Assembly: GCF_004403395.1 (NCBI RefSeq)
Contig: NZ_SOGN01000049.1
Coordinates: forward strand, 1 to 64,000
Direction: 5' to 3'
DNA from: Cryobacterium cheniae
GTDB lineage: Bacteria; Actinomycetota; Actinomycetes; Actinomycetales; Microbacteriaceae
DNA: 64,000 bases
Shown here piece by piece: positions 1 to 64,000 of the stretch. A program made the position numbers and the translations under genes. Position 1 is the first letter of the stretch; each line of letters starts with the position of its first letter. Under the pieces are notes generated by a model, which worked only from the letters and a program-made list of their open reading frames with translations, was not told where the DNA came from and ran no database searches.

Positions 1-123
1 AGTCACCACCTGCGGCGAAATCCCACGGCGAGCGGATGCGCCCGCGGCGTCGGGATCCGACCAACCGAACTCGTACACACCCAACCCCGCAAGTTCGGGA
101 CGGTCAAGCAGGACGTCAGACAT
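1..123 (-). CDS. sufB: Fe-S cluster assembly protein SufB, N-terminal fragment
   Basis: Only the first 41 codons lie in the window; the rest continues past base 1. The fragment starts MSDVLLDRPE and contains YEFGWSDPDAAGASARRGIS, which I recognise as the conserved N-terminus of actinobacterial SufB. SufB is the scaffold subunit of the cytoplasmic SufBCD complex that builds Fe-S clusters. The ATG at 121-123 is preceded by an AGAGG ribosome site. The gene is divergent from ctaA. The catalytic and cluster-binding parts are outside the window, so only the identity of the start can be judged. Confidence 0.85.
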   Translation of the reverse strand, partial: MSDVLLDRPELAGLGVYEFGWSDPDAAGASARRGISPQVVT

Positions 124-151
124 ATATACCTCTTCTCCCATCCACGACAAC

Positions 152-167
152 CCGGATATTAGTCCGG
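152..167. promoter_or_regulatory. Small inverted repeat in the sufB-ctaA divergent region
   Basis: CCGGA and TCCGG flank a 6-base AT-rich loop. On the minus strand the loop region gives TAATAT, a possible -10 box for sufB about 30 bases upstream of its ATG. The overlap could make it an operator, but no -35 is convincing and no specific regulator is recognisable. The rest of 124-391 shows no gene; it holds the sufB and ctaA promoter regions. Confidence 0.25.
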
Positions 168-391
168 TCATCCCCCGAGCGGCCTCCAGTGGAGACCCGG
201 TCGAGGAGCGGGTTGTGTGGGCGGCTACGTTGCGTACCTAAGATGTTTAAGGACGACGGGGGTGATGCGCCGCGATTATCTCAACCGCTGTGTTCCCGCC
301 CATGAAACACCTAATTCTACAGGCTGACGACGGGTTCAGGAGTGCGGTCCGGCGTTTTCACATGTGGGTCATCGAAGAGGAAGAAGAACCG

Positions 392-1333
392 GTGAATCGA
401 ATTGCGGCGTGGTTGCCGACGAGGATCGACAGGCGCGTGCGGGTGATCGCGTGGGTCTACCTCGCAGCCCAGATACTTCTGGTCGGGACGGGAGGCCTGG
501 TGCGCCTGACCAGCTCGGGCCTCGGCTGTCCCACCTGGCCCAAGTGCACCGCCGATTCCGTCGTGAACACACCCGAGATGGGCATCCACGGCGTCATCGA
601 ATTCGGTAATCGCATGCTCGGGGTTGCCCTCGGCCTGATCGCCATCGCGGCGTTCCTCGCCGTGGTGCGCCTCCGCAAGGAGCGCCCGGACCTGTTCTGG
701 ATTGCACTGCTGGCGGGGCTGGGTATCCCCGCTCAGGCCGTCATCGGCGGCATCAGTGTTCTCGCGCAGCTGAACCCCTACGTGGTCGGCTTCCACTTCG
801 TGATCTCGGTGATCCTGGTCTCGCTGTGCACCGTCTTCGTGCACCGGGTCTACACCGGCCGGGTGCAACGCACCCTCGCCGTACCGGTCTGGTACCGGGT
901 TCTGGCGTATGTCACGAGCGGGGTCGTGTTTGTCACGATTCTGGTCGGTATCCTCACCACCGGCTCGGGTCCCCACGCCGGCGACGCGGATGCTCCACGC
1001 ACGGGACTTGACCCTGAAATCCTGCAGCACGTGCACAGTTGGCCCGCCTACGCCACCGTTGCCCTCACCCTGGTGCTCCTGATCGCGGCCTTCTCACGGG
1101 CTCTGCCGACGCAGGGCTGGGCCCTGCTGCTACTGCTCGTCGAGGCCATGCAGGTCGGCGTTGGCCTGATCCAGTCGAACACGGGTCTCCCGGCCGGGCT
1201 GGTCGGCATCCACATGGTGCTGTCCTGCGTGCTCGTCGCCGTGATGACCGCGCTGATCCTGAACCTCAGCACGCCGGTCGATGCGCGGGTGTCCCCCCGA
1301 GCCACCAACCCGAACCTGGTCGGTCGACGGTAG
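392..1333 (+). CDS. ctaA: Heme A synthase CtaA (COX15 family)
   Basis: Integral membrane protein that oxidises the C8 methyl of heme O to make heme A for aa3-type cytochrome oxidase. The 313-residue product is the normal length for actinobacteria. Helix 1 (about residues 18-38) runs into the signature GGLVRLTSSGLGC. Cys46 and Cys52 form the extracytoplasmic cysteine pair seen in Gram-positive CtaA. Candidate heme-ligand histidines lie in HGVIEFGNR (His66), GFHFV (His135), HVHSW and GIHMV. About eight hydrophobic segments are visible. I chose the GTG at 392 because AGGAAG precedes it at good spacing; an ATG at 362 is an alternative. No heme O synthase gene (ctaB) lies beside it. Confidence 0.9.
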   Translation: MNRIAAWLPTRIDRRVRVIAWVYLAAQILLVGTGGLVRLTSSGLGCPTWPKCTADSVVNTPEMGIHGVIEFGNRMLGVALGLIAIAAFLAVVRLRKERPDLFWIALLAGLGIPAQAVIGGISVLAQLNPYVVGFHFVISVILVSLCTVFVHRVYTGRVQRTLAVPVWYRVLAYVTSGVVFVTILVGILTTGSGPHAGDADAPRTGLDPEILQHVHSWPAYATVALTLVLLIAAFSRALPTQGWALLLLLVEAMQVGVGLIQSNTGLPAGLVGIHMVLSCVLVAVMTALILNLSTPVDARVSPRATNPNLVGRR

Positions 1334-1410
1334 CGAATACCCGGGAGCGGTGACCACCGGGAGCTCTTCGCTGCGCGAGAACGCATCACGGGGTCCGAAC
1401 CGACGTTGCC

Positions 1411-1416
1411 TATACT
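1411..1416 (+). promoter_or_regulatory. Putative -10 box (TATACT) of the tkt operon
   Basis: TATACT is the best -10 match in the 236-bp gap 1334-1569 and would start a transcript near 1423, leaving a leader of about 145 bases before tkt. No good -35 is seen 17 bases upstream. No other gene is evident in the gap apart from a possible short leader reading frame (1422-1598). Confidence 0.4.
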
Positions 1417-1569
1417 GGGACATGCTCGCCAATCTCGGTGCATGCAGGCATGATCCACCGGAACCGGGCATCTGCTGCGACACCGTGATGACGCTGATGT
1501 CCTCGGGCGCGCACAACAGCGGGTGCGGGTTCTCAGCAACCTTCTCCCCTTCAGAAGGGTCAATACCAA

Positions 1570-3663
1570 GTGGCAGCACTGCAGTGGGATTCGATTGACA
1601 GCAAGGCGGTCGACACCGCACGCCTCCTCGCGGCCGATGCCGTGGAGAAGGTCGGGAACGGGCACCCGGGTACCGCCATGAGCCTTGCTCCCGCGGCCTA
1701 CCTTCTGTTCCAGAAGGTGATGCGTCGTGACCCGTCCGACAATGAGTGGATCGGTCGTGACCGTTTCATTCTCTCGGTCGGCCACAGCTCGCTCACCCAG
1801 TACGTTCAGTTGTACCTCGGTGGCTACGGCCTCGAGCTCGACGACCTGAAGGCGCTGCGCACCTGGGGTTCCAAGACCCCCGGGCACCCGGAATACGGCC
1901 ACACCGACGGGGTCGAGATCACGACCGGTCCCCTCGGCCAGGGTCTGGCCTCCGCCGTCGGCTTCGCCTACGCCTCCCGTTTCGAGCGGGGCATGTTCGA
2001 CCCGGATGCGTCGGTCGGCACGAGCCCGTTCGATCACTTCGTCTACGTGATCGCCGGCGACGGCGACCTGCAGGAAGGCATCACAAGCGAGGCCTCCTCC
2101 CTCGCCGGCCACCAGCAGCTCGGCAACCTGATCGCGATCTACGACAGCAACCAGATCTCCATCGAGGACGACACCAACATCGCCTTCACCGAGGACGTCG
2201 CGGCCCGCTATGCGGCCTACGACTGGCACGTGCAGACGGTGGACTGGAAGAAGACCGGCGAATACGTCGAAGACGTCGCCGCGCTCAACGACGCGATCGA
2301 GGCGGCCCAGTCCGTCACCGACAAGCCGTCGCTGATCATCCTGAAGACCATCATCGGCTGGCCCAGCCCGAAGAAGCAGAACACCGGCAAGATCCACGGA
2401 TCGGCGCTCGGCGCCGAGGAGTTGGCCGCCGTCAAGACGGTCCTCGGCTTCGACCCCGCGCAGTCCTTCGAGGTCACCGACGAGGTCATCGCCCACACCC
2501 GACGGGCCGTGGACCGCGGCGCCATCGCCCACGCCGCGTGGACCACCGCGTTCGACGCCTGGGCGACCGCCAACCCCGAGCGCAAGCACCTGCTCGACCG
2601 GGTGCTCTCCGGCGACCTGCCCGACGGCGTCGACGCTGCCCTCCCCGTCTTCCCCGCCGGAACCGAGGTGTCGACCCGGGCCGCGTCCGGCAAGGTCCTG
2701 ACCGCCCTCGGCGCCGTCATCCCCGAACTTTGGGGCGGCTCCGCCGACCTCGCCGAATCCAACAACACCACCATCAATGGTGCGGCCTCGTTCATCCCGA
2801 GCGAGCACTCCACCGGCGAGTGGACCGGCAACCCGTACGGCCGCGTGCTGCACTTCGGCATCCGCGAACACGCCATGGCCGCCATCCTCAACGGAATCGT
2901 GCTGCACGGGAACACGCGCCCCTTCGGTGGCACCTTCCTGATCTTCAGCGACTACATGCGTCCGGCCATCCGTCTGGCCGCGCTGATGAAGGCCCCGTCG
3001 ATTTTCGTCTGGACCCATGACTCCGTCGCCCTGGGCGAGGACGGCCCCACCCACCAGCCGATCGAGCAGCTTGCGACCCTGCGCGCCATCCCCGGACTCG
3101 ACGTGGTGCGCCCCGGCGACGCCAACGAGGTGTCCTGGGCATGGAAGACCATCCTCGAGCGCCGCCAGGGACCGGCCGGCATCGTGCTGACCCGCCAGAA
3201 CATTCCCGTGTTCGAGCGCGGCGAGGGCGACGCCACCGGCGACGTGCTCGCATCCGCCCAGAACGTGGCGAAGGGCGCCTACGTGCTCGCCGAGGCACAG
3301 GGCGGAACCCCCGACGTGATCCTGATCGGCACCGGCTCCGAGGTGCAGCTGGCCCTGGCGGCCCGCGAGCAGCTCCAGGCCGAGGGCATCAGCGCGCGCG
3401 TCGTCTCCGCCCCCAGCCTCGAGTGGTTCCGGGAGCAGAGCGCCGAGTACCGCGAGGCCGTGCTGCCGGCATCGATCACCGCCCGGGTATCGGTCGAGGC
3501 GGGAATCGCGTTGACCTGGGACAGATTCGTCGGCGACCGCGGCCGCAGCGTCTCGATCGAGCACTTCGGTGCGTCGGCCGACTACAAGACCCTGTTCCGT
3601 GAATTCGGCATCACGACGGATGCCGTCGTGGCCGCCGCCAAGGAATCCCTCGCCGCGCACTGA
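1570..3663 (+). CDS. tkt: Transketolase
   Basis: Thiamine-diphosphate enzyme that moves two-carbon units between sugar phosphates in the non-oxidative pentose phosphate pathway. The 697 residues match the family. The N-terminal domain carries GNGHPG (about 29-34) and the ThDP/metal-binding GDGDLQEG (163-170), and a C-terminal transketolase fold follows. Translation starts at GTG 1570 after an AGAAGG sequence. The product begins MAALQWDSIDSKAVDTARLL, typical of actinobacterial Tkt. It is the first gene of a tkt-tal-pgi-zwf-opcA-pgl operon; tal starts 60 bases downstream. Confidence 0.97.
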   Translation: MAALQWDSIDSKAVDTARLLAADAVEKVGNGHPGTAMSLAPAAYLLFQKVMRRDPSDNEWIGRDRFILSVGHSSLTQYVQLYLGGYGLELDDLKALRTWGSKTPGHPEYGHTDGVEITTGPLGQGLASAVGFAYASRFERGMFDPDASVGTSPFDHFVYVIAGDGDLQEGITSEASSLAGHQQLGNLIAIYDSNQISIEDDTNIAFTEDVAARYAAYDWHVQTVDWKKTGEYVEDVAALNDAIEAAQSVTDKPSLIILKTIIGWPSPKKQNTGKIHGSALGAEELAAVKTVLGFDPAQSFEVTDEVIAHTRRAVDRGAIAHAAWTTAFDAWATANPERKHLLDRVLSGDLPDGVDAALPVFPAGTEVSTRAASGKVLTALGAVIPELWGGSADLAESNNTTINGAASFIPSEHSTGEWTGNPYGRVLHFGIREHAMAAILNGIVLHGNTRPFGGTFLIFSDYMRPAIRLAALMKAPSIFVWTHDSVALGEDGPTHQPIEQLATLRAIPGLDVVRPGDANEVSWAWKTILERRQGPAGIVLTRQNIPVFERGEGDATGDVLASAQNVAKGAYVLAEAQGGTPDVILIGTGSEVQLALAAREQLQAEGISARVVSAPSLEWFREQSAEYREAVLPASITARVSVEAGIALTWDRFVGDRGRSVSIEHFGASADYKTLFREFGITTDAVVAAAKESLAAH

Positions 3664-3723
3664 GCCTGCCGCACGGCGACACCACACACCTGAACACCCT
3701 GCATTTTAAAGGAGATACGAAAC

Positions 3724-4860
3724 ATGACTGAGAACACTCCCCTCGCCGAGCTGTCACTAGCCGGCGTCAGCATCTGGCTGGACGACCTGTCCCGGGAGCG
3801 CATCGCTTCCGGCGGCCTGGCAAACCTGATCGACACGAAGAACGTCGTCGGCGTGACCACCAACCCGACGATCTTCGCCGGCGCCCTGAGCAAGGGTGAG
3901 GCGTACGCCGAGCAGGTTTCGGCTCTGGCCGCCGCCGGCACCAGCGTGCACGACGCCGTGTTCGAGATCACCACCGACGATGTGACCGCGGCCTGCGATA
4001 TTTTCCGTCCGGTCTACGATCGCACCCACGGCGTCGACGGGCGCGTCTCGATCGAGGTCGAGCCCGGACTGGCCCACGACGCGGCCGGCACGGTCACGCA
4101 GGCCCAGGAACTGTGGGCGAAGGTCAATCGGCCCAACGCCATGATTAAGATCCCCGCAACGGTGGAAGGCCTCGAAGCGATTACCGCGACGATCGCCCTC
4201 GGCATCAGCGTCAACGTCACCCTGATCTTCAGCCTCGAGCGTCACCGCCAGGTCATCAACGCGTACCTGTCCGGTCTGGAGAAGGCCAAGGCCGCCGGCA
4301 TCGACCTCAGCACGATCCACTCCGTCGCGTCGTTCTTCGTGTCGCGGGTCGACACCGAGATCAACGGCCGCCTCGAGGTCATCGGGACGGATACCGCGCT
4401 CTCGCTCAAGAGCAAGGCCGGCGTCGCCAATGCCCAGCTCGCCTACCAGGTCTACGAGGAAGCCTTCTCCACGGAGCGCTCCCTCGGTCTGATCAGTGCC
4501 GGCGCCAACAAGCAACGTCCCCTCTGGGCCTCCACCGGCGTCAAGGACCCCGCCCTCCCCGACACCCTCTACGTGACCAACCTGGTTGCGCCCGAGGTCG
4601 TCAACACCATGCCGGAGAAGACCCTCGAGGCCACACTCGACCACGGCGTCATTCCCGCGAACTCCGTCAGCGGAGCGTACGACGAAGCCAACCGGGTCCT
4701 CGACGCCCTGGCCGACGAGGGTGTCTCCTACAACGACGTCACCCAGGTTCTCGAGGCCGAAGGCGTCGCCAAGTTCATCATCTCGTGGAACGAGCTCCTG
4801 GACACCGTGACCGCCGCCCTCGACTCCGCCAGGACGACCGCGACCGGCGCAGCACTGTGA
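3724..4860 (+). CDS. tal: Transaldolase
   Basis: Transfers a dihydroxyacetone unit between sugar phosphates, linking the pentose phosphate pathway to glycolysis. The 378-residue length is that of the long actinobacterial transaldolases. TTNPTIF is at 45-51 and the Schiff-base lysine is Lys142 in MIKIPAT. The ATG has a clear AAAGGAGA ribosome site. The stop codon overlaps the GTG of pgi (GTGA), so the two are translationally coupled. Confidence 0.96.
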
Positions 4861-6464
4861 GCTTCCGCATCTCCGTCAGCGGCGCTGCCGCCGACGCCGT
4901 GCGCACCACCGTCCCGACCCTGGTTGCCGACCTCGTCGCATCCGGAATCACCGCACTCGACCCGGCCCTCTGGGGCCCGGACGCCGAGGCCGAAGCCGCG
5001 AAGCGACTCGGCTGGACCGAGTCAGTCGCAGATTCCCGCCCGCTGATTCCGGAGATCCTCGCCCTGCGCGACTCACTGCGGGCTGCCGGTGTCACCCGCA
5101 TCGCCCTCGCCGGAATGGGCGGCTCCTCGCTGGCCCCCGAGGTCATCACCCGCACCTCGGGTGTGCCGCTCACCGTGCTCGATTCGACCGACCCCGGCCA
5201 GGTCCTCTCGGCCCTCGGCCAGAATCTGGCCTCCACCGCGCTCGTCGTGTCGTCGAAGTCCGGATCGACGGCCGAGACCGACAGCCAGCGGCGCGTCTTC
5301 GAACGCGCCTTCCGTGAGGCCGGGATCGACCCGGTCGAGCGCATCATCATCGTCACCGACCCCGGCTCCCCGCTCGACGCCGACGCCCGCTCCGTGGGCT
5401 ACCGCGTCTTCAACGCGGATCCCACGGTCGGTGGACGTTTCTCGGTGCTGACCGCGTTCGGACTCGTTCCGTCCGGTCTCGCCGGCGTGGACATCGCCGA
5501 GCTGCTCGACGAGGCCGAGGCCATTTCGCTCTCCCTCGCCATTGACCGCCCCGAGAACCCGGGACTCATCCTGGGTGCGGCCATCGCCGCGACCACCCCG
5601 CGCCGCGACAAGCTCGCGATCGTCGAGGACGGTACCCACATCGTGGGGTTCGCCGACTGGGCCGAGCAGCTCATCGCCGAGTCGACCGGCAAGCAGGGCG
5701 TCGGCATCCTTCCCGTCGTGCTCGACCGGGAGGCCCCCGAGCTGTCGCTGAACCTGCCGGACCTGCAGGTTGTGCGCCTGGTCGCCGACGCCGGCCTGCA
5801 CGTGTTCACGGACAACGACGGACGGGACGAGATCCGGGTCAGCGGCACCCTCGGCGCGCAGTTCCTCGTCTGGGAGTATGCCACGGCCGTCGCCGGCCGC
5901 CTGCTCGGCATCAACCCGTTCGACCAGCCTGATGTCGAGGCCGCCAAGAACGCCACCAGGGCGCTCCTCAACACGAGCCCCGAGCCCGCGCCGGCGGCCT
6001 TCATTTCGGACGGCATCGAGATCCGCGGAACGGCGCACGTGATCGGCGCCGCGAGCGACCTCGCGTCGGCCGTCGACGCCCTGATCGAGGAACTCGGTCC
6101 GGACGGCTACCTCTCCGTACAGGCCTACGTCAACCGGCTGGCGCTGCCGCAGCTCGCCGAAATCCGCGACCTGCTGGCTGCACTGGCCAAGCGCCCGGTC
6201 ACGTTCGGCTGGGGACCCCGGTTCCTGCACTCCACCGGCCAGCTACACAAGGGCGGACCGACCACCGGGGTGTTTCTGCAGATCCTCACCACCCCGGCCG
6301 TCGACCTGGACATCCCGGACCGCCCGTTCACGTTCGGCGAACTCATCCAGGCCCAGGCCAGCGGTGACGCCAGCGTGCTCGCGGACCACGGTCGCCCGGT
6401 GCTGACGCTGACGCTGACCGACCCCGCGAAGAACATCACCACCCTGTTCGACGCACTGCGCTGA
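4857..6464 (+). CDS. pgi: Glucose-6-phosphate isomerase
   Basis: Interconverts glucose-6-phosphate and fructose-6-phosphate. The 535-residue protein has the SIS-type sugar-phosphate motif [10 protein letters not shown] (132-141), preceded by [10 protein letters not shown] (87-96). The start is the GTG at 4857, which overlaps the tal stop. The reading frame extends upstream to 4785, but that part lies inside tal and has tal-shadow composition. Its place between tal and zwf puts the branch-point isomerase under the same control as the NADPH-generating arm. Confidence 0.94.
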
Positions 6465-6535
6465 CCCGTCGGGCGCCGGCCGAGAGCCGGCGCCCGACCC
6501 GTCCGTGTTCGACCGTCACACTTCGAAGGAGCTGC

Positions 6536-8077
6536 ATGTCCCCGGTGGAAATCACCCCGGAGTTCAATCCACTGCGTTCACCGAACGACTACCGTCTGAA
6601 TCGCATCGCGGGGCCCAGCAGCCTCGTGATCTTCGGCGTCACCGGTGACCTGTCGCGGAAGAAACTCATGCCGGCCGTCTATGACCTCGCCAACCGCGGT
6701 CTTCTTCCGCCGGGTTTCGCGCTCGTCGGATTCGCCCGCCGCGACTGGACCAACGAGGACTTCATGGCGGTCGTGCACGACTCCGTCAAGGAGTACGCGC
6801 GCACCGAGTTCAACGAGGACGTCTGGGCCCAGCTGGCTGAAGGCATCCGTTTCGTGCAGGGGTCGTTCGACGACGCCGCGTCGTTCCAGCTGCTCAAGGA
6901 CACCATCGCGCAGCTGGACCGGGCGCGCGGGACGATGGGCAACCATGCGTTCTACCTGTCCATCCCGCCGAAAGCGTTCCCGCAGGTCACGGAGCAGCTC
7001 CGCCGCTCCGGCCTGGCCGAGCAGACGGACGGGCAGTGGCGCCGGGTCGTGATCGAGAAACCGTTCGGCAGTGACCTGCAGACCGCGCGCGACTTGAACG
7101 CCGTGGTCGAGTCGGTCTTCCCGCCCGACTCGGTCTTCCGCATCGACCACTACCTCGGCAAGGAGACGGTTCAGAACATCCTGGCCCTCCGGTTCGCGAA
7201 CCAGCTCTACGAACCGATCTGGAACGCCAACTACGTCGACCACGTGCAGATCACCATGGCCGAGGACATCGGCGTGGGCGGACGGGCGGGCTACTACGAC
7301 GGCATCGGCGCCGCCAGGGACGTCATCCAGAACCACCTGCTGCAGCTGCTGGCATTGACCGCCATGGAGGAACCCATCTCCTTCGACGCGTCCGACTTGC
7401 GGACGGAGAAGGAGAAGGTCCTCGCCTCCATTCGGCTTCCCGATGACCTGGCAACCGGCACGGCCCGCGGCCAGTACGCCGGTGGCTGGCAGGGCGGCGA
7501 GAAGGTCCGGGGTTTCCTGGACGAGGACGGGATGGACCCCGAATCCCTCACCGAAACGTACGCCGCGCTGCGGCTGACCATCGAGAACCGCCGCTGGTCG
7601 GGCGTGCCGTTCTACCTGCGTGCGGGCAAGCGGCTGGGCCGCCGGGTCACCGAGATCGCAGTGGTCTTCAAACGAGCACCGCAGCATCTCTTCGGCAAGG
7701 GGAACTCCACACCGCTGGGCGAGAATGCCCTGGTCATCCGGGTTCAGCCCGACGAGGGTGTCACCATCCGGTTCGGCTCCAAAGTTCCCGGCGCCGGTAT
7801 GCAGGTGCGCGACGTGACGATGGACTTCGGTTACGGCCACGCGTTCACCGAGGCCAGCCCGGAAGCCTACGAGCGGCTGATTCTCGACGTGCTCCTGGGC
7901 GATCCGCCTCTCTTTCCACGGCACGAAGAGGTCGAACTGTCCTGGAAGATCCTCGATCCGATCGAGGAGTTCTGGGCGAAGCAGGGCCAGCCGGAGCAAT
8001 ACCGTCCGGGAACCTGGGGTCCTGCCTCAGCCGATGAACTGCTGTCCCGCGATGGCCGACACTGGAGACGCCCATGA
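6536..8077 (+). CDS. zwf: Glucose-6-phosphate 1-dehydrogenase
   Basis: Catalyses the first oxidative step of the pentose phosphate pathway, producing 6-phosphogluconolactone and NADPH. The 513 residues are full length. The dinucleotide-binding GVTGDLSRKK is at 34-43. The substrate and catalytic motif RIDHYLGKE is at 202-210 and holds the catalytic histidine. GAAGGAG precedes the ATG. The last four bases (ATGA) overlap opcA, the assembly factor for this enzyme. Confidence 0.97.
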   Translation: MSPVEITPEFNPLRSPNDYRLNRIAGPSSLVIFGVTGDLSRKKLMPAVYDLANRGLLPPGFALVGFARRDWTNEDFMAVVHDSVKEYARTEFNEDVWAQLAEGIRFVQGSFDDAASFQLLKDTIAQLDRARGTMGNHAFYLSIPPKAFPQVTEQLRRSGLAEQTDGQWRRVVIEKPFGSDLQTARDLNAVVESVFPPDSVFRIDHYLGKETVQNILALRFANQLYEPIWNANYVDHVQITMAEDIGVGGRAGYYDGIGAARDVIQNHLLQLLALTAMEEPISFDASDLRTEKEKVLASIRLPDDLATGTARGQYAGGWQGGEKVRGFLDEDGMDPESLTETYAALRLTIENRRWSGVPFYLRAGKRLGRRVTEIAVVFKRAPQHLFGKGNSTPLGENALVIRVQPDEGVTIRFGSKVPGAGMQVRDVTMDFGYGHAFTEASPEAYERLILDVLLGDPPLFPRHEEVELSWKILDPIEEFWAKQGQPEQYRPGTWGPASADELLSRDGRHWRRP

Positions 8078-9042
8078 TCGTCGATCTGCCCAACACCACC
8101 ACCTCCAAGATCTCGAAGGCCCTGGTGCGCATCCGTGAGGAAGGCGGTGCCGTGGCCCTCGGCCGGGTGCTGACGCTGATCATCGCGTCCACCATGGGCC
8201 GCGAGGAAGAGGCCATCGAGGCCGCGAACGACGCATCCCGCGAACACCCCATGCGCGTGATCGTGCTGTCGACGATGGACCAGGACGCCACGGCCTCCCC
8301 GCTCGCCCCCCGGGTTGACGCGGAAATCCGCGTCGGCGGCGACGCGGGCGCCAGCGAGGTCATCGTGCTGCGCGCCTACGGCGAGGCCGCCAGCGACCCG
8401 GAAAGCCTCGTCACGGGTCTGCTCCTGCCCGACGCCCCCGTCGTGGCCTGGTGGCCCGGTGTGGCGCCGGCCGTGCCCGCGGATTCTCCCCTCGGGCGCA
8501 TCGCCCACCGACGCATCACGGATGCCTCCGCGCAGCCTGACCCCCAGGCCGCACTGCACCACCTGTGCAGCTCGTACCGTCCCGGCGATACGGACTTCGC
8601 CTGGACCCGCCTCACCCTGTGGCGCGCCCAGCTCGCGGCGGTCCTCGACCAGCCGCCCTACCTGCCCGTGACCGCGGTGCAGGTGTCCGGCGCCGCGGAC
8701 TCGCCGTCGACGACTCTGCTCGCCGCCTGGCTCGCCCTGCAGCTGCAGATCCCCGTCGACTACGCGTTCACCACGGGCCCGCTGTCCCACGGCATCCGGA
8801 GTGTGCACCTCACGCGCTCCGCCGGGCTCATCTCGCTCGAGCGGGACGTTCCCGACGTCGCCAGACTGACCCAACCCGGCCAGCCCGTGCAGGATCTCAC
8901 CCTCAAGCGACGGAGCCTGCGCGACTGCCTCAGCGACGAACTGCGCCGGCTCGACCCCGATGAGCTGTATGGTGAGGTCATCACGCGCGGCCTACCGCAC
9001 CTTGACGATGTGGTCGCAGAACAAGACGAAGGACGACCGTGA
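8074..9042 (+). CDS. opcA: Glucose-6-phosphate dehydrogenase assembly protein OpcA
   Basis: OpcA is needed for full Zwf activity in actinobacteria and cyanobacteria; it has no known catalysis of its own. The 322-residue product starts MIVDLPNTTTSKISKALVRI, typical of actinobacterial OpcA. It overlaps zwf by ATGA and pgl by GTGA, which suggests stoichiometric, coupled translation. No signal peptide or membrane segment is visible. Confidence 0.93.
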   Translation: MIVDLPNTTTSKISKALVRIREEGGAVALGRVLTLIIASTMGREEEAIEAANDASREHPMRVIVLSTMDQDATASPLAPRVDAEIRVGGDAGASEVIVLRAYGEAASDPESLVTGLLLPDAPVVAWWPGVAPAVPADSPLGRIAHRRITDASAQPDPQAALHHLCSSYRPGDTDFAWTRLTLWRAQLAAVLDQPPYLPVTAVQVSGAADSPSTTLLAAWLALQLQIPVDYAFTTGPLSHGIRSVHLTRSAGLISLERDVPDVARLTQPGQPVQDLTLKRRSLRDCLSDELRRLDPDELYGEVITRGLPHLDDVVAEQDEGRP

Positions 9043-9809
9043 CCAACGAACGACGCGTACTCGTGCACCCCGATCGGGCGGCCCTGGCTGCCTCGGTGGC
9101 GGCCCGTTTCATCACAACGACCGTAGATCTCCTGCACGAACAGGGTGAGGTCAATGTTGTCCTGGCCGGTGGCACCGTCGCCATGGAGGTCCTGCAGGCT
9201 GTCAACACCTCCGCGGCCCGCGACACCATCGACTGGAACCAGGTCACATTCTGGTGGGGGGACGAGCGCTGGGTTCCGAAGAACAACCCCGAACGCAACG
9301 AACTCCAGGCCCGCGCGGCACTGCTCGACCACATCCGGATCCCGGAAGCCAACATCCACCCGTTCGCCGCCTCCGACGAGGGCGTCGACCTCGACGCTGC
9401 CGCAGAGAACTACGCCGTCCAGCTCGAGTCCTCCTCGATCGACGGGACCGACCTGCCGCGCTTCGACATCACCTTCCTCGGCGTGGGCCCGGACGGTCAC
9501 GTCGCCTCCCTGTTCCCGCACCAGCCCGGCATCCGCGAACACAGCAAGAGCGTTCTCGCCGTGCGCAATTCTCCCAAGGCCCCGTCCGAGCGGCTCAGCC
9601 TCAGCCGTCCGGCCCTGAACTCCTCCCGGTGCGTGTGGATGGTGCTGGCCGGCCCGGACAAGGCGTCGGCACTCGGTCTCGCCCTGGCAGGCGCAAGCCG
9701 CGACGAGGTGCCCGTGGCGGGCATCAAGGGCCGACGGTACACGAACTTCTTCGTCGACCGGGAGGCCGCCGCGGAAGTCCCCGAGAACCTCACCGCGTCG
9801 ACGTTCTAG
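9039..9809 (+). CDS. pgl: 6-phosphogluconolactonase
   Basis: Hydrolyses the lactone made by Zwf to 6-phosphogluconate. The 256-residue protein has the NagB-type fold signature VVLAGGTVAME (40-50) and FWWGDERWVP (71-80). GTG start in a GTGA overlap with opcA. It is the last gene of the operon, and a strong hairpin terminator follows 27 bases after the stop. gnd (6-phosphogluconate dehydrogenase) is not in the window. Confidence 0.94.
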   Translation: MTNERRVLVHPDRAALAASVAARFITTTVDLLHEQGEVNVVLAGGTVAMEVLQAVNTSAARDTIDWNQVTFWWGDERWVPKNNPERNELQARAALLDHIRIPEANIHPFAASDEGVDLDAAAENYAVQLESSSIDGTDLPRFDITFLGVGPDGHVASLFPHQPGIREHSKSVLAVRNSPKAPSERLSLSRPALNSSRCVWMVLAGPDKASALGLALAGASRDEVPVAGIKGRRYTNFFVDREAAAEVPENLTASTF

Positions 9810-9836
9810 CGCGAACACCGTTCCCCCCGCAAACCC

Positions 9837-9884
9837 GTGAACCGCGAAAGGCCCCGACCGAAGTCGGGGCCTTTCGCGGTTCAC
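9837..9884. terminator. Bidirectional intrinsic terminator between pgl and rbpA
   Basis: Perfect 21-bp stem (9837-9857 with 9864-9884) and a 6-base loop. The stem contains CGAAAGGCCCCGA and its complement CGGGGCCTTTCG. It lies between convergent pgl (+) and rbpA (-), so it can stop both transcripts. Confidence 0.9.
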
Positions 9885-9905
9885 GAAGAGCGTGAGCGAA
9901 GAGCG

Positions 9906-10274
9906 TCAGTTCGTCGCGGTCAGTTTGCCTCGGCGCACGCGCAGCTGCTGCAGCGCCTCCTCGAGAAGTGACTCTGCCTCTGCCTCGGTGCGACGTTCCT
10001 TCACATAGGCAAGGTGCGTCTTGTACGGCTCAAGCTTGACGACCGACGGCGGATTCGCCTTATCGCGGCCGGCCGGGAGTCCGGACGACGGGCAATCGAT
10101 CGTTGCCGGGATCTCCTCGTCAGGGAGGTTCGCCGCGAAGTAACGCACGGTCTCGTTGCCGAGAGCGTCCCAGTAGGACACCTTGATGCGGTCCGCGTGA
10201 AAACCGCGGTCCTGCTCGCCCATGGGGCCGGCCCCGACCCGGGATCCTCTGATTGCGCTGCCACCAGATGCCAT
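9906..10274 (-). CDS. rbpA: RNA polymerase-binding protein RbpA
   Basis: Actinobacterial general transcription factor that binds RNA polymerase with the housekeeping sigma factor and stabilises open complexes. The 122 residues include the N-terminal IRGSRVGAGPMGEQDRG segment, a small central core, and the C-terminal helical sigma-interacting part around YVKERRTEAEAESLLEEAL. Only one cysteine remains in the core, so the zinc-binding version of the fold is not preserved. A strong GGAGG lies just upstream of the ATG at 10274. Confidence 0.93.
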   Translation of the reverse strand: MASGGSAIRGSRVGAGPMGEQDRGFHADRIKVSYWDALGNETVRYFAANLPDEEIPATIDCPSSGLPAGRDKANPPSVVKLEPYKTHLAYVKERRTEAEAESLLEEALQQLRVRRGKLTATN

Positions 10275-10315
10275 TTTGTTCCTCCGCTTGAAAAGGGCGT
10301 TGAAGCCGATTGACC

Positions 10316-10339
10316 GGTTGAGCCGAAGCTCGTCGAACC
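10316..10339. repeat. Possible short interspersed palindrome between secG and rbpA
   Basis: A 24-base imperfect palindrome of the form GGTTGAGC...GTCGAACC with an inner GAGC-CGAA-GCTC hairpin. It resembles short palindromic intergenic repeats I know from Microbacteriaceae and Micrococcaceae genomes. Only one copy was noticed here, so the repeat status is inference. Confidence 0.3.
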
Positions 10340-10353
10340 TGTGAAACGGGAGG

Positions 10354-10605
10354 CTAAAGCCCCGTGTCGAACTTGGTGATGAGCCCCAGGATCACGATGC
10401 AGGTGATCCAGAGCAGCCCCAGGATAACGGTGATCCGATTGAGATTGCGCTCGGCAACCCCGGACGCGCCGAGGTTGGACGTCACACCTCCGCCGAACAT
10501 GTCGGACAGACCACCACCACGCCCCTTGTGAAGCAAAATGAGCATGGTCAACAGGAGACTCGTAATTCCGAGCAACACCTGCAACACAACCTGGAGAATC
10601 TCCAC
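10354..10605 (-). CDS. secG: Preprotein translocase subunit SecG
   Basis: Small membrane subunit of the SecYEG protein export channel. The 83-residue protein has two transmembrane helices (about 3-23 and 58-78) joined by a glycine-rich loop KGRGGGLSDMFGGG, the family signature. I chose the GTG at 10605, preceded by AAAGG, over an upstream start that would add 14 polar residues. Downstream of tpiA, as in many actinobacteria. Confidence 0.92.
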   Translation of the reverse strand: MEILQVVLQVLLGITSLLLTMLILLHKGRGGGLSDMFGGGVTSNLGASGVAERNLNRITVILGLLWITCIVILGLITKFDTGL

Positions 10606-10680
10606 GCGAAACCTTTCACAGTGCGATGGGCACAATAAACCCATCAAGATCAGTGATAATCATAGCCTGACTGACGAACC

Positions 10681-10713
10681 AGCCCACCGACCCCCGGTTG
10701 GGGGCGATGGGCT
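10681..10713 (-). terminator. Hairpin downstream of tpiA
   Basis: Arms AGCCCACCGACCCCC and GGGGGCGATGGGCT pair across a 4-base GGTT loop. It sits between the tpiA stop and secG, with no long U-run. Probably ends or attenuates the gap-pgk-tpiA transcript. Confidence 0.6.
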
Positions 10714-10759
10714 GACTCGTGGTCTGCTGCCGACGAGAGGCAGCGGGGTGGAGCAGTTG

Positions 10760-11560
10760 TTACAGGCCGACGTGCTGCTGGAACCGGACGATGCTCGAGA
10801 ATTCGTCGATATCCAAGCTGGCGCCGCCGACAAGGGCGCCGTCCACGTTCGGCTCGCGCATGAAGCCCGCGATGTTCGAACCCTTCACGGAACCGCCGTA
10901 CAGGATGCGGGTCTTGTCGGCCACATCCTGGCCCAGCGTTTCCTTCAACACGAGACGCAGCTGCGCCGCCACCTGCTCGGCCTGCTCAGGCGTTGCCGCC
11001 TGGCCGGAGCCGATCGCCCATACGGGCTCGTAGGCGACGACGAAGTCGGCCGCGTTGGTCACACCGGACAGGGCCGTGCGCAGCTGGGCAACCGGCACGG
11101 CGCTCGGGCCGTGCAGTTCCAGGTCCGCGGCGGTCTCGCCGACGCAGATGATCGGAACCAGGTTGTGCTTGAGCGCCGCGGTGACCTTCGCCGCGACAAT
11201 CTCGTCAGTCTCTGCGTGCAGTGTGCGTCGCTCGGAGTGACCGATCAACACGTACTTGCATTCGAGCTGCGCGAGGAACGCGCCGGAGATCTCGCCGGTG
11301 TACGCGCCTGAATCCTGAGCGGACACGTCCTGGCCGCCGAAAGCGATCGGGAGCTTGTCCGCGGAGACGAGCGTCTGGACGGAGCGGAGGTCGGTGAACG
11401 GTGGGAACACCGCAACCTCGACCGCTGCGACATCGTGCTTCGCATCCTTGAGATTCCAGGCGAGCTTCTGGACGAACGCGATGGCCTGGAGGTGGTCCAG
11501 GTTCATCTTCCAGTTGCCGGCAATCAGCGGAGTACGCCGTGGGTGTTCGTTTACTGCCAT
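10760..11560 (-). CDS. tpiA: Triosephosphate isomerase
   Basis: Interconverts dihydroxyacetone phosphate and glyceraldehyde-3-phosphate. The 266 residues carry GNWKMN with catalytic Lys18, IGHSERR with the electrophilic His108, and the catalytic base Glu178 in VVAYEPVWAIGSG. The start overlaps the end of pgk by 10 bases, so translation is coupled in the gap-pgk-tpiA run. Confidence 0.97.
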   Translation of the reverse strand: MAVNEHPRRTPLIAGNWKMNLDHLQAIAFVQKLAWNLKDAKHDVAAVEVAVFPPFTDLRSVQTLVSADKLPIAFGGQDVSAQDSGAYTGEISGAFLAQLECKYVLIGHSERRTLHAETDEIVAAKVTAALKHNLVPIICVGETAADLELHGPSAVPVAQLRTALSGVTNAADFVVAYEPVWAIGSGQAATPEQAEQVAAQLRLVLKETLGQDVADKTRILYGGSVKGSNIAGFMREPNVDGALVGGASLDIDEFSSIVRFQQHVGL

Positions 11561-12765
11561 CCGAGGACCTCCAGTCCTGGCAGGCGCTTACCCTCGAGGA
11601 ACTCGAGGCTGGCGCCGCCGCCGGTAGAAATGTGACCGAACTGGTCATCGGTGAAACCGAGGATGCGGACGGCCGCGGCCGAATCTCCACCACCGACGAC
11701 ACTCAGGCCGTCGACCTCGGTCAGCGCGCCGGCCACCGCACGGGTGCCCTCCGCGAACGGTGCCAGCTCGAACACGCCCATCGGGCCGTTCCAGAAGACC
11801 GTCTTCGACGACCGGATGATGTCGGCGAATGCCGCACCCGATTCCGGTCCGATGTCCAGGCCGAGACCGGAGGCACCGAACGGGGTGTCCTCGATCGCGT
11901 CGGCCGGGGTGACCGCCAGCTCGGCGTCGGCCCCGAATTTGGAGGCGACGACGATATCCGTCGGCAACACGATCTTCACGCCGAGGCGTTCCGCTTCCAG
12001 AAGGTAACCGCGGACGGTCTCGATCTGGTCGGTTTCCAGCAGGCTGGCGCCCACCTTGTGGCCCTGAGCGGCGAGGAAGGTGTACGCCATACCGCCGCCG
12101 ATGAGCAGCGAGTTCACACGGGGCAGCAGGTGGCCGATGACGCCGAGCTTGTCGGACACCTTCGAGCCGCCCAGAACCACCGTGTACGGTGCTTCCGGCT
12201 TCTCGGTGAGGCGGTCCAGAACTTCGAGCTCAGCGGCGATCAGGAGTCCGGCCGCGCTGGGAACGATCCCGGCGAGGTCGAACACACTGGCCTGCTTGCG
12301 GTGAACGACGCCGAAGCCGTCCGAGACGAGCACATCACCCAGAGCGGAAAGCTCCGTGGCGAAGGCGCCGCGCTCGGCGTCATCCTTGGCGGTCTCCCCC
12401 GCGTTGAAGCGGAGGTTCTCGAGAACGACCACCTCACCGTCGGCGAGTGCGGCGACGGCAGCCTGAGCCGACGCGCCGACCGTGTCCGTGGCGAAGGCCA
12501 CGTCCGCGCCCAGGAGCTCACCGAGACGGACGGCGACGGGGGCCAGGCTGTACTTGGCTTCCGGGGCACCCTTCGGACGTCCGAGGTGGGAGACGATCAC
12601 GACTCGTGCACCCTGTTCGATGAGCGCCTTGATGGTGGGCAGGGATGCCCGCACGCGGCCGTCATCCGTGATCTGACCGTCTTGCAACGGCACATTCAGG
12701 TCACATCGGACGATGACGCGCTTTCCGCCGAGCTGCCCCAGCGAATCGATAGTACGCAGCGTCAC
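11551..12765 (-). CDS. pgk: Phosphoglycerate kinase
   Basis: Makes ATP from 1,3-bisphosphoglycerate. 404 residues. The N-terminal substrate site RCDLNVPLQDG follows the start, SHLGRPKG lies near residues 59-66, and the nucleotide-binding region near the C-terminus has VVGGGDSAAA. It lies 11 bases after gap and overlaps tpiA. Confidence 0.97.
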   Translation of the reverse strand: MTLRTIDSLGQLGGKRVIVRCDLNVPLQDGQITDDGRVRASLPTIKALIEQGARVVIVSHLGRPKGAPEAKYSLAPVAVRLGELLGADVAFATDTVGASAQAAVAALADGEVVVLENLRFNAGETAKDDAERGAFATELSALGDVLVSDGFGVVHRKQASVFDLAGIVPSAAGLLIAAELEVLDRLTEKPEAPYTVVLGGSKVSDKLGVIGHLLPRVNSLLIGGGMAYTFLAAQGHKVGASLLETDQIETVRGYLLEAERLGVKIVLPTDIVVASKFGADAELAVTPADAIEDTPFGASGLGLDIGPESGAAFADIIRSSKTVFWNGPMGVFELAPFAEGTRAVAGALTEVDGLSVVGGGDSAAAVRILGFTDDQFGHISTGGGASLEFLEGKRLPGLEVLGWQ

Positions 12766-12776
12766 TGCGGACTCCG

Positions 12777-14494
<1,718 letters not shown>

Positions 14495-14558
14495 TGTGCA
14501 TCTCCTCTGTCGTTGTCGGCGCGAAATGCTCCGCCACCAGTTCGTGAGCAACCATGCC

Positions 14559-14588
14559 AGTCTACTCAGGATGCGCTGTGGCTGTGAC
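14559..14588 (-). promoter_or_regulatory. Putative sodA promoter
   Basis: On the minus strand, GTCACA (14588-14583), an 18-base spacer and TAGACT (14564-14559) form a plausible housekeeping promoter. The start point would be about 55 bases before the TTG of sodA. The rest of 14495-14619 shows no gene. Confidence 0.45.
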
Positions 14589-14619
14589 GATCGTGGATGG
14601 ACGCTGAACGCCGGGCGCG

Positions 14620-15612
14620 TCAGACGTCGTCGAGGTCGGCCGGAAGGTTCGCGTCGGTGCCCGGGATTCCCAGATCGGCGGCCTTCTTGTCGGCCATGGC
14701 GAGCAGGCGACGGATGCGGCCGGCGACGGCGTCCTTCGTCATGGGCGGGTCGGCGTGGTGGCCGAGTTCGTCGAGGCTGGAATCACGGAAGGAGAGGCGC
14801 AGGTCGCCCGCATAGCGGAGGTGCTCCGGGATCTCCTCGCCGAGGATTTCCATGGCGCGCTGCACGCGCGCGCACGCCGCCACGGCGGCCTGGGCGGAAC
14901 GACGCAGATTCGCGTCGTCGAAGTTGACCAGCCGGTTCGCGGTGGCACGCACCTCGCGGCGCTGGCGGAGGGCCTCCCAGTTGAGCACGGTCTCCTGCGC
15001 CCCCATCTGCACGAGCATGGTGCCGATGGCGTCGCCGTCACGGATGACGACCCGGTGCACGCCGCGCACCTCGCGGGCCTTGGCGACGACTCCGAGGCGG
15101 CCGGCGGCTCCGACGAGGGCCATCGCGGATTCGTTTCCGGGACAGGTGACTTCCAGCGCCGCCGAACGGCCCGGGTCGGTCAACGAGCCGTGGGCGAGGA
15201 AGGCTCCGCGCCACACGGCGGCGATCTCTTCCTTCGAGCCCGTGGTGAGCCGGTTCGGCAGCCCGCGAATCGGGCGCCGTCTGGCGTCGAGCAGGCCGGT
15301 CTGGCGTGCGAGCGTCTCGCCGCCATCGAGCACCCGGACCAGGTAGTGGCTGGCGCGCCGCAGCCCGGCGGCGGGGATCACGGTCACGTCGCTGCGCACA
15401 CCGTAGAGTTCGGCGAGGTCTTTTCGCACTCTCCGGGCGAGGAGAGGAGTGTCGAGTTCCGACTCGATGGCGATCCGGCCGGAAATCATGTGTAATCCGC
15501 CGGAGAACCGGAGAATGGTGGCCAGTTCCGCTGCACGCACCGTGGTCTTTGAAATTTCGACGCGAGCAAGCTCGTCTTTAACGTCGGCGGTGAGTGCCAA
15601 TCGCTTGTCCAT
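14620..15612 (-). CDS. whiA: DNA-binding protein WhiA
   Basis: Conserved Gram-positive regulator that, with WhiB, controls sporulation and division genes in Streptomyces. In non-sporulators the role is probably cell division or growth related (inference). About 330 residues: an N-terminal LAGLIDADG-like fold and a C-terminal helix-turn-helix (about residues 245-310). The ATG at 15612 has AGGA upstream. An in-frame TTG at 15600 gives [14 protein letters not shown] and the usual family length of about 326, so it may be the true start. Confidence 0.92.
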
Positions 15613-15698
15613 TCTGTCGTCCTGGCCTGATGTGGGGCCGAGTTGTGTTCCTGCTGGCCGGAGCCGGCGGCCTGCTGGGTGCAGTCGCCGTCGCCGTG

Positions 15699-16574
15699 TT
15701 ATTCCCGTCCGAGGTCGCGATTCTTGACGCTGATCGCGACACCGGGGAAGTCCTTGATCAAGGCCGCGATTTCCGCGGCCATGGCGACGGAGCGGTGCTT
15801 GCCGCCCGTGCATCCGACCGCGATGGTCGCGTGACGTTTGTTCTCCCGCTGGTAACCGGCGAGCACCGGTTCCAGGGCCGCCGCATAGTGCCGGATGAAG
15901 TCACGCGCCCCGGTCTGGGAGAGAACGAAGTCCCGCACCTCGGCATCCTGGCCGTTGTGGGTGCGGAGCTCGGGAACCCAGAACGGGTTGGGCAGGAAGC
16001 GGACGTCGGCGACCATGTCGACGTCGGTGGGAAGGCCGTACTTGAAGCCGAAGCTCATCAGGGTGACGTGCACCCCGGCGGCGTCCTCGGCGGCGAAGCG
16101 GTCCGAGATCGACGTGGCCAGCTGGTGGATGTTGAGATCGGAGGTGTCGATGACGAGGTCGCAGGACTCGCGCACGGCGCTGAGCTTGGTGCGTTCGGCC
16201 GAGATCCCGTCGAGGATGGTGCCGTCGCGCTGCAACGGATGCGGTCGCCGCACGGATTCGAACCGTCGCACGAGCACGTCGTCGCGGGCTTCGAGGAAGA
16301 TGACCCGCACCTGCGAGGTCTTCCGCAGCGCGTGCAGAATCTCCTGGAAGTCGGAGAAGAAGTCCCTGCCCCGGATGTCGACCACGGCGGCGATCTTGGG
16401 CAGGCTGGTGCCGGCGCGGCCGACCAGTTCGACCAGGGGGCGCAGCATCTGCGGCGGCAGGTTGTCGACGACGTACCAGCCCAGGTCTTCCAGGGCATTG
16501 GCCACGGTGGAGCGGCCTGCACCGGACATCCCCGTCACGATAAGCATTTCCTGCCTGTCGTTCTCCGTGCTCAT
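15699..16574 (-). CDS. rapZ: RNase adapter protein RapZ
   Basis: Nucleotide-binding protein of the YvcJ/RapZ family. In E. coli RapZ presents GlmZ sRNA to RNase E; in actinobacteria the role is less clear. 291 residues with a Walker A-like GMSGAGRST (15-23) and a Walker B-like [10 protein letters not shown] region. The C-terminal half has [13 protein letters not shown]. It lies between uvrC and whiA. The uridylate-sugar-binding gene yvcK, often between rapZ and whiA in other Gram-positives, is not here: only 86 bases separate them. Confidence 0.92.
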
Positions 16575-16613
16575 ACTGGACTGCGCCTTCGATCGGGTGG
16601 AACCTAAGTGCCC

Positions 16614-16619
16614 AGCCTA
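16614..16619 (-). promoter_or_regulatory. Possible -10 box (TAGGCT) upstream of rapZ
   Basis: TAGGCT on the minus strand, 39 bases before the rapZ ATG and just after the uvrC stop. It matches the actinobacterial TAnnnT -10 pattern. The -35 is weak. Confidence 0.3.
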
Positions 16620-16636
16620 CCGATCAGCCGGGCCGT

Positions 16637-18505
16637 TCAGGCGCGCAAGTGATGATGAATCGCCTCGGCCAGCACCGGGCCGATGCCGCGGACGTCGGCA
16701 ATCGCCTCGGCGGGCGCCTCCTTGAGCCGTGCGACGGAGCCGAAATGCTGCAGGAGAACCTTGACCCTGGCGGGCCCGAGGCCCGGGATCTCGCCCAGCA
16801 CCGATGTGATGTCCCGTTTCCTTCTTGAGCGTTGGTGCACGATCGCGAAGCGGTGCGCCTCATCGCGGATGCGTTGGATCAGGAACAAGGCGTCGCTGTT
16901 GCGCGGCAGGATCACGGGGTAGTCGGAGTCCGGCAGCCAGATTTCCTCGAGCCGTTTGGCGATTCCGCACAGTTGGATGCCGGTGACGCCCGATTCGCGT
17001 AGCGCCCGCGCAGCGGCGGCCACCTGAGGCTGACCACCGTCGACGATGAGCAGGTTCGGTTGGTAGCGGAACTTCTTACGTTTGAGACTGGCGTCACTCT
17101 CGCCCTCCGGCACCGTTTCCTCGTCGGGGACCAGGTAGGCCAGACGGCGGGTGAGGGTGCGGTAGATGGAGTCCGTGTCATCCGTGGACTCGGGGATGCT
17201 GAACCGGCGGTACTCGTCGGTGCGCGGAAGCCCGTCTTCGAACACCACCATGGAGGCGACGATGTTGGTGCCGCTCAGGTGCGAGACGTCGTAGCATTCC
17301 ATCCGGAGCGGAGCAGAGGGCATCTCCAGTGCCTCCTGGATGTCTTCGAGGGCCTTGGACCGGGCGACGAAGTCTGAGCTCCGCCGGGTCTTGTAGAGCA
17401 TCAGGGCGTGCTTGGCGTTCTGGGTGGCGGTGGCGAGCAGGGCAGCCTTCTCGCCGCGCTGGGCGGCGACGAGACGCACCTTGCGTTTGCCGATTCCGGC
17501 CAGCCAGGTCTCGAGCGCCTCGGCGTCGTCGGGCAGCTCCGGCACCACGATCTCCCGCGGCGGCACGACCCCAGACCCGTAGGCCGTGAGCATGATCGAG
17601 TCGATCAGGTCGCCGGTGCTGAGATCGAGTTCCTTGTCGACCATCCAGCCGCGCACACCGCGGATGCGGCCGCCGCGCACGATGAAGAGCTGCACCGCCG
17701 CGGCGAGTTCATCCTGGTCGATGGCGAAGAGGTCGATGTCGACGCTGTCCCGGAGCACCACGGCACTCTTCTCGAGCACGGCGTTCAGCGCCCGCACCTG
17801 GTCGCGCCGTTTCGCGGCGACCTCGTAGTCCTGGGTCACCGCGGCATCCTTCATCTCCGCGGTCAGCTTGTTGATCAGCTTGCGATCCTGGCTGCCCATG
17901 AAGCTGACGAACTCGTTGACGATCACCCGGTGCTCCTCGATCGAGACCGTGCCCGAACAGGGTCCGAAGCACCGGCCGATCTGCCCGGCGAAGCACGGCT
18001 TGCCGGACTGCATGGCGCGCTTGTAGTTGGAGTTGTTGCAGGTGCGGATCGGGAAGGCCTTGAGCATCAGCTCGATGGTCTCGTGCACGGCCCAGATCTT
18101 CGGATAGGGCCCGAAATACCGGGCCCCGCGGATGCCCGTGGTGCGGGTGACCAGGGCTCGCGGCGCCTCGTCGGCGAGGGTGACCGCGAGGTACGGGTAC
18201 GACTTGTCGTCCTTGAACTTCACGTTGAAAGGTGGGTCGAACTCGTTGATCCAGGTCCACTCCAGTTGGAGCGCCTCGACCTCGGTGCCGACGACAGTCC
18301 ACTCGACCGAGGTGGCCGTGGTGACCATGCGCCGAGTGCGCTCGTGCAGGCTGCTCAGCGGGGCGAAGTAGTTCGCGAGGCGGGCCCGCAAATTGTTCGC
18401 CTTGCCGACGTAGAGCACCCGCCCGGTTTCGTCACGAAACCGGTACACCCCGGGGCTCGTCGGAATCTCGCCCGCCCTGGGGCGGTAGCTCAGCGCGTCG
18501 GACAT
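16637..18505 (-). CDS. uvrC: Excinuclease ABC subunit C
   Basis: Makes both incisions in nucleotide excision repair after recruitment by UvrB. 622 residues: a GIY-YIG nuclease domain (about 15-95, with PGVYRF and [13 protein letters not shown]), a UVR motif near 210-245, the RNase H-like endonuclease domain, and C-terminal helix-hairpin-helix motifs ([20 protein letters not shown]). It follows uvrA by 17 bases, so the two are probably co-transcribed. Confidence 0.96.
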
Positions 18506-18522
18506 GATGGTTCCGTTGGCGG

Positions 18523-21393
18523 TCAGTGCGCCGCCAGGATCTCCTTCAGGAACATGCCGGTGTGGCTCTTCTTCACGGTGGCGACGTGCTCCGGGGTTCC
18601 GGTGGCGAGCACGCGCCCGCCGCCGGATCCGCCCTCGGGACCGAGGTCGATCACCCAGTCGGCGGACTTGATCACGTCGAGGTTGTGCTCGATCACGATC
18701 ACGGTGTTGCCCTTGTCGACGAGGCTGTTCAGCACGAGCAGCAGTTTGCGCACGTCCTCGAAGTGCAGGCCGGTGGTCGGCTCGTCGAGCACGTAGACGC
18801 TGCGGCCGTTGGAGCGCCGCTGCAGTTCGGTGGCCAGCTTGACGCGTTGGGCCTCGCCGCCGGACAGGGTCGTGGCGCTCTGGCCGAGCCGCACGTAGCC
18901 GAGGCCGACCTCGACGAGGGTGTTCAGGAACCGGTGGATGGACGTGATCGCCTCGAAGAACTCGGCCGCCTCACTGATCGGCATGTCCAGCACCTCGGCG
19001 ATGTTCTTGCCCTTGTAATGCACGGTGAGGGTGTCCCGGTTGTAGCGCGCTCCCCCGCACACCTCGCAGGCGACGTAGACGTCGGGCAGGAAGTTCATCT
19101 CGATCTTGATCGTGCCGTCGCCGGAGCAGGCTTCGCAGCGGCCGCCCTTGACGTTGAAGCTGAACCGGCCGGGCAGGTAGCCGCGCGCCTTGGCCTCGAT
19201 CGTCTCGGAGAACAGGGTGCGGATCTTGTCGAAGACGCCGGTGTAGGTGGCGGGGTTGGACCGCGGGGTGCGGCCGATCGGGGCCTGGTCGACGTGGATC
19301 ACCTTGTCGAGCTGGTCGAGCCCGGTGACTCGGGTGTGCCGGCCGGGGAGTTTGCGGGCGCCGTTGAGCCGGTTGGCCAGCACCCGGTAGAGGATGTCGT
19401 TGACGAGAGATGACTTGCCGGATCCGCTGACGCCGGTCACGGCGGTGAACGTGCCGAGCGGGAAGCTGACCGACACTTTCTGGAGGTTGTTGGCCTCCGC
19501 CCCGATCACCGAGATCTCGCGGGACGGGTCGATCTGGCGTCGGGTGGCCGGGGTCGGGATCGACTTACGGCCGGCGAGATAGTCACCGGTCAGCGAATCC
19601 GTGTTGGTGAGCAGGTCGGCGTAGGACCCGGAGTGCACGACGTTGCCGCCGTTGACGCCGGCGCCCGGGCCGATGTCAACGACCCAGTCGGCCGTCTTGA
19701 TGGTGTCCTCGTCGTGCTCGACCACGATCAGGGTGTTCCCGAGGTCGCGCAGGGAGACCAGGGTTTCGATCAGGCGGCGGTTGTCACGCTGGTGCAGGCC
19801 GATGCTCGGTTCGTCGAGCACGTAGAGCACCCCGGTCAGGCCGGACCCGATCTGGGTGGCCAGACGGATGCGCTGCGCCTCCCCGCCGGACAGGGTCGCC
19901 GCCGCCCGGGCCAGGTTGAGGTAGTTCAGGCCGACGCGGATCAGGAAGTCCAGGCGCGCCTTGATCTCACGCAGCACCTGCGCGGCGATGACGGCCTCCC
20001 GGTCGGTGAGCTCGAGCTTGTTCATAAAACTGCGGGCGTCGGTGAGGCTGAAGAGGCAGACATCCGCGATGCTGGCCCCGTGCACCAGGACGGCGAGGAC
20101 TTCGGGCTTGAGCCGGGTTCCGGAGCAGACCGGGCAGTCCACCTCGCGCAGGTATTCGCCCCAGCGGGCGCGCTGGGTGTCGGACTCTGCCTGCAGGTAC
20201 TGGCGTTCAATGTAGGGTACGACGCCCTCGAAGCCGGAGGTGTAGCTCATCTCCCGGCCGTAGCGGTTCTTCCACTTCACCTTGACCTCGAAGTTGTCGC
20301 CGCGGAGCACGGCGTCCTGCACCTCGGCGGGCAGTTCGCCCCACGGGGTGTCGAGGGAGAAGTCCAGGTCGCGGGCGAGCCCGTCGAGGAGCTTCTCGTA
20401 GTACTGGAACAGCCCCTTGCCCTGGGTGGTCCAGGGCAGCACGACGCCGTCCGCGATGCTGAGTTCCGGGTCGCCGAGCAGCAGGTCGGCGTCTACCGAC
20501 ATGCGCGTGCCGAGGCCGGAGCACTCCGGGCAGGAGCCGAAGGGCGCGTTGAAGGAGAACGTGCGCGGTTCGATCTCGGTGAGCTGCACGGGGTGGTTGT
20601 TGGGGCAGGAGAGCTTCTCCGAGTAGCTCTGCCAGGCCTCGTCGCCTTCCCGGTCGACATAGTTGATCTCCACGATGCCGTCGGTCAGCTTCAGCGCCGT
20701 CTCGAGGGAGTCCGTGAGCCGGCTCAGCAGGTCGGGGCCCGCGACCAGGCGGTCGATGACCACGGAGATGTTGTGCTTGAGCTGCTTCTTCAGCACGGGC
20801 GGCTCGTTGAGCTGGATCTGGGTGCCGTCGACGATGGCCCGGGAGTAGCCGCCGGCCGCCAGCTCCTTGAACAGGTCGACGAATTCGCCCTTTTTCTGGG
20901 ACACGACCGGGCTGAGCACCTGGTAACGGATGCCCTCATCGAGCTCCATCAGCTGGTCGGCGATCTGCTGCACGGTCTGAGCCTGGATGACCTCGCCGCA
21001 CACGGCGCAGTGCGGTACGCCGATGCGCGCCCAGAGCAGCCGCATGTAGTCGTAGACCTCGGTGATGGTGCCCACGGTCGAGCGCGGGTTGCGGTTGGTC
21101 GATCTTTGGTCGATCGAGACGGCCGGGCTCAGCCCCTCGATGAAGTCGACATCGGGACGGTCGACCTGGCCCAGGAACTGGCGGGCATACGCGGACAACG
21201 ATTCGACGTAGCGTCGCTGGCCCTCCGCGAAGATGGTGTCGAACGCGAGCGACGACTTGCCCGAGCCGGACAGCCCGGTGAAGACGACAAGCGAATCCCG
21301 CGGGATCTCGAGGTCCACGTTGTGCAGATTGTGCACACGGGCGCCGCGGACGTGGAGTTTTGAACCGGTATCTACCTGGGAAATTGACACCAT
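18523..21393 (-). CDS. uvrA: Excinuclease ABC subunit A
   Basis: Damage-recognition ATPase of nucleotide excision repair. 956 residues with two ABC modules: Walker [10 protein letters not shown] (40-48) and GVSGSGKSS (about residue 650), plus two LSGGEAQR signatures. Two zinc-binding CxxC clusters are visible (CPNNHP...CPECSG and CEACSG...CEVCGG). A -10-like TAGAAT ends 3 bases before the ATG and exactly 6 before an in-frame GTG at 21390, so translation may start leaderless at that GTG. A LexA box lies 53 bases upstream. Confidence 0.96.
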
Positions 21394-21396
21394 CCG

Positions 21397-21402
21397 ATTC
21401 TA
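21397..21402 (-). promoter_or_regulatory. -10 box (TAGAAT) of uvrA, leaderless geometry
   Basis: TAGAAT on the minus strand is followed by six bases and then GTG (21390), the second codon of the annotated uvrA. No Shine-Dalgarno sequence is present. Transcription would begin at or within the start codon. Confidence 0.55.
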
Positions 21403-21445
21403 TGCAGCGCCACCGGCCGAACCCTGCGAATCCGCACGCCCTGAG

Positions 21446-21459
21446 CGAACAAACGTTCG
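21446..21459. promoter_or_regulatory. LexA (SOS) box upstream of uvrA
   Basis: CGAAC-AAAC-GTTCG is a perfect match to the Gram-positive LexA box CGAAC-N4-GTTCG. It sits between uvrB and uvrA, 44 bases upstream of the uvrA -10 box. This places uvrA (and uvrC behind it) in the SOS regulon. No such box was seen upstream of uvrB. Confidence 0.85.
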
Positions 21460-21482
21460 ATATTCGATTGGTCGCGGGGAGA

Positions 21483-23546
<2,064 letters not shown>

Positions 23547-23556
23547 GCCCACCAGT

Positions 23557-24195
23557 CTACGGAGCGCCTCTGACAGTGCACTGCCGGCTCTGCACCCGTA
23601 TCTGGTCCCAGAGCGCGTCGACCTGGGCCAGGGTCTGCTCGAGGGTTCCGCCGGTGTCGATGACGACGTCGGCGATCCGCTGACGGTCGGTGTCACTGGC
23701 CTGGGAACGGATCCGGCGCTCCGCTTCACCGGCATCCATGCCGCGCAGCTCCACCATGCGGCGCACCCGGGTCGACTCGTCGGCTTGGGTGACCACGACG
23801 AGGTCGAACGGATGGTCGACGCCGGCTTCCACGAGCAGCGGGACGTCGTAGACGACGATCGCGCTCGGGTCCGCCGCTTCCGCCGCCCGGATCAGGGCGT
23901 TCGAACGCGCGCGCACCTCCGGGTGCACGATCGCGTTGAGGCGGACGAGGGCCTCCGGGTCGCGGAACACCACCGCACCGAGGGCCGCCCGGTCCAGGCT
24001 GCCGTCGGGCAGCAGGACCGGGTCCCCGAACGCCTCCGCGATCCTCGCGATCCCCGGGGTGCCGGGCCCGACCACGACCCGCGCGAGGTGGTCGGCGTCG
24101 ATGTGCACGGCGCCGTGCCGCACGAGCCGGCGCGCCACGGTGCTCTTTCCGGATGCGATCCCGCCGGTCAGTCCAATCAAGTACACGCCTGCCAT
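23557..24195 (-). CDS. coaE: Dephospho-CoA kinase
   Basis: Last step of coenzyme A synthesis, phosphorylating the 3'-hydroxyl of dephospho-CoA. The 212 residues have P-loop [12 protein letters not shown] (8-19) and HIDADHLAR. Two starts are possible: ATG 24195 (used here, GAGGG upstream) or GTG 24186. The GTG gives YLIGLTGG at the N-terminus, closer to the family, and lies 7 bases after a TAGCAT -10 box. Sits between rpsA and uvrB. Confidence 0.93.
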
Positions 24196-24199
24196 GCTA
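24194..24199 (-). promoter_or_regulatory. -10 box (TAGCAT) of coaE, leaderless geometry
   Basis: TAGCAT on the minus strand is followed by seven bases and the GTG at 24186 of coaE. It fits the TAnnnT pattern seen at other genes here, but it also overlaps the alternative ATG start, so it is less certain than the others. Confidence 0.35.
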
Positions 24200-24234
24200 A
24201 CGGCCCTCGTGCGGCTTCTCGCCACGGGGCAATG

Positions 24235-24292
24235 GTTGCCCGTCCGGACAACTGTTGCCCGCGCACCGGCAACAGTCGTCCGAACGGGCAAC
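24235..24292 (-). repeat. Long imperfect inverted repeat between rpsA and coaE
   Basis: Two 25-base arms (24235-24259 and 24268-24292) around an 8-base loop. The arms differ from perfect complementarity at two positions. Read as minus-strand RNA both become G-U pairs, so the stem is fully paired only in the direction of coaE-rpsA transcription on the minus strand. Each arm holds an inner imperfect palindrome (GTTGCCCGTCCGGACAAC). It could be a structured RNA, a processing site or one copy of a palindromic intergenic repeat. Confidence 0.7.
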
Positions 24293-24323
24293 AGAGGCGG
24301 GAGCCTGAGACAGGGCAACGCAA

Positions 24324-24352
24324 AAAGGCCGGCCCCGCGGGGACCGGCCTTT
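24324..24352 (-). terminator. Intrinsic terminator of rpsA
   Basis: The minus-strand RNA forms a stem AAAGGCCGG/CCGGCCTTT, extended by CCCC/GGGG with one G-U, and is followed by a U-run. It lies 15 bases after the rpsA stop. Confidence 0.85.
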
Positions 24353-24367
24353 CTTCTTGCGGCAGTG

Positions 24368-25825
24368 CTAGTTGGAGCTGGAGAGCTTCTCGCGCAGTGC
24401 TGCGAGGGCCTCGTCGTCCGCGAGCGTGCCGGCGCCGGCCGTCTCGCTCGAGAAGGTGTTGCCAGCGGCGGACGGGACATCGCCGACGGCGGTGATCTCG
24501 TCGTTCGCGGAAGAAACCTGCTTCTTGTGGGCTTCCCAGCGAGCCTGGGCTGCAGCGTAGTCCTGCTCCCACTTCTCGCGCTGGGTTTCGAAGCCTTCAC
24601 GCCACTCGTTGGTCTCCGGGTCGAAGCCCTCGGGGTACTTGTAGTTGCCCTGGTCGTCGTACTCGGTGAGCATTCCGTAGAGTGCCGGGTCGAACTCGGT
24701 ACCCTCGGGGTCGACACCATCGTTGGCCTGCTTGAGGCTCAACGAGATGCGGCGACGCTCGAGGTCGATGTCGATGACCTTGACGAAGACCTCGTCGCCG
24801 ACCGACACGACCTGCTCGGCGAGCTCGACGTGCTTGCCGGAGAGCTCGGAGATGTGGACGAGCCCCTCGATGCCCTCGGCAACGCGAACGAACGCGCCGA
24901 ACGGAACGAGCTTGGTGACCTTACCCGGTGCAACCTGGCCGATGGCGTGGGTGCGGGCGAAGACCTGCCACGGGTCTTCCTGCGTGGCCTTGAGGGAGAG
25001 CGACACGCGCTCGCGCTCGAGGTCGACCTCAAGGATCTCGACGGTGACTTCCTGACCGACCTCGACGACCTCGCTGGCGTGCTCGATGTGCTTCCAGCTG
25101 AGCTCGGAGACGTGAACCAGACCGTCAACGCCGCCCAGGTCCACGAACGCACCGAAGTTGACGATCGACGAGACGACGCCCTTGCGGACCTGTCCCTTCT
25201 GGAGGTTGTTGAGGAACGTGGTGCGGCTCTCGGACTGGGTCTGCTCGAGCAGCGCACGACGAGACAGCACAACGTTGTTGCGGTTCTTGTCGAGTTCGAG
25301 GATCTTGGCCTCGATCTCCTGGCCCAGGTAGGGGGTCAGGTCGCGAACGCGGCGCAGCTCGATGAGCGAAGCCGGGAGGAACCCGCGGAGTCCGATGTCC
25401 ACGATGAGGCCACCCTTGACAACCTCGATGACCGAACCGGTGACAACGCCATCCGATTCCTTGATCTTTTCGACGTCGCCCCATGCACGCTCGTACTGAG
25501 CGCGCTTCTTGGACAGGATGAGACGGCCTTCTTTGTCTTCCTTCTGAAGAACGAGGGCCTCAACCAGGTCGCCGACCTTGACGACCTCAGAGGGGTCAAC
25601 GTCGTGCTTGATGGAAAGTTCGCGGGAGGGGATGACACCCTCGGTCTTGTAGCCCACGTCGAGGAGAACCTCGTCGCGGTCGATCTTCACAACGGTGCCC
25701 TCGATGAGGTCTCCGTCGTTGAAGAATTTCAGAGTCTTTTCGACCGCGGCAAGAAAGTCTTCAGCAGATCCAATGTCGTTGATGGCGACCTGCTTGGGTG
25801 CCCGTTCGGTCGTTGCGATTGTCAT
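24368..25825 (-). CDS. rpsA: 30S ribosomal protein S1
   Basis: mRNA-binding ribosomal protein that helps initiation. 485 residues with four S1 RNA-binding repeats (about 37-106, 124-189, 210-278, 295-364); the repeats are marked by GTVVKI, GGLIVDIGLRGFLP, FGAFVDLGGVDGLVH and FGAFVRVAEGIEGLVH. The acidic C-terminal tail is typical of actinobacteria. ATG at 25825 with CTGGAG upstream. Flanked by its own promoter region and terminator, so apparently monocistronic. Confidence 0.97.
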   Translation of the reverse strand: MTIATTERAPKQVAINDIGSAEDFLAAVEKTLKFFNDGDLIEGTVVKIDRDEVLLDVGYKTEGVIPSRELSIKHDVDPSEVVKVGDLVEALVLQKEDKEGRLILSKKRAQYERAWGDVEKIKESDGVVTGSVIEVVKGGLIVDIGLRGFLPASLIELRRVRDLTPYLGQEIEAKILELDKNRNNVVLSRRALLEQTQSESRTTFLNNLQKGQVRKGVVSSIVNFGAFVDLGGVDGLVHVSELSWKHIEHASEVVEVGQEVTVEILEVDLERERVSLSLKATQEDPWQVFARTHAIGQVAPGKVTKLVPFGAFVRVAEGIEGLVHISELSGKHVELAEQVVSVGDEVFVKVIDIDLERRRISLSLKQANDGVDPEGTEFDPALYGMLTEYDDQGNYKYPEGFDPETNEWREGFETQREKWEQDYAAAQARWEAHKKQVSSANDEITAVGDVPSAAGNTFSSETAGAGTLADDEALAALREKLSSSN

Positions 25826-25911
25826 GTAGTAGTTGCTCCAGGATGGACATAGCTCGGGCCACGCACGGGAAAATCTTGTTCTCGTGCACCGTGCATGGCA
25901 GTGGACGGTTC

Positions 25912-25931
25912 GTCACAAACGTGACAGTCAA
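25912..25931 (-). promoter_or_regulatory. Palindrome next to a -35-like TTGACT upstream of rpsA
   Basis: GTCAC-AAAC-GTGAC (25912-25925) lies directly downstream, on the minus strand, of TTGACT (25931-25926). A factor bound there would cover the spacer of the rpsA promoter. No clear -10 is seen 17 bases on, so the promoter assignment is tentative. The rest of 25826-26004 is rpsA leader and the DUF885 3' end. Confidence 0.35.
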
Positions 25932-26004
25932 GCTTAGCTGTTTGCGGGAGGGACCGGCAACCCGCCGACCTCTCCCTCAACGCTACGCCGATCGGCGCGG
26001 GCCG

Positions 26005-27681
26005 CTACCCGAGCATCGCCGCCCGGAGGGTGTCCAGGCCGACCCCGCCGAGGTCGAGTGCCTTGCGGTGGAACTCCTTGATCGAGAACGCGTCGCCCTC
26101 GCGCGCCGCATAGGTGTCCCGCAGCTCTTCCCAGATGCGCTGCCCGACCTTGTAGGACGGCGCCTGCCCCGGCCAGCCGAGGTACCGATTGACCTCGAAT
26201 TTGACGAAGCCGGCATTCATGTTCACGTTCCGGCCGAGGAAGTCGAAAGCGTACTCGGCGGTCCAGGGACCGGAGCCGTCGGGCAGCTGCTTCTCCAGGT
26301 GCACGCCGATGTCGAGCACGACCCGGGCGGCGCGCATCCGTTGTCCGTCCAGCATGCCGAGCCGGTCGGCCGGGTCGTCCAGGTAGCCGAGCTGTTCCAT
26401 CAGCCGCTCCGCGTACAGCGCCCAGCCCTCGGCGTGGCCCGAGGTCCCGGCCAGCTGGCGGCGCCAGGTGTTCAGCTTCGCCCGGTTGTAGACGGCCTGG
26501 CCGATCTGCAGGTGGTGCCCGGGCACGCCCTCGTGATAGACGGTGGTCAGTTCACGCCAGGTGTCGAATTCGGTGACCCCGACCGGAACCGACCACCACA
26601 TCCGGCCCGGGCGGGAGAAGTCGTCGGTGGGCCCGGTGTAGTAGATGCCGCCCTCCTGGGTGGGGGCGATCATGCACTCGAGACGCTTGATCTCGTCAGG
26701 GATGTCGAACTGGGTATCGGAAAGCTCGGCGACGGCGCGGTCGCTGGTTTCCTGCATCCACTCCTGCAAGGCGGCGGTGCCGTGCAGTTTGCGGCGGGGG
26801 TCGGTGTCGAGGAACGCGATGGCCTCGAGCACGCTCGCGCCCGGCTTGATCTGGTCGGCGATCCCCTCCTGTTCCAGGGTCATCCGGGCCAGCTCCTGCA
26901 CCCCCCAGTCGTAGGTTTCGTCGAGGTCGATGGTGGCACCCAGAAAACGGCGGGACTGCAGCGCATAGAGGTCGCGGCCGATGGCGTCGCGGGTGGGGGC
27001 CCTGCCCTCGAGCTCGGTGCCGAGGAACTCGGCCAGCGTGCCGTAGGCCGCGGCCGCGGCGCGCGCGCGGGTGCCGAGGTCCGTGGCCAGCGAGGCCGGG
27101 AGGGACCCGGTGTCGGGGCCCGCGCTGGCGGCGAACTCGGCGAAGAAGCCGTCGTTCGCGGCGTGGCGCCTGGCCTGCAGGATGACCTCCTGCACCTGGC
27201 GGCGGGCGGGCATGCTGCCGCGCTCCATACCGAGGCGCAGGGTCTGGATATACCCGTCGATGGCCGCGGGCAGGGCGCCCAGACGGGTGGAGACGGTGTC
27301 CCAGTCCGCGACCGTGGCGGTGGGCATGAGGTCGAAGATCTCCCGGATGCCCTGGGCCGGCGAGGCGATCACGTTCAGGTCCCGCAGCGGCAGACCGGCC
27401 TCGGCGCTCTCGACGTCGAGGGCGAGCGAGCTGCGCAGGTCGGTGCGGGTGACGACGTCGACGTCGTCGACCGCCGTGGCGGCGTCGAGCCGGGCGATGA
27501 AGGCACGGGCCGCGTCGACGCTGCGGTCGAGGCCGTCCGGCGAGTAGTCGCCGAAACGGCCGTCCGCCTCGGTGCGGCCGATGTACGTGCCCACGGTCGG
27601 GTCGATGTCGACGAGGGTGTCCACCCAGTCCTCGGCGATCCGGTCGATCGCCGTGGGGGTGCGCTGGTTGTCGGTTGTCAT
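26005..27681 (-). CDS. DUF885 family protein, probable zinc-dependent peptidase
   Basis: 558 residues with the DUF885 signature YHEGVPGHHLQ (about 386-396), an HExxxxHH-type metal site. EGWALYAERL follows about 30 residues later and supplies a further acidic ligand. No signal peptide or membrane segment is seen, so it is probably a cytoplasmic metallohydrolase; the substrate is unknown. The ATG has no ribosome site, but TAGGCT ends exactly six bases before it, which suggests a leaderless mRNA. Lies between polA and rpsA, all on the minus strand. Confidence 0.88.
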   Translation of the reverse strand: MTTDNQRTPTAIDRIAEDWVDTLVDIDPTVGTYIGRTEADGRFGDYSPDGLDRSVDAARAFIARLDAATAVDDVDVVTRTDLRSSLALDVESAEAGLPLRDLNVIASPAQGIREIFDLMPTATVADWDTVSTRLGALPAAIDGYIQTLRLGMERGSMPARRQVQEVILQARRHAANDGFFAEFAASAGPDTGSLPASLATDLGTRARAAAAAYGTLAEFLGTELEGRAPTRDAIGRDLYALQSRRFLGATIDLDETYDWGVQELARMTLEQEGIADQIKPGASVLEAIAFLDTDPRRKLHGTAALQEWMQETSDRAVAELSDTQFDIPDEIKRLECMIAPTQEGGIYYTGPTDDFSRPGRMWWSVPVGVTEFDTWRELTTVYHEGVPGHHLQIGQAVYNRAKLNTWRRQLAGTSGHAEGWALYAERLMEQLGYLDDPADRLGMLDGQRMRAARVVLDIGVHLEKQLPDGSGPWTAEYAFDFLGRNVNMNAGFVKFEVNRYLGWPGQAPSYKVGQRIWEELRDTYAAREGDAFSIKEFHRKALDLGGVGLDTLRAAMLG

Positions 27682-27687
27682 GTCCGA

Positions 27688-27693
27688 AGCCTA
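27688..27693 (-). promoter_or_regulatory. -10 box (TAGGCT) of the DUF885 gene, leaderless geometry
   Basis: TAGGCT-N6-ATG on the minus strand. The expected start point falls on the A of the ATG. No -35 match is evident. Confidence 0.55.
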
Positions 27694-27723
27694 GGACACG
27701 CCGTCACACCGCGGAGTGAAGGG

Positions 27724-27748
27724 CCGGCCTTCCCAACATGGAGGCCGG
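27724..27748 (-). terminator. Weak hairpin downstream of polA
   Basis: CCGGCCT and AGGCCGG pair across an 11-base loop, 11 bases after the polA stop and before the DUF885 promoter. There is no U-run, so terminator function is uncertain. Confidence 0.35.
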
Positions 27749-27758
27749 ACGGTCGCGC

Positions 27759-30437
27759 CTAGTGGGCGGCGGCGTCCCAATTGTCCCCGCGGCCGACCTG
27801 CACATCGAGGGGTACGAGGAGGTCCGCGGCGGTTTCCATCTGGTGCGTCACGACCTGACGGAGCGCATCCCACTCCCCCGGTGCCACCTCGAAGATCAGC
27901 TCGTCGTGCACCTGCAGCAGCATGCGTGACTCCAGTCCGCCCTCGGCCAGGTCCACCGCGATACCATTCATCGCGATCTTCATGATGTCGGCGGCCGAAC
28001 CCTGGATCGGCGCGTTCAGGGCGGCACGTTCGGCGTTCTCGCGCAGCACCCGGTTGGAGCTGTGCAGCTCGGGGAACGGACGGCGGCGGCCGAAGATGGT
28101 GGCGGTGTAGCCATCCACTTTCGCCTGTTCGACCACGTTGCGCAGGTAATCGCGCACGGCCCCGAAGCGGGCGAAGTAGTCGGTGATGAGCTGCTTGGCC
28201 TCCTTCGTGTCGATGCGCAGCTGTCGGGACAACCCGAAGGCGCTGAGTCCGTAGGCCAGGCCGTAGGACATGGCCTTCACCTTGGAACGCATCTCGTTCG
28301 TGACGTCTTCCGGCGCCACGCCGAACACGCTGGCGCCGACGAAGCGGTGCAGGTCCTCGCCGGCGTTGAAGGCCTCGATCAGACCCGGGTCGCCGGAGAG
28401 GTGCGCCATGATGCGCATCTCGATCTGCGAGTAGTCGGCGGTGAGCAGGCTTTCGGCCCCGTTGCCCGCCTGGAACGCGGCTCGGATGCGACGGCCTTCC
28501 TCGGTTCGCACCGGGATGTTCTGCAGGTTGGGGTCGGTGGAGGAGATCCGGCCGGTGGCCGTGCCGATCTGCACGTAGGTCGTGTGGATTCGACCGGTCT
28601 CGTCGATGGCCTTGTCCAGGGTTTCCACGATCTGGCGCAGCTTGGTGGCGTCGCGGTGTTGCAGCAGCAGGTCGAGGAACGGATGCGGGTTGCTGGCCTG
28701 CAGGTCGGCGAGAGCCCCGGCATCCGTCGAGAACCCGGTCTTGTTCGCCCGGGTCTTCGGCATGCCGAGTTGCTCGAACAGGACCTCCTGGAGCTGCTTG
28801 GGTGAGCCGAGGTTCACCTCACGGCCGATCTCGGCGTAGGCGCCGGCGGCCAGACCGGCGGCGCGCTCTCCCAGCTGGCCGGACAGCGCGGACAGCTGGT
28901 CGTGGGAGACGGCAACGCCGGCCAGTTCCATGTCGGACAGGGTCAGCAGGGTGGGCATCTCGATGGCCGTGAGCACCTCACGCGACCCGTCGTCGAGCAG
29001 CGCCTCGATGGCCGCGGCCACCCGGAACGTGTACCAGGACTCGGTGGGCACGCCGCCGGTTTCACTCTCGGCCGGGATCAGCTGGTTGGGGTCGCTCACC
29101 GGAAGGGTCTCGTCGAGGTACCGCGTCACCAGGTTGGCGAGGGTCTTGTCGGGGCCACCGGGACGCAACAGCCAGCCCGCGACCAGCGTGTCGAACACCA
29201 GGCCGGAGAAGTTCAGGTCGCTGCGGCGCAACGCCTTCACCTGGCGTTTGGCGTCGTGCATGATCTTGGGCGAATCGCTGGCCAGCCACGATTCGAACGC
29301 CAGGTAGTCGGCGCGCCCGGGCTGCCAGGGCAGGTTGACCGACTCGGCCGGGCCGGACAGTCCGAAACCGATGACCAGACCGTCCTGAACCTCGACGCTG
29401 AGGCCGAGTCCGGCCGGGGAGGCGGAGACGGCCCGGGCGATCCAGGCCGCGAGTTCCTCGTCGAGCAGGTCCTGCGCGATGGGGGCCTTGGGCGCGGCGA
29501 CGAGAATCTCCTCGGGCACGGCCACGGCGGCACCCTCGGGCGCGCCGGCCCCTTCGAGCTTGATCACCCGATCGAGCAGGGTACGGAATTCGAGCCGGCC
29601 GAACACATCCCGCACGGCCGGTTCGTCGATGGCGCACCGAACGAGGTCGGGGAGCTGCACCGGCAGGTCGAGGTCGGTGACGAGGCGGTTGAGCCGGCGG
29701 TTGCGGATCGCGTTCTCTTTCTGCTCGCGCAGGTTGTTGCCGACGACACCCTTGATCTCCTCGGCGTGCTCCAGGATGCCGTCGAGGCTGCCGTAGAGGC
29801 CGAGCCACTTCACCGCGGTCTTCTCTCCCACCTTGGAGATTCCGATCAGGTTGTCGCTGGTCTCGCCGACCAGGGCCGCGACATCCGGATACTGGGCCGG
29901 CTCGATGCCGTACTTCTCGCGCACCCGGGCCGGGTCGTAGCGGGTGAGCGCCGAGACGCCCTGGCTCGCCGGGTAGAGCAGGGTGACGTTCTCGTTGACG
30001 AGCTGGATCGTGTCGCGGTCCCCCGAGACCACCAGGACGTGGAACCCCTCCTGGTTGCCGCGCACGGACAGGGTCGCCAGAATGTCGTCGGCTTCGTAGT
30101 CTTCCTTGGTCAGCGTCGTGATGTTCATCGCGGCCAGAGCCTCCTGCAGCAGAGGCACCTGCCCGATGAACTCGCTGGGCGTGCTGGCCCTGGTGCCCTT
30201 GTAGTCGGCGTATTCGCGGGTGCGGAATGAGAACCGCGAGATGTCGAAGGCCACGGCGATATGGGTGGGCTTTTCGTTGCGCAACAGACTGAGCAGCATC
30301 GACAGGAAGCCGTGGACGGCGTTGGTGTGCTGCCCGTCGTGGGTCTGGAAACTGTCCACCGGGAGGGCGTGGAACGCCCGGTAGGCCAGGGAATGGCCGT
30401 CGATGATCATCAGGGTAGGCTTTTCGGAATCTGACAC
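27759..30437 (-). CDS. polA: DNA polymerase I
   Basis: Repair and Okazaki-fragment polymerase. 892 residues: an N-terminal 5'-nuclease domain (about 1-300, with MIIDGHSLAYRAF and DYEADDILATL), a middle 3'-5' exonuclease-like domain, and the family A polymerase domain (motif A DYSQIEMRIMAHLSG, the O-helix region, motif C VHDELIFE). In actinobacteria the middle domain is normally proofreading-dead, and no clear DxE motif is visible here. The GTG at 30437 has no Shine-Dalgarno; TAGGCT ends six bases before it. Confidence 0.96.
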   Translation of the reverse strand: MSDSEKPTLMIIDGHSLAYRAFHALPVDSFQTHDGQHTNAVHGFLSMLLSLLRNEKPTHIAVAFDISRFSFRTREYADYKGTRASTPSEFIGQVPLLQEALAAMNITTLTKEDYEADDILATLSVRGNQEGFHVLVVSGDRDTIQLVNENVTLLYPASQGVSALTRYDPARVREKYGIEPAQYPDVAALVGETSDNLIGISKVGEKTAVKWLGLYGSLDGILEHAEEIKGVVGNNLREQKENAIRNRRLNRLVTDLDLPVQLPDLVRCAIDEPAVRDVFGRLEFRTLLDRVIKLEGAGAPEGAAVAVPEEILVAAPKAPIAQDLLDEELAAWIARAVSASPAGLGLSVEVQDGLVIGFGLSGPAESVNLPWQPGRADYLAFESWLASDSPKIMHDAKRQVKALRRSDLNFSGLVFDTLVAGWLLRPGGPDKTLANLVTRYLDETLPVSDPNQLIPAESETGGVPTESWYTFRVAAAIEALLDDGSREVLTAIEMPTLLTLSDMELAGVAVSHDQLSALSGQLGERAAGLAAGAYAEIGREVNLGSPKQLQEVLFEQLGMPKTRANKTGFSTDAGALADLQASNPHPFLDLLLQHRDATKLRQIVETLDKAIDETGRIHTTYVQIGTATGRISSTDPNLQNIPVRTEEGRRIRAAFQAGNGAESLLTADYSQIEMRIMAHLSGDPGLIEAFNAGEDLHRFVGASVFGVAPEDVTNEMRSKVKAMSYGLAYGLSAFGLSRQLRIDTKEAKQLITDYFARFGAVRDYLRNVVEQAKVDGYTATIFGRRRPFPELHSSNRVLRENAERAALNAPIQGSAADIMKIAMNGIAVDLAEGGLESRMLLQVHDELIFEVAPGEWDALRQVVTHQMETAADLLVPLDVQVGRGDNWDAAAH

Positions 30438-30443
30438 AGAGAC

Positions 30444-30449
30444 AGCCTA
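30444..30449 (-). promoter_or_regulatory. -10 box (TAGGCT) of polA, leaderless geometry
   Basis: TAGGCT-N6-GTG on the minus strand, with the start point predicted at the start codon. The same region (30438-30493) must also hold the promoter of the divergent thioesterase gene; no clear box for that was found. Confidence 0.6.
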
Positions 30450-30493
30450 CAAGCGTCATCCGGCGCGGGCAGGTGCAGCGACCGAAGGTGAAT

Positions 30494-30925
30494 ATGATCC
30501 AGCAGACCACGGACGCCCTTGAGTGGGTCCAGCAGCGGGGCGCCGGCTCCCTGGCCGAAAAGATGAACATCGAGTTCGTCGAATTCACGATCGAGCGGGC
30601 CGTCGCACGCATGCCCGTGGAGGGCAACACGCAGCCCGCGATGCTCCTGCACGGTGGGGCCTACGTGGTTCTCGGCGAGTCGCTCGGATCGATGGCGGCC
30701 AATCTGCATGCCGGCCCCGGACGCCTGGCGGTGGGCATCGAGATCAACGCCACCCACACCCGGTCGGCTACGTCGGGCTTCGTCACGGGCGTGTGCACGC
30801 CGGTGCACCTGGGCCGCACGCTCACGACCCACGAGATCGCGGTCACGGATGACCAGGGTCGCCGTTGCTCGACGATCCGGATCACCAACCTGATCAAGGA
30901 CCTGCCGAACCGGCCCGAGGCATAA
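30494..30925 (+). CDS. Hotdog-fold thioesterase (PaaI-like)
   Basis: 143 residues with the 4HBT/PaaI pattern: LLHGG (51-55) followed by Glu62 in GESLG, the usual catalytic acid position, and a later INATHTRSATSG strand. Such enzymes hydrolyse acyl-CoA thioesters in the cytoplasm; the substrate is not predictable here. Start ATG 30494 with GAAGG upstream; an upstream in-frame GTG is possible. Divergent from polA and convergent with pdtaR; the only plus-strand protein gene between 9809 and 64000. Confidence 0.85.
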   Translation: MIQQTTDALEWVQQRGAGSLAEKMNIEFVEFTIERAVARMPVEGNTQPAMLLHGGAYVVLGESLGSMAANLHAGPGRLAVGIEINATHTRSATSGFVTGVCTPVHLGRTLTTHEIAVTDDQGRRCSTIRITNLIKDLPNRPEA

Positions 30926-30966
30926 GAACGGCCGCACCGAAAGCACAGAGAACCGCGGCGTGAAAA

Positions 30967-31006
30967 CGGCCGGGCAGCACACCCCGCAAGGTGTTCTGCC
31001 CGGCCG
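30967..31006. terminator. Bidirectional terminator between thioesterase gene and pdtaR
   Basis: 17-base arms (30967-30983 and 30990-31006) with one mismatch and a 6-base loop; the stem begins CGGCCGGGCAG. It lies between convergent genes. Confidence 0.85.
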
Positions 31007-31041
31007 TCGAAGTCTGAGGCGCTCTGGTCGTTTCCCGGAGG

Positions 31042-31647
31042 CTACTTCTTGGCGCTGAGCTGCTCGATGATCGCCTGGGCGACGTCATGCATGGTGAGCC
31101 GGCGATCCATGGACGCCTTCTGAATCCAGCGGAACGCCTCCGGCTCGGTCAGCCCCATCTTCTCGTTGAGCAGGCCCTTGGCCCGGTCGACGAGCTTGCG
31201 GGTCTCGAAGCGCTCCACGAGGTCCGCCACCTCGGCTTCGAGGGTGATGATCTGGCTGTAGCGGGAGAGGGCGATCTCGATCGCCGGCAGCAGGTCGTTG
31301 GGCGTGAACGGCTTGACCACGTAGGCCAGCGCGCCGGCTTCCGTTGCCCGCTCGACCAGTTCCTTCTGGCTGAAGGCGGTCAGCAGGACGACGGGAGCGA
31401 TGTGCGCCTTGGTGATGCGCTCCGCCGCGGAAATGCCGTCGAGGTGCGGCATCTTCACGTCCATGATAACCAGGTCGGGTCGCAGCTCGGTGGCCAGGGC
31501 GACGGCGGTTTCACCGTCGCCGGCTTCACCGACTACCTCGAATCCGGCGTCACGGAGGATTTCGACGATGTCGAGGCGGATGAGGGACTCATCCTCGGCA
31601 ACGACAACGCGGCGAGGAGGTACTGGGATGGAATCTTGGTCGGTCAC
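31042..31647 (-). CDS. pdtaR: ANTAR-domain response regulator (PdtaR type)
   Basis: Cytoplasmic two-component regulator that acts on RNA. 201 residues: a receiver domain (about 12-130) with acidic pocket AEDES, phosphoacceptor Asp63 in IMDVKMP and Lys in VVKPFTP. It is followed by a C-terminal ANTAR RNA-binding domain (about 140-195; VDRAKGLLNEKMGLTEPEAF). It corresponds to M. tuberculosis Rv1626, whose partner is the kinase PdtaS; no kinase lies nearby. GTG start 31647 has no ribosome site, but TAGGCT ends 7 bases upstream. Confidence 0.93.
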   Translation of the reverse strand: MTDQDSIPVPPRRVVVAEDESLIRLDIVEILRDAGFEVVGEAGDGETAVALATELRPDLVIMDVKMPHLDGISAAERITKAHIAPVVLLTAFSQKELVERATEAGALAYVVKPFTPNDLLPAIEIALSRYSQIITLEAEVADLVERFETRKLVDRAKGLLNEKMGLTEPEAFRWIQKASMDRRLTMHDVAQAIIEQLSAKK

Positions 31648-31664
31648 GGGGGAAAGCCTACGGT
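31636..31664 (+). promoter_or_regulatory. Putative promoter of tRNA-Leu
   Basis: TTGGTC (31636-31641), a 17-base spacer and TACGGT (31659-31664) face the tRNA; the start point would be about 16 bases before it. The promoter overlaps the start codon and -10 box of the divergent pdtaR, so the two transcripts may interfere. Confidence 0.45.
31655..31660 (-). promoter_or_regulatory. -10 box (TAGGCT) of pdtaR, leaderless geometry
   Basis: TAGGCT-N7-GTG on the minus strand. With normal spacing, transcription begins at or next to the GTG start codon. Confidence 0.55.
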
Positions 31665-31686
31665 ATTCTGATGCAGGTGTTGTGAG

Positions 31687-31772
31687 CCGGTGTGGCGGAA
31701 TGGCAGACGCGGAGCACTCAAAATGCTTTGTTCGCAAGGACGTGTGGGTTCGAGTCCCACCACCGGTACCAA
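31687..31772 (+). tRNA. tRNA-Leu (anticodon CAA)
   Basis: 86 bases including an encoded CCA. The acceptor GCCGGTG pairs with CACCGGT (one G-U at the end) and the D-arm is GGCGGAATGGCAGACGC. The anticodon loop CTCAAAA gives CAA, reading UUG. A long variable arm, the mark of type II leucine tRNAs, and a T-arm GTGGGTTCGAGTCCCAC follow. It stands between pdtaR and an accessory-looking cassette; tRNA 3' ends are common integration sites, but no second copy of the 3' end was found nearby. Confidence 0.95.
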
Positions 31773-31824
31773 CACCCCAGACCGAAATCCCTACTGGGAC
31801 GGGCTATTTCGCCTCTCTCCCGAA

Positions 31825-31863
31825 CTCGGTCCTGGCTCAGTTTTGCCTCGGTCCTGGCTCAGT
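31825..31863. repeat. 17-bp direct repeat overlapping the HTH gene stop
   Basis: CTCGGTCCTGGCTCAGT occurs twice (31825-31841 and 31847-31863) with a 22-base period. The second copy contains the stop codon of the HTH gene. The repeat lies 53 bases downstream of the tRNA and is unrelated to the tRNA sequence. Confidence 0.75.
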
Positions 31864-32338
31864 CCTGAGCGGGCCGAGGCTCGGCACCGCCCTGCATGTC
31901 TTCCTCCAGGAGCGCGGTGATCGACCGCAGCGTCTCCGGAGACACATCCCCGAGCGTTCGTGCGGCGAAGTTGACGACTCGCTGGGCGCGGAGGCTCTTC
32001 ACGAACGCCAGCTGGGAGTCGACGCGTTCCGGGAGGTCTCCGTCGGAGCCCAGCAGGTATTCAGGGGGGATGCGGAAGAACTCGCCGATGCCCACGAGCA
32101 GGTCGATATCGGTCACGAGGGGTCCGTCCCCCGTGATCATGTAGGCCCAGCGGGCACGGGACAACGACAGGCCCCGAGCCTGGAGCCCCGCCGCGATCTG
32201 CTTGTAGGTGTGCGGCGTGTTGCCCTCGGCGACGACGACGTCGAGCAGGAGGTTGAGCTTGCGTGCCAGCTCGCGCTGCGGGCTGATCGATTCGCCGGGC
32301 GTGCTGGGCCTTCCGTCGGCTAAGCGCTGGTCAATCAC
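31859..32338 (-). CDS. EspR-like helix-turn-helix regulator
   Basis: 159 residues. After a short polar leader the HTH region spans about 23-98, with ARKLNLLLDVVV, TYKQIAAGLQ as the likely first helices, and FRIPPEYLL closing the domain. The C-terminal half (101-150, ERVDSQLAFVKSLRA, FAARTLGDVSPETLRSI) is helical and probably dimerises. This is the layout of actinobacterial EspR-type XRE regulators. GTG start overlaps the stop of the membrane-protein gene (GTGA). It is last in the three-gene cassette and is the likely reader of the operator at 33925-33973 (inference). Confidence 0.8.
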   Translation of the reverse strand: MIDQRLADGRPSTPGESISPQRELARKLNLLLDVVVAEGNTPHTYKQIAAGLQARGLSLSRARWAYMITGDGPLVTDIDLLVGIGEFFRIPPEYLLGSDGDLPERVDSQLAFVKSLRAQRVVNFAARTLGDVSPETLRSITALLEEDMQGGAEPRPAQD

Positions 32339-33378
32339 GATGTGTGGTCCTGTCGGGGTGTCGCTGAACGGGCAAGGGTGGTGACCATCGGGGCTGCGGC
32401 AGGGACCGCCCGAACGTGGTCCTCGACGACGTCGATCAGCATCCGCTCGGATGCCGCCAGGTTCTGGCCGGGATCGAGGAGCAGGCTGTCCCGAACCTCG
32501 ACATAGCGCCGGTACAGGTGAGCACCGGGAGACCGTACGAGGAGCAGCCCCGGACGCGAAAGGTGCAGCTCGATGCTGAGCTCCGGGGAGTCTGCCACAA
32601 GGCGCTCCCACAGCGGGGTGATCCGCCAGAGCAGCGCCCGATCGCGAACGGTCTTCCGTGACCAGAGGACCCCGTCAGCCATGGCCGTCAGCCCCAAACC
32701 CAGGCCGAGACCGATGGGAGCCGTAGCGAGAGCGATGTTGTAAAGAATGCGCGGCCAGCCCTCGAAAACAAAGTCCGGGTTGAAAAAGGCTTCGGTTACG
32801 CTCGCCAGGCTGATGGTCGTGTAGGCCAGTGCCCCGAGGCAACCGAAGACCACGAGAGCCAGGGACACCCGAGTGATCAACCGACGCTGATTGCGCAGGT
32901 CGGACGCACATGCCCACCCCACCGAAACGGAGAAGAGTGCGATCGCAATCCACGTGGTGGCCGAGTAGGCTGCGAAATCCCAGCGATTCGGGAATGACTC
33001 GTGGATCTGGTCTCGAAATCGCCAGTCCCCGCCGAAGAACAGGACGGCCTGGGCGGCCACGATTGCGGCGGTGACGACGGCGGTCAGTTTTTTTCGCTGC
33101 CGGGTGAGACCACCGACCGACACTGCCTCCTGCACGATGCCGTCCAGGAGGCCGATGGCGACGATCGCTGTGGCATGAAAGATGAAGTAGGTGACGTTGT
33201 CCCCGCCGAGCAGCTTTTCCACGGCGTCGTACACGACGTGAGGCTGCAAGGTCATGGTCGTGGCGAAAGCAACCAGTGCCCAGAAGAGGCGGTGACGACG
33301 ACCGCCCAGCACGGACGGCAGGGAGAGGGCTACGGCGATCCAGATGAGCGCGCACACCGTCAGGAGGATGATCTGCAT
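32335..33378 (-). CDS. Seven-helix membrane protein, MAB_1171c-like (DUF6545-like tail)
   Basis: 347 residues. About seven hydrophobic helices occupy 1-225 (first at 1-22, last near 200-225). A cytoplasmic C-terminal region of about 120 residues follows, with LWRITPLWERLV and the charged HLYRRYVEVRDSLLL. That tail pattern resembles the family annotated as 'MAB_1171c putative transporter', which I recall occurring next to HTH and ImmA/IrrE-like genes in actinobacteria. Transport has not been shown for the family to my knowledge. ATG 33378 overlaps the upstream stop (TGATG); a GTG one codon earlier is also possible. Confidence 0.75.
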   Translation of the reverse strand: MQIILLTVCALIWIAVALSLPSVLGGRRHRLFWALVAFATTMTLQPHVVYDAVEKLLGGDNVTYFIFHATAIVAIGLLDGIVQEAVSVGGLTRQRKKLTAVVTAAIVAAQAVLFFGGDWRFRDQIHESFPNRWDFAAYSATTWIAIALFSVSVGWACASDLRNQRRLITRVSLALVVFGCLGALAYTTISLASVTEAFFNPDFVFEGWPRILYNIALATAPIGLGLGLGLTAMADGVLWSRKTVRDRALLWRITPLWERLVADSPELSIELHLSRPGLLLVRSPGAHLYRRYVEVRDSLLLDPGQNLAASERMLIDVVEDHVRAVPAAAPMVTTLARSATPRQDHTS

Positions 33379-33872
33379 CACAGCACCCGGCCGAAACCGG
33401 TGCGGGGGCCGTGGGCCGCGTCCGCATTGTCGCGCAGCATGATCAGTGCCAGCCGGTCGCCGATCGCCTCGGCCAGGGCTTCCTGCTCATCGGTGAAATT
33501 GCTGCGGGACAGCGCGTACGCGATCGAGTCCAGCGGGATGAGCGGAGTGAGCAGCGCGATCCGCTCGGCGGACACCAGCTGTTTCTCGTGCCGCAGGATC
33601 ATGTGGCCGAATTCGTGGTTGATGAACTGCTGCCGATGAACGACTGAGTCCGTCGGGGCATGGTGGATGCGCTCGAACTCCTCCCCCGCGACTTCGATCC
33701 ACAGCCCGCAGACTCCGGATTCGATCAGGCGCGGACTGGCCGCCCGGATCACGATCGCTTTGCCGCGCAGCCCTTCCATGTGCTGGTGCAGCTTCTCGGC
33801 GGTCAGCGGACGCGGGAGTTCGAGGGCGGACACCAGCTCCCGCGCCCGTTCGGTGCGTGCTTCGTAGTTCAC
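33378..33872 (-). CDS. ImmA/IrrE-like zinc metallopeptidase
   Basis: 164 residues with a zinc-peptidase motif HEFGHMILRHE (HEFGH at 86-90). An EALAEAIGDRLAL helix near 131-143 can supply the third, glutamate ligand. In ImmA/IrrE proteins this fold cleaves a partner HTH repressor or acts as a sensor. There is no fused HTH and no signal peptide. First gene of the cassette, starting at GTG 33872 after a GGAAGGGGGG-type ribosome site. The neighbouring EspR-like protein is the natural candidate partner (inference). Confidence 0.8.
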   Translation of the reverse strand: MNYEARTERARELVSALELPRPLTAEKLHQHMEGLRGKAIVIRAASPRLIESGVCGLWIEVAGEEFERIHHAPTDSVVHRQQFINHEFGHMILRHEKQLVSAERIALLTPLIPLDSIAYALSRSNFTDEQEALAEAIGDRLALIMLRDNADAAHGPRTGFGRVL

Positions 33873-33924
33873 GTCCTGCCCCCCCTTCCGCGCCGACGCC
33901 CCGTGCGCGGACGGGACGTGACAT

Positions 33925-33973
33925 TAGACATGTCCAACAGGTGCTAGCCTGAAACCCTGGTTGGACATGTCTA
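33925..33973 (-). promoter_or_regulatory. Large perfect inverted-repeat operator of the cassette
   Basis: TAGACATGTCCAAC (33925-33938) is repeated as its exact complement (33960-33973) across a 21-base spacer; the centres are 35 bases apart. Each arm contains the palindromic core ACATGT. On the minus strand, TAGACA of the right arm (-35-like), 16 bases, then CAGGCT (-10-like) could be the cassette promoter, so bound protein would cover it. The likely binder is the EspR-like regulator; EspR-family proteins are known to bind separated sites. Confidence 0.7.
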
Positions 33974-34125
33974 CGCTACCGGGTCGGGGGACCCGCACAC
34001 GCCACAGGCCGTCCGGTCGCGCTCCGTTCAGGAGTGTTCACGCGCACAGCCTCATGGGCGACACTGAAGGGGAACAGGGTGTCGCCCGGAGGCGGTGGGT
34101 GCAGCACGAAACTTGCGGCACGAGG

Positions 34126-34159
34126 AAGCCCCGCCACCCGAAACCGGGAGGCGGGGCTT
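34126..34159. terminator. Hairpin terminator downstream of pyk
   Basis: AAGCCCCGCC-A-CCCG pairs with CGGG-A-GGCGGGGCTT around a short AAA-type loop, 18 bases after the pyk stop. The T-rich tail (TTATTTTC) is on the plus-strand side, so it may also stop plus-strand read-through. Confidence 0.7.
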
Positions 34160-34177
34160 ATTTTCGTTCAGGCGGCG

Positions 34178-35623
34178 CTAGCTCTTCGCGTAGGCCGGGT
34201 GAACTTCATTGTGCGCATCGCCGACGCGGTGAACACGGATGTCGTTCGTGGAACCCGCGATTCCGGGAGGGGAACCGCTGATGACGACGACCTTGTCACC
34301 GAGCTGGGCCAGGCCCTGGCCGAGCAGGATGTCATCGACCTGACCGAACATGGCGTCCGTGTGGGTGACGCGGTCCACCAGGTAGGTCTGGATGCCCCAG
34401 GTGAGGGCCAGGCGACGACGGATGCCGGGCTCCGGGGTGAAGGCCATCATGGGGATCTTCGAACGCAGACGGGACATCCGCCGTGCCGAGTCACCGGACT
34501 CGGTGAAGATGCACAGGAACTTCGCTTCGACGAACTCGGCGACCTCGATGGCGGCGAGGGTGATCGCACCACCCTGGGTGCGGGGCTTGTTCGTCAGCGG
34601 AACGATGCGCTCCAGACCGTGGTCCTCGGTCGACGCGACGATGCGCGCCATCGTCTGGACCGTGACGACGGGGTATTCACCGACGCTGGTCTCACCGCTG
34701 AGCATGACCGCATCGGCGCCGTCGAGTACGGCGTTGGCGACGTCAGACGTCTCCGCGCGCGTCGGCACCGGGCTGTGGATCATGGACTCGAGCATCTGCG
34801 TCGCCACAATGACCGGCTTGGCCATGCGGCGAGCCAGCTCGACCGCGTGCTTCTGAACGATCGGGACGGCCTCGAGCGGCAGCTCGACGCCGAGGTCGCC
34901 TCGGGCGACCATGATGGCGTCGAACGCGTCGACGATGCCTTCGAGGTTCTCCACGGCCTGCGGCTTCTCGATCTTCGCGATCACGGGAACGCGACGGCCT
35001 TCTTCAGCCATGATCTCGTGCACGCGGGTGATGTCGGCGGCGTCGCGAACGAACGACAGCGCGATCAGGTCCGTGCCGAGGCGGAGGCCCCAGCGCAGGT
35101 CGGCCTCGTCCTTTTCGGACAGGGCCGGCACGTTGACCGCTACACCGGGCAGGTTGATGCCCTTGTTGTTCGAGACAGGGCCGGCGACGATGACCGTGGT
35201 CGTCACGACGGTGTCGTTCGTGGCGACCACCTCGACCTTGACCTTGCCGTCGTCGATCAGCAGGAAGTCGCCCGGCTTGACGTCCTGGGGCAAACCCTTG
35301 TACGTGGTGCCGGAGAGTTCCTTGGTGCCCAGGATTTCTTCCGTGGTGATCTTAAAGATGTCTCCGACGGCCAGTTCGTAAGGGCCGCCCTCGAACTTTC
35401 CGAGTCGGATCTTCGGCCCCTGCAGGTCGACCATGACAGCGACGGCGCGACCGGAGTCGTTGGCGGCCTTGCGCACATTCGCATAAACACCCTCGTGGAC
35501 TTGATAGTCCCCGTGGCTGAGGTTCATCCGGCAGACGTCGACTCCGGCATCGATGATGGCTCGAATCTGGTCGTAACTAGACGCTGCCGGCCCGAGGGTG
35601 GCAACAATTTTGGCGCGTCTCAT
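34178..35623 (-). CDS. pyk: Pyruvate kinase
   Basis: Makes pyruvate and ATP from phosphoenolpyruvate. 481 residues. RMNLSHG (32-38) and the active-site stretch MVARGDLGVELP (about 236-247) are present, and the C-terminal allosteric domain is complete. ATG at 35623 with GGAGA upstream. Last gene of the 30-kb minus-strand run. A 109-base gap separates it from gltD, with a small TCACTG-GAT-CAGTGA hairpin (35714-35728) just after the gltD stop. Confidence 0.96.
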   Translation of the reverse strand: MRRAKIVATLGPAASSYDQIRAIIDAGVDVCRMNLSHGDYQVHEGVYANVRKAANDSGRAVAVMVDLQGPKIRLGKFEGGPYELAVGDIFKITTEEILGTKELSGTTYKGLPQDVKPGDFLLIDDGKVKVEVVATNDTVVTTTVIVAGPVSNNKGINLPGVAVNVPALSEKDEADLRWGLRLGTDLIALSFVRDAADITRVHEIMAEEGRRVPVIAKIEKPQAVENLEGIVDAFDAIMVARGDLGVELPLEAVPIVQKHAVELARRMAKPVIVATQMLESMIHSPVPTRAETSDVANAVLDGADAVMLSGETSVGEYPVVTVQTMARIVASTEDHGLERIVPLTNKPRTQGGAITLAAIEVAEFVEAKFLCIFTESGDSARRMSRLRSKIPMMAFTPEPGIRRRLALTWGIQTYLVDRVTHTDAMFGQVDDILLGQGLAQLGDKVVVISGSPPGIAGSTNDIRVHRVGDAHNEVHPAYAKS

Positions 35624-35732
35624 ACTGAAATTCTCCGGTTTCCGCGCTTCTTTGGCGCATGTTTTCTGTTGTGGGGTGGGAGACCACGGGGTGGTGGATC
35701 TCTTGGAATCGAATCACTGGATCAGTGACCAA

Positions 35733-37190
35733 TCAGAGTGCGAAGGCGTGGTCGGTCGGTTTGACCGGGGCAGGCAGTTGCGTCTCGCCTTCGAGGAATT
35801 TGTCGACGGCCGCCGCGGCAGCCCGGCCTTCGGCGATGGCCCAGACGATGAGTGACTGGCCGCGACCGGCATCACCGGCTACGAATACGCCTTCATGGCT
35901 GGTTTGGTAGTTATCGTCGCGTTCGACATTACTCCGCCCATCGACCGGTACGTGTAGTTGGTCGGTCAGCTCGCGTGATTCGGGGCCGGAGAACCCCATG
36001 GCCAGGAGCACCAGATCCGCGGGGATCTCTCGCTCCGTTCCGGCCTTGGGCACGCGACGTCCGTCCAGGAACTCGGTCTCAGCAACGCGGATGGCGCGCA
36101 CCTCGCCGACCTCGTTGGCCAGGAACTCCACCGTCGACACCAGGAACTCCCGGTTGCCGCCCTCTTCGTGGGCGCTCGACACCTCGAAGAGCGTCGGCGA
36201 CAGCGGCCAGGGCTGGTGCTCCGGTCGGTCCCGGCCCGGCTGGCGACCGATGGCGAGGTTGGTGACGGATGCCGCGGACTGACGGTGCGCCGTGCCGATG
36301 CAGTCCGCGCCGGTGTCGCCGCCGCCGAGGACGACCACGTGCTTGCCCTCCGCGGTGATCTGCTGATCGACCGTGTCGCCGGCGCCGACCCGGTTCTGCT
36401 GCACCAGGTATTCCATGGCAAAGTGCACGCCGGGCAGGTCGCGCCCGGGGATCGGCAGGTCGCGGGGCACCATCGCACCGGTGGCGACCACCACGGCGTC
36501 ATAGCGGGCCCGGAGTTCGTCCCAGCCGATGTCGACTCCGATGGTGACCCCGGCGCGGAAGCGGGTGCCCTCCGCGGTCATCTGGGCCAGACGGGTTTCG
36601 AGGTGCTTCTTCTCCATTTTGAAGTCCGGGATGCCGTAGCGCAGCAGCCCGCCGATGCGGTCGTCTCGTTCGAAGACCGCGACCGTGTGGCCGGCCCGCG
36701 TGAGCTGCTGGGCGGCCGCGAGGCCGGCCGGACCGGAGCCGACGACGGCGACCGTCTTGCCGGTGAGGCGTCCCGGCGGCTGGGGCTGCACCCATCCGTT
36801 GGCGAACGCCTGGTCGATGATGGAGACCTCGACCTGCTTGATGGTGACCGGCGGCTGGCTGATGCCGAGCACGCAGGCCGCCTCGCAGGGCGCCGGGCAG
36901 AGGCGCCCGGTGAACTCCGGGAAGTTGTTCGTCACGTGCAGACGTTCGATGGCCTGCCGGCCCTCGTCGCGCCAGGTGAGGTCGTTCCACTCCGGGATGA
37001 TGTTGCCGAGGGGGCAGCCCTGCTGGCAGAAGGGCACGCCGCAGTCCATGCAGCGACCGGCCTGGCGTTTCAGCTGCGTGGCGTCGCCCTGCTCATAGAC
37101 CTCTTTCCAGTCCATGAGTCGAACGGCGACAGGACGCCGTGCCGGGAGCTCCCGGTCCGTGGTCTTGAGGAATCCCTTCGGATCAGCCAT
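35733..37190 (-). CDS. gltD: Glutamate synthase (NADPH) small subunit
   Basis: FAD flavoprotein that passes electrons from NADPH to GltB. 485 residues. The N-terminal Fe-S ligands lie in [13 protein letters not shown] (Cys47, 50, 55, 59), with a second set in CPAPCEAAC. The FAD-binding [13 protein letters not shown] and the NADPH-binding [11 protein letters not shown] follow. The ATG overlaps the end of gltB by 8 bases, so the two subunits are coupled. Confidence 0.96.
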
Positions 37191-40100
37191 TGGTTGCCTC
37201 CAGAATGCGGTTCCAGACGACGACGCCATCGGGGTCGAGACCCTCGGTGACAGCGGTCTGCCTGGTGGCCAGGACGGCCGCGTAGTCGCGCGGCAGCACC
37301 TTGACGAAAGTGGACATGGTGGTCTCGAAATCGGCCAGCAACCGGGCCGCCAGCGCGGACTCGGTCTGGTCGTGATGCTGTTCGAGCAGGTCGAGCACGA
37401 TCTCACGGTCCGCGCCGCCGAGGGGCAGAAGCGTGAGCTCGCCGGAGTCGAGGGCCTGCCGGTTGACGTTCTCGGTGCGGAGACCGTAGACGTAGGCGGT
37501 TCCGCCGGACATGCCGGCCCCGAGGTTGCGTCCGGTCTCGCCGAGGATGACAGCCAGTCCCCCGGTCATGTATTCGAGGGCGTGGTCGCCGACGCCTTCG
37601 ACCACGGCGGTGGCGCCGGAGTTGCGCACCAGGAAGCGTTCGCCCACGATTCCGCGGATGAACATGCTGCCCTGGGTCGCGCCGTAGCCGATGACGTTGC
37701 CGGCGATCACGTTCTGCTCGGCCGGGAACAGGCTGCCCCGGTCGGGTCGAACGGTGATCTGGCCTCCGGAGAGGCCCTTGCCGACGTAATCGTTGGAGTC
37801 ACCCTCGAGCCGCAGGGTGACGCCGTTCGGCAGGAACGCGCCGAAGGACTGGCCGGCGCTGCCGGTGAGGGTGACGTCGATGGAGCCGGACGGCAGACCG
37901 TTCTCCCCGTGGCGCACGGTGACCTGGTGGCCGAGCATGGTGCCGACGGCGCGCTCGGTGTTGCGGATGGGCATGGTGATCGAGACCCGCCCACCGTGTT
38001 CGAGCACGCTGGCACTCCGCCGGATCAGTTCGTTGTCGAAGTGGAGCTCGAGTTCGTGCTCCTGCGCCCGACCGGACTGCCGGGGCTCCCCCGCGGAGAA
38101 GTCCGGACCGACCAGGATGGGCGACAGGTCGAGCCCGGCGGCCTTCCAGTGGGTGAGAGCCCCGTTGACGTCGAGCACCTCGCGGTGGCCGATGGCCTCG
38201 TCGAGGCTGCGGAAACCGAGTTCGGCGAGGTACTCGCGCACCTCCTGGGCGATGAACTCGAAGAAGTTGACAACGTGCTCGGCCTTGCCGGTGAAACGTT
38301 TGCGCAACTCCGGGTTCTGGGTGGCCACCCCGACGGGGCAGGTGTCCAGGTGGCAGACGCGCATCATGACGCAACCCTCCACGATCAGCGGCGCGGTGGC
38401 GAAGCCGAACTCTTCGGCGCCCAGCAGCGCGCCGATGATGACATCGCGGCCGGTCTTCAACTGGCCGTCGACCTGCAGCACGACACGGTCGCGCATCCCG
38501 TTGAGCATCAGGGTCTGCTGGGTTTCGGCGAGGCCGAGTTCCCAGGGTGTTCCCGCGTGCTTGAGGGAGTTGAGCGGGCTCGCGCCGGTGCCGCCGTCAT
38601 GGCCGGAGATGAGGATGACGTCGGAGAGGGCCTTGGCCACGCCGGCGGCAACCGCGCCGATGCCGGACTGGCTGACCAGTTTGGTGTGGATGCGCGCATC
38701 CGGGTTCGCCCGCTTCAGGTCGAAGATCAGCTGTTTGAGGTCTTCGATCGAGTAGATGTCGTGGTGCGGGGGCGGCGAGATCAGGCCGACGCCGGCGGTT
38801 GCGTGCCGGGTGCGCGCGATCCACGGGTAGACCTTCGTGGGCGGCAGCTGGCCCCCCTCGCCGGGCTTGGCACCCTGCGCCAGTTTGATCTGGATGTCGT
38901 CAGCGTGGGACAGGTACATGCTGGTGACACCGAACCGACCGGACGCCACCTGCTTGACGGCGCTGCGTCGCTCCGGGTCGAGCAGACGGTCGAGGTCCTC
39001 CCCGCCCTCGCCGGTGTTGGATTTGCCGCCGAGGCGGTTCATCGCGATGGCGAGGGTTTCGTGCGCCTCCGCGGAGATCGAGCCGTAGCTCATCGCCCCG
39101 GTCGCAAAACGTTTCACGATCGAGGAGACCGGTTCCACCTCGTCCAGAGGCACGGGGTGGCGCTTGCCGGTGGTGAAGGTGAACATGCCGCGCAGCGTCA
39201 TCAGGCTGGACGCCTGGTCGTCGACGAGTTTCGTGTACTCACGGAAGATGTCGTAGCGGCGCGTGCGGGTGGAGTGCTGCAACCGGAAGATGGTGTCCGG
39301 GTTGAACAGGTGCGGGGACCCGTCGCGGCGCCACTGGTACTCGCCGCCGGTGGTGAGGCGTTCGTGCGCGGTGACCGCGGCGTCCTCGGGGTAGGCGGCC
39401 CGGTGCCGAGCCTCGTTCTCGGCCGCGACGACCTCGATGCCGATGCCGCCGAGCTTGCTGGTGGTGCCGGTGAAGTACTGGTCGACGAAGTCCTGGCTCA
39501 GGCCCACGGCCTCGAAGGTCTGCGCGCCCGCGTACGAGGAGACGGTCGAGATGCCCATCTTGGACATGATCTTGAGCACCCCCTTGCCGAGGGCCTTGAT
39601 CACGTTGCGCACGGCCTGTTCGGGCGTCCCGGTCGTGATGTAGCCGCTGCGCACCAGGTCTTCGCACGTTTCCATCGCGAGGTACGGGTTGACGGCGGAC
39701 GCGCCGTAGCCGATCAGAAGCGCGACGTGGTGCACTTCGCGCACGTCACCCGCCTCGACCACGATGCCCACCTTCATCCGGTTCTGCGTGCGGATCAGGT
39801 GATGGTGCACCGCGGCGATCATCAGCAGCGACGGGATCGGGGCGAGGTCCTTGTTGGAGTCCCGGTCGGAGAGGACGAGGAACATGGCACCGTCGGCGAT
39901 GGCCGCGTCGGCCTCGGCGCACATCGCCTGGATGCGTGCCGCGAGGGCGTCCGGCCCGTCTTCGATCCGGTAGAGTCCGCGGATGGTCGTGGTGGTGCGG
40001 CTGCCCGGCGCGGTGTCGATGTGCTGGATCTTGGCCAGCTCGTCGTTGTCGATCACGGGGAAGTCGAGCACGACCTGACGGGCGTGCTCGGGGCCCACCG

Positions 40101-41760
40101 ACAGGAGGTTGCGCTCCGGGCCGAGTCCGAGCTTGAGGGAGGTGACGACTTCCTCGCGGATCGAGTCGAGCGGCGGGTTCGTCACCTGGGCGAACTGCTG
40201 CGTGAAGTAGTCGAACAACAGCCGGGGCCGGTCGCTGAGCACGGCGATGGGGGTGTCGGAGCCCATCGCCCCCAGCGGTTCCCCACCGAGGCGCGCCATC
40301 GGCGCGAGCAGGATCCGCACCTCTTCCTCGGTGTAGCCGAAGGTGCGCTGGCGGCGGACGACGGATGCCGGCGGGTGCACGATGTGCTCCCGGTCGGGCA
40401 GGTCCTTGAGGTTGATCCGCCCGGCGTCCAGCCAGGTTCCCCACGGTTCACTGGCCGCGAGGTCGGCCTTGATCTCGTCGTCTTCGATCAGACGGCCCGC
40501 AACCGTGTCGACCAGGAACATTTTGCCGGGTCGCAGGCGGCCCTTGCGCACCACCCGGCTGGGATCGATGTCGAGCACGCCGATCTCGCTGGCCAGCACG
40601 ACGAGGCCGTCATCGGTGATGAGGTAGCGGCCGGGTCGCAGCCCGTTGCGGTCGAGGGTGGCGCCGACGAGAGATCCGTCGGTGAAGACGATCGCGGCCG
40701 GGCCGTCCCACGGTTCCATCAGCATGGAGTGGTACTCGTAGAACGCGCGGCGCTCCTCGTCGAGGTCGGTCTGGTTCTCCCAGGCTTCCGGAACCATCAT
40801 CATCACGGCGTGCGGGAGGGAACGGCCGGAAAGGCTGAGCAGCTCCACCACCTCATCGAAGGAGGCCGAGTCGCTGCCGCCGGGGGTGACGATCGGCAGC
40901 AGTGGCGCCAGGTCGCCGAGCAACTCGGATTCGAGTTGGGACTGGCGCGCCTGCATCCAGTTGCGGTTGCCCTGCACCGTGTTGATCTCGCCGTTGTGCG
41001 CGATCATGCGGAACGGCTGCGCGAGCGGCCAGGACGGGAACGTGTTGGTGGAGTAGCGGGAGTGCACGAGGGCGAGCTTCGAGACAAAGCGCGGGTCGGA
41101 CAGGTCCGGGTAGAACGGTTCCAACTGGAGCGTCGTCACCATGCCTTTGTAGACCACGGTGCGGCAGGACAGCGACGCGAAGTAGATCGTCAGCTCGCGT
41201 TCGGCGCGCTTCCGCAGCCGGACGGCCTGGCGGTCCAGGGCGATGTCTCTGACCGTGTCCCCGGCCTCGGTCGTGCGGGTGCTCCGCACGAACAGCTGCT
41301 GGATGGCCGGCATGGCCGCGCGGGCCAGGTTGCCGACCTCCTCGGGGCGCACGGGCACTTCGCGCCAGCCGAGGATGACCAGACCCTCTTCGAGGGCGAT
41401 CCGATTGATCTGACGCTTGATGTCACTGCGCTTGGTGGGGTCGGTGGGCAGGAATACGTTGCCGACGGCGTAGCGGCCCGCCTCGGGCAGGGCGAAGTCG
41501 GTCACCGCCTGCAGGAACTCGTCGGGAACCTGGGTGATGATGCCCGCTCCGTCGCCGGTGCCCGCATCCGAGCCGACCGCGCCGCGGTGCTCGAGGTTGC
41601 GGAGCGCGTCGAGGGCGAGAGTGATGATGTCGTGCCCGGCGGTGCCGCGAAGCGTGGCGACCATGGCGAGGCCACAGGCGTCGCGTTCATCGGCCGGGTT
41701 GTACAGGCCCTGCGGCTTCGGCACGGCGCTGAAGCGCGAGAAGAGGGGTGTTTGCGGCAT
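37183..41760 (-). CDS. gltB: Glutamate synthase (NADPH) large subunit
   Basis: Converts glutamine and 2-oxoglutarate to two glutamates. 1,525 residues, full length. After a 28-residue propeptide the glutaminase nucleophile is Cys29 (RDACGLAM). Then come the central domain, the FMN synthase domain with the Fe-S cysteines in [12 protein letters not shown] (about 1131-1142), and the C-terminal GXGXG helix domain with repeated GG motifs. The start ATG 41760 fits the propeptide; the frame stays open to 41841. It lies between lgt and gltD. Ammonium control is likely but no operator is visible in 41761-41883. Confidence 0.96.
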
Positions 41761-41883
41761 TGGACCGTCCTCACGAAAGTAACTGGCGAGTGGGGACGAC
41801 GCTGGCCCGCTCAGGGAGACATGTGCGCGGCGGCCCGTCATTCCGGGTCACAAGCCGTGGTACAGGTTGAAGGTTACCTGGGC

Positions 41884-42861
41884 CTAGAGGCGCGAGTTGC
41901 TGGTGCTTGTGGCTGCAACGTCGTCTGCTTCAGCGGGACCGACGGCCTCATCACCGTGATCTTCGGGGTCCGAATCAGACTCTTCAGACTCTACCTCAGC
42001 GTCGGGGCCCTTCCACTCGCGACCGGGAACATACACGCTCGCGGGCAGTCCCGTGTGGCGTCGGCTCTGCACCGCGATCAGGATGATGCCCAGCAGGATC
42101 GCGGCGAGGGCGGCCCAGACGTTGGTGCGGAGGCCGAAGAAGATCTCGCTCGGGTCGACCCGGATGGATTCGAAGAAGCTGCGGCCGAGGCCGTACCAGA
42201 TCAGGTAGACGCCGAAGGCCTTACCCCAGCGGAGCGCGACCTTGCGTTCGATGGCCAGGATCAAGACGACACCGACCACGTTCCAGATCATCTCGTAGAG
42301 AAAGGTGGGGTGGAACAGGGTCTCGGGGGGAAGCCCGATCGGGAGGGCAGGGTTCGCCGCGGAAACCTCGAGGCCCCATGGCAGGTCGGTCGGCAGCCCG
42401 AAGAGCTCCTCGTTGAACCAGTTGCCGAGGCGACCCATGGCCTGGGCCACCAGCATCCCGGGTGCCAGGGCGTCTGCGAAGGCCCAGAACCGGATGCCCG
42501 ACATGCGACAGCCGATGTACGCTCCGACGGCACCGCCCAGAAGCGCTCCGAAGATGGCGTTCCCGCCGTTCCAGATGGCGAACACCTCCAACGGGTCGGC
42601 GCCCTCGAAGAAGTAGTCGGAGGGGTGCGTGAGAACGTGGTAGATGCGCGCGCCGACGATGCCCAGCGGAACGGCCCAGAGGATGATGTCGAGCACCACT
42701 CCCGGCTCGCCGCCGCGCTTGGTCAGCCGGCGGCTCGTCATGACGGTCGCGGCGATGATCCCGGCCAGAATGCACAGGGCGTAGGCGTGAATGGTGAACG
42801 GGCCGAGGGTGAACGAGCTCCATTCGGGGCTCGGGCTCGGGATGCTCAGAGGAAAAGACAC
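41884..42861 (-). CDS. lgt: Prolipoprotein diacylglyceryl transferase
   Basis: Inner-membrane enzyme that attaches diacylglycerol to the lipobox cysteine of prolipoproteins. 325 residues with seven hydrophobic helices. Signature stretches VGARIYHVLTH and GRLGNWFNEELFG are present, and a charged acidic C-terminal tail follows (about 275-325, rich in E, D and S) as in other actinobacteria. I chose GTG 42861, preceded by AAAGGTAG; ATG 42882 would add seven residues without a ribosome site. Follows trpA, an order shared with M. tuberculosis. Confidence 0.93.
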   Translation of the reverse strand: MSFPLSIPSPSPEWSSFTLGPFTIHAYALCILAGIIAATVMTSRRLTKRGGEPGVVLDIILWAVPLGIVGARIYHVLTHPSDYFFEGADPLEVFAIWNGGNAIFGALLGGAVGAYIGCRMSGIRFWAFADALAPGMLVAQAMGRLGNWFNEELFGLPTDLPWGLEVSAANPALPIGLPPETLFHPTFLYEMIWNVVGVVLILAIERKVALRWGKAFGVYLIWYGLGRSFFESIRVDPSEIFFGLRTNVWAALAAILLGIILIAVQSRRHTGLPASVYVPGREWKGPDAEVESEESDSDPEDHGDEAVGPAEADDVAATSTSNSRL

Positions 42862-42936
42862 CTGGGGACTACCTTTCATCATGGCGTCGGGGAGTGGCCG
42901 AGACCGCCTCGGTCAACTTACCCTAGCCAGTGGGAA

Positions 42937-43769
42937 TTAGTTCGCGGGGCGAAGATCCCGGGCGCCGGCGGCGAGGTCGCGGGTGAGGGCGGCGAGAGCC
43001 GGCACTCCCCCATCGGACAGGGCCTTGACCAGGGCGGAACCGACGATGGCACCATCGGCGTAGGCAAGGATTTCCCGCACCTGCTCCGGGGTGGAGATTC
43101 CGAGTCCCACGCAGGCGCTCGTGGAGCCGACGGCGCGGAGGCGGTCGACGAGCACTCGTGCGGCCGAATCCACGTCGCCGCGGGCGCCGGTGATCCCCAT
43201 GGTGGAGACCGCGTAGACGAAGCCGCGGCTGGCATCCACTGCCTGGCGCAGCCGATCGTCGGAGGACGACGGAGCGGCGAGGAAGACGCGGTCGAGGCCC
43301 GTGCGCGTGCTGGCGCCCACCCAGGCGGCGGCGTCGTCGGGAATGAGGTCGGGAGTGATCAGTCCGGCGCCCCCCGCCGCGAGCAGGTCGTCGGCGAAGC
43401 GGTCGACGCCGTACTGCAGAATCGGATTCCAATAGGTCATGACCAGTACGGGCACGTTCACCTGGGCGGTGATGGCCGCGACGGCCTCGATCCCGTGGCG
43501 CAGCCGGAAACCGTTGGCCAGTGCCTGCTGGGTGGCCGCCTGGATGACGGGTCCGTCCATCACGGGGTCGGTGTACGGGAGGCCCAACTCGATGATGTCG
43601 ACGCCGTTGTGCGCGAGCGCCACGGCCGCGTCGATGCTCTCGGACAGGGTCGGGAACCCGACGGGCAGGTAACCGATCAGGGCGCCTCCGCCCTCGGAGC
43701 GGCGGCGAATGATGGTCGCCTCGACCGTGCTCGTCGTTCCGGTCGTGGGGCCGTGACCTGCGTCGATAT

Positions 43770-43773
<4 letters not shown>
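42937..43773 (-). CDS. trpA: Tryptophan synthase alpha subunit
   Basis: Cleaves indole-3-glycerol phosphate to indole, which is channelled to TrpB. 278 residues with catalytic Glu62 and Asp73 in [17 protein letters not shown]. The ATG overlaps the trpB stop (ATGA). The protein starts MNIDAGHG; the reading frame extends further upstream only as a shadow of trpB. Confidence 0.95.
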
Positions 43774-44987
<1,214 letters not shown>

Positions 44988-45758
44988 TTAAACCGCCAGG
45001 AATTCGGAGAGGGTTCGGATGGGATCGCTCGTGACGAGGGCCTCGCCGACGAGCACGATGTCGGCGCCGTCGGAGCGGTAATGAGCCACGTCGGCGGCGG
45101 TTTTGACTGCAGACTCGGCGACGCGGACGACGCCGGAGGGGATGCGGTCGGCGAGCCGGCCGAACAGGTTCTGATCGAGTTGGAACGTGGACAGGTCTCG
45201 GGCGTTCACCCCGACGAGGCTTGCGCCGATGGACACGGCCCGGTCGACCTCCTCGGCGCTGTGGGTTTCCACCAGCGCGGTCATGCCGAGCTGGCGCACG
45301 AGGTCGTGCAGGGAGACCAGGGTGGCCTGGTCGAGGGCGGCGACGATGAGCAGGACCATATCGGCCCCGGCCGCCCGAGCCTCGAAGACCTGGTAGGGCA
45401 GACCGATGAAGTCCTTGCGCAGAACCGGGATGTTCACGGCGGCCCGGACCTGTTCGAGGTCGGCCAGGGTGCCGAGGAACTTGCGGCCCTCCGTGAGGAC
45501 ACTGATCGCGCTGGCGCCGCCGAACTCGTAGGACACGGCCAGGGCCGCCGGGTCGGTGATCGAGGCCAGCGTGCCGCGGGACGGGCTGGCGCGCTTGACC
45601 TCTGCGATGATCTTGACCCGGTCCGCGGGAGCGAGCACGGACAGGGCGTCGATCGCGGGTGATTGCGAGGCGGCGGCGGCCTCGACGATGGACAACGGAC
45701 GTTCGGCCCGACGCTGCTCGGCGTCGGCCACAGCCCCGGCTAGAAGGTCAGACAGCAC
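44988..45758 (-). CDS. trpC: Indole-3-glycerol-phosphate synthase
   Basis: Closes the indole ring from CdRP. A single-function TrpC of 256 residues, not fused to TrpF. The TIM-barrel motif EVKRASPSRG is at 53-62. GTG start at 45758; its AGGAG ribosome site overlaps the end of the upstream small gene. trpD, trpG and trpF/priA-type isomerase are not in the window. Confidence 0.96.
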   Translation of the reverse strand: MLSDLLAGAVADAEQRRAERPLSIVEAAAASQSPAIDALSVLAPADRVKIIAEVKRASPSRGTLASITDPAALAVSYEFGGASAISVLTEGRKFLGTLADLEQVRAAVNIPVLRKDFIGLPYQVFEARAAGADMVLLIVAALDQATLVSLHDLVRQLGMTALVETHSAEEVDRAVSIGASLVGVNARDLSTFQLDQNLFGRLADRIPSGVVRVAESAVKTAADVAHYRSDGADIVLVGEALVTSDPIRTLSEFLAV

Positions 45759-45762
45759 TCGA

Positions 45763-45987
45763 CTAGTGCTCCTGGTGTGCCGTGTCGGCTACGCCGTAGC
45801 CGATCTTGGCGAGGACCCAGCCGACCAGGAGACCGACCACGAGCAGTCCGGCGGAGGCCCAGACGAGCCACGGGATCACGAGGAAGAAGGCCACCGTGCC
45901 GATGGCGACGGCGAGAAGCATGATGGTGACGGCGGTCCAGGCCGCGATCGAATGGCCTTCGCCTGGGTCTACCGATTCGAAGCTCAT
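45763..45987 (-). CDS. HGxxPAAW-type small membrane protein (DUF6704-like)
   Basis: 74 residues with a conserved N-terminal GHSIAAW motif and two transmembrane helices (about 17-40 and 42-64). It belongs to the small actinobacterial family named for its HGxxPAAW-like motif, which is found beside trp genes. Function unknown. Strong AAGGAG before the ATG; four bases before trpC. Confidence 0.8.
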   Translation of the reverse strand: MSFESVDPGEGHSIAAWTAVTIMLLAVAIGTVAFFLVIPWLVWASAGLLVVGLLVGWVLAKIGYGVADTAHQEH

Positions 45988-46089
45988 GATTCTCCTTTTT
46001 GTGCGTTGACGGGCACGGCAAGTCTAGCGGCCCCCACGGTTCGCCGACCTCCCCGGCCGGTGGGGGGAAACCCGGAACCGGGTCGGGAC

Positions 46090-46755
46090 TCAGCGCGGCG
46101 CGGTGGGATCTTCGCCGCGGCTCAGGCCGTCCCAGTCGTCGACGGCGTCGGACGTGGAGCCGGGAGTGGAGCCGGGAGTGGAGGAGTCGGCACCGTCGGG
46201 GCCGTGGACAGCCGTCATCTCGCCCGGCTCGGCCGTTTCGAAGCGGACGGCCTGGTACCGTGACGTCGGCCCGGGCCAATGCCTGGCCGTGACGAGGACC
46301 CCGACCCCGGCGCCGAACATGACCACGCCGGCGAGCAGCGCGACGAACGGCCACGGCGTCAGGGCGGCCTCGGTGACCGCGTCGACGACCGAGTCGACGC
46401 CGGAGATCCCGGTCGCGTCCGTGACCGCGCCGGCACTGGCCGCCGCCGGAGCGGTGATGGCGAGAAAAGCGGAGAGGATCACGGAGAAGCCGAGCAGCAC
46501 CTCGAGCACACCGAGGACCACCCGGATGACGGGGCCGGCGATGCTGACGGCGCCGGCCAACGCCAGGCCGGCCAGGGCGAGAGCGGTCACGGCCGGGGCG
46601 GCCGTGGAGCCGGAAACCTCGAGGCTTTGCCGGGCCGAGCCGGACTGCCCCACGACGGCGTTCACCCAGACCTGGGTCCAGGCCAGCAGGGCGAGGCCGC
46701 TGGCCAACAGCATCACAAGGATGTGTCCGAGCTTGAGACGCCGTGCGGACGCCAC
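46090..46755 (-). CDS. Trp biosynthesis-associated membrane protein
   Basis: 221 residues with four predicted helices (about 11-31, 53-75, 79-103, 135-155) and a polar, acidic C-terminal tail that includes a short STPGSTPGST repeat. The motif LAWTQVWV after helix 1 is typical of the actinobacterial family found between trpE and trpC (TIGR02234-like). Function unknown; a role in tryptophan uptake or sensing is only a guess. GTG start abuts the trpE stop with no gap. Confidence 0.82.
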   Translation of the reverse strand: MASARRLKLGHILVMLLASGLALLAWTQVWVNAVVGQSGSARQSLEVSGSTAAPAVTALALAGLALAGAVSIAGPVIRVVLGVLEVLLGFSVILSAFLAITAPAAASAGAVTDATGISGVDSVVDAVTEAALTPWPFVALLAGVVMFGAGVGVLVTARHWPGPTSRYQAVRFETAEPGEMTAVHGPDGADSSTPGSTPGSTSDAVDDWDGLSRGEDPTAPR

Positions 46756-48294
46756 CTAGCGCACCCGCTTCATGGCGTTCGCGACGGCGACCGCGCGGAG
46801 GGGCGCCGCCGCCTTGTTCTGCGACTCCTGATATTCCGAAGCAGGGTCCGAGTCGGCGACGAGTCCGCCACCGGCCTGCACGCGGGCGACGCCGTTCATG
46901 ATCGTCGCGGTACGGATGGCGATGGCCAGGTCGGCATCCCCGGCGAACCCGAAGTAGCCGACCACTCCCCCGTACACGCCCCGCTGAGCGGGCTCGAGCG
47001 CGTCGATGATCTCCAGGGCGCGCGGTTTCGGGGCGCCGGAGAGGGTGCCGGCCGGGAACGTGGCGCGGAAGACGTCGATGGCGGACCGACCGGGCAGCAG
47101 GTTGCCCTCCACCGAGGAGACCAGGTGCATGATGTGGCTGAACCGTTCGATCCGCATGAACTCGGTCACCTCGACCGAGCCGGGGGCGCAGACCTTGAGC
47201 AGGTCGTTGCGGGCCAGGTCCACGAGCATCAGGTGCTCGGCGCGTTCCTTGGGGTCGCCGGCGAGTTCGGTTTCGAAGTCCGCGTCGGCCTCCGGGGTCG
47301 CCCCGCGCGGCTTCGACCCGGCGATCGGATGCGTGAACACGCGGTCGTTCTGAACCTTCACCAGCGCCTCCGGGGAGGAGCCCACGATCCAGTAGGTCTC
47401 CTTCTCCGGCGATTCCAGGCTCAGCAGGTACATGTAGGGCGACGGGTTCAGGCTGCGCAGCACCCGGTAGACGTCGATCGGGTCGGCCGTGCACTCCTGG
47501 TCGAATCGTTGGGAGATGACCACCTGGAACACGTCGCCGTCGACGATGTGTTCCTTGGCGACGTCGACGGCGGCGAGGAAGTCCTCGCGCCGGGTGCGGT
47601 TCGCCGGGGAGGCGGGCTGGCTCAAGTCGACCTCGGCGAGCCAGGCCTCGGAGGGCTCGGCCAGGCGGGTCTGCAGGGCGTCGAGCCGGTCCTGGGCGGC
47701 CGCCCAGAGGGCATCCGTTTCGTCGTGGCCGTCGTTGAGCACGTTGGCGATGAGCTGCACGGTGCCGTACTTGTGGTCGATCACGACGAGGTCGGCCGCG
47801 AAGCTGAAGGCCTGTCCGGGCACGTCGTAGTCCGCCGGCGGACGGTTCGGCAGCCGCTCGATCTGGCGGATCGCCTCCCAGCCGATGAATCCGACGAGGC
47901 CGCCGGTCAGCGGCGGCTGGCCGGGCATCCGCGGGGTTTCCCAGCGCTTGTGGAGGGCCGCGAGGGCCGCCAGCGGGCCGAGGTCCTTGGCGTTGCCCAG
48001 GGCGCGCTCGGCCGAGAGTCCGTAGTCGAGCCAGCGGGTCTCGTCGCCCTGCTGGGTGAGCACACCGAACGAGGACACGCCAACGAACGAGAACCGGGAC
48101 CAGATGCCGCCCTGCTCGGCGGACTCGAGCAGGAAGCTTCCCGGCTGGCCGGCGGCGAGCTTGCGGTAGATGCCCACCGGGGTCTCCCCGTCGGCGAAGA
48201 GTTCGCGCACCACCGGGAACACCCGGTGGTTGTCGATCAGTCCCGCGAACTGTTCGGCGGTGGTCGACGCCGACTGGCCGCTGTTCGGTGCCAT
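46756..48294 (-). CDS. trpE: Anthranilate synthase component I
   Basis: Converts chorismate to anthranilate with a glutamine amidotransferase partner (TrpG, not in the window). 512 residues. LLESA (55-59) is the tryptophan feedback-binding motif. The chorismate-binding domain occupies the C-terminal half, with PAGTLSGAPKPRA. It starts 2 bases after the hisI stop, so His and Trp genes are joined in one transcription unit. No Trp leader peptide or T-box is visible. Confidence 0.96.
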   Translation of the reverse strand: MAPNSGQSASTTAEQFAGLIDNHRVFPVVRELFADGETPVGIYRKLAAGQPGSFLLESAEQGGIWSRFSFVGVSSFGVLTQQGDETRWLDYGLSAERALGNAKDLGPLAALAALHKRWETPRMPGQPPLTGGLVGFIGWEAIRQIERLPNRPPADYDVPGQAFSFAADLVVIDHKYGTVQLIANVLNDGHDETDALWAAAQDRLDALQTRLAEPSEAWLAEVDLSQPASPANRTRREDFLAAVDVAKEHIVDGDVFQVVISQRFDQECTADPIDVYRVLRSLNPSPYMYLLSLESPEKETYWIVGSSPEALVKVQNDRVFTHPIAGSKPRGATPEADADFETELAGDPKERAEHLMLVDLARNDLLKVCAPGSVEVTEFMRIERFSHIMHLVSSVEGNLLPGRSAIDVFRATFPAGTLSGAPKPRALEIIDALEPAQRGVYGGVVGYFGFAGDADLAIAIRTATIMNGVARVQAGGGLVADSDPASEYQESQNKAAAPLRAVAVANAMKRVR

Positions 48295-48296
48295 GG

Positions 48297-48716
48297 TCAG
48301 TCCTCCGGCTCGTCGGTGCGTGGCCCGTCGGGTGCCTGGTCGGGCGCGGACGGGCGGGCGCCGGTCACGATCTCGATGCCGCGACCGTCGAAGCAGGTGC
48401 GGGAGCCGGTGTGGCAGGCGGCCCCGACCTGGTCGGCTTGCACCAGGAGGGTGTCCGCGTCGCAGTCGAGCGCGGCGGACTTCACGTACTGGCCGTGCCC
48501 GGAGGTGTCCCCCTTGCGCCAGAATTCCTGGCGGCTGCGCGACCAGAACGTCACCCGCCCCTCGGTGAGGGTGCGGCGCAGCGCTTCCCGGTTCATCCAG
48601 CCGAGCATGAGCACCTCACCGGTGTCCCACTGCTGGATGACTGCCGGCAGCAGGCCGTCGGAGTTGAAGACGGCCCGCGCCAGGGCGTCGTCGGGGGTGG
48701 AGAGCACGTCGGTCAT
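48297..48716 (-). CDS. hisI: Phosphoribosyl-AMP cyclohydrolase
   Basis: Third step of histidine synthesis. 139 residues, the single-domain form; HisE is encoded separately at 50486. Zinc ligands are expected at Cys85, Cys101 and Cys108 ([13 protein letters not shown]). The C-terminal tail after residue 118 is disordered and acidic. Follows hisF by 37 bases. Confidence 0.95.
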
Positions 48717-48753
48717 GGAAGAGCCGTTTCGGGTCGGGTGAGGCGGGGCGCCA

Positions 48754-49515
48754 TCAGCGCACGGGCAGTCCGGCGCGCCTAAGCTCCGCCTTGACGTCGC
48801 CGATGGTCAGCTGGCCGCTGTGGAACACGGATGCCGCGAGCACGGCGTCCGCCCCCGCAGCGATGGCAGGGGGGAAGTCTTCGACCCGGCCCGCGCCGCC
48901 GGACGCGATCACCGGCACGCTGCTCAGGCCGCGCATCAGGGCGATGAGTTCGACGTCGAAGCCGGCCTTCGTGCCGTCCGCGTCGATGGAGTTGACGAGC
49001 AACTCGCCGACCCCCAGCTCGATGGCCGTGCGCGCCCAGGCGAGGGCGTCGAGGTCCGTTTCGGTGCGGCCGCCGTGGGTGGTGACGACGAAGCCGGACT
49101 CGGTGCGCCCGCTGCGCTTGACGTCGAGGGAGAGTACGAGAACCTGGGAACCGAACCGGTCGGCGATCTCGCCGATCAGGGCCGGCCGTCTGATGGCGGC
49201 GCTGTTGACGCCCACCTTGTCGGCGCCGCTGGCCTGCAGCCGCGACACGTCCTCGACCGTGCGGATGCCGCCGCCCACCGTGAGCGGGATGAAGACCTGC
49301 TCCGCCGTGGCGCGCACGACGTCGTAGGTGGTGGCGCGGTTGTCGACCGTGGCGTTCACATCGAGGAAGGTCAGTTCGTCGGCGCCCTGCTCGTAGTACC
49401 GGCGGGCGAGTTCGACCGGGTCGCCGGCGTCACGCAGGTTCTGGAAGTTCACACCCTTGACCACGCGGCCGTCTGCCACGTCGAGGCAGGGAATGACCCG
49501 CACCGAAAGACTCAC
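48754..49515 (-). CDS. hisF: Imidazole glycerol phosphate synthase subunit HisF
   Basis: Cyclase half of the HisFH complex, producing imidazole glycerol phosphate and AICAR. 253 residues. It starts [20 protein letters not shown], with catalytic Asp12, and a second acid lies in [13 protein letters not shown] start at 49515 with a strong GGAGG. The glutaminase partner HisH is not in the window. Confidence 0.96.
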
Positions 49516-49567
49516 GATTGTGCCTCCATTGTGTGTCCGCGCATCCGTCTGTCGCCGCACCCGCCCA

Positions 49568-50407
49568 TTACAGCCGGGCGTTGTGGATGGAACTGACCAG
49601 GATGGCGCGCGCACCGAGCTCGTAGAGGGCGTCCATGACCTGGTTCATGTCGAGGCGCGGGATCATCACGCGCACGGCGACCCATTCCGGGTCGTGCAGG
49701 GACGATACGGTGGGCGACTCGATACCCGGCGCCAGCAGGCAGGCGTCGTCGAGAAGCGTCCGCGGGATGTCATAGTCCATCAGCACGTACTGGCGGGCCA
49801 CGAGCACGCCCTGCAGCCGGCGCAGGAGCGTCGCGATGGCGGGCTTGTCGTTGTCGGAGCTGATCAGCACGGCCGTGGACTGCAGGATGACCGGGCCGAA
49901 GATCTCGAGGCCGGCCTTGCGCAGGGTCGACCCGGTGGAGACGACGTCGGCGACGGCATCCGCCACGCCCAGCTGCACGGCGGACTCGACGGCCCCGTCG
50001 AGGGTGACCAGGGTCACGCTCACGTCGTGCTCGGCGAGGAAGGCCTCGACCAGTCCGGGGTAGCTCGTGGCGACGCGGAGGCCGGACAGGTCGGCCAGGG
50101 CGGTGAACCGGCCGTGCGGGCCGGCGAAGCGGAAGGTGGAGTCGCCGAAGTCGAGGCTGGCGATCTCCTCGGCGGTGGAGCCGGAGTCGAGCAGCAGATC
50201 GCGGCCGGTGATCCCCACGTCGAGGGCTCCGGAGCCCACATAGGTCGCGATGTCGCGCGGGCGCAGGTAGAAGAACTCCACGCCGTTGCGGGGGTCGGCG
50301 ACGACGAGGTCACGCGGGTCGCGACGACCGGTGTAACCGGCCTCGAACAGCATCTGCGCGGCGGTTTCGGACAACGAGCCCTTGTTGGGCACGGCAATTC
50401 TCAGCAT
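49568..50407 (-). CDS. hisG: ATP phosphoribosyltransferase (long form)
   Basis: First and feedback-controlled step of histidine synthesis. 279 residues: two periplasmic-binding-protein-like lobes and a C-terminal ACT-like regulatory domain (about 205-279), so it is the long HisG that works without HisZ. It starts [15 protein letters not shown] 78-base gap to hisE contains no evident terminator. Confidence 0.96.
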
Positions 50408-50485
50408 TTGGGCACTCTCTGCGTCTTCACGTTCTGGCGAACAGGTCTCACGGGGTCAACCGGGTGGAGTCTCTCTGATGACGCG

Positions 50486-50749
50486 TCACAGATGGCGGTA
50501 CAGGTCGGCAGGGGTCAGCCCCTTCGCCAGCATCATCACCTGCACGTGGTAGAGCAGCTGGCTCATTTCGGCGGCGGTCTCATCGTCGCTCTGAAACTCG
50601 GCGGCCATCCAGACCTCGGCGGCTTCTTCGACGATCTTCTTTCCAATGGCATGCACGCCGGCGTCGAGTTCGCGCACGGTCCCTGAGCCGTCGGGGCGGG
50701 TCCGTGCTTTGTCGCTCAGTTCAGCGAACAGTTCGTCAAAAGTCTTCAC
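50486..50749 (-). CDS. hisE: Phosphoribosyl-ATP pyrophosphatase
   Basis: Second step of histidine synthesis. 87 residues of the MazG-like all-helical fold, with the metal-binding [11 protein letters not shown]. The start is GTG 50749, giving [11 protein letters not shown], which fits the family. A GAGGA directly abuts the start codon, too close for a normal Shine-Dalgarno; TACCCT ends exactly six bases upstream, so a leaderless transcript is possible as well as read-through from rpe. Confidence 0.94.
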
Positions 50750-50755
50750 TCCTCT

Positions 50756-50761
50756 AGGGTA
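50756..50761 (-). promoter_or_regulatory. -10 box (TACCCT) of hisE, leaderless geometry
   Basis: TACCCT-N6-GTG on the minus strand, immediately after the rpe stop codon. It would let hisE-hisG be expressed apart from rpe. Confidence 0.4.
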
Positions 50762-51430
50762 CTAGTGCGCGTGCTGGTGTTCGGTCGCGGCGGCGCGCAG
50801 CAGGGCGATCTGCTTCGCCGGGTCCGCGGCGTTGAACACGCTGGAGCCGGCGACGAACGTGTTCGCCCCGGCCTCGGCGGCGATGACGATGGTGTCCTCG
50901 GTGATGCCGCCGTCGACCTGCAGCCAGACATCCAGGCCGGACTTTTTCACGGCCGCCGACAGGGTGCGGAGCTTGCGCATGGTGGATGGCATGAAGCTCT
51001 GCCCGCCGAAGCCGGGTTCCACCGTCATCACCAGCACCTGGTCGAATTCGGGCAGCAGCTCGAGGTAGGGCTCGATGGCGGTGCCGGGCTTGAGGGCGAT
51101 GCCGGCGCGGGCGCCGATCGAGCGCAGCTTGCGGGCCAGGCCGACCGGGTTGGTGGTGGCCTCCGCGTGGAAGGTGACCGAGTACGCGCCGGCCTCGGCA
51201 TAGCCGGGTGCCCAGCGTTCCGGGTTCTCGATCATCAGGTGCAGGTCGAAGGGCAGCGGGGAGACCTGGGCGAGGCGGTCGACGACGGGCGGGCCGAATG
51301 TCAGGTTCGGAACGAAATGGTTGTCCATGATGTCGACGTGCACGAGGTCGGCGGTGCGGATGCGGCCCAGGTCCCGTTCGAGATTGGCGAAGTCGGCGGC
51401 AAGGATGCTGGGGTTAATCCGGGTGACCAT
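50762..51430 (-). CDS. rpe: Ribulose-phosphate 3-epimerase
   Basis: Interconverts ribulose-5-phosphate and xylulose-5-phosphate. 222 residues of TIM-barrel fold, with the metal/substrate signature HVDIMDNHFVPNLTFG (31-46) and MTVEPGFGGQSF. The ATG has no clear ribosome site, while TAGGGT ends six bases before it. It is the one non-oxidative pentose phosphate gene placed away from the tkt operon. Confidence 0.96.
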   Translation of the reverse strand: MVTRINPSILAADFANLERDLGRIRTADLVHVDIMDNHFVPNLTFGPPVVDRLAQVSPLPFDLHLMIENPERWAPGYAEAGAYSVTFHAEATTNPVGLARKLRSIGARAGIALKPGTAIEPYLELLPEFDQVLVMTVEPGFGGQSFMPSTMRKLRTLSAAVKKSGLDVWLQVDGGITEDTIVIAAEAGANTFVAGSSVFNAADPAKQIALLRAAATEHQHAH

Positions 51431-51436
51431 GCTTTC

Positions 51437-51442
51437 ACCCTA
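51437..51442 (-). promoter_or_regulatory. -10 box (TAGGGT) of rpe, leaderless geometry
   Basis: TAGGGT-N6-ATG on the minus strand, 31 bases downstream of a GC-rich hairpin that could end rsmB transcription. This supports a new transcript start at rpe. Confidence 0.5.
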
Positions 51443-51472
51443 CTGCGGCACACCCCGGCGGCGGGAGTGCCC

Positions 51473-51498
51473 GGGCCCGGCGCATCGAGGCCGGGCCC
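51473..51498 (-). terminator. GC-rich hairpin after rsmB
   Basis: GGGCCCGGC and GCCGGGCCC pair perfectly around an 8-base loop, 12 bases after the rsmB stop. No U-run follows. Confidence 0.5.
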
Positions 51499-51510
51499 AG
51501 GTGGAGACGA

Positions 51511-52944
51511 CTACTCCGTGCGCTCGAGCAGGGTGATGAACATGGCGTCGGTGCCGTGCCGGTGCGGCCACAGCTGCACGCTGCCCCCGTCGCCGGGCAA
51601 ATCGAGCTCGGAGCTGCTCAGCCCCTGCAGTACGGATGCCGTGTCGAGGGTCCGCACCCGGCCGTCCCATCTCTTGAGCGCGGTGGCCACGATCCCACGC
51701 GTCTCCGCGATGTGCGGCGAGCAGGTCACGTAGGCCAGCACACCGCCCGGCTTGAGCGCGCCGAGGGCCGCGTGGATCAGGCCGGACTGCAGATCGGAGA
51801 GTTCGGCGACGTCCTTGGGCTGTTTGCGCCAGCGGGCCTCGGGGCGCCGGCGCAGCGCGCCGAGCCCGGTGCAGGGGGCGTCGAGCAGGATCCGGTCGAA
51901 TTCCTCGGGGTGGTCGTCGCCGAACCGGGTGCCGTCTTCTTCCCAGACCGGCACCTCGGCAGGCACGGCGGCCAGCGCCTTGCGCACGAGGGTGGCGCGC
52001 GCCGGGACGAGCTCGTTGGCGACGAGGCTGGCGCCGCCGGCCAACGCCTCGGCGGCGAGCAGGGCGGCCTTGCCGCCGGGGCCGGCGCACAGGTCGAGCC
52101 AGCGCTCCCCCGGCGCGACAGGGCGGGCCCGGCTGAGGGTGAGGGCCGCCAACTGGGACCCCTCGTCCTGCACGCGGAGCCGGCCGCCGCTGTCCTGCAT
52201 CAGGTGCACGGGGTCACCGCCGGCCAGCACGAAGCCGGCGGGCGAGAAATCGTTGGCAACTCCGAGCCCGACGGTGTCTTCCGTGTTGCTGAGGCCGGGC
52301 AGGATGACCATGTTCACCCTGGGCGCGGCGTTGTCGGCGGCCAGCAGTTCCTCGAGCTCGGCCTCACGGCCCTCGAGGCGCAGCGACTGACGGAACGCCC
52401 GCACCACCCAGACCGGGTGCGAGTGCTCCGCGGCGAGGCGGTCGTCGTCGTCGCCGGCCTCACTCAGCACGCGCTCGCGCCACTGCTCGGGGCTGGAGCG
52501 GGAGATGGTGCGCAGCACCCCGTTGGCGAAACCGGTCGCGGCACGGGAGCCCACCTGGCGGGCGAGTTCGACGGACTCGTTCACGGCGGCGTGGGTGGCG
52601 ACCCGGGTGGCGAGCAGCTGGTGCGCGCCGAGACGCAGCACGTCCAGGATGGCCGGGTCGATCGCGGTGACGGGCCGGCCGGCCGCGTCGGCGATCACCC
52701 GGTCGTAGAAGCCCTGCATGCGCAGGGTGCCGTAGGTCAGTTCGGTGGCCAGCGCGGCATCCGCGGTGCTGAGCGCGGCCCGTTTGATGCGGGTGGGCAG
52801 CAGCAGGTTCGCGTAGGCGTCGGATTCCCGCACGGCGGCGATGACCTCGTAGGCCACCCGCCGGGCCGGCTGCACGAGGTCGGCCTGTTGGGGCGCCTGC
52901 TGGCGGCCGGCCTGCGCTCGGCCCTGGCCGCGGTCGCCGCTCAT
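51511..52944 (-). CDS. rsmB: 16S rRNA (cytosine(967)-C(5))-methyltransferase RsmB-like
   Basis: 477 residues: an N-terminal NusB-like RNA-binding domain (about 25-165) and a C-terminal SAM-dependent RNA m5C methyltransferase. SAM motif LDLCAGPGGKAALL, the general-acid region DAPCTGLGALRRRPE and the nucleophile cysteine in YVTCSPH are present. Target position is inferred from the family. The ATG overlaps the fmt stop (ATGA). Confidence 0.92.
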   Translation of the reverse strand: MSGDRGQGRAQAGRQQAPQQADLVQPARRVAYEVIAAVRESDAYANLLLPTRIKRAALSTADAALATELTYGTLRMQGFYDRVIADAAGRPVTAIDPAILDVLRLGAHQLLATRVATHAAVNESVELARQVGSRAATGFANGVLRTISRSSPEQWRERVLSEAGDDDDRLAAEHSHPVWVVRAFRQSLRLEGREAELEELLAADNAAPRVNMVILPGLSNTEDTVGLGVANDFSPAGFVLAGGDPVHLMQDSGGRLRVQDEGSQLAALTLSRARPVAPGERWLDLCAGPGGKAALLAAEALAGGASLVANELVPARATLVRKALAAVPAEVPVWEEDGTRFGDDHPEEFDRILLDAPCTGLGALRRRPEARWRKQPKDVAELSDLQSGLIHAALGALKPGGVLAYVTCSPHIAETRGIVATALKRWDGRVRTLDTASVLQGLSSSELDLPGDGGSVQLWPHRHGTDAMFITLLERTE

Positions 52945-53858
52945 GAGGCGACCACCTCCGTCCCATTCACTCCACGCCACCAGTCGATTGCCTTCATCTG
53001 TGTCTTTCCGGCCGGTTGCACGGTGACCAGCTCGAGCGGCTCGGTCCCCGTTCCAATCAGCACTTTCTTATCGATCTCTCGGATCAGGCCGGCCGGTTGG
53101 GGCTCGAAACCCTGGGTCAGGGCAACATCCTGAAGTTTGAGGCGGGCGTTGCCGAGCACCGTGAACGCACCCGGTTCCGGGGTCACGCCCCGCACCCGGT
53201 TGCGCACCGAGACGGCCGGTTCGGACCAGTCGATGCGGGCATCCGCCAGGGTCAGCTTGGGGGCCAGGGTGACCGGGCCGGACTGCGGGTTCGATTGGAT
53301 TGCGCCGGCCTCGAGGGCGTCGATCACCTGCAGCAGGAGGCGCGCGCCGCTGTCGCTGAGGTCCCGCAGCAGGCTGCCAGCGGTGTCGTTCTCGGCGATG
53401 GTCTGCGTCAGGAACGCGAACACGGCGCCGGCGTCGAGTTCGGGCACCAGCTGGAACACGGCGGCGCCGGTCAGCTCGTCGCCGGCGATCAGGGCGCGCT
53501 GTACGGGAGCGGCCCCGCGCCAGCGCGGCAGCAGCGAGAAGTGCAGGTTGATCCAGCCGAGCCGGGGCACCGACAGGAGCGGTTCGCGCACGAGCCCGCC
53601 GTAGGCGACGATGACGCCGAGGTCGGGTTGCAGCGCGGCGATCTGCGCGGTCGCGGCCTCGTCGAGGCGGTTGGTCTTGAGCAGGGGCAGTCCGCGTTCC
53701 TCGGCGGCGCTGGCGAGCGGGGACGGGGTCAGCACGCGTTTGCGGCCGAGCGGGGCATCCGCCCGGGTGATCACGGCCGCCAGTTCGTGGTGGGACCGGG
53801 CCAGGGCGACCAGGCCGGGCACGGCCGCCTGGGGGGTGCCGGCGAAGACGAGTTTCAT
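52941..53858 (-). CDS. fmt: Methionyl-tRNA formyltransferase
   Basis: Formylates initiator Met-tRNA. 305 residues, starting MKLVFAGTPQAAVPGL, with the active-site stretch INLHFSLLPRWRGAAPVQ near residues 100-120 and a C-terminal OB-like domain. It abuts priA and overlaps rsmB. Peptide deformylase (def), which often precedes fmt, is not here. Confidence 0.96.
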   Translation of the reverse strand: MKLVFAGTPQAAVPGLVALARSHHELAAVITRADAPLGRKRVLTPSPLASAAEERGLPLLKTNRLDEAATAQIAALQPDLGVIVAYGGLVREPLLSVPRLGWINLHFSLLPRWRGAAPVQRALIAGDELTGAAVFQLVPELDAGAVFAFLTQTIAENDTAGSLLRDLSDSGARLLLQVIDALEAGAIQSNPQSGPVTLAPKLTLADARIDWSEPAVSVRNRVRGVTPEPGAFTVLGNARLKLQDVALTQGFEPQPAGLIREIDKKVLIGTGTEPLELVTVQPAGKTQMKAIDWWRGVNGTEVVAS

Positions 53859-55901
53859 TTAGAGCAGCTCCGGGTCGTCGAATCGTACTTTGAGTGTAGG
53901 CGCGGGGCGGAAGGCCGCCCCCTTCGGGCGCCGGCGGCGGGCGGCGTTCCGGACGATCGCGGCCTTGAGCGCTCGGGCCACCTCGTCCCCGCTGGCGTAG
54001 GGCAGTCGCACGATCGCGCGTACGAGCGGTTCCTCGGTGGTGACCGGGCCGAGCACGTCGACGCCGTCCATCCCGGCGAGGTCGGCCAGGACCGCGGCGA
54101 CGTCGGCGTCGGTGCCGGTGACGGATGCCGCCCGCACGGCCGGCGGGAACCGGAGCTGGCGGCGGTCGGCCAGTTCCGAGGCGGCGAGCATCTCGGGCTG
54201 CCAGGAATTGAGGGCCCGGGCGACGAGCCCGCCCACGCCGACCAGGATCACGGCGGCGCCCGGGGCCGCGAGGGCCGCGGCGTTGGACCACCAGCGAAGG
54301 CAGTCCTCCCCCACCCGCAAGGATTCCCGGGCCAGCATCCGTTCGCCGTCGAGCAGCAGGATGGCCCGGTACCCGCCGGTGGGGATGGGTTCGGCCCCGC
54401 GGGTGGCGATCACCAGGGCCGGTTCGGGCCCGAGGTGCTGCAGGGGATGGTCGCCGTCGGCGACGATGATGAGCGCGCCGGGGAATGCCCGGCCGAGTTC
54501 CTCGGCGGTGCGCCCGGTACCGAGGGTGACGACCCGCAGGGCCCGCCCGTCGCAGTGCGTGCAGCTCCAGTTGGCGGCGAGGGCCCCGCACCAGCGGCAC
54601 GAGGGGGTGGAGTTCTTCGCGGCCAGGGCGAGCGGGCCCTGGCAGGTGGTGCAGCGGGCGGCCTTCTTGCAGCTCTGGCAGGCGAGCATCGGCGCGTAGC
54701 CGGGGCTGGCCACCTGCACCAGCACGGGACCGTGGGCGAGGGCCTCCTTCGCGGCCCGCCAGGCTGCCGTCGGAATGCGGGCGGCGCGGGCCTGCTGGTC
54801 GGGCTCGGACTGGAAGTCGGTGGGGATGACCCGCGGATGTCGGTTCTTCGCGGGGTGCACCGCGCTCAGCCAACCCAGTTCGACCAGTCGCTGCACCTCG
54901 ACGGTGCGGGCGTGGCCGAGGAAGACGAGGGCGCAGCCGGACTGGCCCTGGCGCACGAGCGCGGCGTCGCGGGCGTGCACGTAGGGGCTGAGCGGCTCGC
55001 CGTGCAGCGGGTCGCCGTCGTCGAAAAGCGCGATCAGACCGAGGTCGTGGGCCGGCGCGTACACCGCCGACCGATTGCCGATCACGATCCGGGGGGCCGG
55101 GGCGAGGGCGGCCAGGAAGGCCCGGTACCGGTCCGGGTTCGGCTGGCGCGCGTCGACACGGCTGACCGAGCCGGCCGGGGCGAGCAGGTCGAGGGCCGCC
55201 TGCAGCTGGTCCTGGTCGCGGTAGTCGGGCACGACCAGGATGGCGCTCCGCCCGGCGGCCAGGCTGGCCACCGCGAGTTCGGCCAGGGTGAGCGCCCACT
55301 GCCCCACCGTCTGCCCGTCCGGCAGCAGCCGCAGGTCGGGCACCGCGGCGACGCAGAGGCGCGCGCGATCGGCGACGGCCGTGTCGAGCGTGCCGGCCGG
55401 GTAGTCGCCGAAGGCCGGCGCCGCGGCGGCGGCAACCTCGGCACCCTCGGCAGTGTCGGCCGAGTCGGCGGCGTCCGCTGCCCGCGCAGCGAGCCAGGCC
55501 TTCTCCACCCGCACCTGGCGCGGGGGCACGGCGAGACGGATGATGTCGCTCGCGTTCCCGGAGGCCCGGTCGGCAACCCGGCGGGCGAGCTGCCAGACCT
55601 CGGGGGTGAGCACCCGGGCGGCCGAGACCACGCTCTCGAGAGGGCTGAGTGCGCCGCGGAACTCGGCGCCCGCGTCCGGGCCGGGCAGCGCCGCGGGTTC
55701 TGCGTCCGGTGCGGAGGCGCCGAGTACCTCGATCAGGTACCCGTCGGCGACGCGGCCGGCCGAGCGCAACGGAACCCGCACGCGTACGCCGGGCAGGGCG
55801 ATGCCGGCGAGCTCGTCGGGGATGCTGTAGTCGAAGAGGTGGTCGAGCTGCGGCAGCGGCGAGTCGATGAGCACCCGGGCCACGAGGCCTGGCCGGGTCA
55901 T
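53859..55901 (-). CDS. priA: Primosomal protein PriA, helicase-degenerate actinobacterial form
   Basis: 680 residues. The N-terminal 3'-DNA-binding domain (about 10-105) and the zinc region with paired cysteines (CQSCKK, CTTCQG, CRWCGA, CTHCDG; about 407-450) are kept. The helicase motifs are not: where Walker A should lie the sequence is DGQTVGQWALTLAE, and the DEAH box region reads LFDDGDPLHGEP. It therefore probably binds forked DNA and partners without unwinding. M. tuberculosis PriA is known to be similarly degenerate. Lies between metK and fmt. Confidence 0.88.
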   Translation of the reverse strand: MTRPGLVARVLIDSPLPQLDHLFDYSIPDELAGIALPGVRVRVPLRSAGRVADGYLIEVLGASAPDAEPAALPGPDAGAEFRGALSPLESVVSAARVLTPEVWQLARRVADRASGNASDIIRLAVPPRQVRVEKAWLAARAADAADSADTAEGAEVAAAAAPAFGDYPAGTLDTAVADRARLCVAAVPDLRLLPDGQTVGQWALTLAELAVASLAAGRSAILVVPDYRDQDQLQAALDLLAPAGSVSRVDARQPNPDRYRAFLAALAPAPRIVIGNRSAVYAPAHDLGLIALFDDGDPLHGEPLSPYVHARDAALVRQGQSGCALVFLGHARTVEVQRLVELGWLSAVHPAKNRHPRVIPTDFQSEPDQQARAARIPTAAWRAAKEALAHGPVLVQVASPGYAPMLACQSCKKAARCTTCQGPLALAAKNSTPSCRWCGALAANWSCTHCDGRALRVVTLGTGRTAEELGRAFPGALIIVADGDHPLQHLGPEPALVIATRGAEPIPTGGYRAILLLDGERMLARESLRVGEDCLRWWSNAAALAAPGAAVILVGVGGLVARALNSWQPEMLAASELADRRQLRFPPAVRAASVTGTDADVAAVLADLAGMDGVDVLGPVTTEEPLVRAIVRLPYASGDEVARALKAAIVRNAARRRRPKGAAFRPAPTLKVRFDDPELL

Positions 55902-55909
55902 CGTCGGCC

Positions 55910-55977
55910 CGCCTGGCGGGTCACAGCGCCTGCCGGGTCACGGCGTCTGCCGGGTCACAGCGTTTGCCGGGTCACAG
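55910..55977 (-). repeat. Four-copy 17-bp tandem repeat between metK and priA
   Basis: On the minus strand the unit CTGTGACCCGGCARRCG occurs four times (55961-55977, 55944-55960, 55927-55943, 55910-55926) with one or two changes each. The first copy contains the last codon and stop (CTG TGA) of metK. Each unit carries GTGACCCGGC, which resembles the priA start ATGACCCGGC. 17 is not a multiple of 3, so no continuous reading frame is created. Confidence 0.9.
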
Positions 55978-57165
55978 TCCGGCAGCGCTTCGCAGTTCGT
56001 CGACCCGGTCGAGCCGCTCCCAGGTGAAGTCGGGCAGCTCGCGGCCGAAGTGGCCGTAGGCGGCGGTCTGCGCGTAGATCGGGCGCAGCAGGTCGAGCGA
56101 GTGGATGATCGCGGCGGGCCGCAGGTCGAAGACCTCGCGAATCGCCGCGGTGATGTCACGATCCGCCATCACCCCGGTGCCGAAGGTCTCCACGTAGAGC
56201 CCGACCGGTGCTGCCTTGCCGATTGCGTAGGCGATCTGGATCTCGAGGCGCTCGGCGAGACCGGCTGCCACGGCGTTCTTGGCCACCCAGCGCATGGCGT
56301 AGGCGGCCGAGCGGTCCACCTTCGACGGGTCCTTGCCGCTGAACGCACCGCCCCCGTGCCGGCTGGATCCGCCGTAGGTGTCGATGATGATCTTGCGGCC
56401 GGTGAGTCCGGCATCGCCCTGGGGGCCGCCGATCTCGAACCGTCCGGTGGGGTTGATCAGCATGTTCAGTCCGGTCGAGTCCAGTTCCACGCGGCCCAGC
56501 ACCGGGCGGATGACGAGTTCCTCCACCTCCGCGCGCAGCTTTTCGTTGGACACCGTCGGCGAGTGCTGGGTGGACAGCACGACGGTCTCCACGGTGCGTG
56601 GTGTGATGCCGTCGTAGCCGATGGTGACCTGGGTCTTTCCGTCGGGACGCAGGTAGTCGAGTTCGCCGGACTTGCGCACCTCGGCGAGGCGTTCGGCGAG
56701 GCGGTGCGCGATCCAGATCGGGATCGGCATCAGCTCGGGGGTCTCCCGGGTGGCGTAGCCGAACATGATGCCCTGGTCGCCGGCGCCCTGGCGGTCGAAC
56801 GCGTCGATACTGGATTCCTCGCGGCTCTCGTAGGCGTCGTCGACGCCCTGCGCGATGTCGGGCGACTGGCCGCCGATGGAGATCTCCACGCCGCAGGAGC
56901 GGCCGTCGAACCAGACGTCGGAGGAGTCGTAACCGATGTCCGTGATGCATTTGCGCACGATCGACGGGATCTCGACGTAGGCCTCGGTGGTGACCTCCCC
57001 GGCGACGTGCACCAGACCGGTCGTGACGAGGGTCTCGACGGCGACCCGGCTGTGCGGATCTTCCGTCAGCAGGGCGTCGAGGATGCTGTCGGAGATCTGG
57101 TCGCAGATCTTGTCGGGGTGACCCTCGGTGACCGACTCCGAAGTGAAGAGGCGTAGATCGCGCAT
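55972..57165 (-). CDS. metK: S-adenosylmethionine synthetase
   Basis: Makes SAM from methionine and ATP. 397 residues. ATP-binding GHPDK (15-19), [12 protein letters not shown] (about 117-128) and the P-loop-like [16 protein letters not shown] are present. I used ATG 57165, which gives [19 protein letters not shown]; an ATG three codons upstream (57174) is equally possible because neither has a strong ribosome site. The 167-base region to coaBC shows no recognisable SAM riboswitch. The stop codon lies in a tandem repeat. Confidence 0.96.
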
Positions 57166-57228
57166 CTGGCCCATCTCTGTTGCTGAACAACGTGTAGAAG
57201 AAGTGAACGTGAAAAGGCACAAGGTGCG

Positions 57229-57246
57229 CCCGGCCGGGAGGCCGGG
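57229..57246 (-). terminator. Small hairpin between coaBC and metK
   Basis: CCCGGCC-GGGA-GGCCGGG, 87 bases after the coaBC stop and 64 before metK. It could end coaBC transcription or be part of the metK leader; without a U-run either reading is weak. Confidence 0.3.
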
Positions 57247-57332
57247 TGTCCGGGTCGAGCCGCTCCGGAGCCTGTGCAGACCACCGCGGCTGCCGACGAC
57301 GGCGGTGCGGGTGAACGGCTGCCCGGGCGGGC

Positions 57333-58562
57333 TCAGATGATCAGGTCAAGGATGCGCCCGGCCACCGACAGTTTGGTTCCGGATGCCTCACACACTATAT
57401 CTCCGGCGTGATCGAGCACCGTGATCGCATTACGGTCCGAGGCAAAGCCCTCCGCCCAGCCCACGCGGTTGACCACCAGGAAGTCACAGCCCTTCCGCGC
57501 CATCTTCGCTCGACCGAGGGCAACCAGTCGGACCGGATCGGTCTCGGTCTCGGCGGCGAACCCGATCAGGACCTGGCCCGGCCGGTGCGCCTGGGCGAGG
57601 CCGGCGAGGATGTCGGGGTTGCGGGTCAGTTCGAGCAGCAGGGTATCGCCGGTGTCGTCTTTCTTGATCTTGTCGTCCTGCACCAGCAGCGGCCGATAGT
57701 CGGCGACCGCTGCCGCCATGATCACCGCATCGGCCCCGGCGGCGGCCTCTGTGACGGCCGCCTCGAGTTCGAGCGCCGTGCCCACGAGCCGCAGCTCGAC
57801 CGACGCGGGGGCGGCAACCTCGAGGTTCGCGGCGATCAGGGTCACGCTGGCGCCCCGGGCGAGGGCGGCCTCCGCCAGGGCGACTCCCTGCTTGCCGCTG
57901 GAACGGTTGCCGAGGAAACGCACGGGGTCGAGGGGTTCGCGGGTGCCACCAGCGGTGATCACGATGTGCTTGCCGACCAAATCGGCAGTCGATTCAACGG
58001 TGCCGTGCGCGGCGACGCCGTCGGCCGCGGTGAGGGCTGCCAGGGCGGCGGCGACGATGGTGTCGGGCTCTTCCATCCGGCCGGCCCCGGTGTCGGAGCC
58101 GGTGAGCTGGCCGACCCCCGGGCCGACGACGACGATGCCGCGGGAGCGCAGGGTGGCCACATTGGCGACCGTGGCCGCGTTGTTCCACATCTCGGTGTGC
58201 ATTGCCGGGGCGATCACGAGCGGTGCCGTGCTGGCCAGGATGGTGTTGCCGAGAAGGTCGTCGGCGAGGCCGGCGGCGAGCTTCGCGATGCTGTTCGCGG
58301 TGGCCGGGGCCACGACGATCAGGTCGGCGGACTGGCCGATGGCCACGTGCCGCACCTCGGCGACGCCCTCATAGAGGTCCGTGTGCACGGGGTTGCGGGA
58401 GATGGCCTCCAGGGTGGGCTTACCGACGAATCGCAGCGCTGCCGGCGTCGCCACGACGTGCACCGAGTCCCCCCGCAGCACGAAAGCGCGCACGACGTTG
58501 ACGGCCTTGTAGGCAGCGATGCCGCCGGTTATCCCGACGACGATCGTGCGACCTGACGACAT
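57333..58562 (-). CDS. coaBC: Bifunctional PPC decarboxylase / phosphopantothenate-cysteine ligase
   Basis: Two consecutive steps of coenzyme A synthesis. 409 residues: an N-terminal flavoprotein CoaC domain (about 1-180, [21 protein letters not shown]) and a C-terminal CoaB ligase (about 187-409, [22 protein letters not shown]). ATG at 58562, 26 bases after rpoZ. Confidence 0.95.
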
Positions 58563-58587
58563 CCTGCGCGCTTGGGGTTCGCTCGTA

Positions 58588-58845
58588 TTACTCGACGATG
58601 GGGCGGGAGGTGAGCTTGTCCTCGTTGATCTCGCGGAGCGCGACGGACAGCGGCTTGTCGTCGACGGTCGAGTCGACAAGGGGGCCGACGTTGTCGAACA
58701 GGCTGCCTTCGTGCAGGTCGGCGTAGTAGTCGTTGATCTGACGGGCGCGCTTGGAGGCGAAGACCACGAGGGCGTACTTGGAGTCGACCTTGGTGAGCAG
58801 ATCGTCGATGGGCGGGTCGATGATGCCAGTGAGCTTGGTAGCCAT
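58588..58845 (-). CDS. rpoZ: RNA polymerase omega subunit
   Basis: Assists assembly of RNA polymerase around beta'. 85 residues, with [24 protein letters not shown] as the conserved core, of which KYALV is the signature. ATG 58845 has GAAGGAG at good spacing; an upstream GTG lies inside the ribosome site and is not used. The order gmk-rpoZ-coaBC-metK-priA is common to many bacteria. Confidence 0.95.
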
Positions 58846-58906
58846 TGGTGTCACTCCTTCAGAGCGGTTTGTGCTGCGGACTGCGCAGAATCACGGAAAA
58901 CGGGCG

Positions 58907-59827
58907 CTACGGCAGCAACGGCGCCGTACGCAGATTCATCAAGTCTACGACCTCGCGCGCCGCTTCGCCCACGTCGTGGTTCACGACCCGGTAATCGAAC
59001 TCGCCCTGGGCGGCCAATTCGAGCTTGGCGGTCTCCAGCCGGCGGGCCTGTTCGGCGGGCGTCTCGGTGTCCCGGCCGATCAGCCGACGCACCAGTTCAT
59101 CCCAGCTCGGCGGGAGCAGGAAGACCAGTCTGGCATCCGGCATGGCCCGCCGAACCGCGCGGGCCCCCTGGATGTCGATCTCCAGGAGCACGCTGTGGCC
59201 CTGGTTCAACGCGTCCGTGACGGGACTTCGTGGGGTGCCGTAGCGGTACGCGTTGTGCACGGTCGCCCATTCGAGCATTTCGCCGGCTGCGACCATCCGG
59301 TCGAATTCGACGTCGTCGACGAAGAAGTAGCTCACGCCCTCGGTTTCGCCCGGTCGAGCTTTGCGCGTCGTGGCCGAGACCGACAGGTGCACGTCCGGGT
59401 AGTGCTGACGGATGTGCGCCGCGACGGTCCCCTTGCCGACCGCGGTGGGACCGGCGAGCACGACCAGCTTCGCGGAGGAATCCAACCGCCTCGCGGCGGT
59501 GCGCGTGGTGAGAAATTCTCGCAGCCGGTCGCGCTGGTGCTTGCCGAGGCCCCCCAGACGCTTCGACGGCGAGATCTCCAGCTTCTCCATGATGCGGTGC
59601 ATCTTGGTGACGCCGATCGCCGGAATGCTGATCAGGAACTCGGTCACCCGCAGGCGCCCTTCGACGCCATCCGGGCTCTCGATGGCGGCAGCCAGCACTT
59701 CCAGCGCAGTGCGTTTTCCCTTCGCGATCTGGCCTTTAACTGCGGCACGCGCGCGGCGCGCGGCCACGGCGGCTCGCGAGGCGGCAACCCGATCGACGTC
59801 GGGCGGGGTGGGGCGTTTCTCAGCCAC
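58907..59827 (-). CDS. gmk: Actinobacterial integration host factor fused to guanylate kinase
   Basis: 306 residues, about 100 more than a usual guanylate kinase. Residues 1-110 match mIHF: a basic, alanine-rich N-terminus, then AKGKRTALEVL, VTEFLISIPAIGVTKMHRIM and LGGLGKHQRDRL, including the helix-two-turn-helix DNA-binding part. Residues 120-306 are guanylate kinase: P-loop GPTAVGKGT (126-134), SATTRKARPGE, FEWATV-like EMLEWATVHNAYRYGTP. GTG 59827 has AGGAG upstream. Elsewhere mihF and gmk are separate neighbours, so this is a gene fusion joining a nucleoid protein to a GMP kinase. Confidence 0.93.
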   Translation of the reverse strand: MAEKRPTPPDVDRVAASRAAVAARRARAAVKGQIAKGKRTALEVLAAAIESPDGVEGRLRVTEFLISIPAIGVTKMHRIMEKLEISPSKRLGGLGKHQRDRLREFLTTRTAARRLDSSAKLVVLAGPTAVGKGTVAAHIRQHYPDVHLSVSATTRKARPGETEGVSYFFVDDVEFDRMVAAGEMLEWATVHNAYRYGTPRSPVTDALNQGHSVLLEIDIQGARAVRRAMPDARLVFLLPPSWDELVRRLIGRDTETPAEQARRLETAKLELAAQGEFDYRVVNHDVGEAAREVVDLMNLRTAPLLP

Positions 59828-60716
59828 GGGCAGCTCCTGCTTCAACTACTCGGCGCGCAATCGCTTGTTTGATTCGGTCGGGGCCGGCCGATAGTACGCT
59901 GCGCGATTCACTCACGATAACGCCTTGAGCGTACCCCCCGTACAAGTTCCTCAGATCGGCGACCTGCGCTCCCTGGTGGCCGAACCCGGGGGCGAGGATG
60001 GGGGTGAGTGCTCGGGCAGGGGCATTCGAGAGGTCCAGACCGAACGCGGCCAGGTCCAGCGTGGCGCCGAGCACCACCCCGACCGAGCCGAGTGCGGAGC
60101 CCCCGGACCGCTCATTCCGCTCGCGGGCATCGTCGAAGACGGCCCGGGCGACGGTCCGGCCGGTCTGGTTTCCCTCCGTGATCACGGCGCGCTGGAACGC
60201 CGCCGCCTCGGGGTTGGACGTGGCGGCCAGCATGAAGAGTCCCTTGCCGGTCCGGGCGGCGAGGGTGAACACCGGTTCCAGCGAGCCGACGCCCATGTAC
60301 GCGTTCACCGTCATGGCATCGACCTCGAGCGGGGATCCCGCGCTCAGCCAGGCCTGGCCGTAGGCCTCCACGCTGGTGCCGAGGTCGCCACGCTTGACGT
60401 CGGCGATCGTGAGCAGCCCGGCCGCCCGGGCATCCGCCAGCACCCGTTCCAGGGCGCTGTACCCGGCGGAGCCGAAACGCTCGTAGAAGGCCACCTGGGG
60501 TTTCACCAGGCCGACCTGGCCGGCGGCGGCGGCCACAACCTGGCGGCCGAAGGACTCCGCCCCGGCGGCCGTGTCCGGCAGTCCCCAGTCGGTCAGGAGC
60601 CAGGCGTGCGGGTCGATGCCGACGCAGACCTGTCCCCGGATCGCGAGGGTCTTCCCCAGCCGGTCACCGAATGCGGCCGGCGCAGTCGACTCGGCCGGTT
60701 CCTGCCCGCCGCTCAC
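59820..60716 (-). CDS. pyrF: Orotidine-5'-phosphate decarboxylase, type 2
   Basis: Last step of UMP synthesis. 298 residues of the longer actinobacterial subfamily. Catalytic Asp106 and Lys108 lie in [10 protein letters not shown], and [11 protein letters not shown] is near the N-terminus. GTG start overlaps the carB stop (GTGA); the end overlaps the gmk start by 8 bases. Supports a pyr operon running from carB into gmk. Confidence 0.95.
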
Positions 60717-63700
60717 AGGGCTGCGGCCCGGGTGAGGGCGTAGTCCTGGAGCGAGGTCACCTCGAAGCCGCCGCGGATCGCGTCGATCGAGGCCACCGCG
60801 GCACTCAACTCGGCGATGGTGGTGAACAGCGGGAGGTCCGCGGCGACCGCGGCCGCGCGGATCTCGTAGCCGTCGGCGCGGGCGGTGCGGCCGCCGGGCG
60901 TGTTGATCACGATCTGCACCTCTTCGCGGCGGATCAGTTCCACGATCGACACGTCCGCCTCGTCGGCCTTCTCACTGAATTTGGTGACGATGCCGGCGCG
61001 GATGCCGTTGCGCTGCAACACCTCGGCGGTCCCCTCCGTGGCGATGATGGAGTAACCCAGCTGCTGCAGGCGCAGCATGGGCAGGATGATCGCGCGCTTG
61101 TCCCGGTCGGAGACCGACACGAACACGGTTCCGGTCAGCGGGATCCCGCCGTAGGCGGCGAGCTGGCTCTTGGCGAAAGCCCGCGGAAAGTCGCGGTCGA
61201 TGCCCATGACCTCGCCGGTCGAGCGCATCTCCGGGCCGAGCACGGAATCCACGACGAGACCCTCGGGCGTGCGGAACCGGTTGAACGGCAGCACGGCTTC
61301 CTTCACGGCGACCGGGGCATCCATCGGCACCCGCGAACCGTCGATCAGGGGCAGCTTGCCCTCGACCTTGAGTTCGGCGATGGTCTTGCCGACCATGATC
61401 AGCGCGGCGGCCTTGGCCAGGGTGATGCCGAGGGCCTTGGCCACGAACGGCACCGTGCGTGAGGCGCGCGGGTTCGCTTCGAGCACGTAGAGCACGCCGG
61501 CGCCGATGGCGAACTGCACGTTGAGCAGTCCGCGCACGCCGATGCCTCGGGCGATGGCCAGCGTCGCCTCGCGCACCCGGTCGATCTCCGCGCGGCCGAG
61601 GGTGACCGGCGGCAGGGTGCAGCTGGAGTCGCCGGAGTGGATCCCGGCCTCTTCGATGTGTTCCATCACGCCGCCGATGTAGAGCTCGGTGCCGTCGTAG
61701 ATGGCGTCCACATCGATCTCGATGGCATCGTCGAGGAACCGGTCCACGAGCAGCGGATGCGACGGGCCGATGATGCCCTGGCCGGCCATCCGGGTGAAGT
61801 AGTCGGCCAGCGACGCGGAGTCGTAGACGATCTCCATGCCGCGGCCGCCGAGCACGTAGCTCGGGCGCACCAGCACGGGGTAGCCGATCTCCTCGGCTAC
61901 CACCGAGGCTCCGGCGTAGTCGGTGGCGACCCCGTTGCGGGGCGCGAGCAGGCCGGCCTGATCGAGGATGCCGGAGAACAGCCCGCGCTCCTCGGCCAGG
62001 TCGATCGCCTCCGGGGTGGTGCCGAGAATCGGGATGCCCTCGGCTTCGAGGCCCTTGGCGAGGCCGAGCGCGGTCTGGCCGCCCAGCTGCACGACCACGC
62101 CGACGAGCTCACCGCTCTGGCTTTCGGCGTGGATCACCTCGAGCACGTCCTCGAGGGTCAGGGGCTCGAAGTAGAGCCGGTCGGAGGTGTCGTAGTCGGT
62201 CGAGACCGTCTCCGGGTTGCAGTTGATCATGATGGTCTCGTAGCCGGCCTCGGAGAGGGCGAACGAGGCGTGCACGCAGGAGTAGTCGAACTCGACTCCC
62301 TGGCCGATCCGGTTCGGGCCGGAGCCGAGGATGACGACCTTCCTGCGGTCGCTGGGCACGACCTCGGTCTCCTGGTCGTAGCTGGAGTAGTGGTACGGCG
62401 TGAGCGCGGGGAACTCCCCCGCGCAGGTGTCGACGGTCTTGAAGACCGGCCGCACGCCGAGGATGTGGCGCACCGTGCGCACATCCGCTTCGCCGAAGCC
62501 GCGCAGCTCGCCGATCTGCGCGTCGGAGAAGCCGTGGTCCTTGGCGATGCGGAGGATATCCGTGTCGAGGCGTTCGGCGGCGGCGATCTGATCGGCGATC
62601 TCGTTGATCAGCACGATCTGGTCGAGGAACCACGGGTCGATCTTGGTGGCCTCGAAGACCTGCTCCAGCGTGGCGCCCTTCCGGAGTGCCTGCTGCACGG
62701 TCACGATCCGGCCGTCGGTGGGCATCTCGGCGACCGTGAGTAGTTCCTCCACCGTGCGGGGCTCGGCACCCCAGTGGAACGACGAGCCGCGCTTCTCCAG
62801 CGAGCGGAGCGCCTTCTGCAGCGCGGAGGCGAAGCTACGGCCGATGGCCATCGCCTCGCCCACGGACTTCATGGTGGTGGTCAGGCGCCGGTCCGCGGCG
62901 GGGAACTTCTCGAACGCGAACCGGGGCACCTTGACCACGACGTAGTCGAGGGTGGGTTCGAAGCTGGCCGGGGTGACGCCGGTGATGTCGTTCGGGATCT
63001 CGTCGAGCCGGTAGCCGAGCGCGAGCTTCGCGGCGATCTTGGCGATCGGGAAGCCGGTGGCCTTGCTGGCCAGGGCGGAGGAGCGGGACACGCGCGGGTT
63101 CATCTCGATCACGATGATGCGGCCGTCGGCCGGGTTGATCGCGAACTGGATGTTGCAGCCGCCGGTGTCCACGCCCACGGCACGGATGATGTCGATGCTG
63201 ATGTCGCGCAGCTTCTGGTATTCGCGGTCGGTCAGGGTCAGCGCCGGGGCGACGGTGATCGAGTCACCGGTGTGCACGCCGACCGGGTCGACGTTTTCGA
63301 TGGAGCAGACGACGACCGTGTTGTCGGCCGTGTCGCGCATCATTTCGAGCTCGTATTCCTTCCAGCCGAGGATGGATTCCTCGAGCAGGACCTCGCTGGT
63401 CGGGCTCTGGTGCAGCCCGTCGCCGACGATGCGGCGCAGTTCCGCCTCGGTGTAGGCGAAGCCGGAGCCGAGGCCGCCCATGGTGAAGGAGGGGCGCACG
63501 ACGAGCGGGTAACCGAGGTCGCCTGCGAAGCCGACGGCCTCTTCGACCGTGTGGGCAATGTGGGAGCGGGCGACGCCGGCGCCCGCGTCCAGCACCAGCT
63601 GCTTGAAGATCTGCCGGTCCTCGCCCTTCTGGATGGCGTCGAAGGAGGCGCCGATCAGTTCGACGTCGTACTTGGCCAGGATGCCGCGCTCGTGCAGTTG

Positions 63701-64000
63701 GATGGCCGCGTTCAGCGCGGTCTGCCCGCCGAGGGTCGGCAGGATCGCGTCGGGGCGTTCCTTCATGATGATCGTCTCGAGGATCTCCGGGGTGATCGGC
63801 TCGATGTAGGTGGCGTCGGCGAAGTCGGGGTCGGTCATGATCGTGGCCGGGTTGGAGTTGACCAGGATGACCCGGACCCCCTCGGCCCGCAGCACCCGGC
63901 AGGCCTGGGTTCCGGAATAGTCGAACTCGCAGGCCTGGCCGATCACGATCGGACCCGATCCGATGACGAGAACGCTGTTGATGTCGTCGCGCTTGGGCAT
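60713..64000 (-). CDS. carB: Carbamoyl-phosphate synthase large subunit
   Basis: Makes carbamoyl phosphate for pyrimidine and arginine synthesis with CarA. 1,095 residues: two ATP-grasp synthetase halves (about 1-400 and 555-935) and a C-terminal methylglyoxal-synthase-like allosteric domain (about 940-1095). The ATG is the last codon of the window and gives [18 protein letters not shown], the normal family start, so the gene looks complete although its upstream context is not visible. Coupled to pyrF by GTGA. Confidence 0.96.

What the first reader, a model, noticed from the sequence alone, without database searches (positions are those of the whole stretch)
31859..33973. tRNA-linked three-gene cassette: metallopeptidase, seven-helix membrane protein, EspR-like regulator
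Seen: three minus-strand genes joined by TGATG and GTGA overlaps, first an HEFGH metallopeptidase, then a membrane protein with a long cytoplasmic tail, then an HTH protein, bounded by tRNA-Leu(CAA) and pyk. Known: ImmA/IrrE peptidases cleave partner HTH repressors, and in ICEBs1 this controls mobile-element induction. Inference: the trio may be a membrane-coupled sensor that lifts repression by proteolysis or modulates the regulator. It is the only accessory-looking locus in 64 kb and has no assigned role that I know.
Basis: partly seen in the sequence, partly recalled or inferred. Interest (0 to 1): 0.72.

Follow-up and report, generated by a model that had tools for sequence, protein, structure and literature searches.

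The report
Plasmid-derived membrane-gated repressor switch
Three tightly packed genes in a Cryobacterium genome (a zinc protease, a seven-helix membrane protein and a DNA-binding regulator) look like a self-regulated switch related to switches on transferable plasmids, and between related species the membrane part of the middle protein appears to have been swapped while the rest stayed put.

Summary
The three-gene operon is real and where stated, in a Cryobacterium genome. The families are linked: PEP and MEM are adjacent in 24 of 25 further Microbacteriaceae loci read, and the zinc site is invariant in all 62 PEP homologues aligned. New here: (1) a palindromic operator, TTRRRCATGYYYAA, precedes the operon; in 965 kb of fetched loci all 24 exact copies lie beside such cassettes (0.03 expected). 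(2) In Microbacteriaceae and Arthrobacter-type bacteria many relatives sit on plasmids or element-like loci, some with the operator between cassette and divergent prim-pol or ArdC genes, much as ImmR/ImmA sits in ICEBs1. The window's trio falls inside this group by tree but has no mobile genes and no fourth (enzyme) gene: probably a fixed chromosomal descendant. The tRNA neighbour is incidental. (3) Between close relatives the transmembrane part of MEM differs as a unit (about 50% identity beside a 90% identical protease), with breakpoints at the domain edges in three pairs. Best reading: the membrane protein senses a variable signal and lets the protease inactivate the repressor. Binding, cleavage, signal and targets are untested. 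New variant of a known kind.

The parts
33378..33872 (-). PEP: 164-aa ImmA/IrrE-like zinc metallopeptidase (first gene)
   Evidence: HExxH and E131 invariant in 62 PEP homologues and one ArdC-like relative in the same alignment; 11 of 39 family members match Peptidase_M78, the window protein itself does not
33603..33617 (-). HEFGH zinc-binding motif of PEP (residues 86-90); third-ligand candidate E131 at 33480-33482
32335..33378 (-). MEM: seven-helix membrane protein with helical cytoplasmic tail, DUF6545 / MAB_1171c-like
   Evidence: NF042915 96.2 bits (cut-off 100); PF20182 32.2 bits (cut-off 24.4); model pLDDT 77.3, pTM 0.64
32659..33378 (-). transmembrane (putative sensor) part of MEM, residues 1-240, exchanged as a unit between relatives
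31859..32338 (-). HTH: 159-aa EspR-like helix-turn-helix regulator (third gene)
   Evidence: EspR chains 3r1f, 4ndw, 3qwg, 3qf3 at E 1e-7
33960..33973 (.). operator-like site 1 (distal arm of the inverted repeat)
   Evidence: same or variant site in the pyk-clade relatives
33924..33938 (.). operator-like site 2 (proximal), exact match to TTRRRCATGYYYAA at 33924-33937
31686..31771 (+). tRNA-Leu(CAA), neighbour, not part of the system

Best explanation
A chromosomally fixed, stand-alone descendant of a regulatory cassette found on plasmids and element-like loci of Micrococcales. The EspR-like HTH protein represses the operon's own promoter by binding the paired CATG-centred palindromes (inferred from footprinting). 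The seven-helix protein senses a signal through its membrane part and passes it by its long TM7 helix and cytosolic tail to the zinc protease. The activated protease cuts or otherwise disables the repressor, so the operon is expressed, as ImmA does to ImmR under RapI control in ICEBs1. In several mobile relatives the same operator also lies before divergent replication or anti-restriction genes, so the switch would there time element functions; in the window's copy those genes are absent and its targets beyond itself are unknown. Shown: operon, conserved zinc site, operator specificity, mobile linkage of relatives, place in the tree, exchange of the membrane part. Inferred: repression, sensing, activation of the protease, cleavage.
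For: Linkage: PEP-MEM in 24 of 25 Microbacteriaceae loci read (22 by gene calls, 2 by tblastn) and 12 of 15 wider actinobacterial stretches; HTH in 23 of 25 (19 by gene calls, 4 by tblastn) and 8 of 15. Zinc site invariant in 62 PEP. Operator: 24 exact matches in 965,465 bp, none farther than 1.1 kb from a called cassette gene, 0.033 expected; the 12 of 447 other upstream regions with at most one mismatch all border a cassette. In 57 genus genomes the perfect 12-mer occurs in 17, at the trio promoter in 14; reversed-pattern control 0. Mobile linkage: 17 of 24 Microbacteriaceae cassettes have such genes within about 6 kb, 0 of 23 loci L001-L023, none in the window; own-genome paralogue beside TraG/VirD4- and ParA-like genes. 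Tree: chromosomal trios (1.0) are sister to a Cnuibacter plasmid cassette with the same gene order (0.99). Exchange of the membrane part.
Against: No direct evidence of binding, repression, cleavage or any ligand. The window PEP matches no Pfam or NCBIfam family at the limits used and its model is poor (pLDDT 53). The operator was not seen upstream of the Cnuibacter cassette that is the tree sister, nor in the Streptomyces, Mycobacterium and several Microbacteriaceae cassettes. Mobile hallmark genes were found in only 1 of the 15 wider actinobacterial stretches, so the mobile link is shown for Micrococcales only; the hallmark queries came from the same loci. The HTH-only tree groups the Cnuibacter cassette with the contig-58 type and puts an Arthrobacter HTH-only gene inside the trio side. 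MEM relatives are named transporters.
Confidence: 0.6

Rival explanations
1. The chromosomal trio is an immunity device: its HTH represses incoming plasmids or elements that carry the same operator, so the host keeps it as a guard, and exchange of the membrane part reflects an arms race with element signals.
For: Operators of the chromosomal copy and of two Arthrobacter-type plasmids are near-identical (TTAGACATGTCYAA against TTGGACATGTCCAA, TTGGACATGTCTAA and TTAGACATGTCYAA); in one species the HTH alone remains (L016).
Against: The perfect 12-mer away from the trio promoter is rare: 3 genomes of 57, two of the sites in coding sequence; looser matches were sought only in the own genome. The HTH-only locus has lost the operator. 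PADLOC finds nothing.
Confidence: 0.15
2. MEM is a transporter (its NCBI name) for an envelope or signal compound, PEP matures or degrades its cargo, and HTH merely autoregulates the set.
For: NCBIfam name 'putative transporter'; a Mycobacterium abscessus MAB_1171c mutant made about half the biofilm and had a cefoxitin MIC of 4 against 16 (PMC8707978, passages). Enzymes follow MEM in many relatives.
Against: PEP heads an operon with a DNA-binding regulator and its N-terminus is not hydrophobic by eye (no signal-peptide program was run). The top fold matches of MEM are mostly seven-helix receptors and rhodopsins, but at a level that helical bundles can reach by arrangement alone.
Confidence: 0.15
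3. A toxin-antitoxin-like pair: HTH antitoxin and PEP toxin, with MEM as target or modulator.
For: Makarova et al. list COG2856-Xre pairs among TA-like modules (PMC2701414, passages); one Streptomyces homologue is annotated 'toxin'.
Against: A conserved third gene and paired operators are not typical of two-gene TA modules; HTH can remain alone, and PEP-HTH without MEM occurs (L259). Toxicity not tested.
Confidence: 0.08

Closest known systems
ICEBs1 ImmR/ImmA with RapI-PhrI (Bacillus subtilis)
   Same: HTH regulator with adjacent small zinc protease, palindromic sites before the operon, and in several mobile relatives a shared operator facing element genes; an extra component that would gate the protease.
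   Different: The gate here would be a seven-helix membrane protein in the operon, not RapI; the regulator is EspR-like; actinobacterial; the window copy has no element genes.
COG2856-Xre pairs and IrrE (Deinococcus)
   Same: HExxH protease linked to an Xre-type regulator (PMC2701414, passages).
   Different: Those are pairs or fusions; here a membrane third gene is conserved.
MAB_1171c family (NF042915) / DUF6545
   Same: MEM is a relative over residues 9-301 and carries DUF6545.
   Different: MEM scores 96.2 bits, under the family cut-off of 100; the family is named as a putative transporter.
EspR, Mycobacterium tuberculosis nucleoid-associated regulator
   Same: HTH aligns over residues 24-131 with EspR structures.
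   Different: Here a local autoregulator of a cassette is inferred, not a nucleoid protein.

Membership tests
ImmA/IrrE zinc peptidases (Peptidase_M78, COG2856) | HExxH zinc motif plus a downstream acidic ligand | tested here: met
   H86, E87, H90, E131 in all 63 rows (62 PEP, one ArdC-like protein) gathered by profile; the same four invariant in 39 of 39 of A3
ImmA/IrrE zinc peptidases (Peptidase_M78, COG2856) | profile match to PF06114 | tested here: inconclusive
   window PEP no match at E 0.01; 11 of 39 family members match, best E 1.2e-5
ImmA/IrrE zinc peptidases (Peptidase_M78, COG2856) | partner gene for an HTH regulator | tested here: met
ImmA/IrrE zinc peptidases (Peptidase_M78, COG2856) | cleaves the partner repressor | not testable with these tools
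   needs protein work
MAB_1171c family NF042915 | score over the curated cut-off of 100 bits | tested here: not met
   96.2 bits
DUF6545 (PF20182) | score over the gathering cut-off of 24.4 | tested here: met
   32.2 bits, residues 246-304
ICEBs1-type ImmR/ImmA control of a mobile element | operator shared with divergent mobile-element genes | tested here: not met
   not met in the window (no hallmark gene); met in relatives such as L153-L162 and L175
ICEBs1-type ImmR/ImmA control of a mobile element | protease relieves repression on a cell-cell or damage signal | not testable with these tools
   needs experiments
integrative element in a tRNA gene | direct repeat of the tRNA 3' end at the far boundary | tested here: not met
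   no direct repeat of 10 nt or more between 31741-31860 and 33874-34178
seven-helix receptors (GPCR / rhodopsin fold) | fold match clearly above other helical bundles | tested here: inconclusive
EspR-like HTH regulators | sequence match over the HTH domain | tested here: met
   E 1e-7 over residues 24-131
known anti-phage systems | match to a PADLOC model | tested here: not met
   0 of 3 proteins at E up to 1

The most novel reading that the evidence does not exclude
MEM is a bacterial seven-helix receptor with exchangeable specificity, comparable to pherotypes: its membrane domain recognises one of several variable signals (made or removed by the hydrolase, oxygenase, P450 or amidase encoded beside it in other cassettes) and gates an intracellular protease-repressor switch. 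Recombination trades the receptor domain between species while protease, tail and repressor stay. Plasmids use it to time their functions, and Cryobacterium has kept a stripped copy to listen to them or to its own kind.
Probability: 0.25. Interest if true: 0.85.

Novelty: new variant of a known kind. Interest (0 to 1): 0.6.

Why it matters
It gives a recurrent but unexplained actinobacterial gene set (MAB_1171c/DUF6545 with an ImmA-like protease and an EspR-like regulator) a concrete job to test: membrane-gated control of a repressor, in several relatives beside conjugation or replication genes, with a predicted operator sequence. The exchanged membrane domains offer natural chimeras for finding the ligand, and the Cryobacterium copies may show how a plasmid control switch becomes a chromosomal gene.

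Tried and rejected
tRNA-anchored integrative element: rejected (16 of 30 fetched loci have pyk next to the tRNA without the trio; no repeat of 10 nt or more). Known defence system: nothing in PADLOC. Phage origin: HTH, the only one of the three searched there, gives no match in the phage collection at E 1e-5; PHROGs finds nothing for the three window proteins at E 0.01. A wide regulon: perfect 12-mers away from the trio promoter occur in 3 of 57 genomes, about what a composition estimate made by hand gives (near 2; no call); one lies before an HNH-Excalibur gene of the own genome, two are in coding sequence. Exchange of the membrane part in other cassettes: looked for in 21 loci, not seen; PEP and membrane-part identities run in step. 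PEP structure: model too poor (pLDDT 53), so no fold search was made with it. Profile of PEP against solved structures: nothing credible, best E 0.077. In the fold comparison of MEM no transporter appears in the 50 rows shown; this is no evidence against a transporter. Literature: no paper on this gene set was found in ten counted searches of open PMC papers; subscription papers and preprints were not covered. An earlier count of 63 PEP proteins held one ArdC-like relative and is corrected to 62.
Full report
What is there. The window belongs to a Cryobacterium genome (G000 contig 52; relatives by name; Microbacteriaceae by general knowledge). Three minus-strand genes, PEP (33378-33872), MEM (32335-33378) and HTH (31859-32338), overlap by TGATG and GTGA. 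tRNA-Leu(CAA) lies at 31686-31771. HTH matches EspR structures at E 1e-7. MEM carries DUF6545 and falls just short of the NCBI family MAB_1171c (96.2 bits, cut-off 100). PEP has HEFGH but no family match of its own; eleven of 39 relatives match Peptidase_M78.

Conservation and linkage. The HTH search returned 23 loci; 20 hold all three genes, in the order PEP-MEM-HTH. L005 is a truncated contig (part of MEM, and HTH); L016 (C. gelidum) and L022 (Arthrobacter) hold HTH only. Trio-type HTH is in 44 of 57 Cryobacterium genomes by my count of the rows; a 45th has only more distant paralogues. In a sample of 299 genomes of the family the PEP search hits 30 genomes, in 17 of 85 genera. Twenty-five further matches were read with about 6 kb on each side (L151-L175; two are second systems of Cryobacterium genomes); one weak match (G195, L053) was not read further and shows no MEM or HTH in its short stretch. 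Of the 25, 24 have PEP with MEM (22 by gene calls, L158 and L162 by tblastn) and 23 have HTH (19 by gene calls, four by tblastn, one of these only partial); L172 is not a cassette. Of 296 actinobacterial genomes 22 hit the MEM family, 8 over its cut-off. Fifteen stretches covering all 15 over-cut-off matches and one weaker were read: 12 have PEP next to MEM and 8 have an HTH in the stretch. The four zinc-site residues are invariant in all 63 aligned rows, 62 PEP and one ArdC-like relative; the rows were gathered by a profile, so very divergent forms could be missed.

Operator. A perfect 14-nt inverted repeat stands upstream of PEP. In the genus, the perfect palindrome TAGACATGTCTA occurs in 17 of 57 genomes, at the trio promoter in 14; the other three are before an HNH-Excalibur gene (own genome) and in two coding regions; the reversed-pattern control gave 0. 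Across lineages the motif becomes TTRRRCATGYYYAA: TTAGACATGTCYAA and close variants in Cryobacterium, TTGGACATGTCYAA and TTAGACATGTCYAA on two Arthrobacter-type plasmids (L113, L114), TTGAGCATGCTCAA in hydrolase-type cassettes of other Microbacteriaceae. Of 23 first genes of the L001-L023 and window set (one, L022, is Arthrobacter), 19 have it with at most one mismatch and one with two; L007 has its site further upstream; the two HTH-only loci lack it. Of 48 other first genes 12 have it exactly, one of them the divergent ArdC-like gene of L157. Of 447 other upstream regions 12 have it with at most one mismatch; eight are the divergent prim-pol, ArdC-like or similar neighbours seen, three stand next to a Cryobacterium PEP by gene order, and one is the MpaB-type gene that heads the L113 cassette. 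Four control regions with two mismatches were not followed. In 965,465 bp (76 stretches, some near-identical) there are 24 exact copies, none farther than 1.1 kb from a called cassette gene; 23 are intergenic by my gene calls, and the one in L004 falls in a PEP start that my caller set too far upstream. 0.033 are expected from dinucleotide composition. In L153, L157, L160 and L161 two copies lie 66-69 bp apart. The own-genome paralogue has a variant inverted pair (TAGGCATGTCCA). No such site was seen upstream of the Cnuibacter plasmid cassette, in L163-L169, L171, L173, L174, or in the Streptomyces and Mycobacterium cassettes.

Mobile relatives. HTH relatives occur in 76 plasmid records, 33 of them typed conjugative and 12 mobilizable; none in phages. 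In a large Microbacteriaceae group the cassette runs HTH-PEP-MEM-hydrolase and stands divergent to prim-pol or ArdC-like genes followed by DUF2637 and ParB-type genes; TrwC relaxase-type genes lie near in L151, L160, L161 and L162. Seventeen of 24 such cassettes have these or Rep/Par-type genes in the stretch read; 0 of 23 loci L001-L023 do, and the 64-kb window has none. The queries were drawn from the same set of loci. Against a general rule: only 1 of the 15 wider actinobacterial stretches has such a gene, and 4 of 8 plasmid stretches by these queries. The 'Rep' and 'MobC' labels are my inference. The own genome's second copy (contig 58) is HTH-PEP-MEM-hydrolase near ParA- and TraG/VirD4-type genes. 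The gene after MEM varies: alpha/beta hydrolase, MpaB-type oxygenase, P450, FAD enzyme, amidase or amidohydrolase. The Cryobacterium trio lacks it.

Origin. In a concatenated tree the chromosomal Cryobacterium trios form one clade (1.0) whose sister is a Cnuibacter plasmid cassette (L119 and its near-identical L170; 0.99) with the same order PEP-MEM-HTH and no hydrolase, among plasmid and element cassettes (FastTree supports, midpoint rooting). The HTH-only tree differs in detail: it groups the Cnuibacter cassette with the contig-58 type and puts the Arthrobacter HTH-only gene with the trios. Within the genus the trio lies between pyk and the tRNA in seven of 30 fetched loci; 16 of the 30 show pyk directly beside the tRNA without it, and seven show neither within reach (loci were returned for 30 of 57 genomes). 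In L001-L023 five loci show pyk and 15 show metH beside the trio or HTH. No repeat marks an insertion. So the tRNA is an incidental neighbour, and a fixed, stripped plasmid cassette is the best reading of the window's copy.

Exchange of the membrane part. Among 190 pairs of Cryobacterium trios, the five with the most similar PEP (89-91%) all have MEM residues 1-240 at only 46-52% identity, while the cytosolic stretch 241-305 is 74-97% identical; conversely L002 and L003 share 95% of the membrane part but 83% of PEP. The best single low-identity segment runs from operon position 517 to 1216, 501 to 1170 and 504 to 1223 in three pairs (MEM begins at 495; residue 240 ends at 1214) and to about the end of MEM in two others. 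PEP and membrane-part trees reject each other (AU p 9e-7 and 1e-42; the cytosolic stretch rejects both, 8e-4 and 2e-6). Five pairs within an allele class show dN/dS well under 1. At 65% identity there are seven classes in 21 sequences. In 21 other cassettes this was not seen. Hidden paralogy with differential loss cannot be excluded formally, but it does not predict breakpoints at a domain edge.

Mechanism. By analogy with ICEBs1, where ImmR represses, RapI is proposed to activate the protease ImmA, and ImmA cleaves ImmR (PMC6540685, passages), HTH would be the repressor, PEP the anti-repressor, and MEM the gate that makes PEP act when its membrane part binds a signal. Xre-COG2856 pairs were described as TA-like regulatory modules (PMC2701414, passages). 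A MAB_1171c mutant in Mycobacterium abscessus had about half the biofilm and a lower cefoxitin MIC (PMC8707978, passages), which neither supports nor excludes this. The three papers were seen as passages only; the rest of the literature as search listings.

Verdict. Observation confirmed; interpretation partly supported and extended. The system probably works like ImmR/ImmA with a membrane gate; it is not filed as an ICE regulator in the window because no element genes were found there. New variant of a known kind. No open paper on this gene set was found in the ten counted searches listed under Tried and rejected.

Noticed in passing
own genome contig 58 (L250, L251): A second cassette, HTH-PEP-MEM-hydrolase, near TraG/VirD4-type and ParA-like genes: an apparent plasmid or element. 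Cassettes of this type with Rep- or ParA-like neighbours were read in five other Cryobacterium genomes (L252-L254, L256, L257).
   Followed up: partly
L063:6695-6706, before the gene at 6741-8084: A perfect TAGACATGTCTA stands 34 nt before a GmrSD_C plus Excalibur protein gene of the own genome; three close orthologues (L085, L086, L090) have a 2-3 mismatch version at the same place; most of the 30 orthologue loci read do not. Possible target or chance.
   Followed up: partly
L118 (Streptomyces clavuligerus plasmid): The PEP-MEM pair stands next to a gene annotated as an LxmA-leader RiPP, a possible peptide signal.
   Followed up: no
L016 / L258 (C. gelidum) and L259: HTH alone remains beside metH in one species; in another a PEP-HTH pair lacks MEM.
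   Followed up: partly
L019:4488-4983: PEP reads in two overlapping frames (frameshift or assembly error) in this one species.
   Followed up: no
L114 (pACHL01): Two PEP-MEM pairs in tandem behind one HTH, followed by an MpaB-type oxygenase.
   Followed up: no
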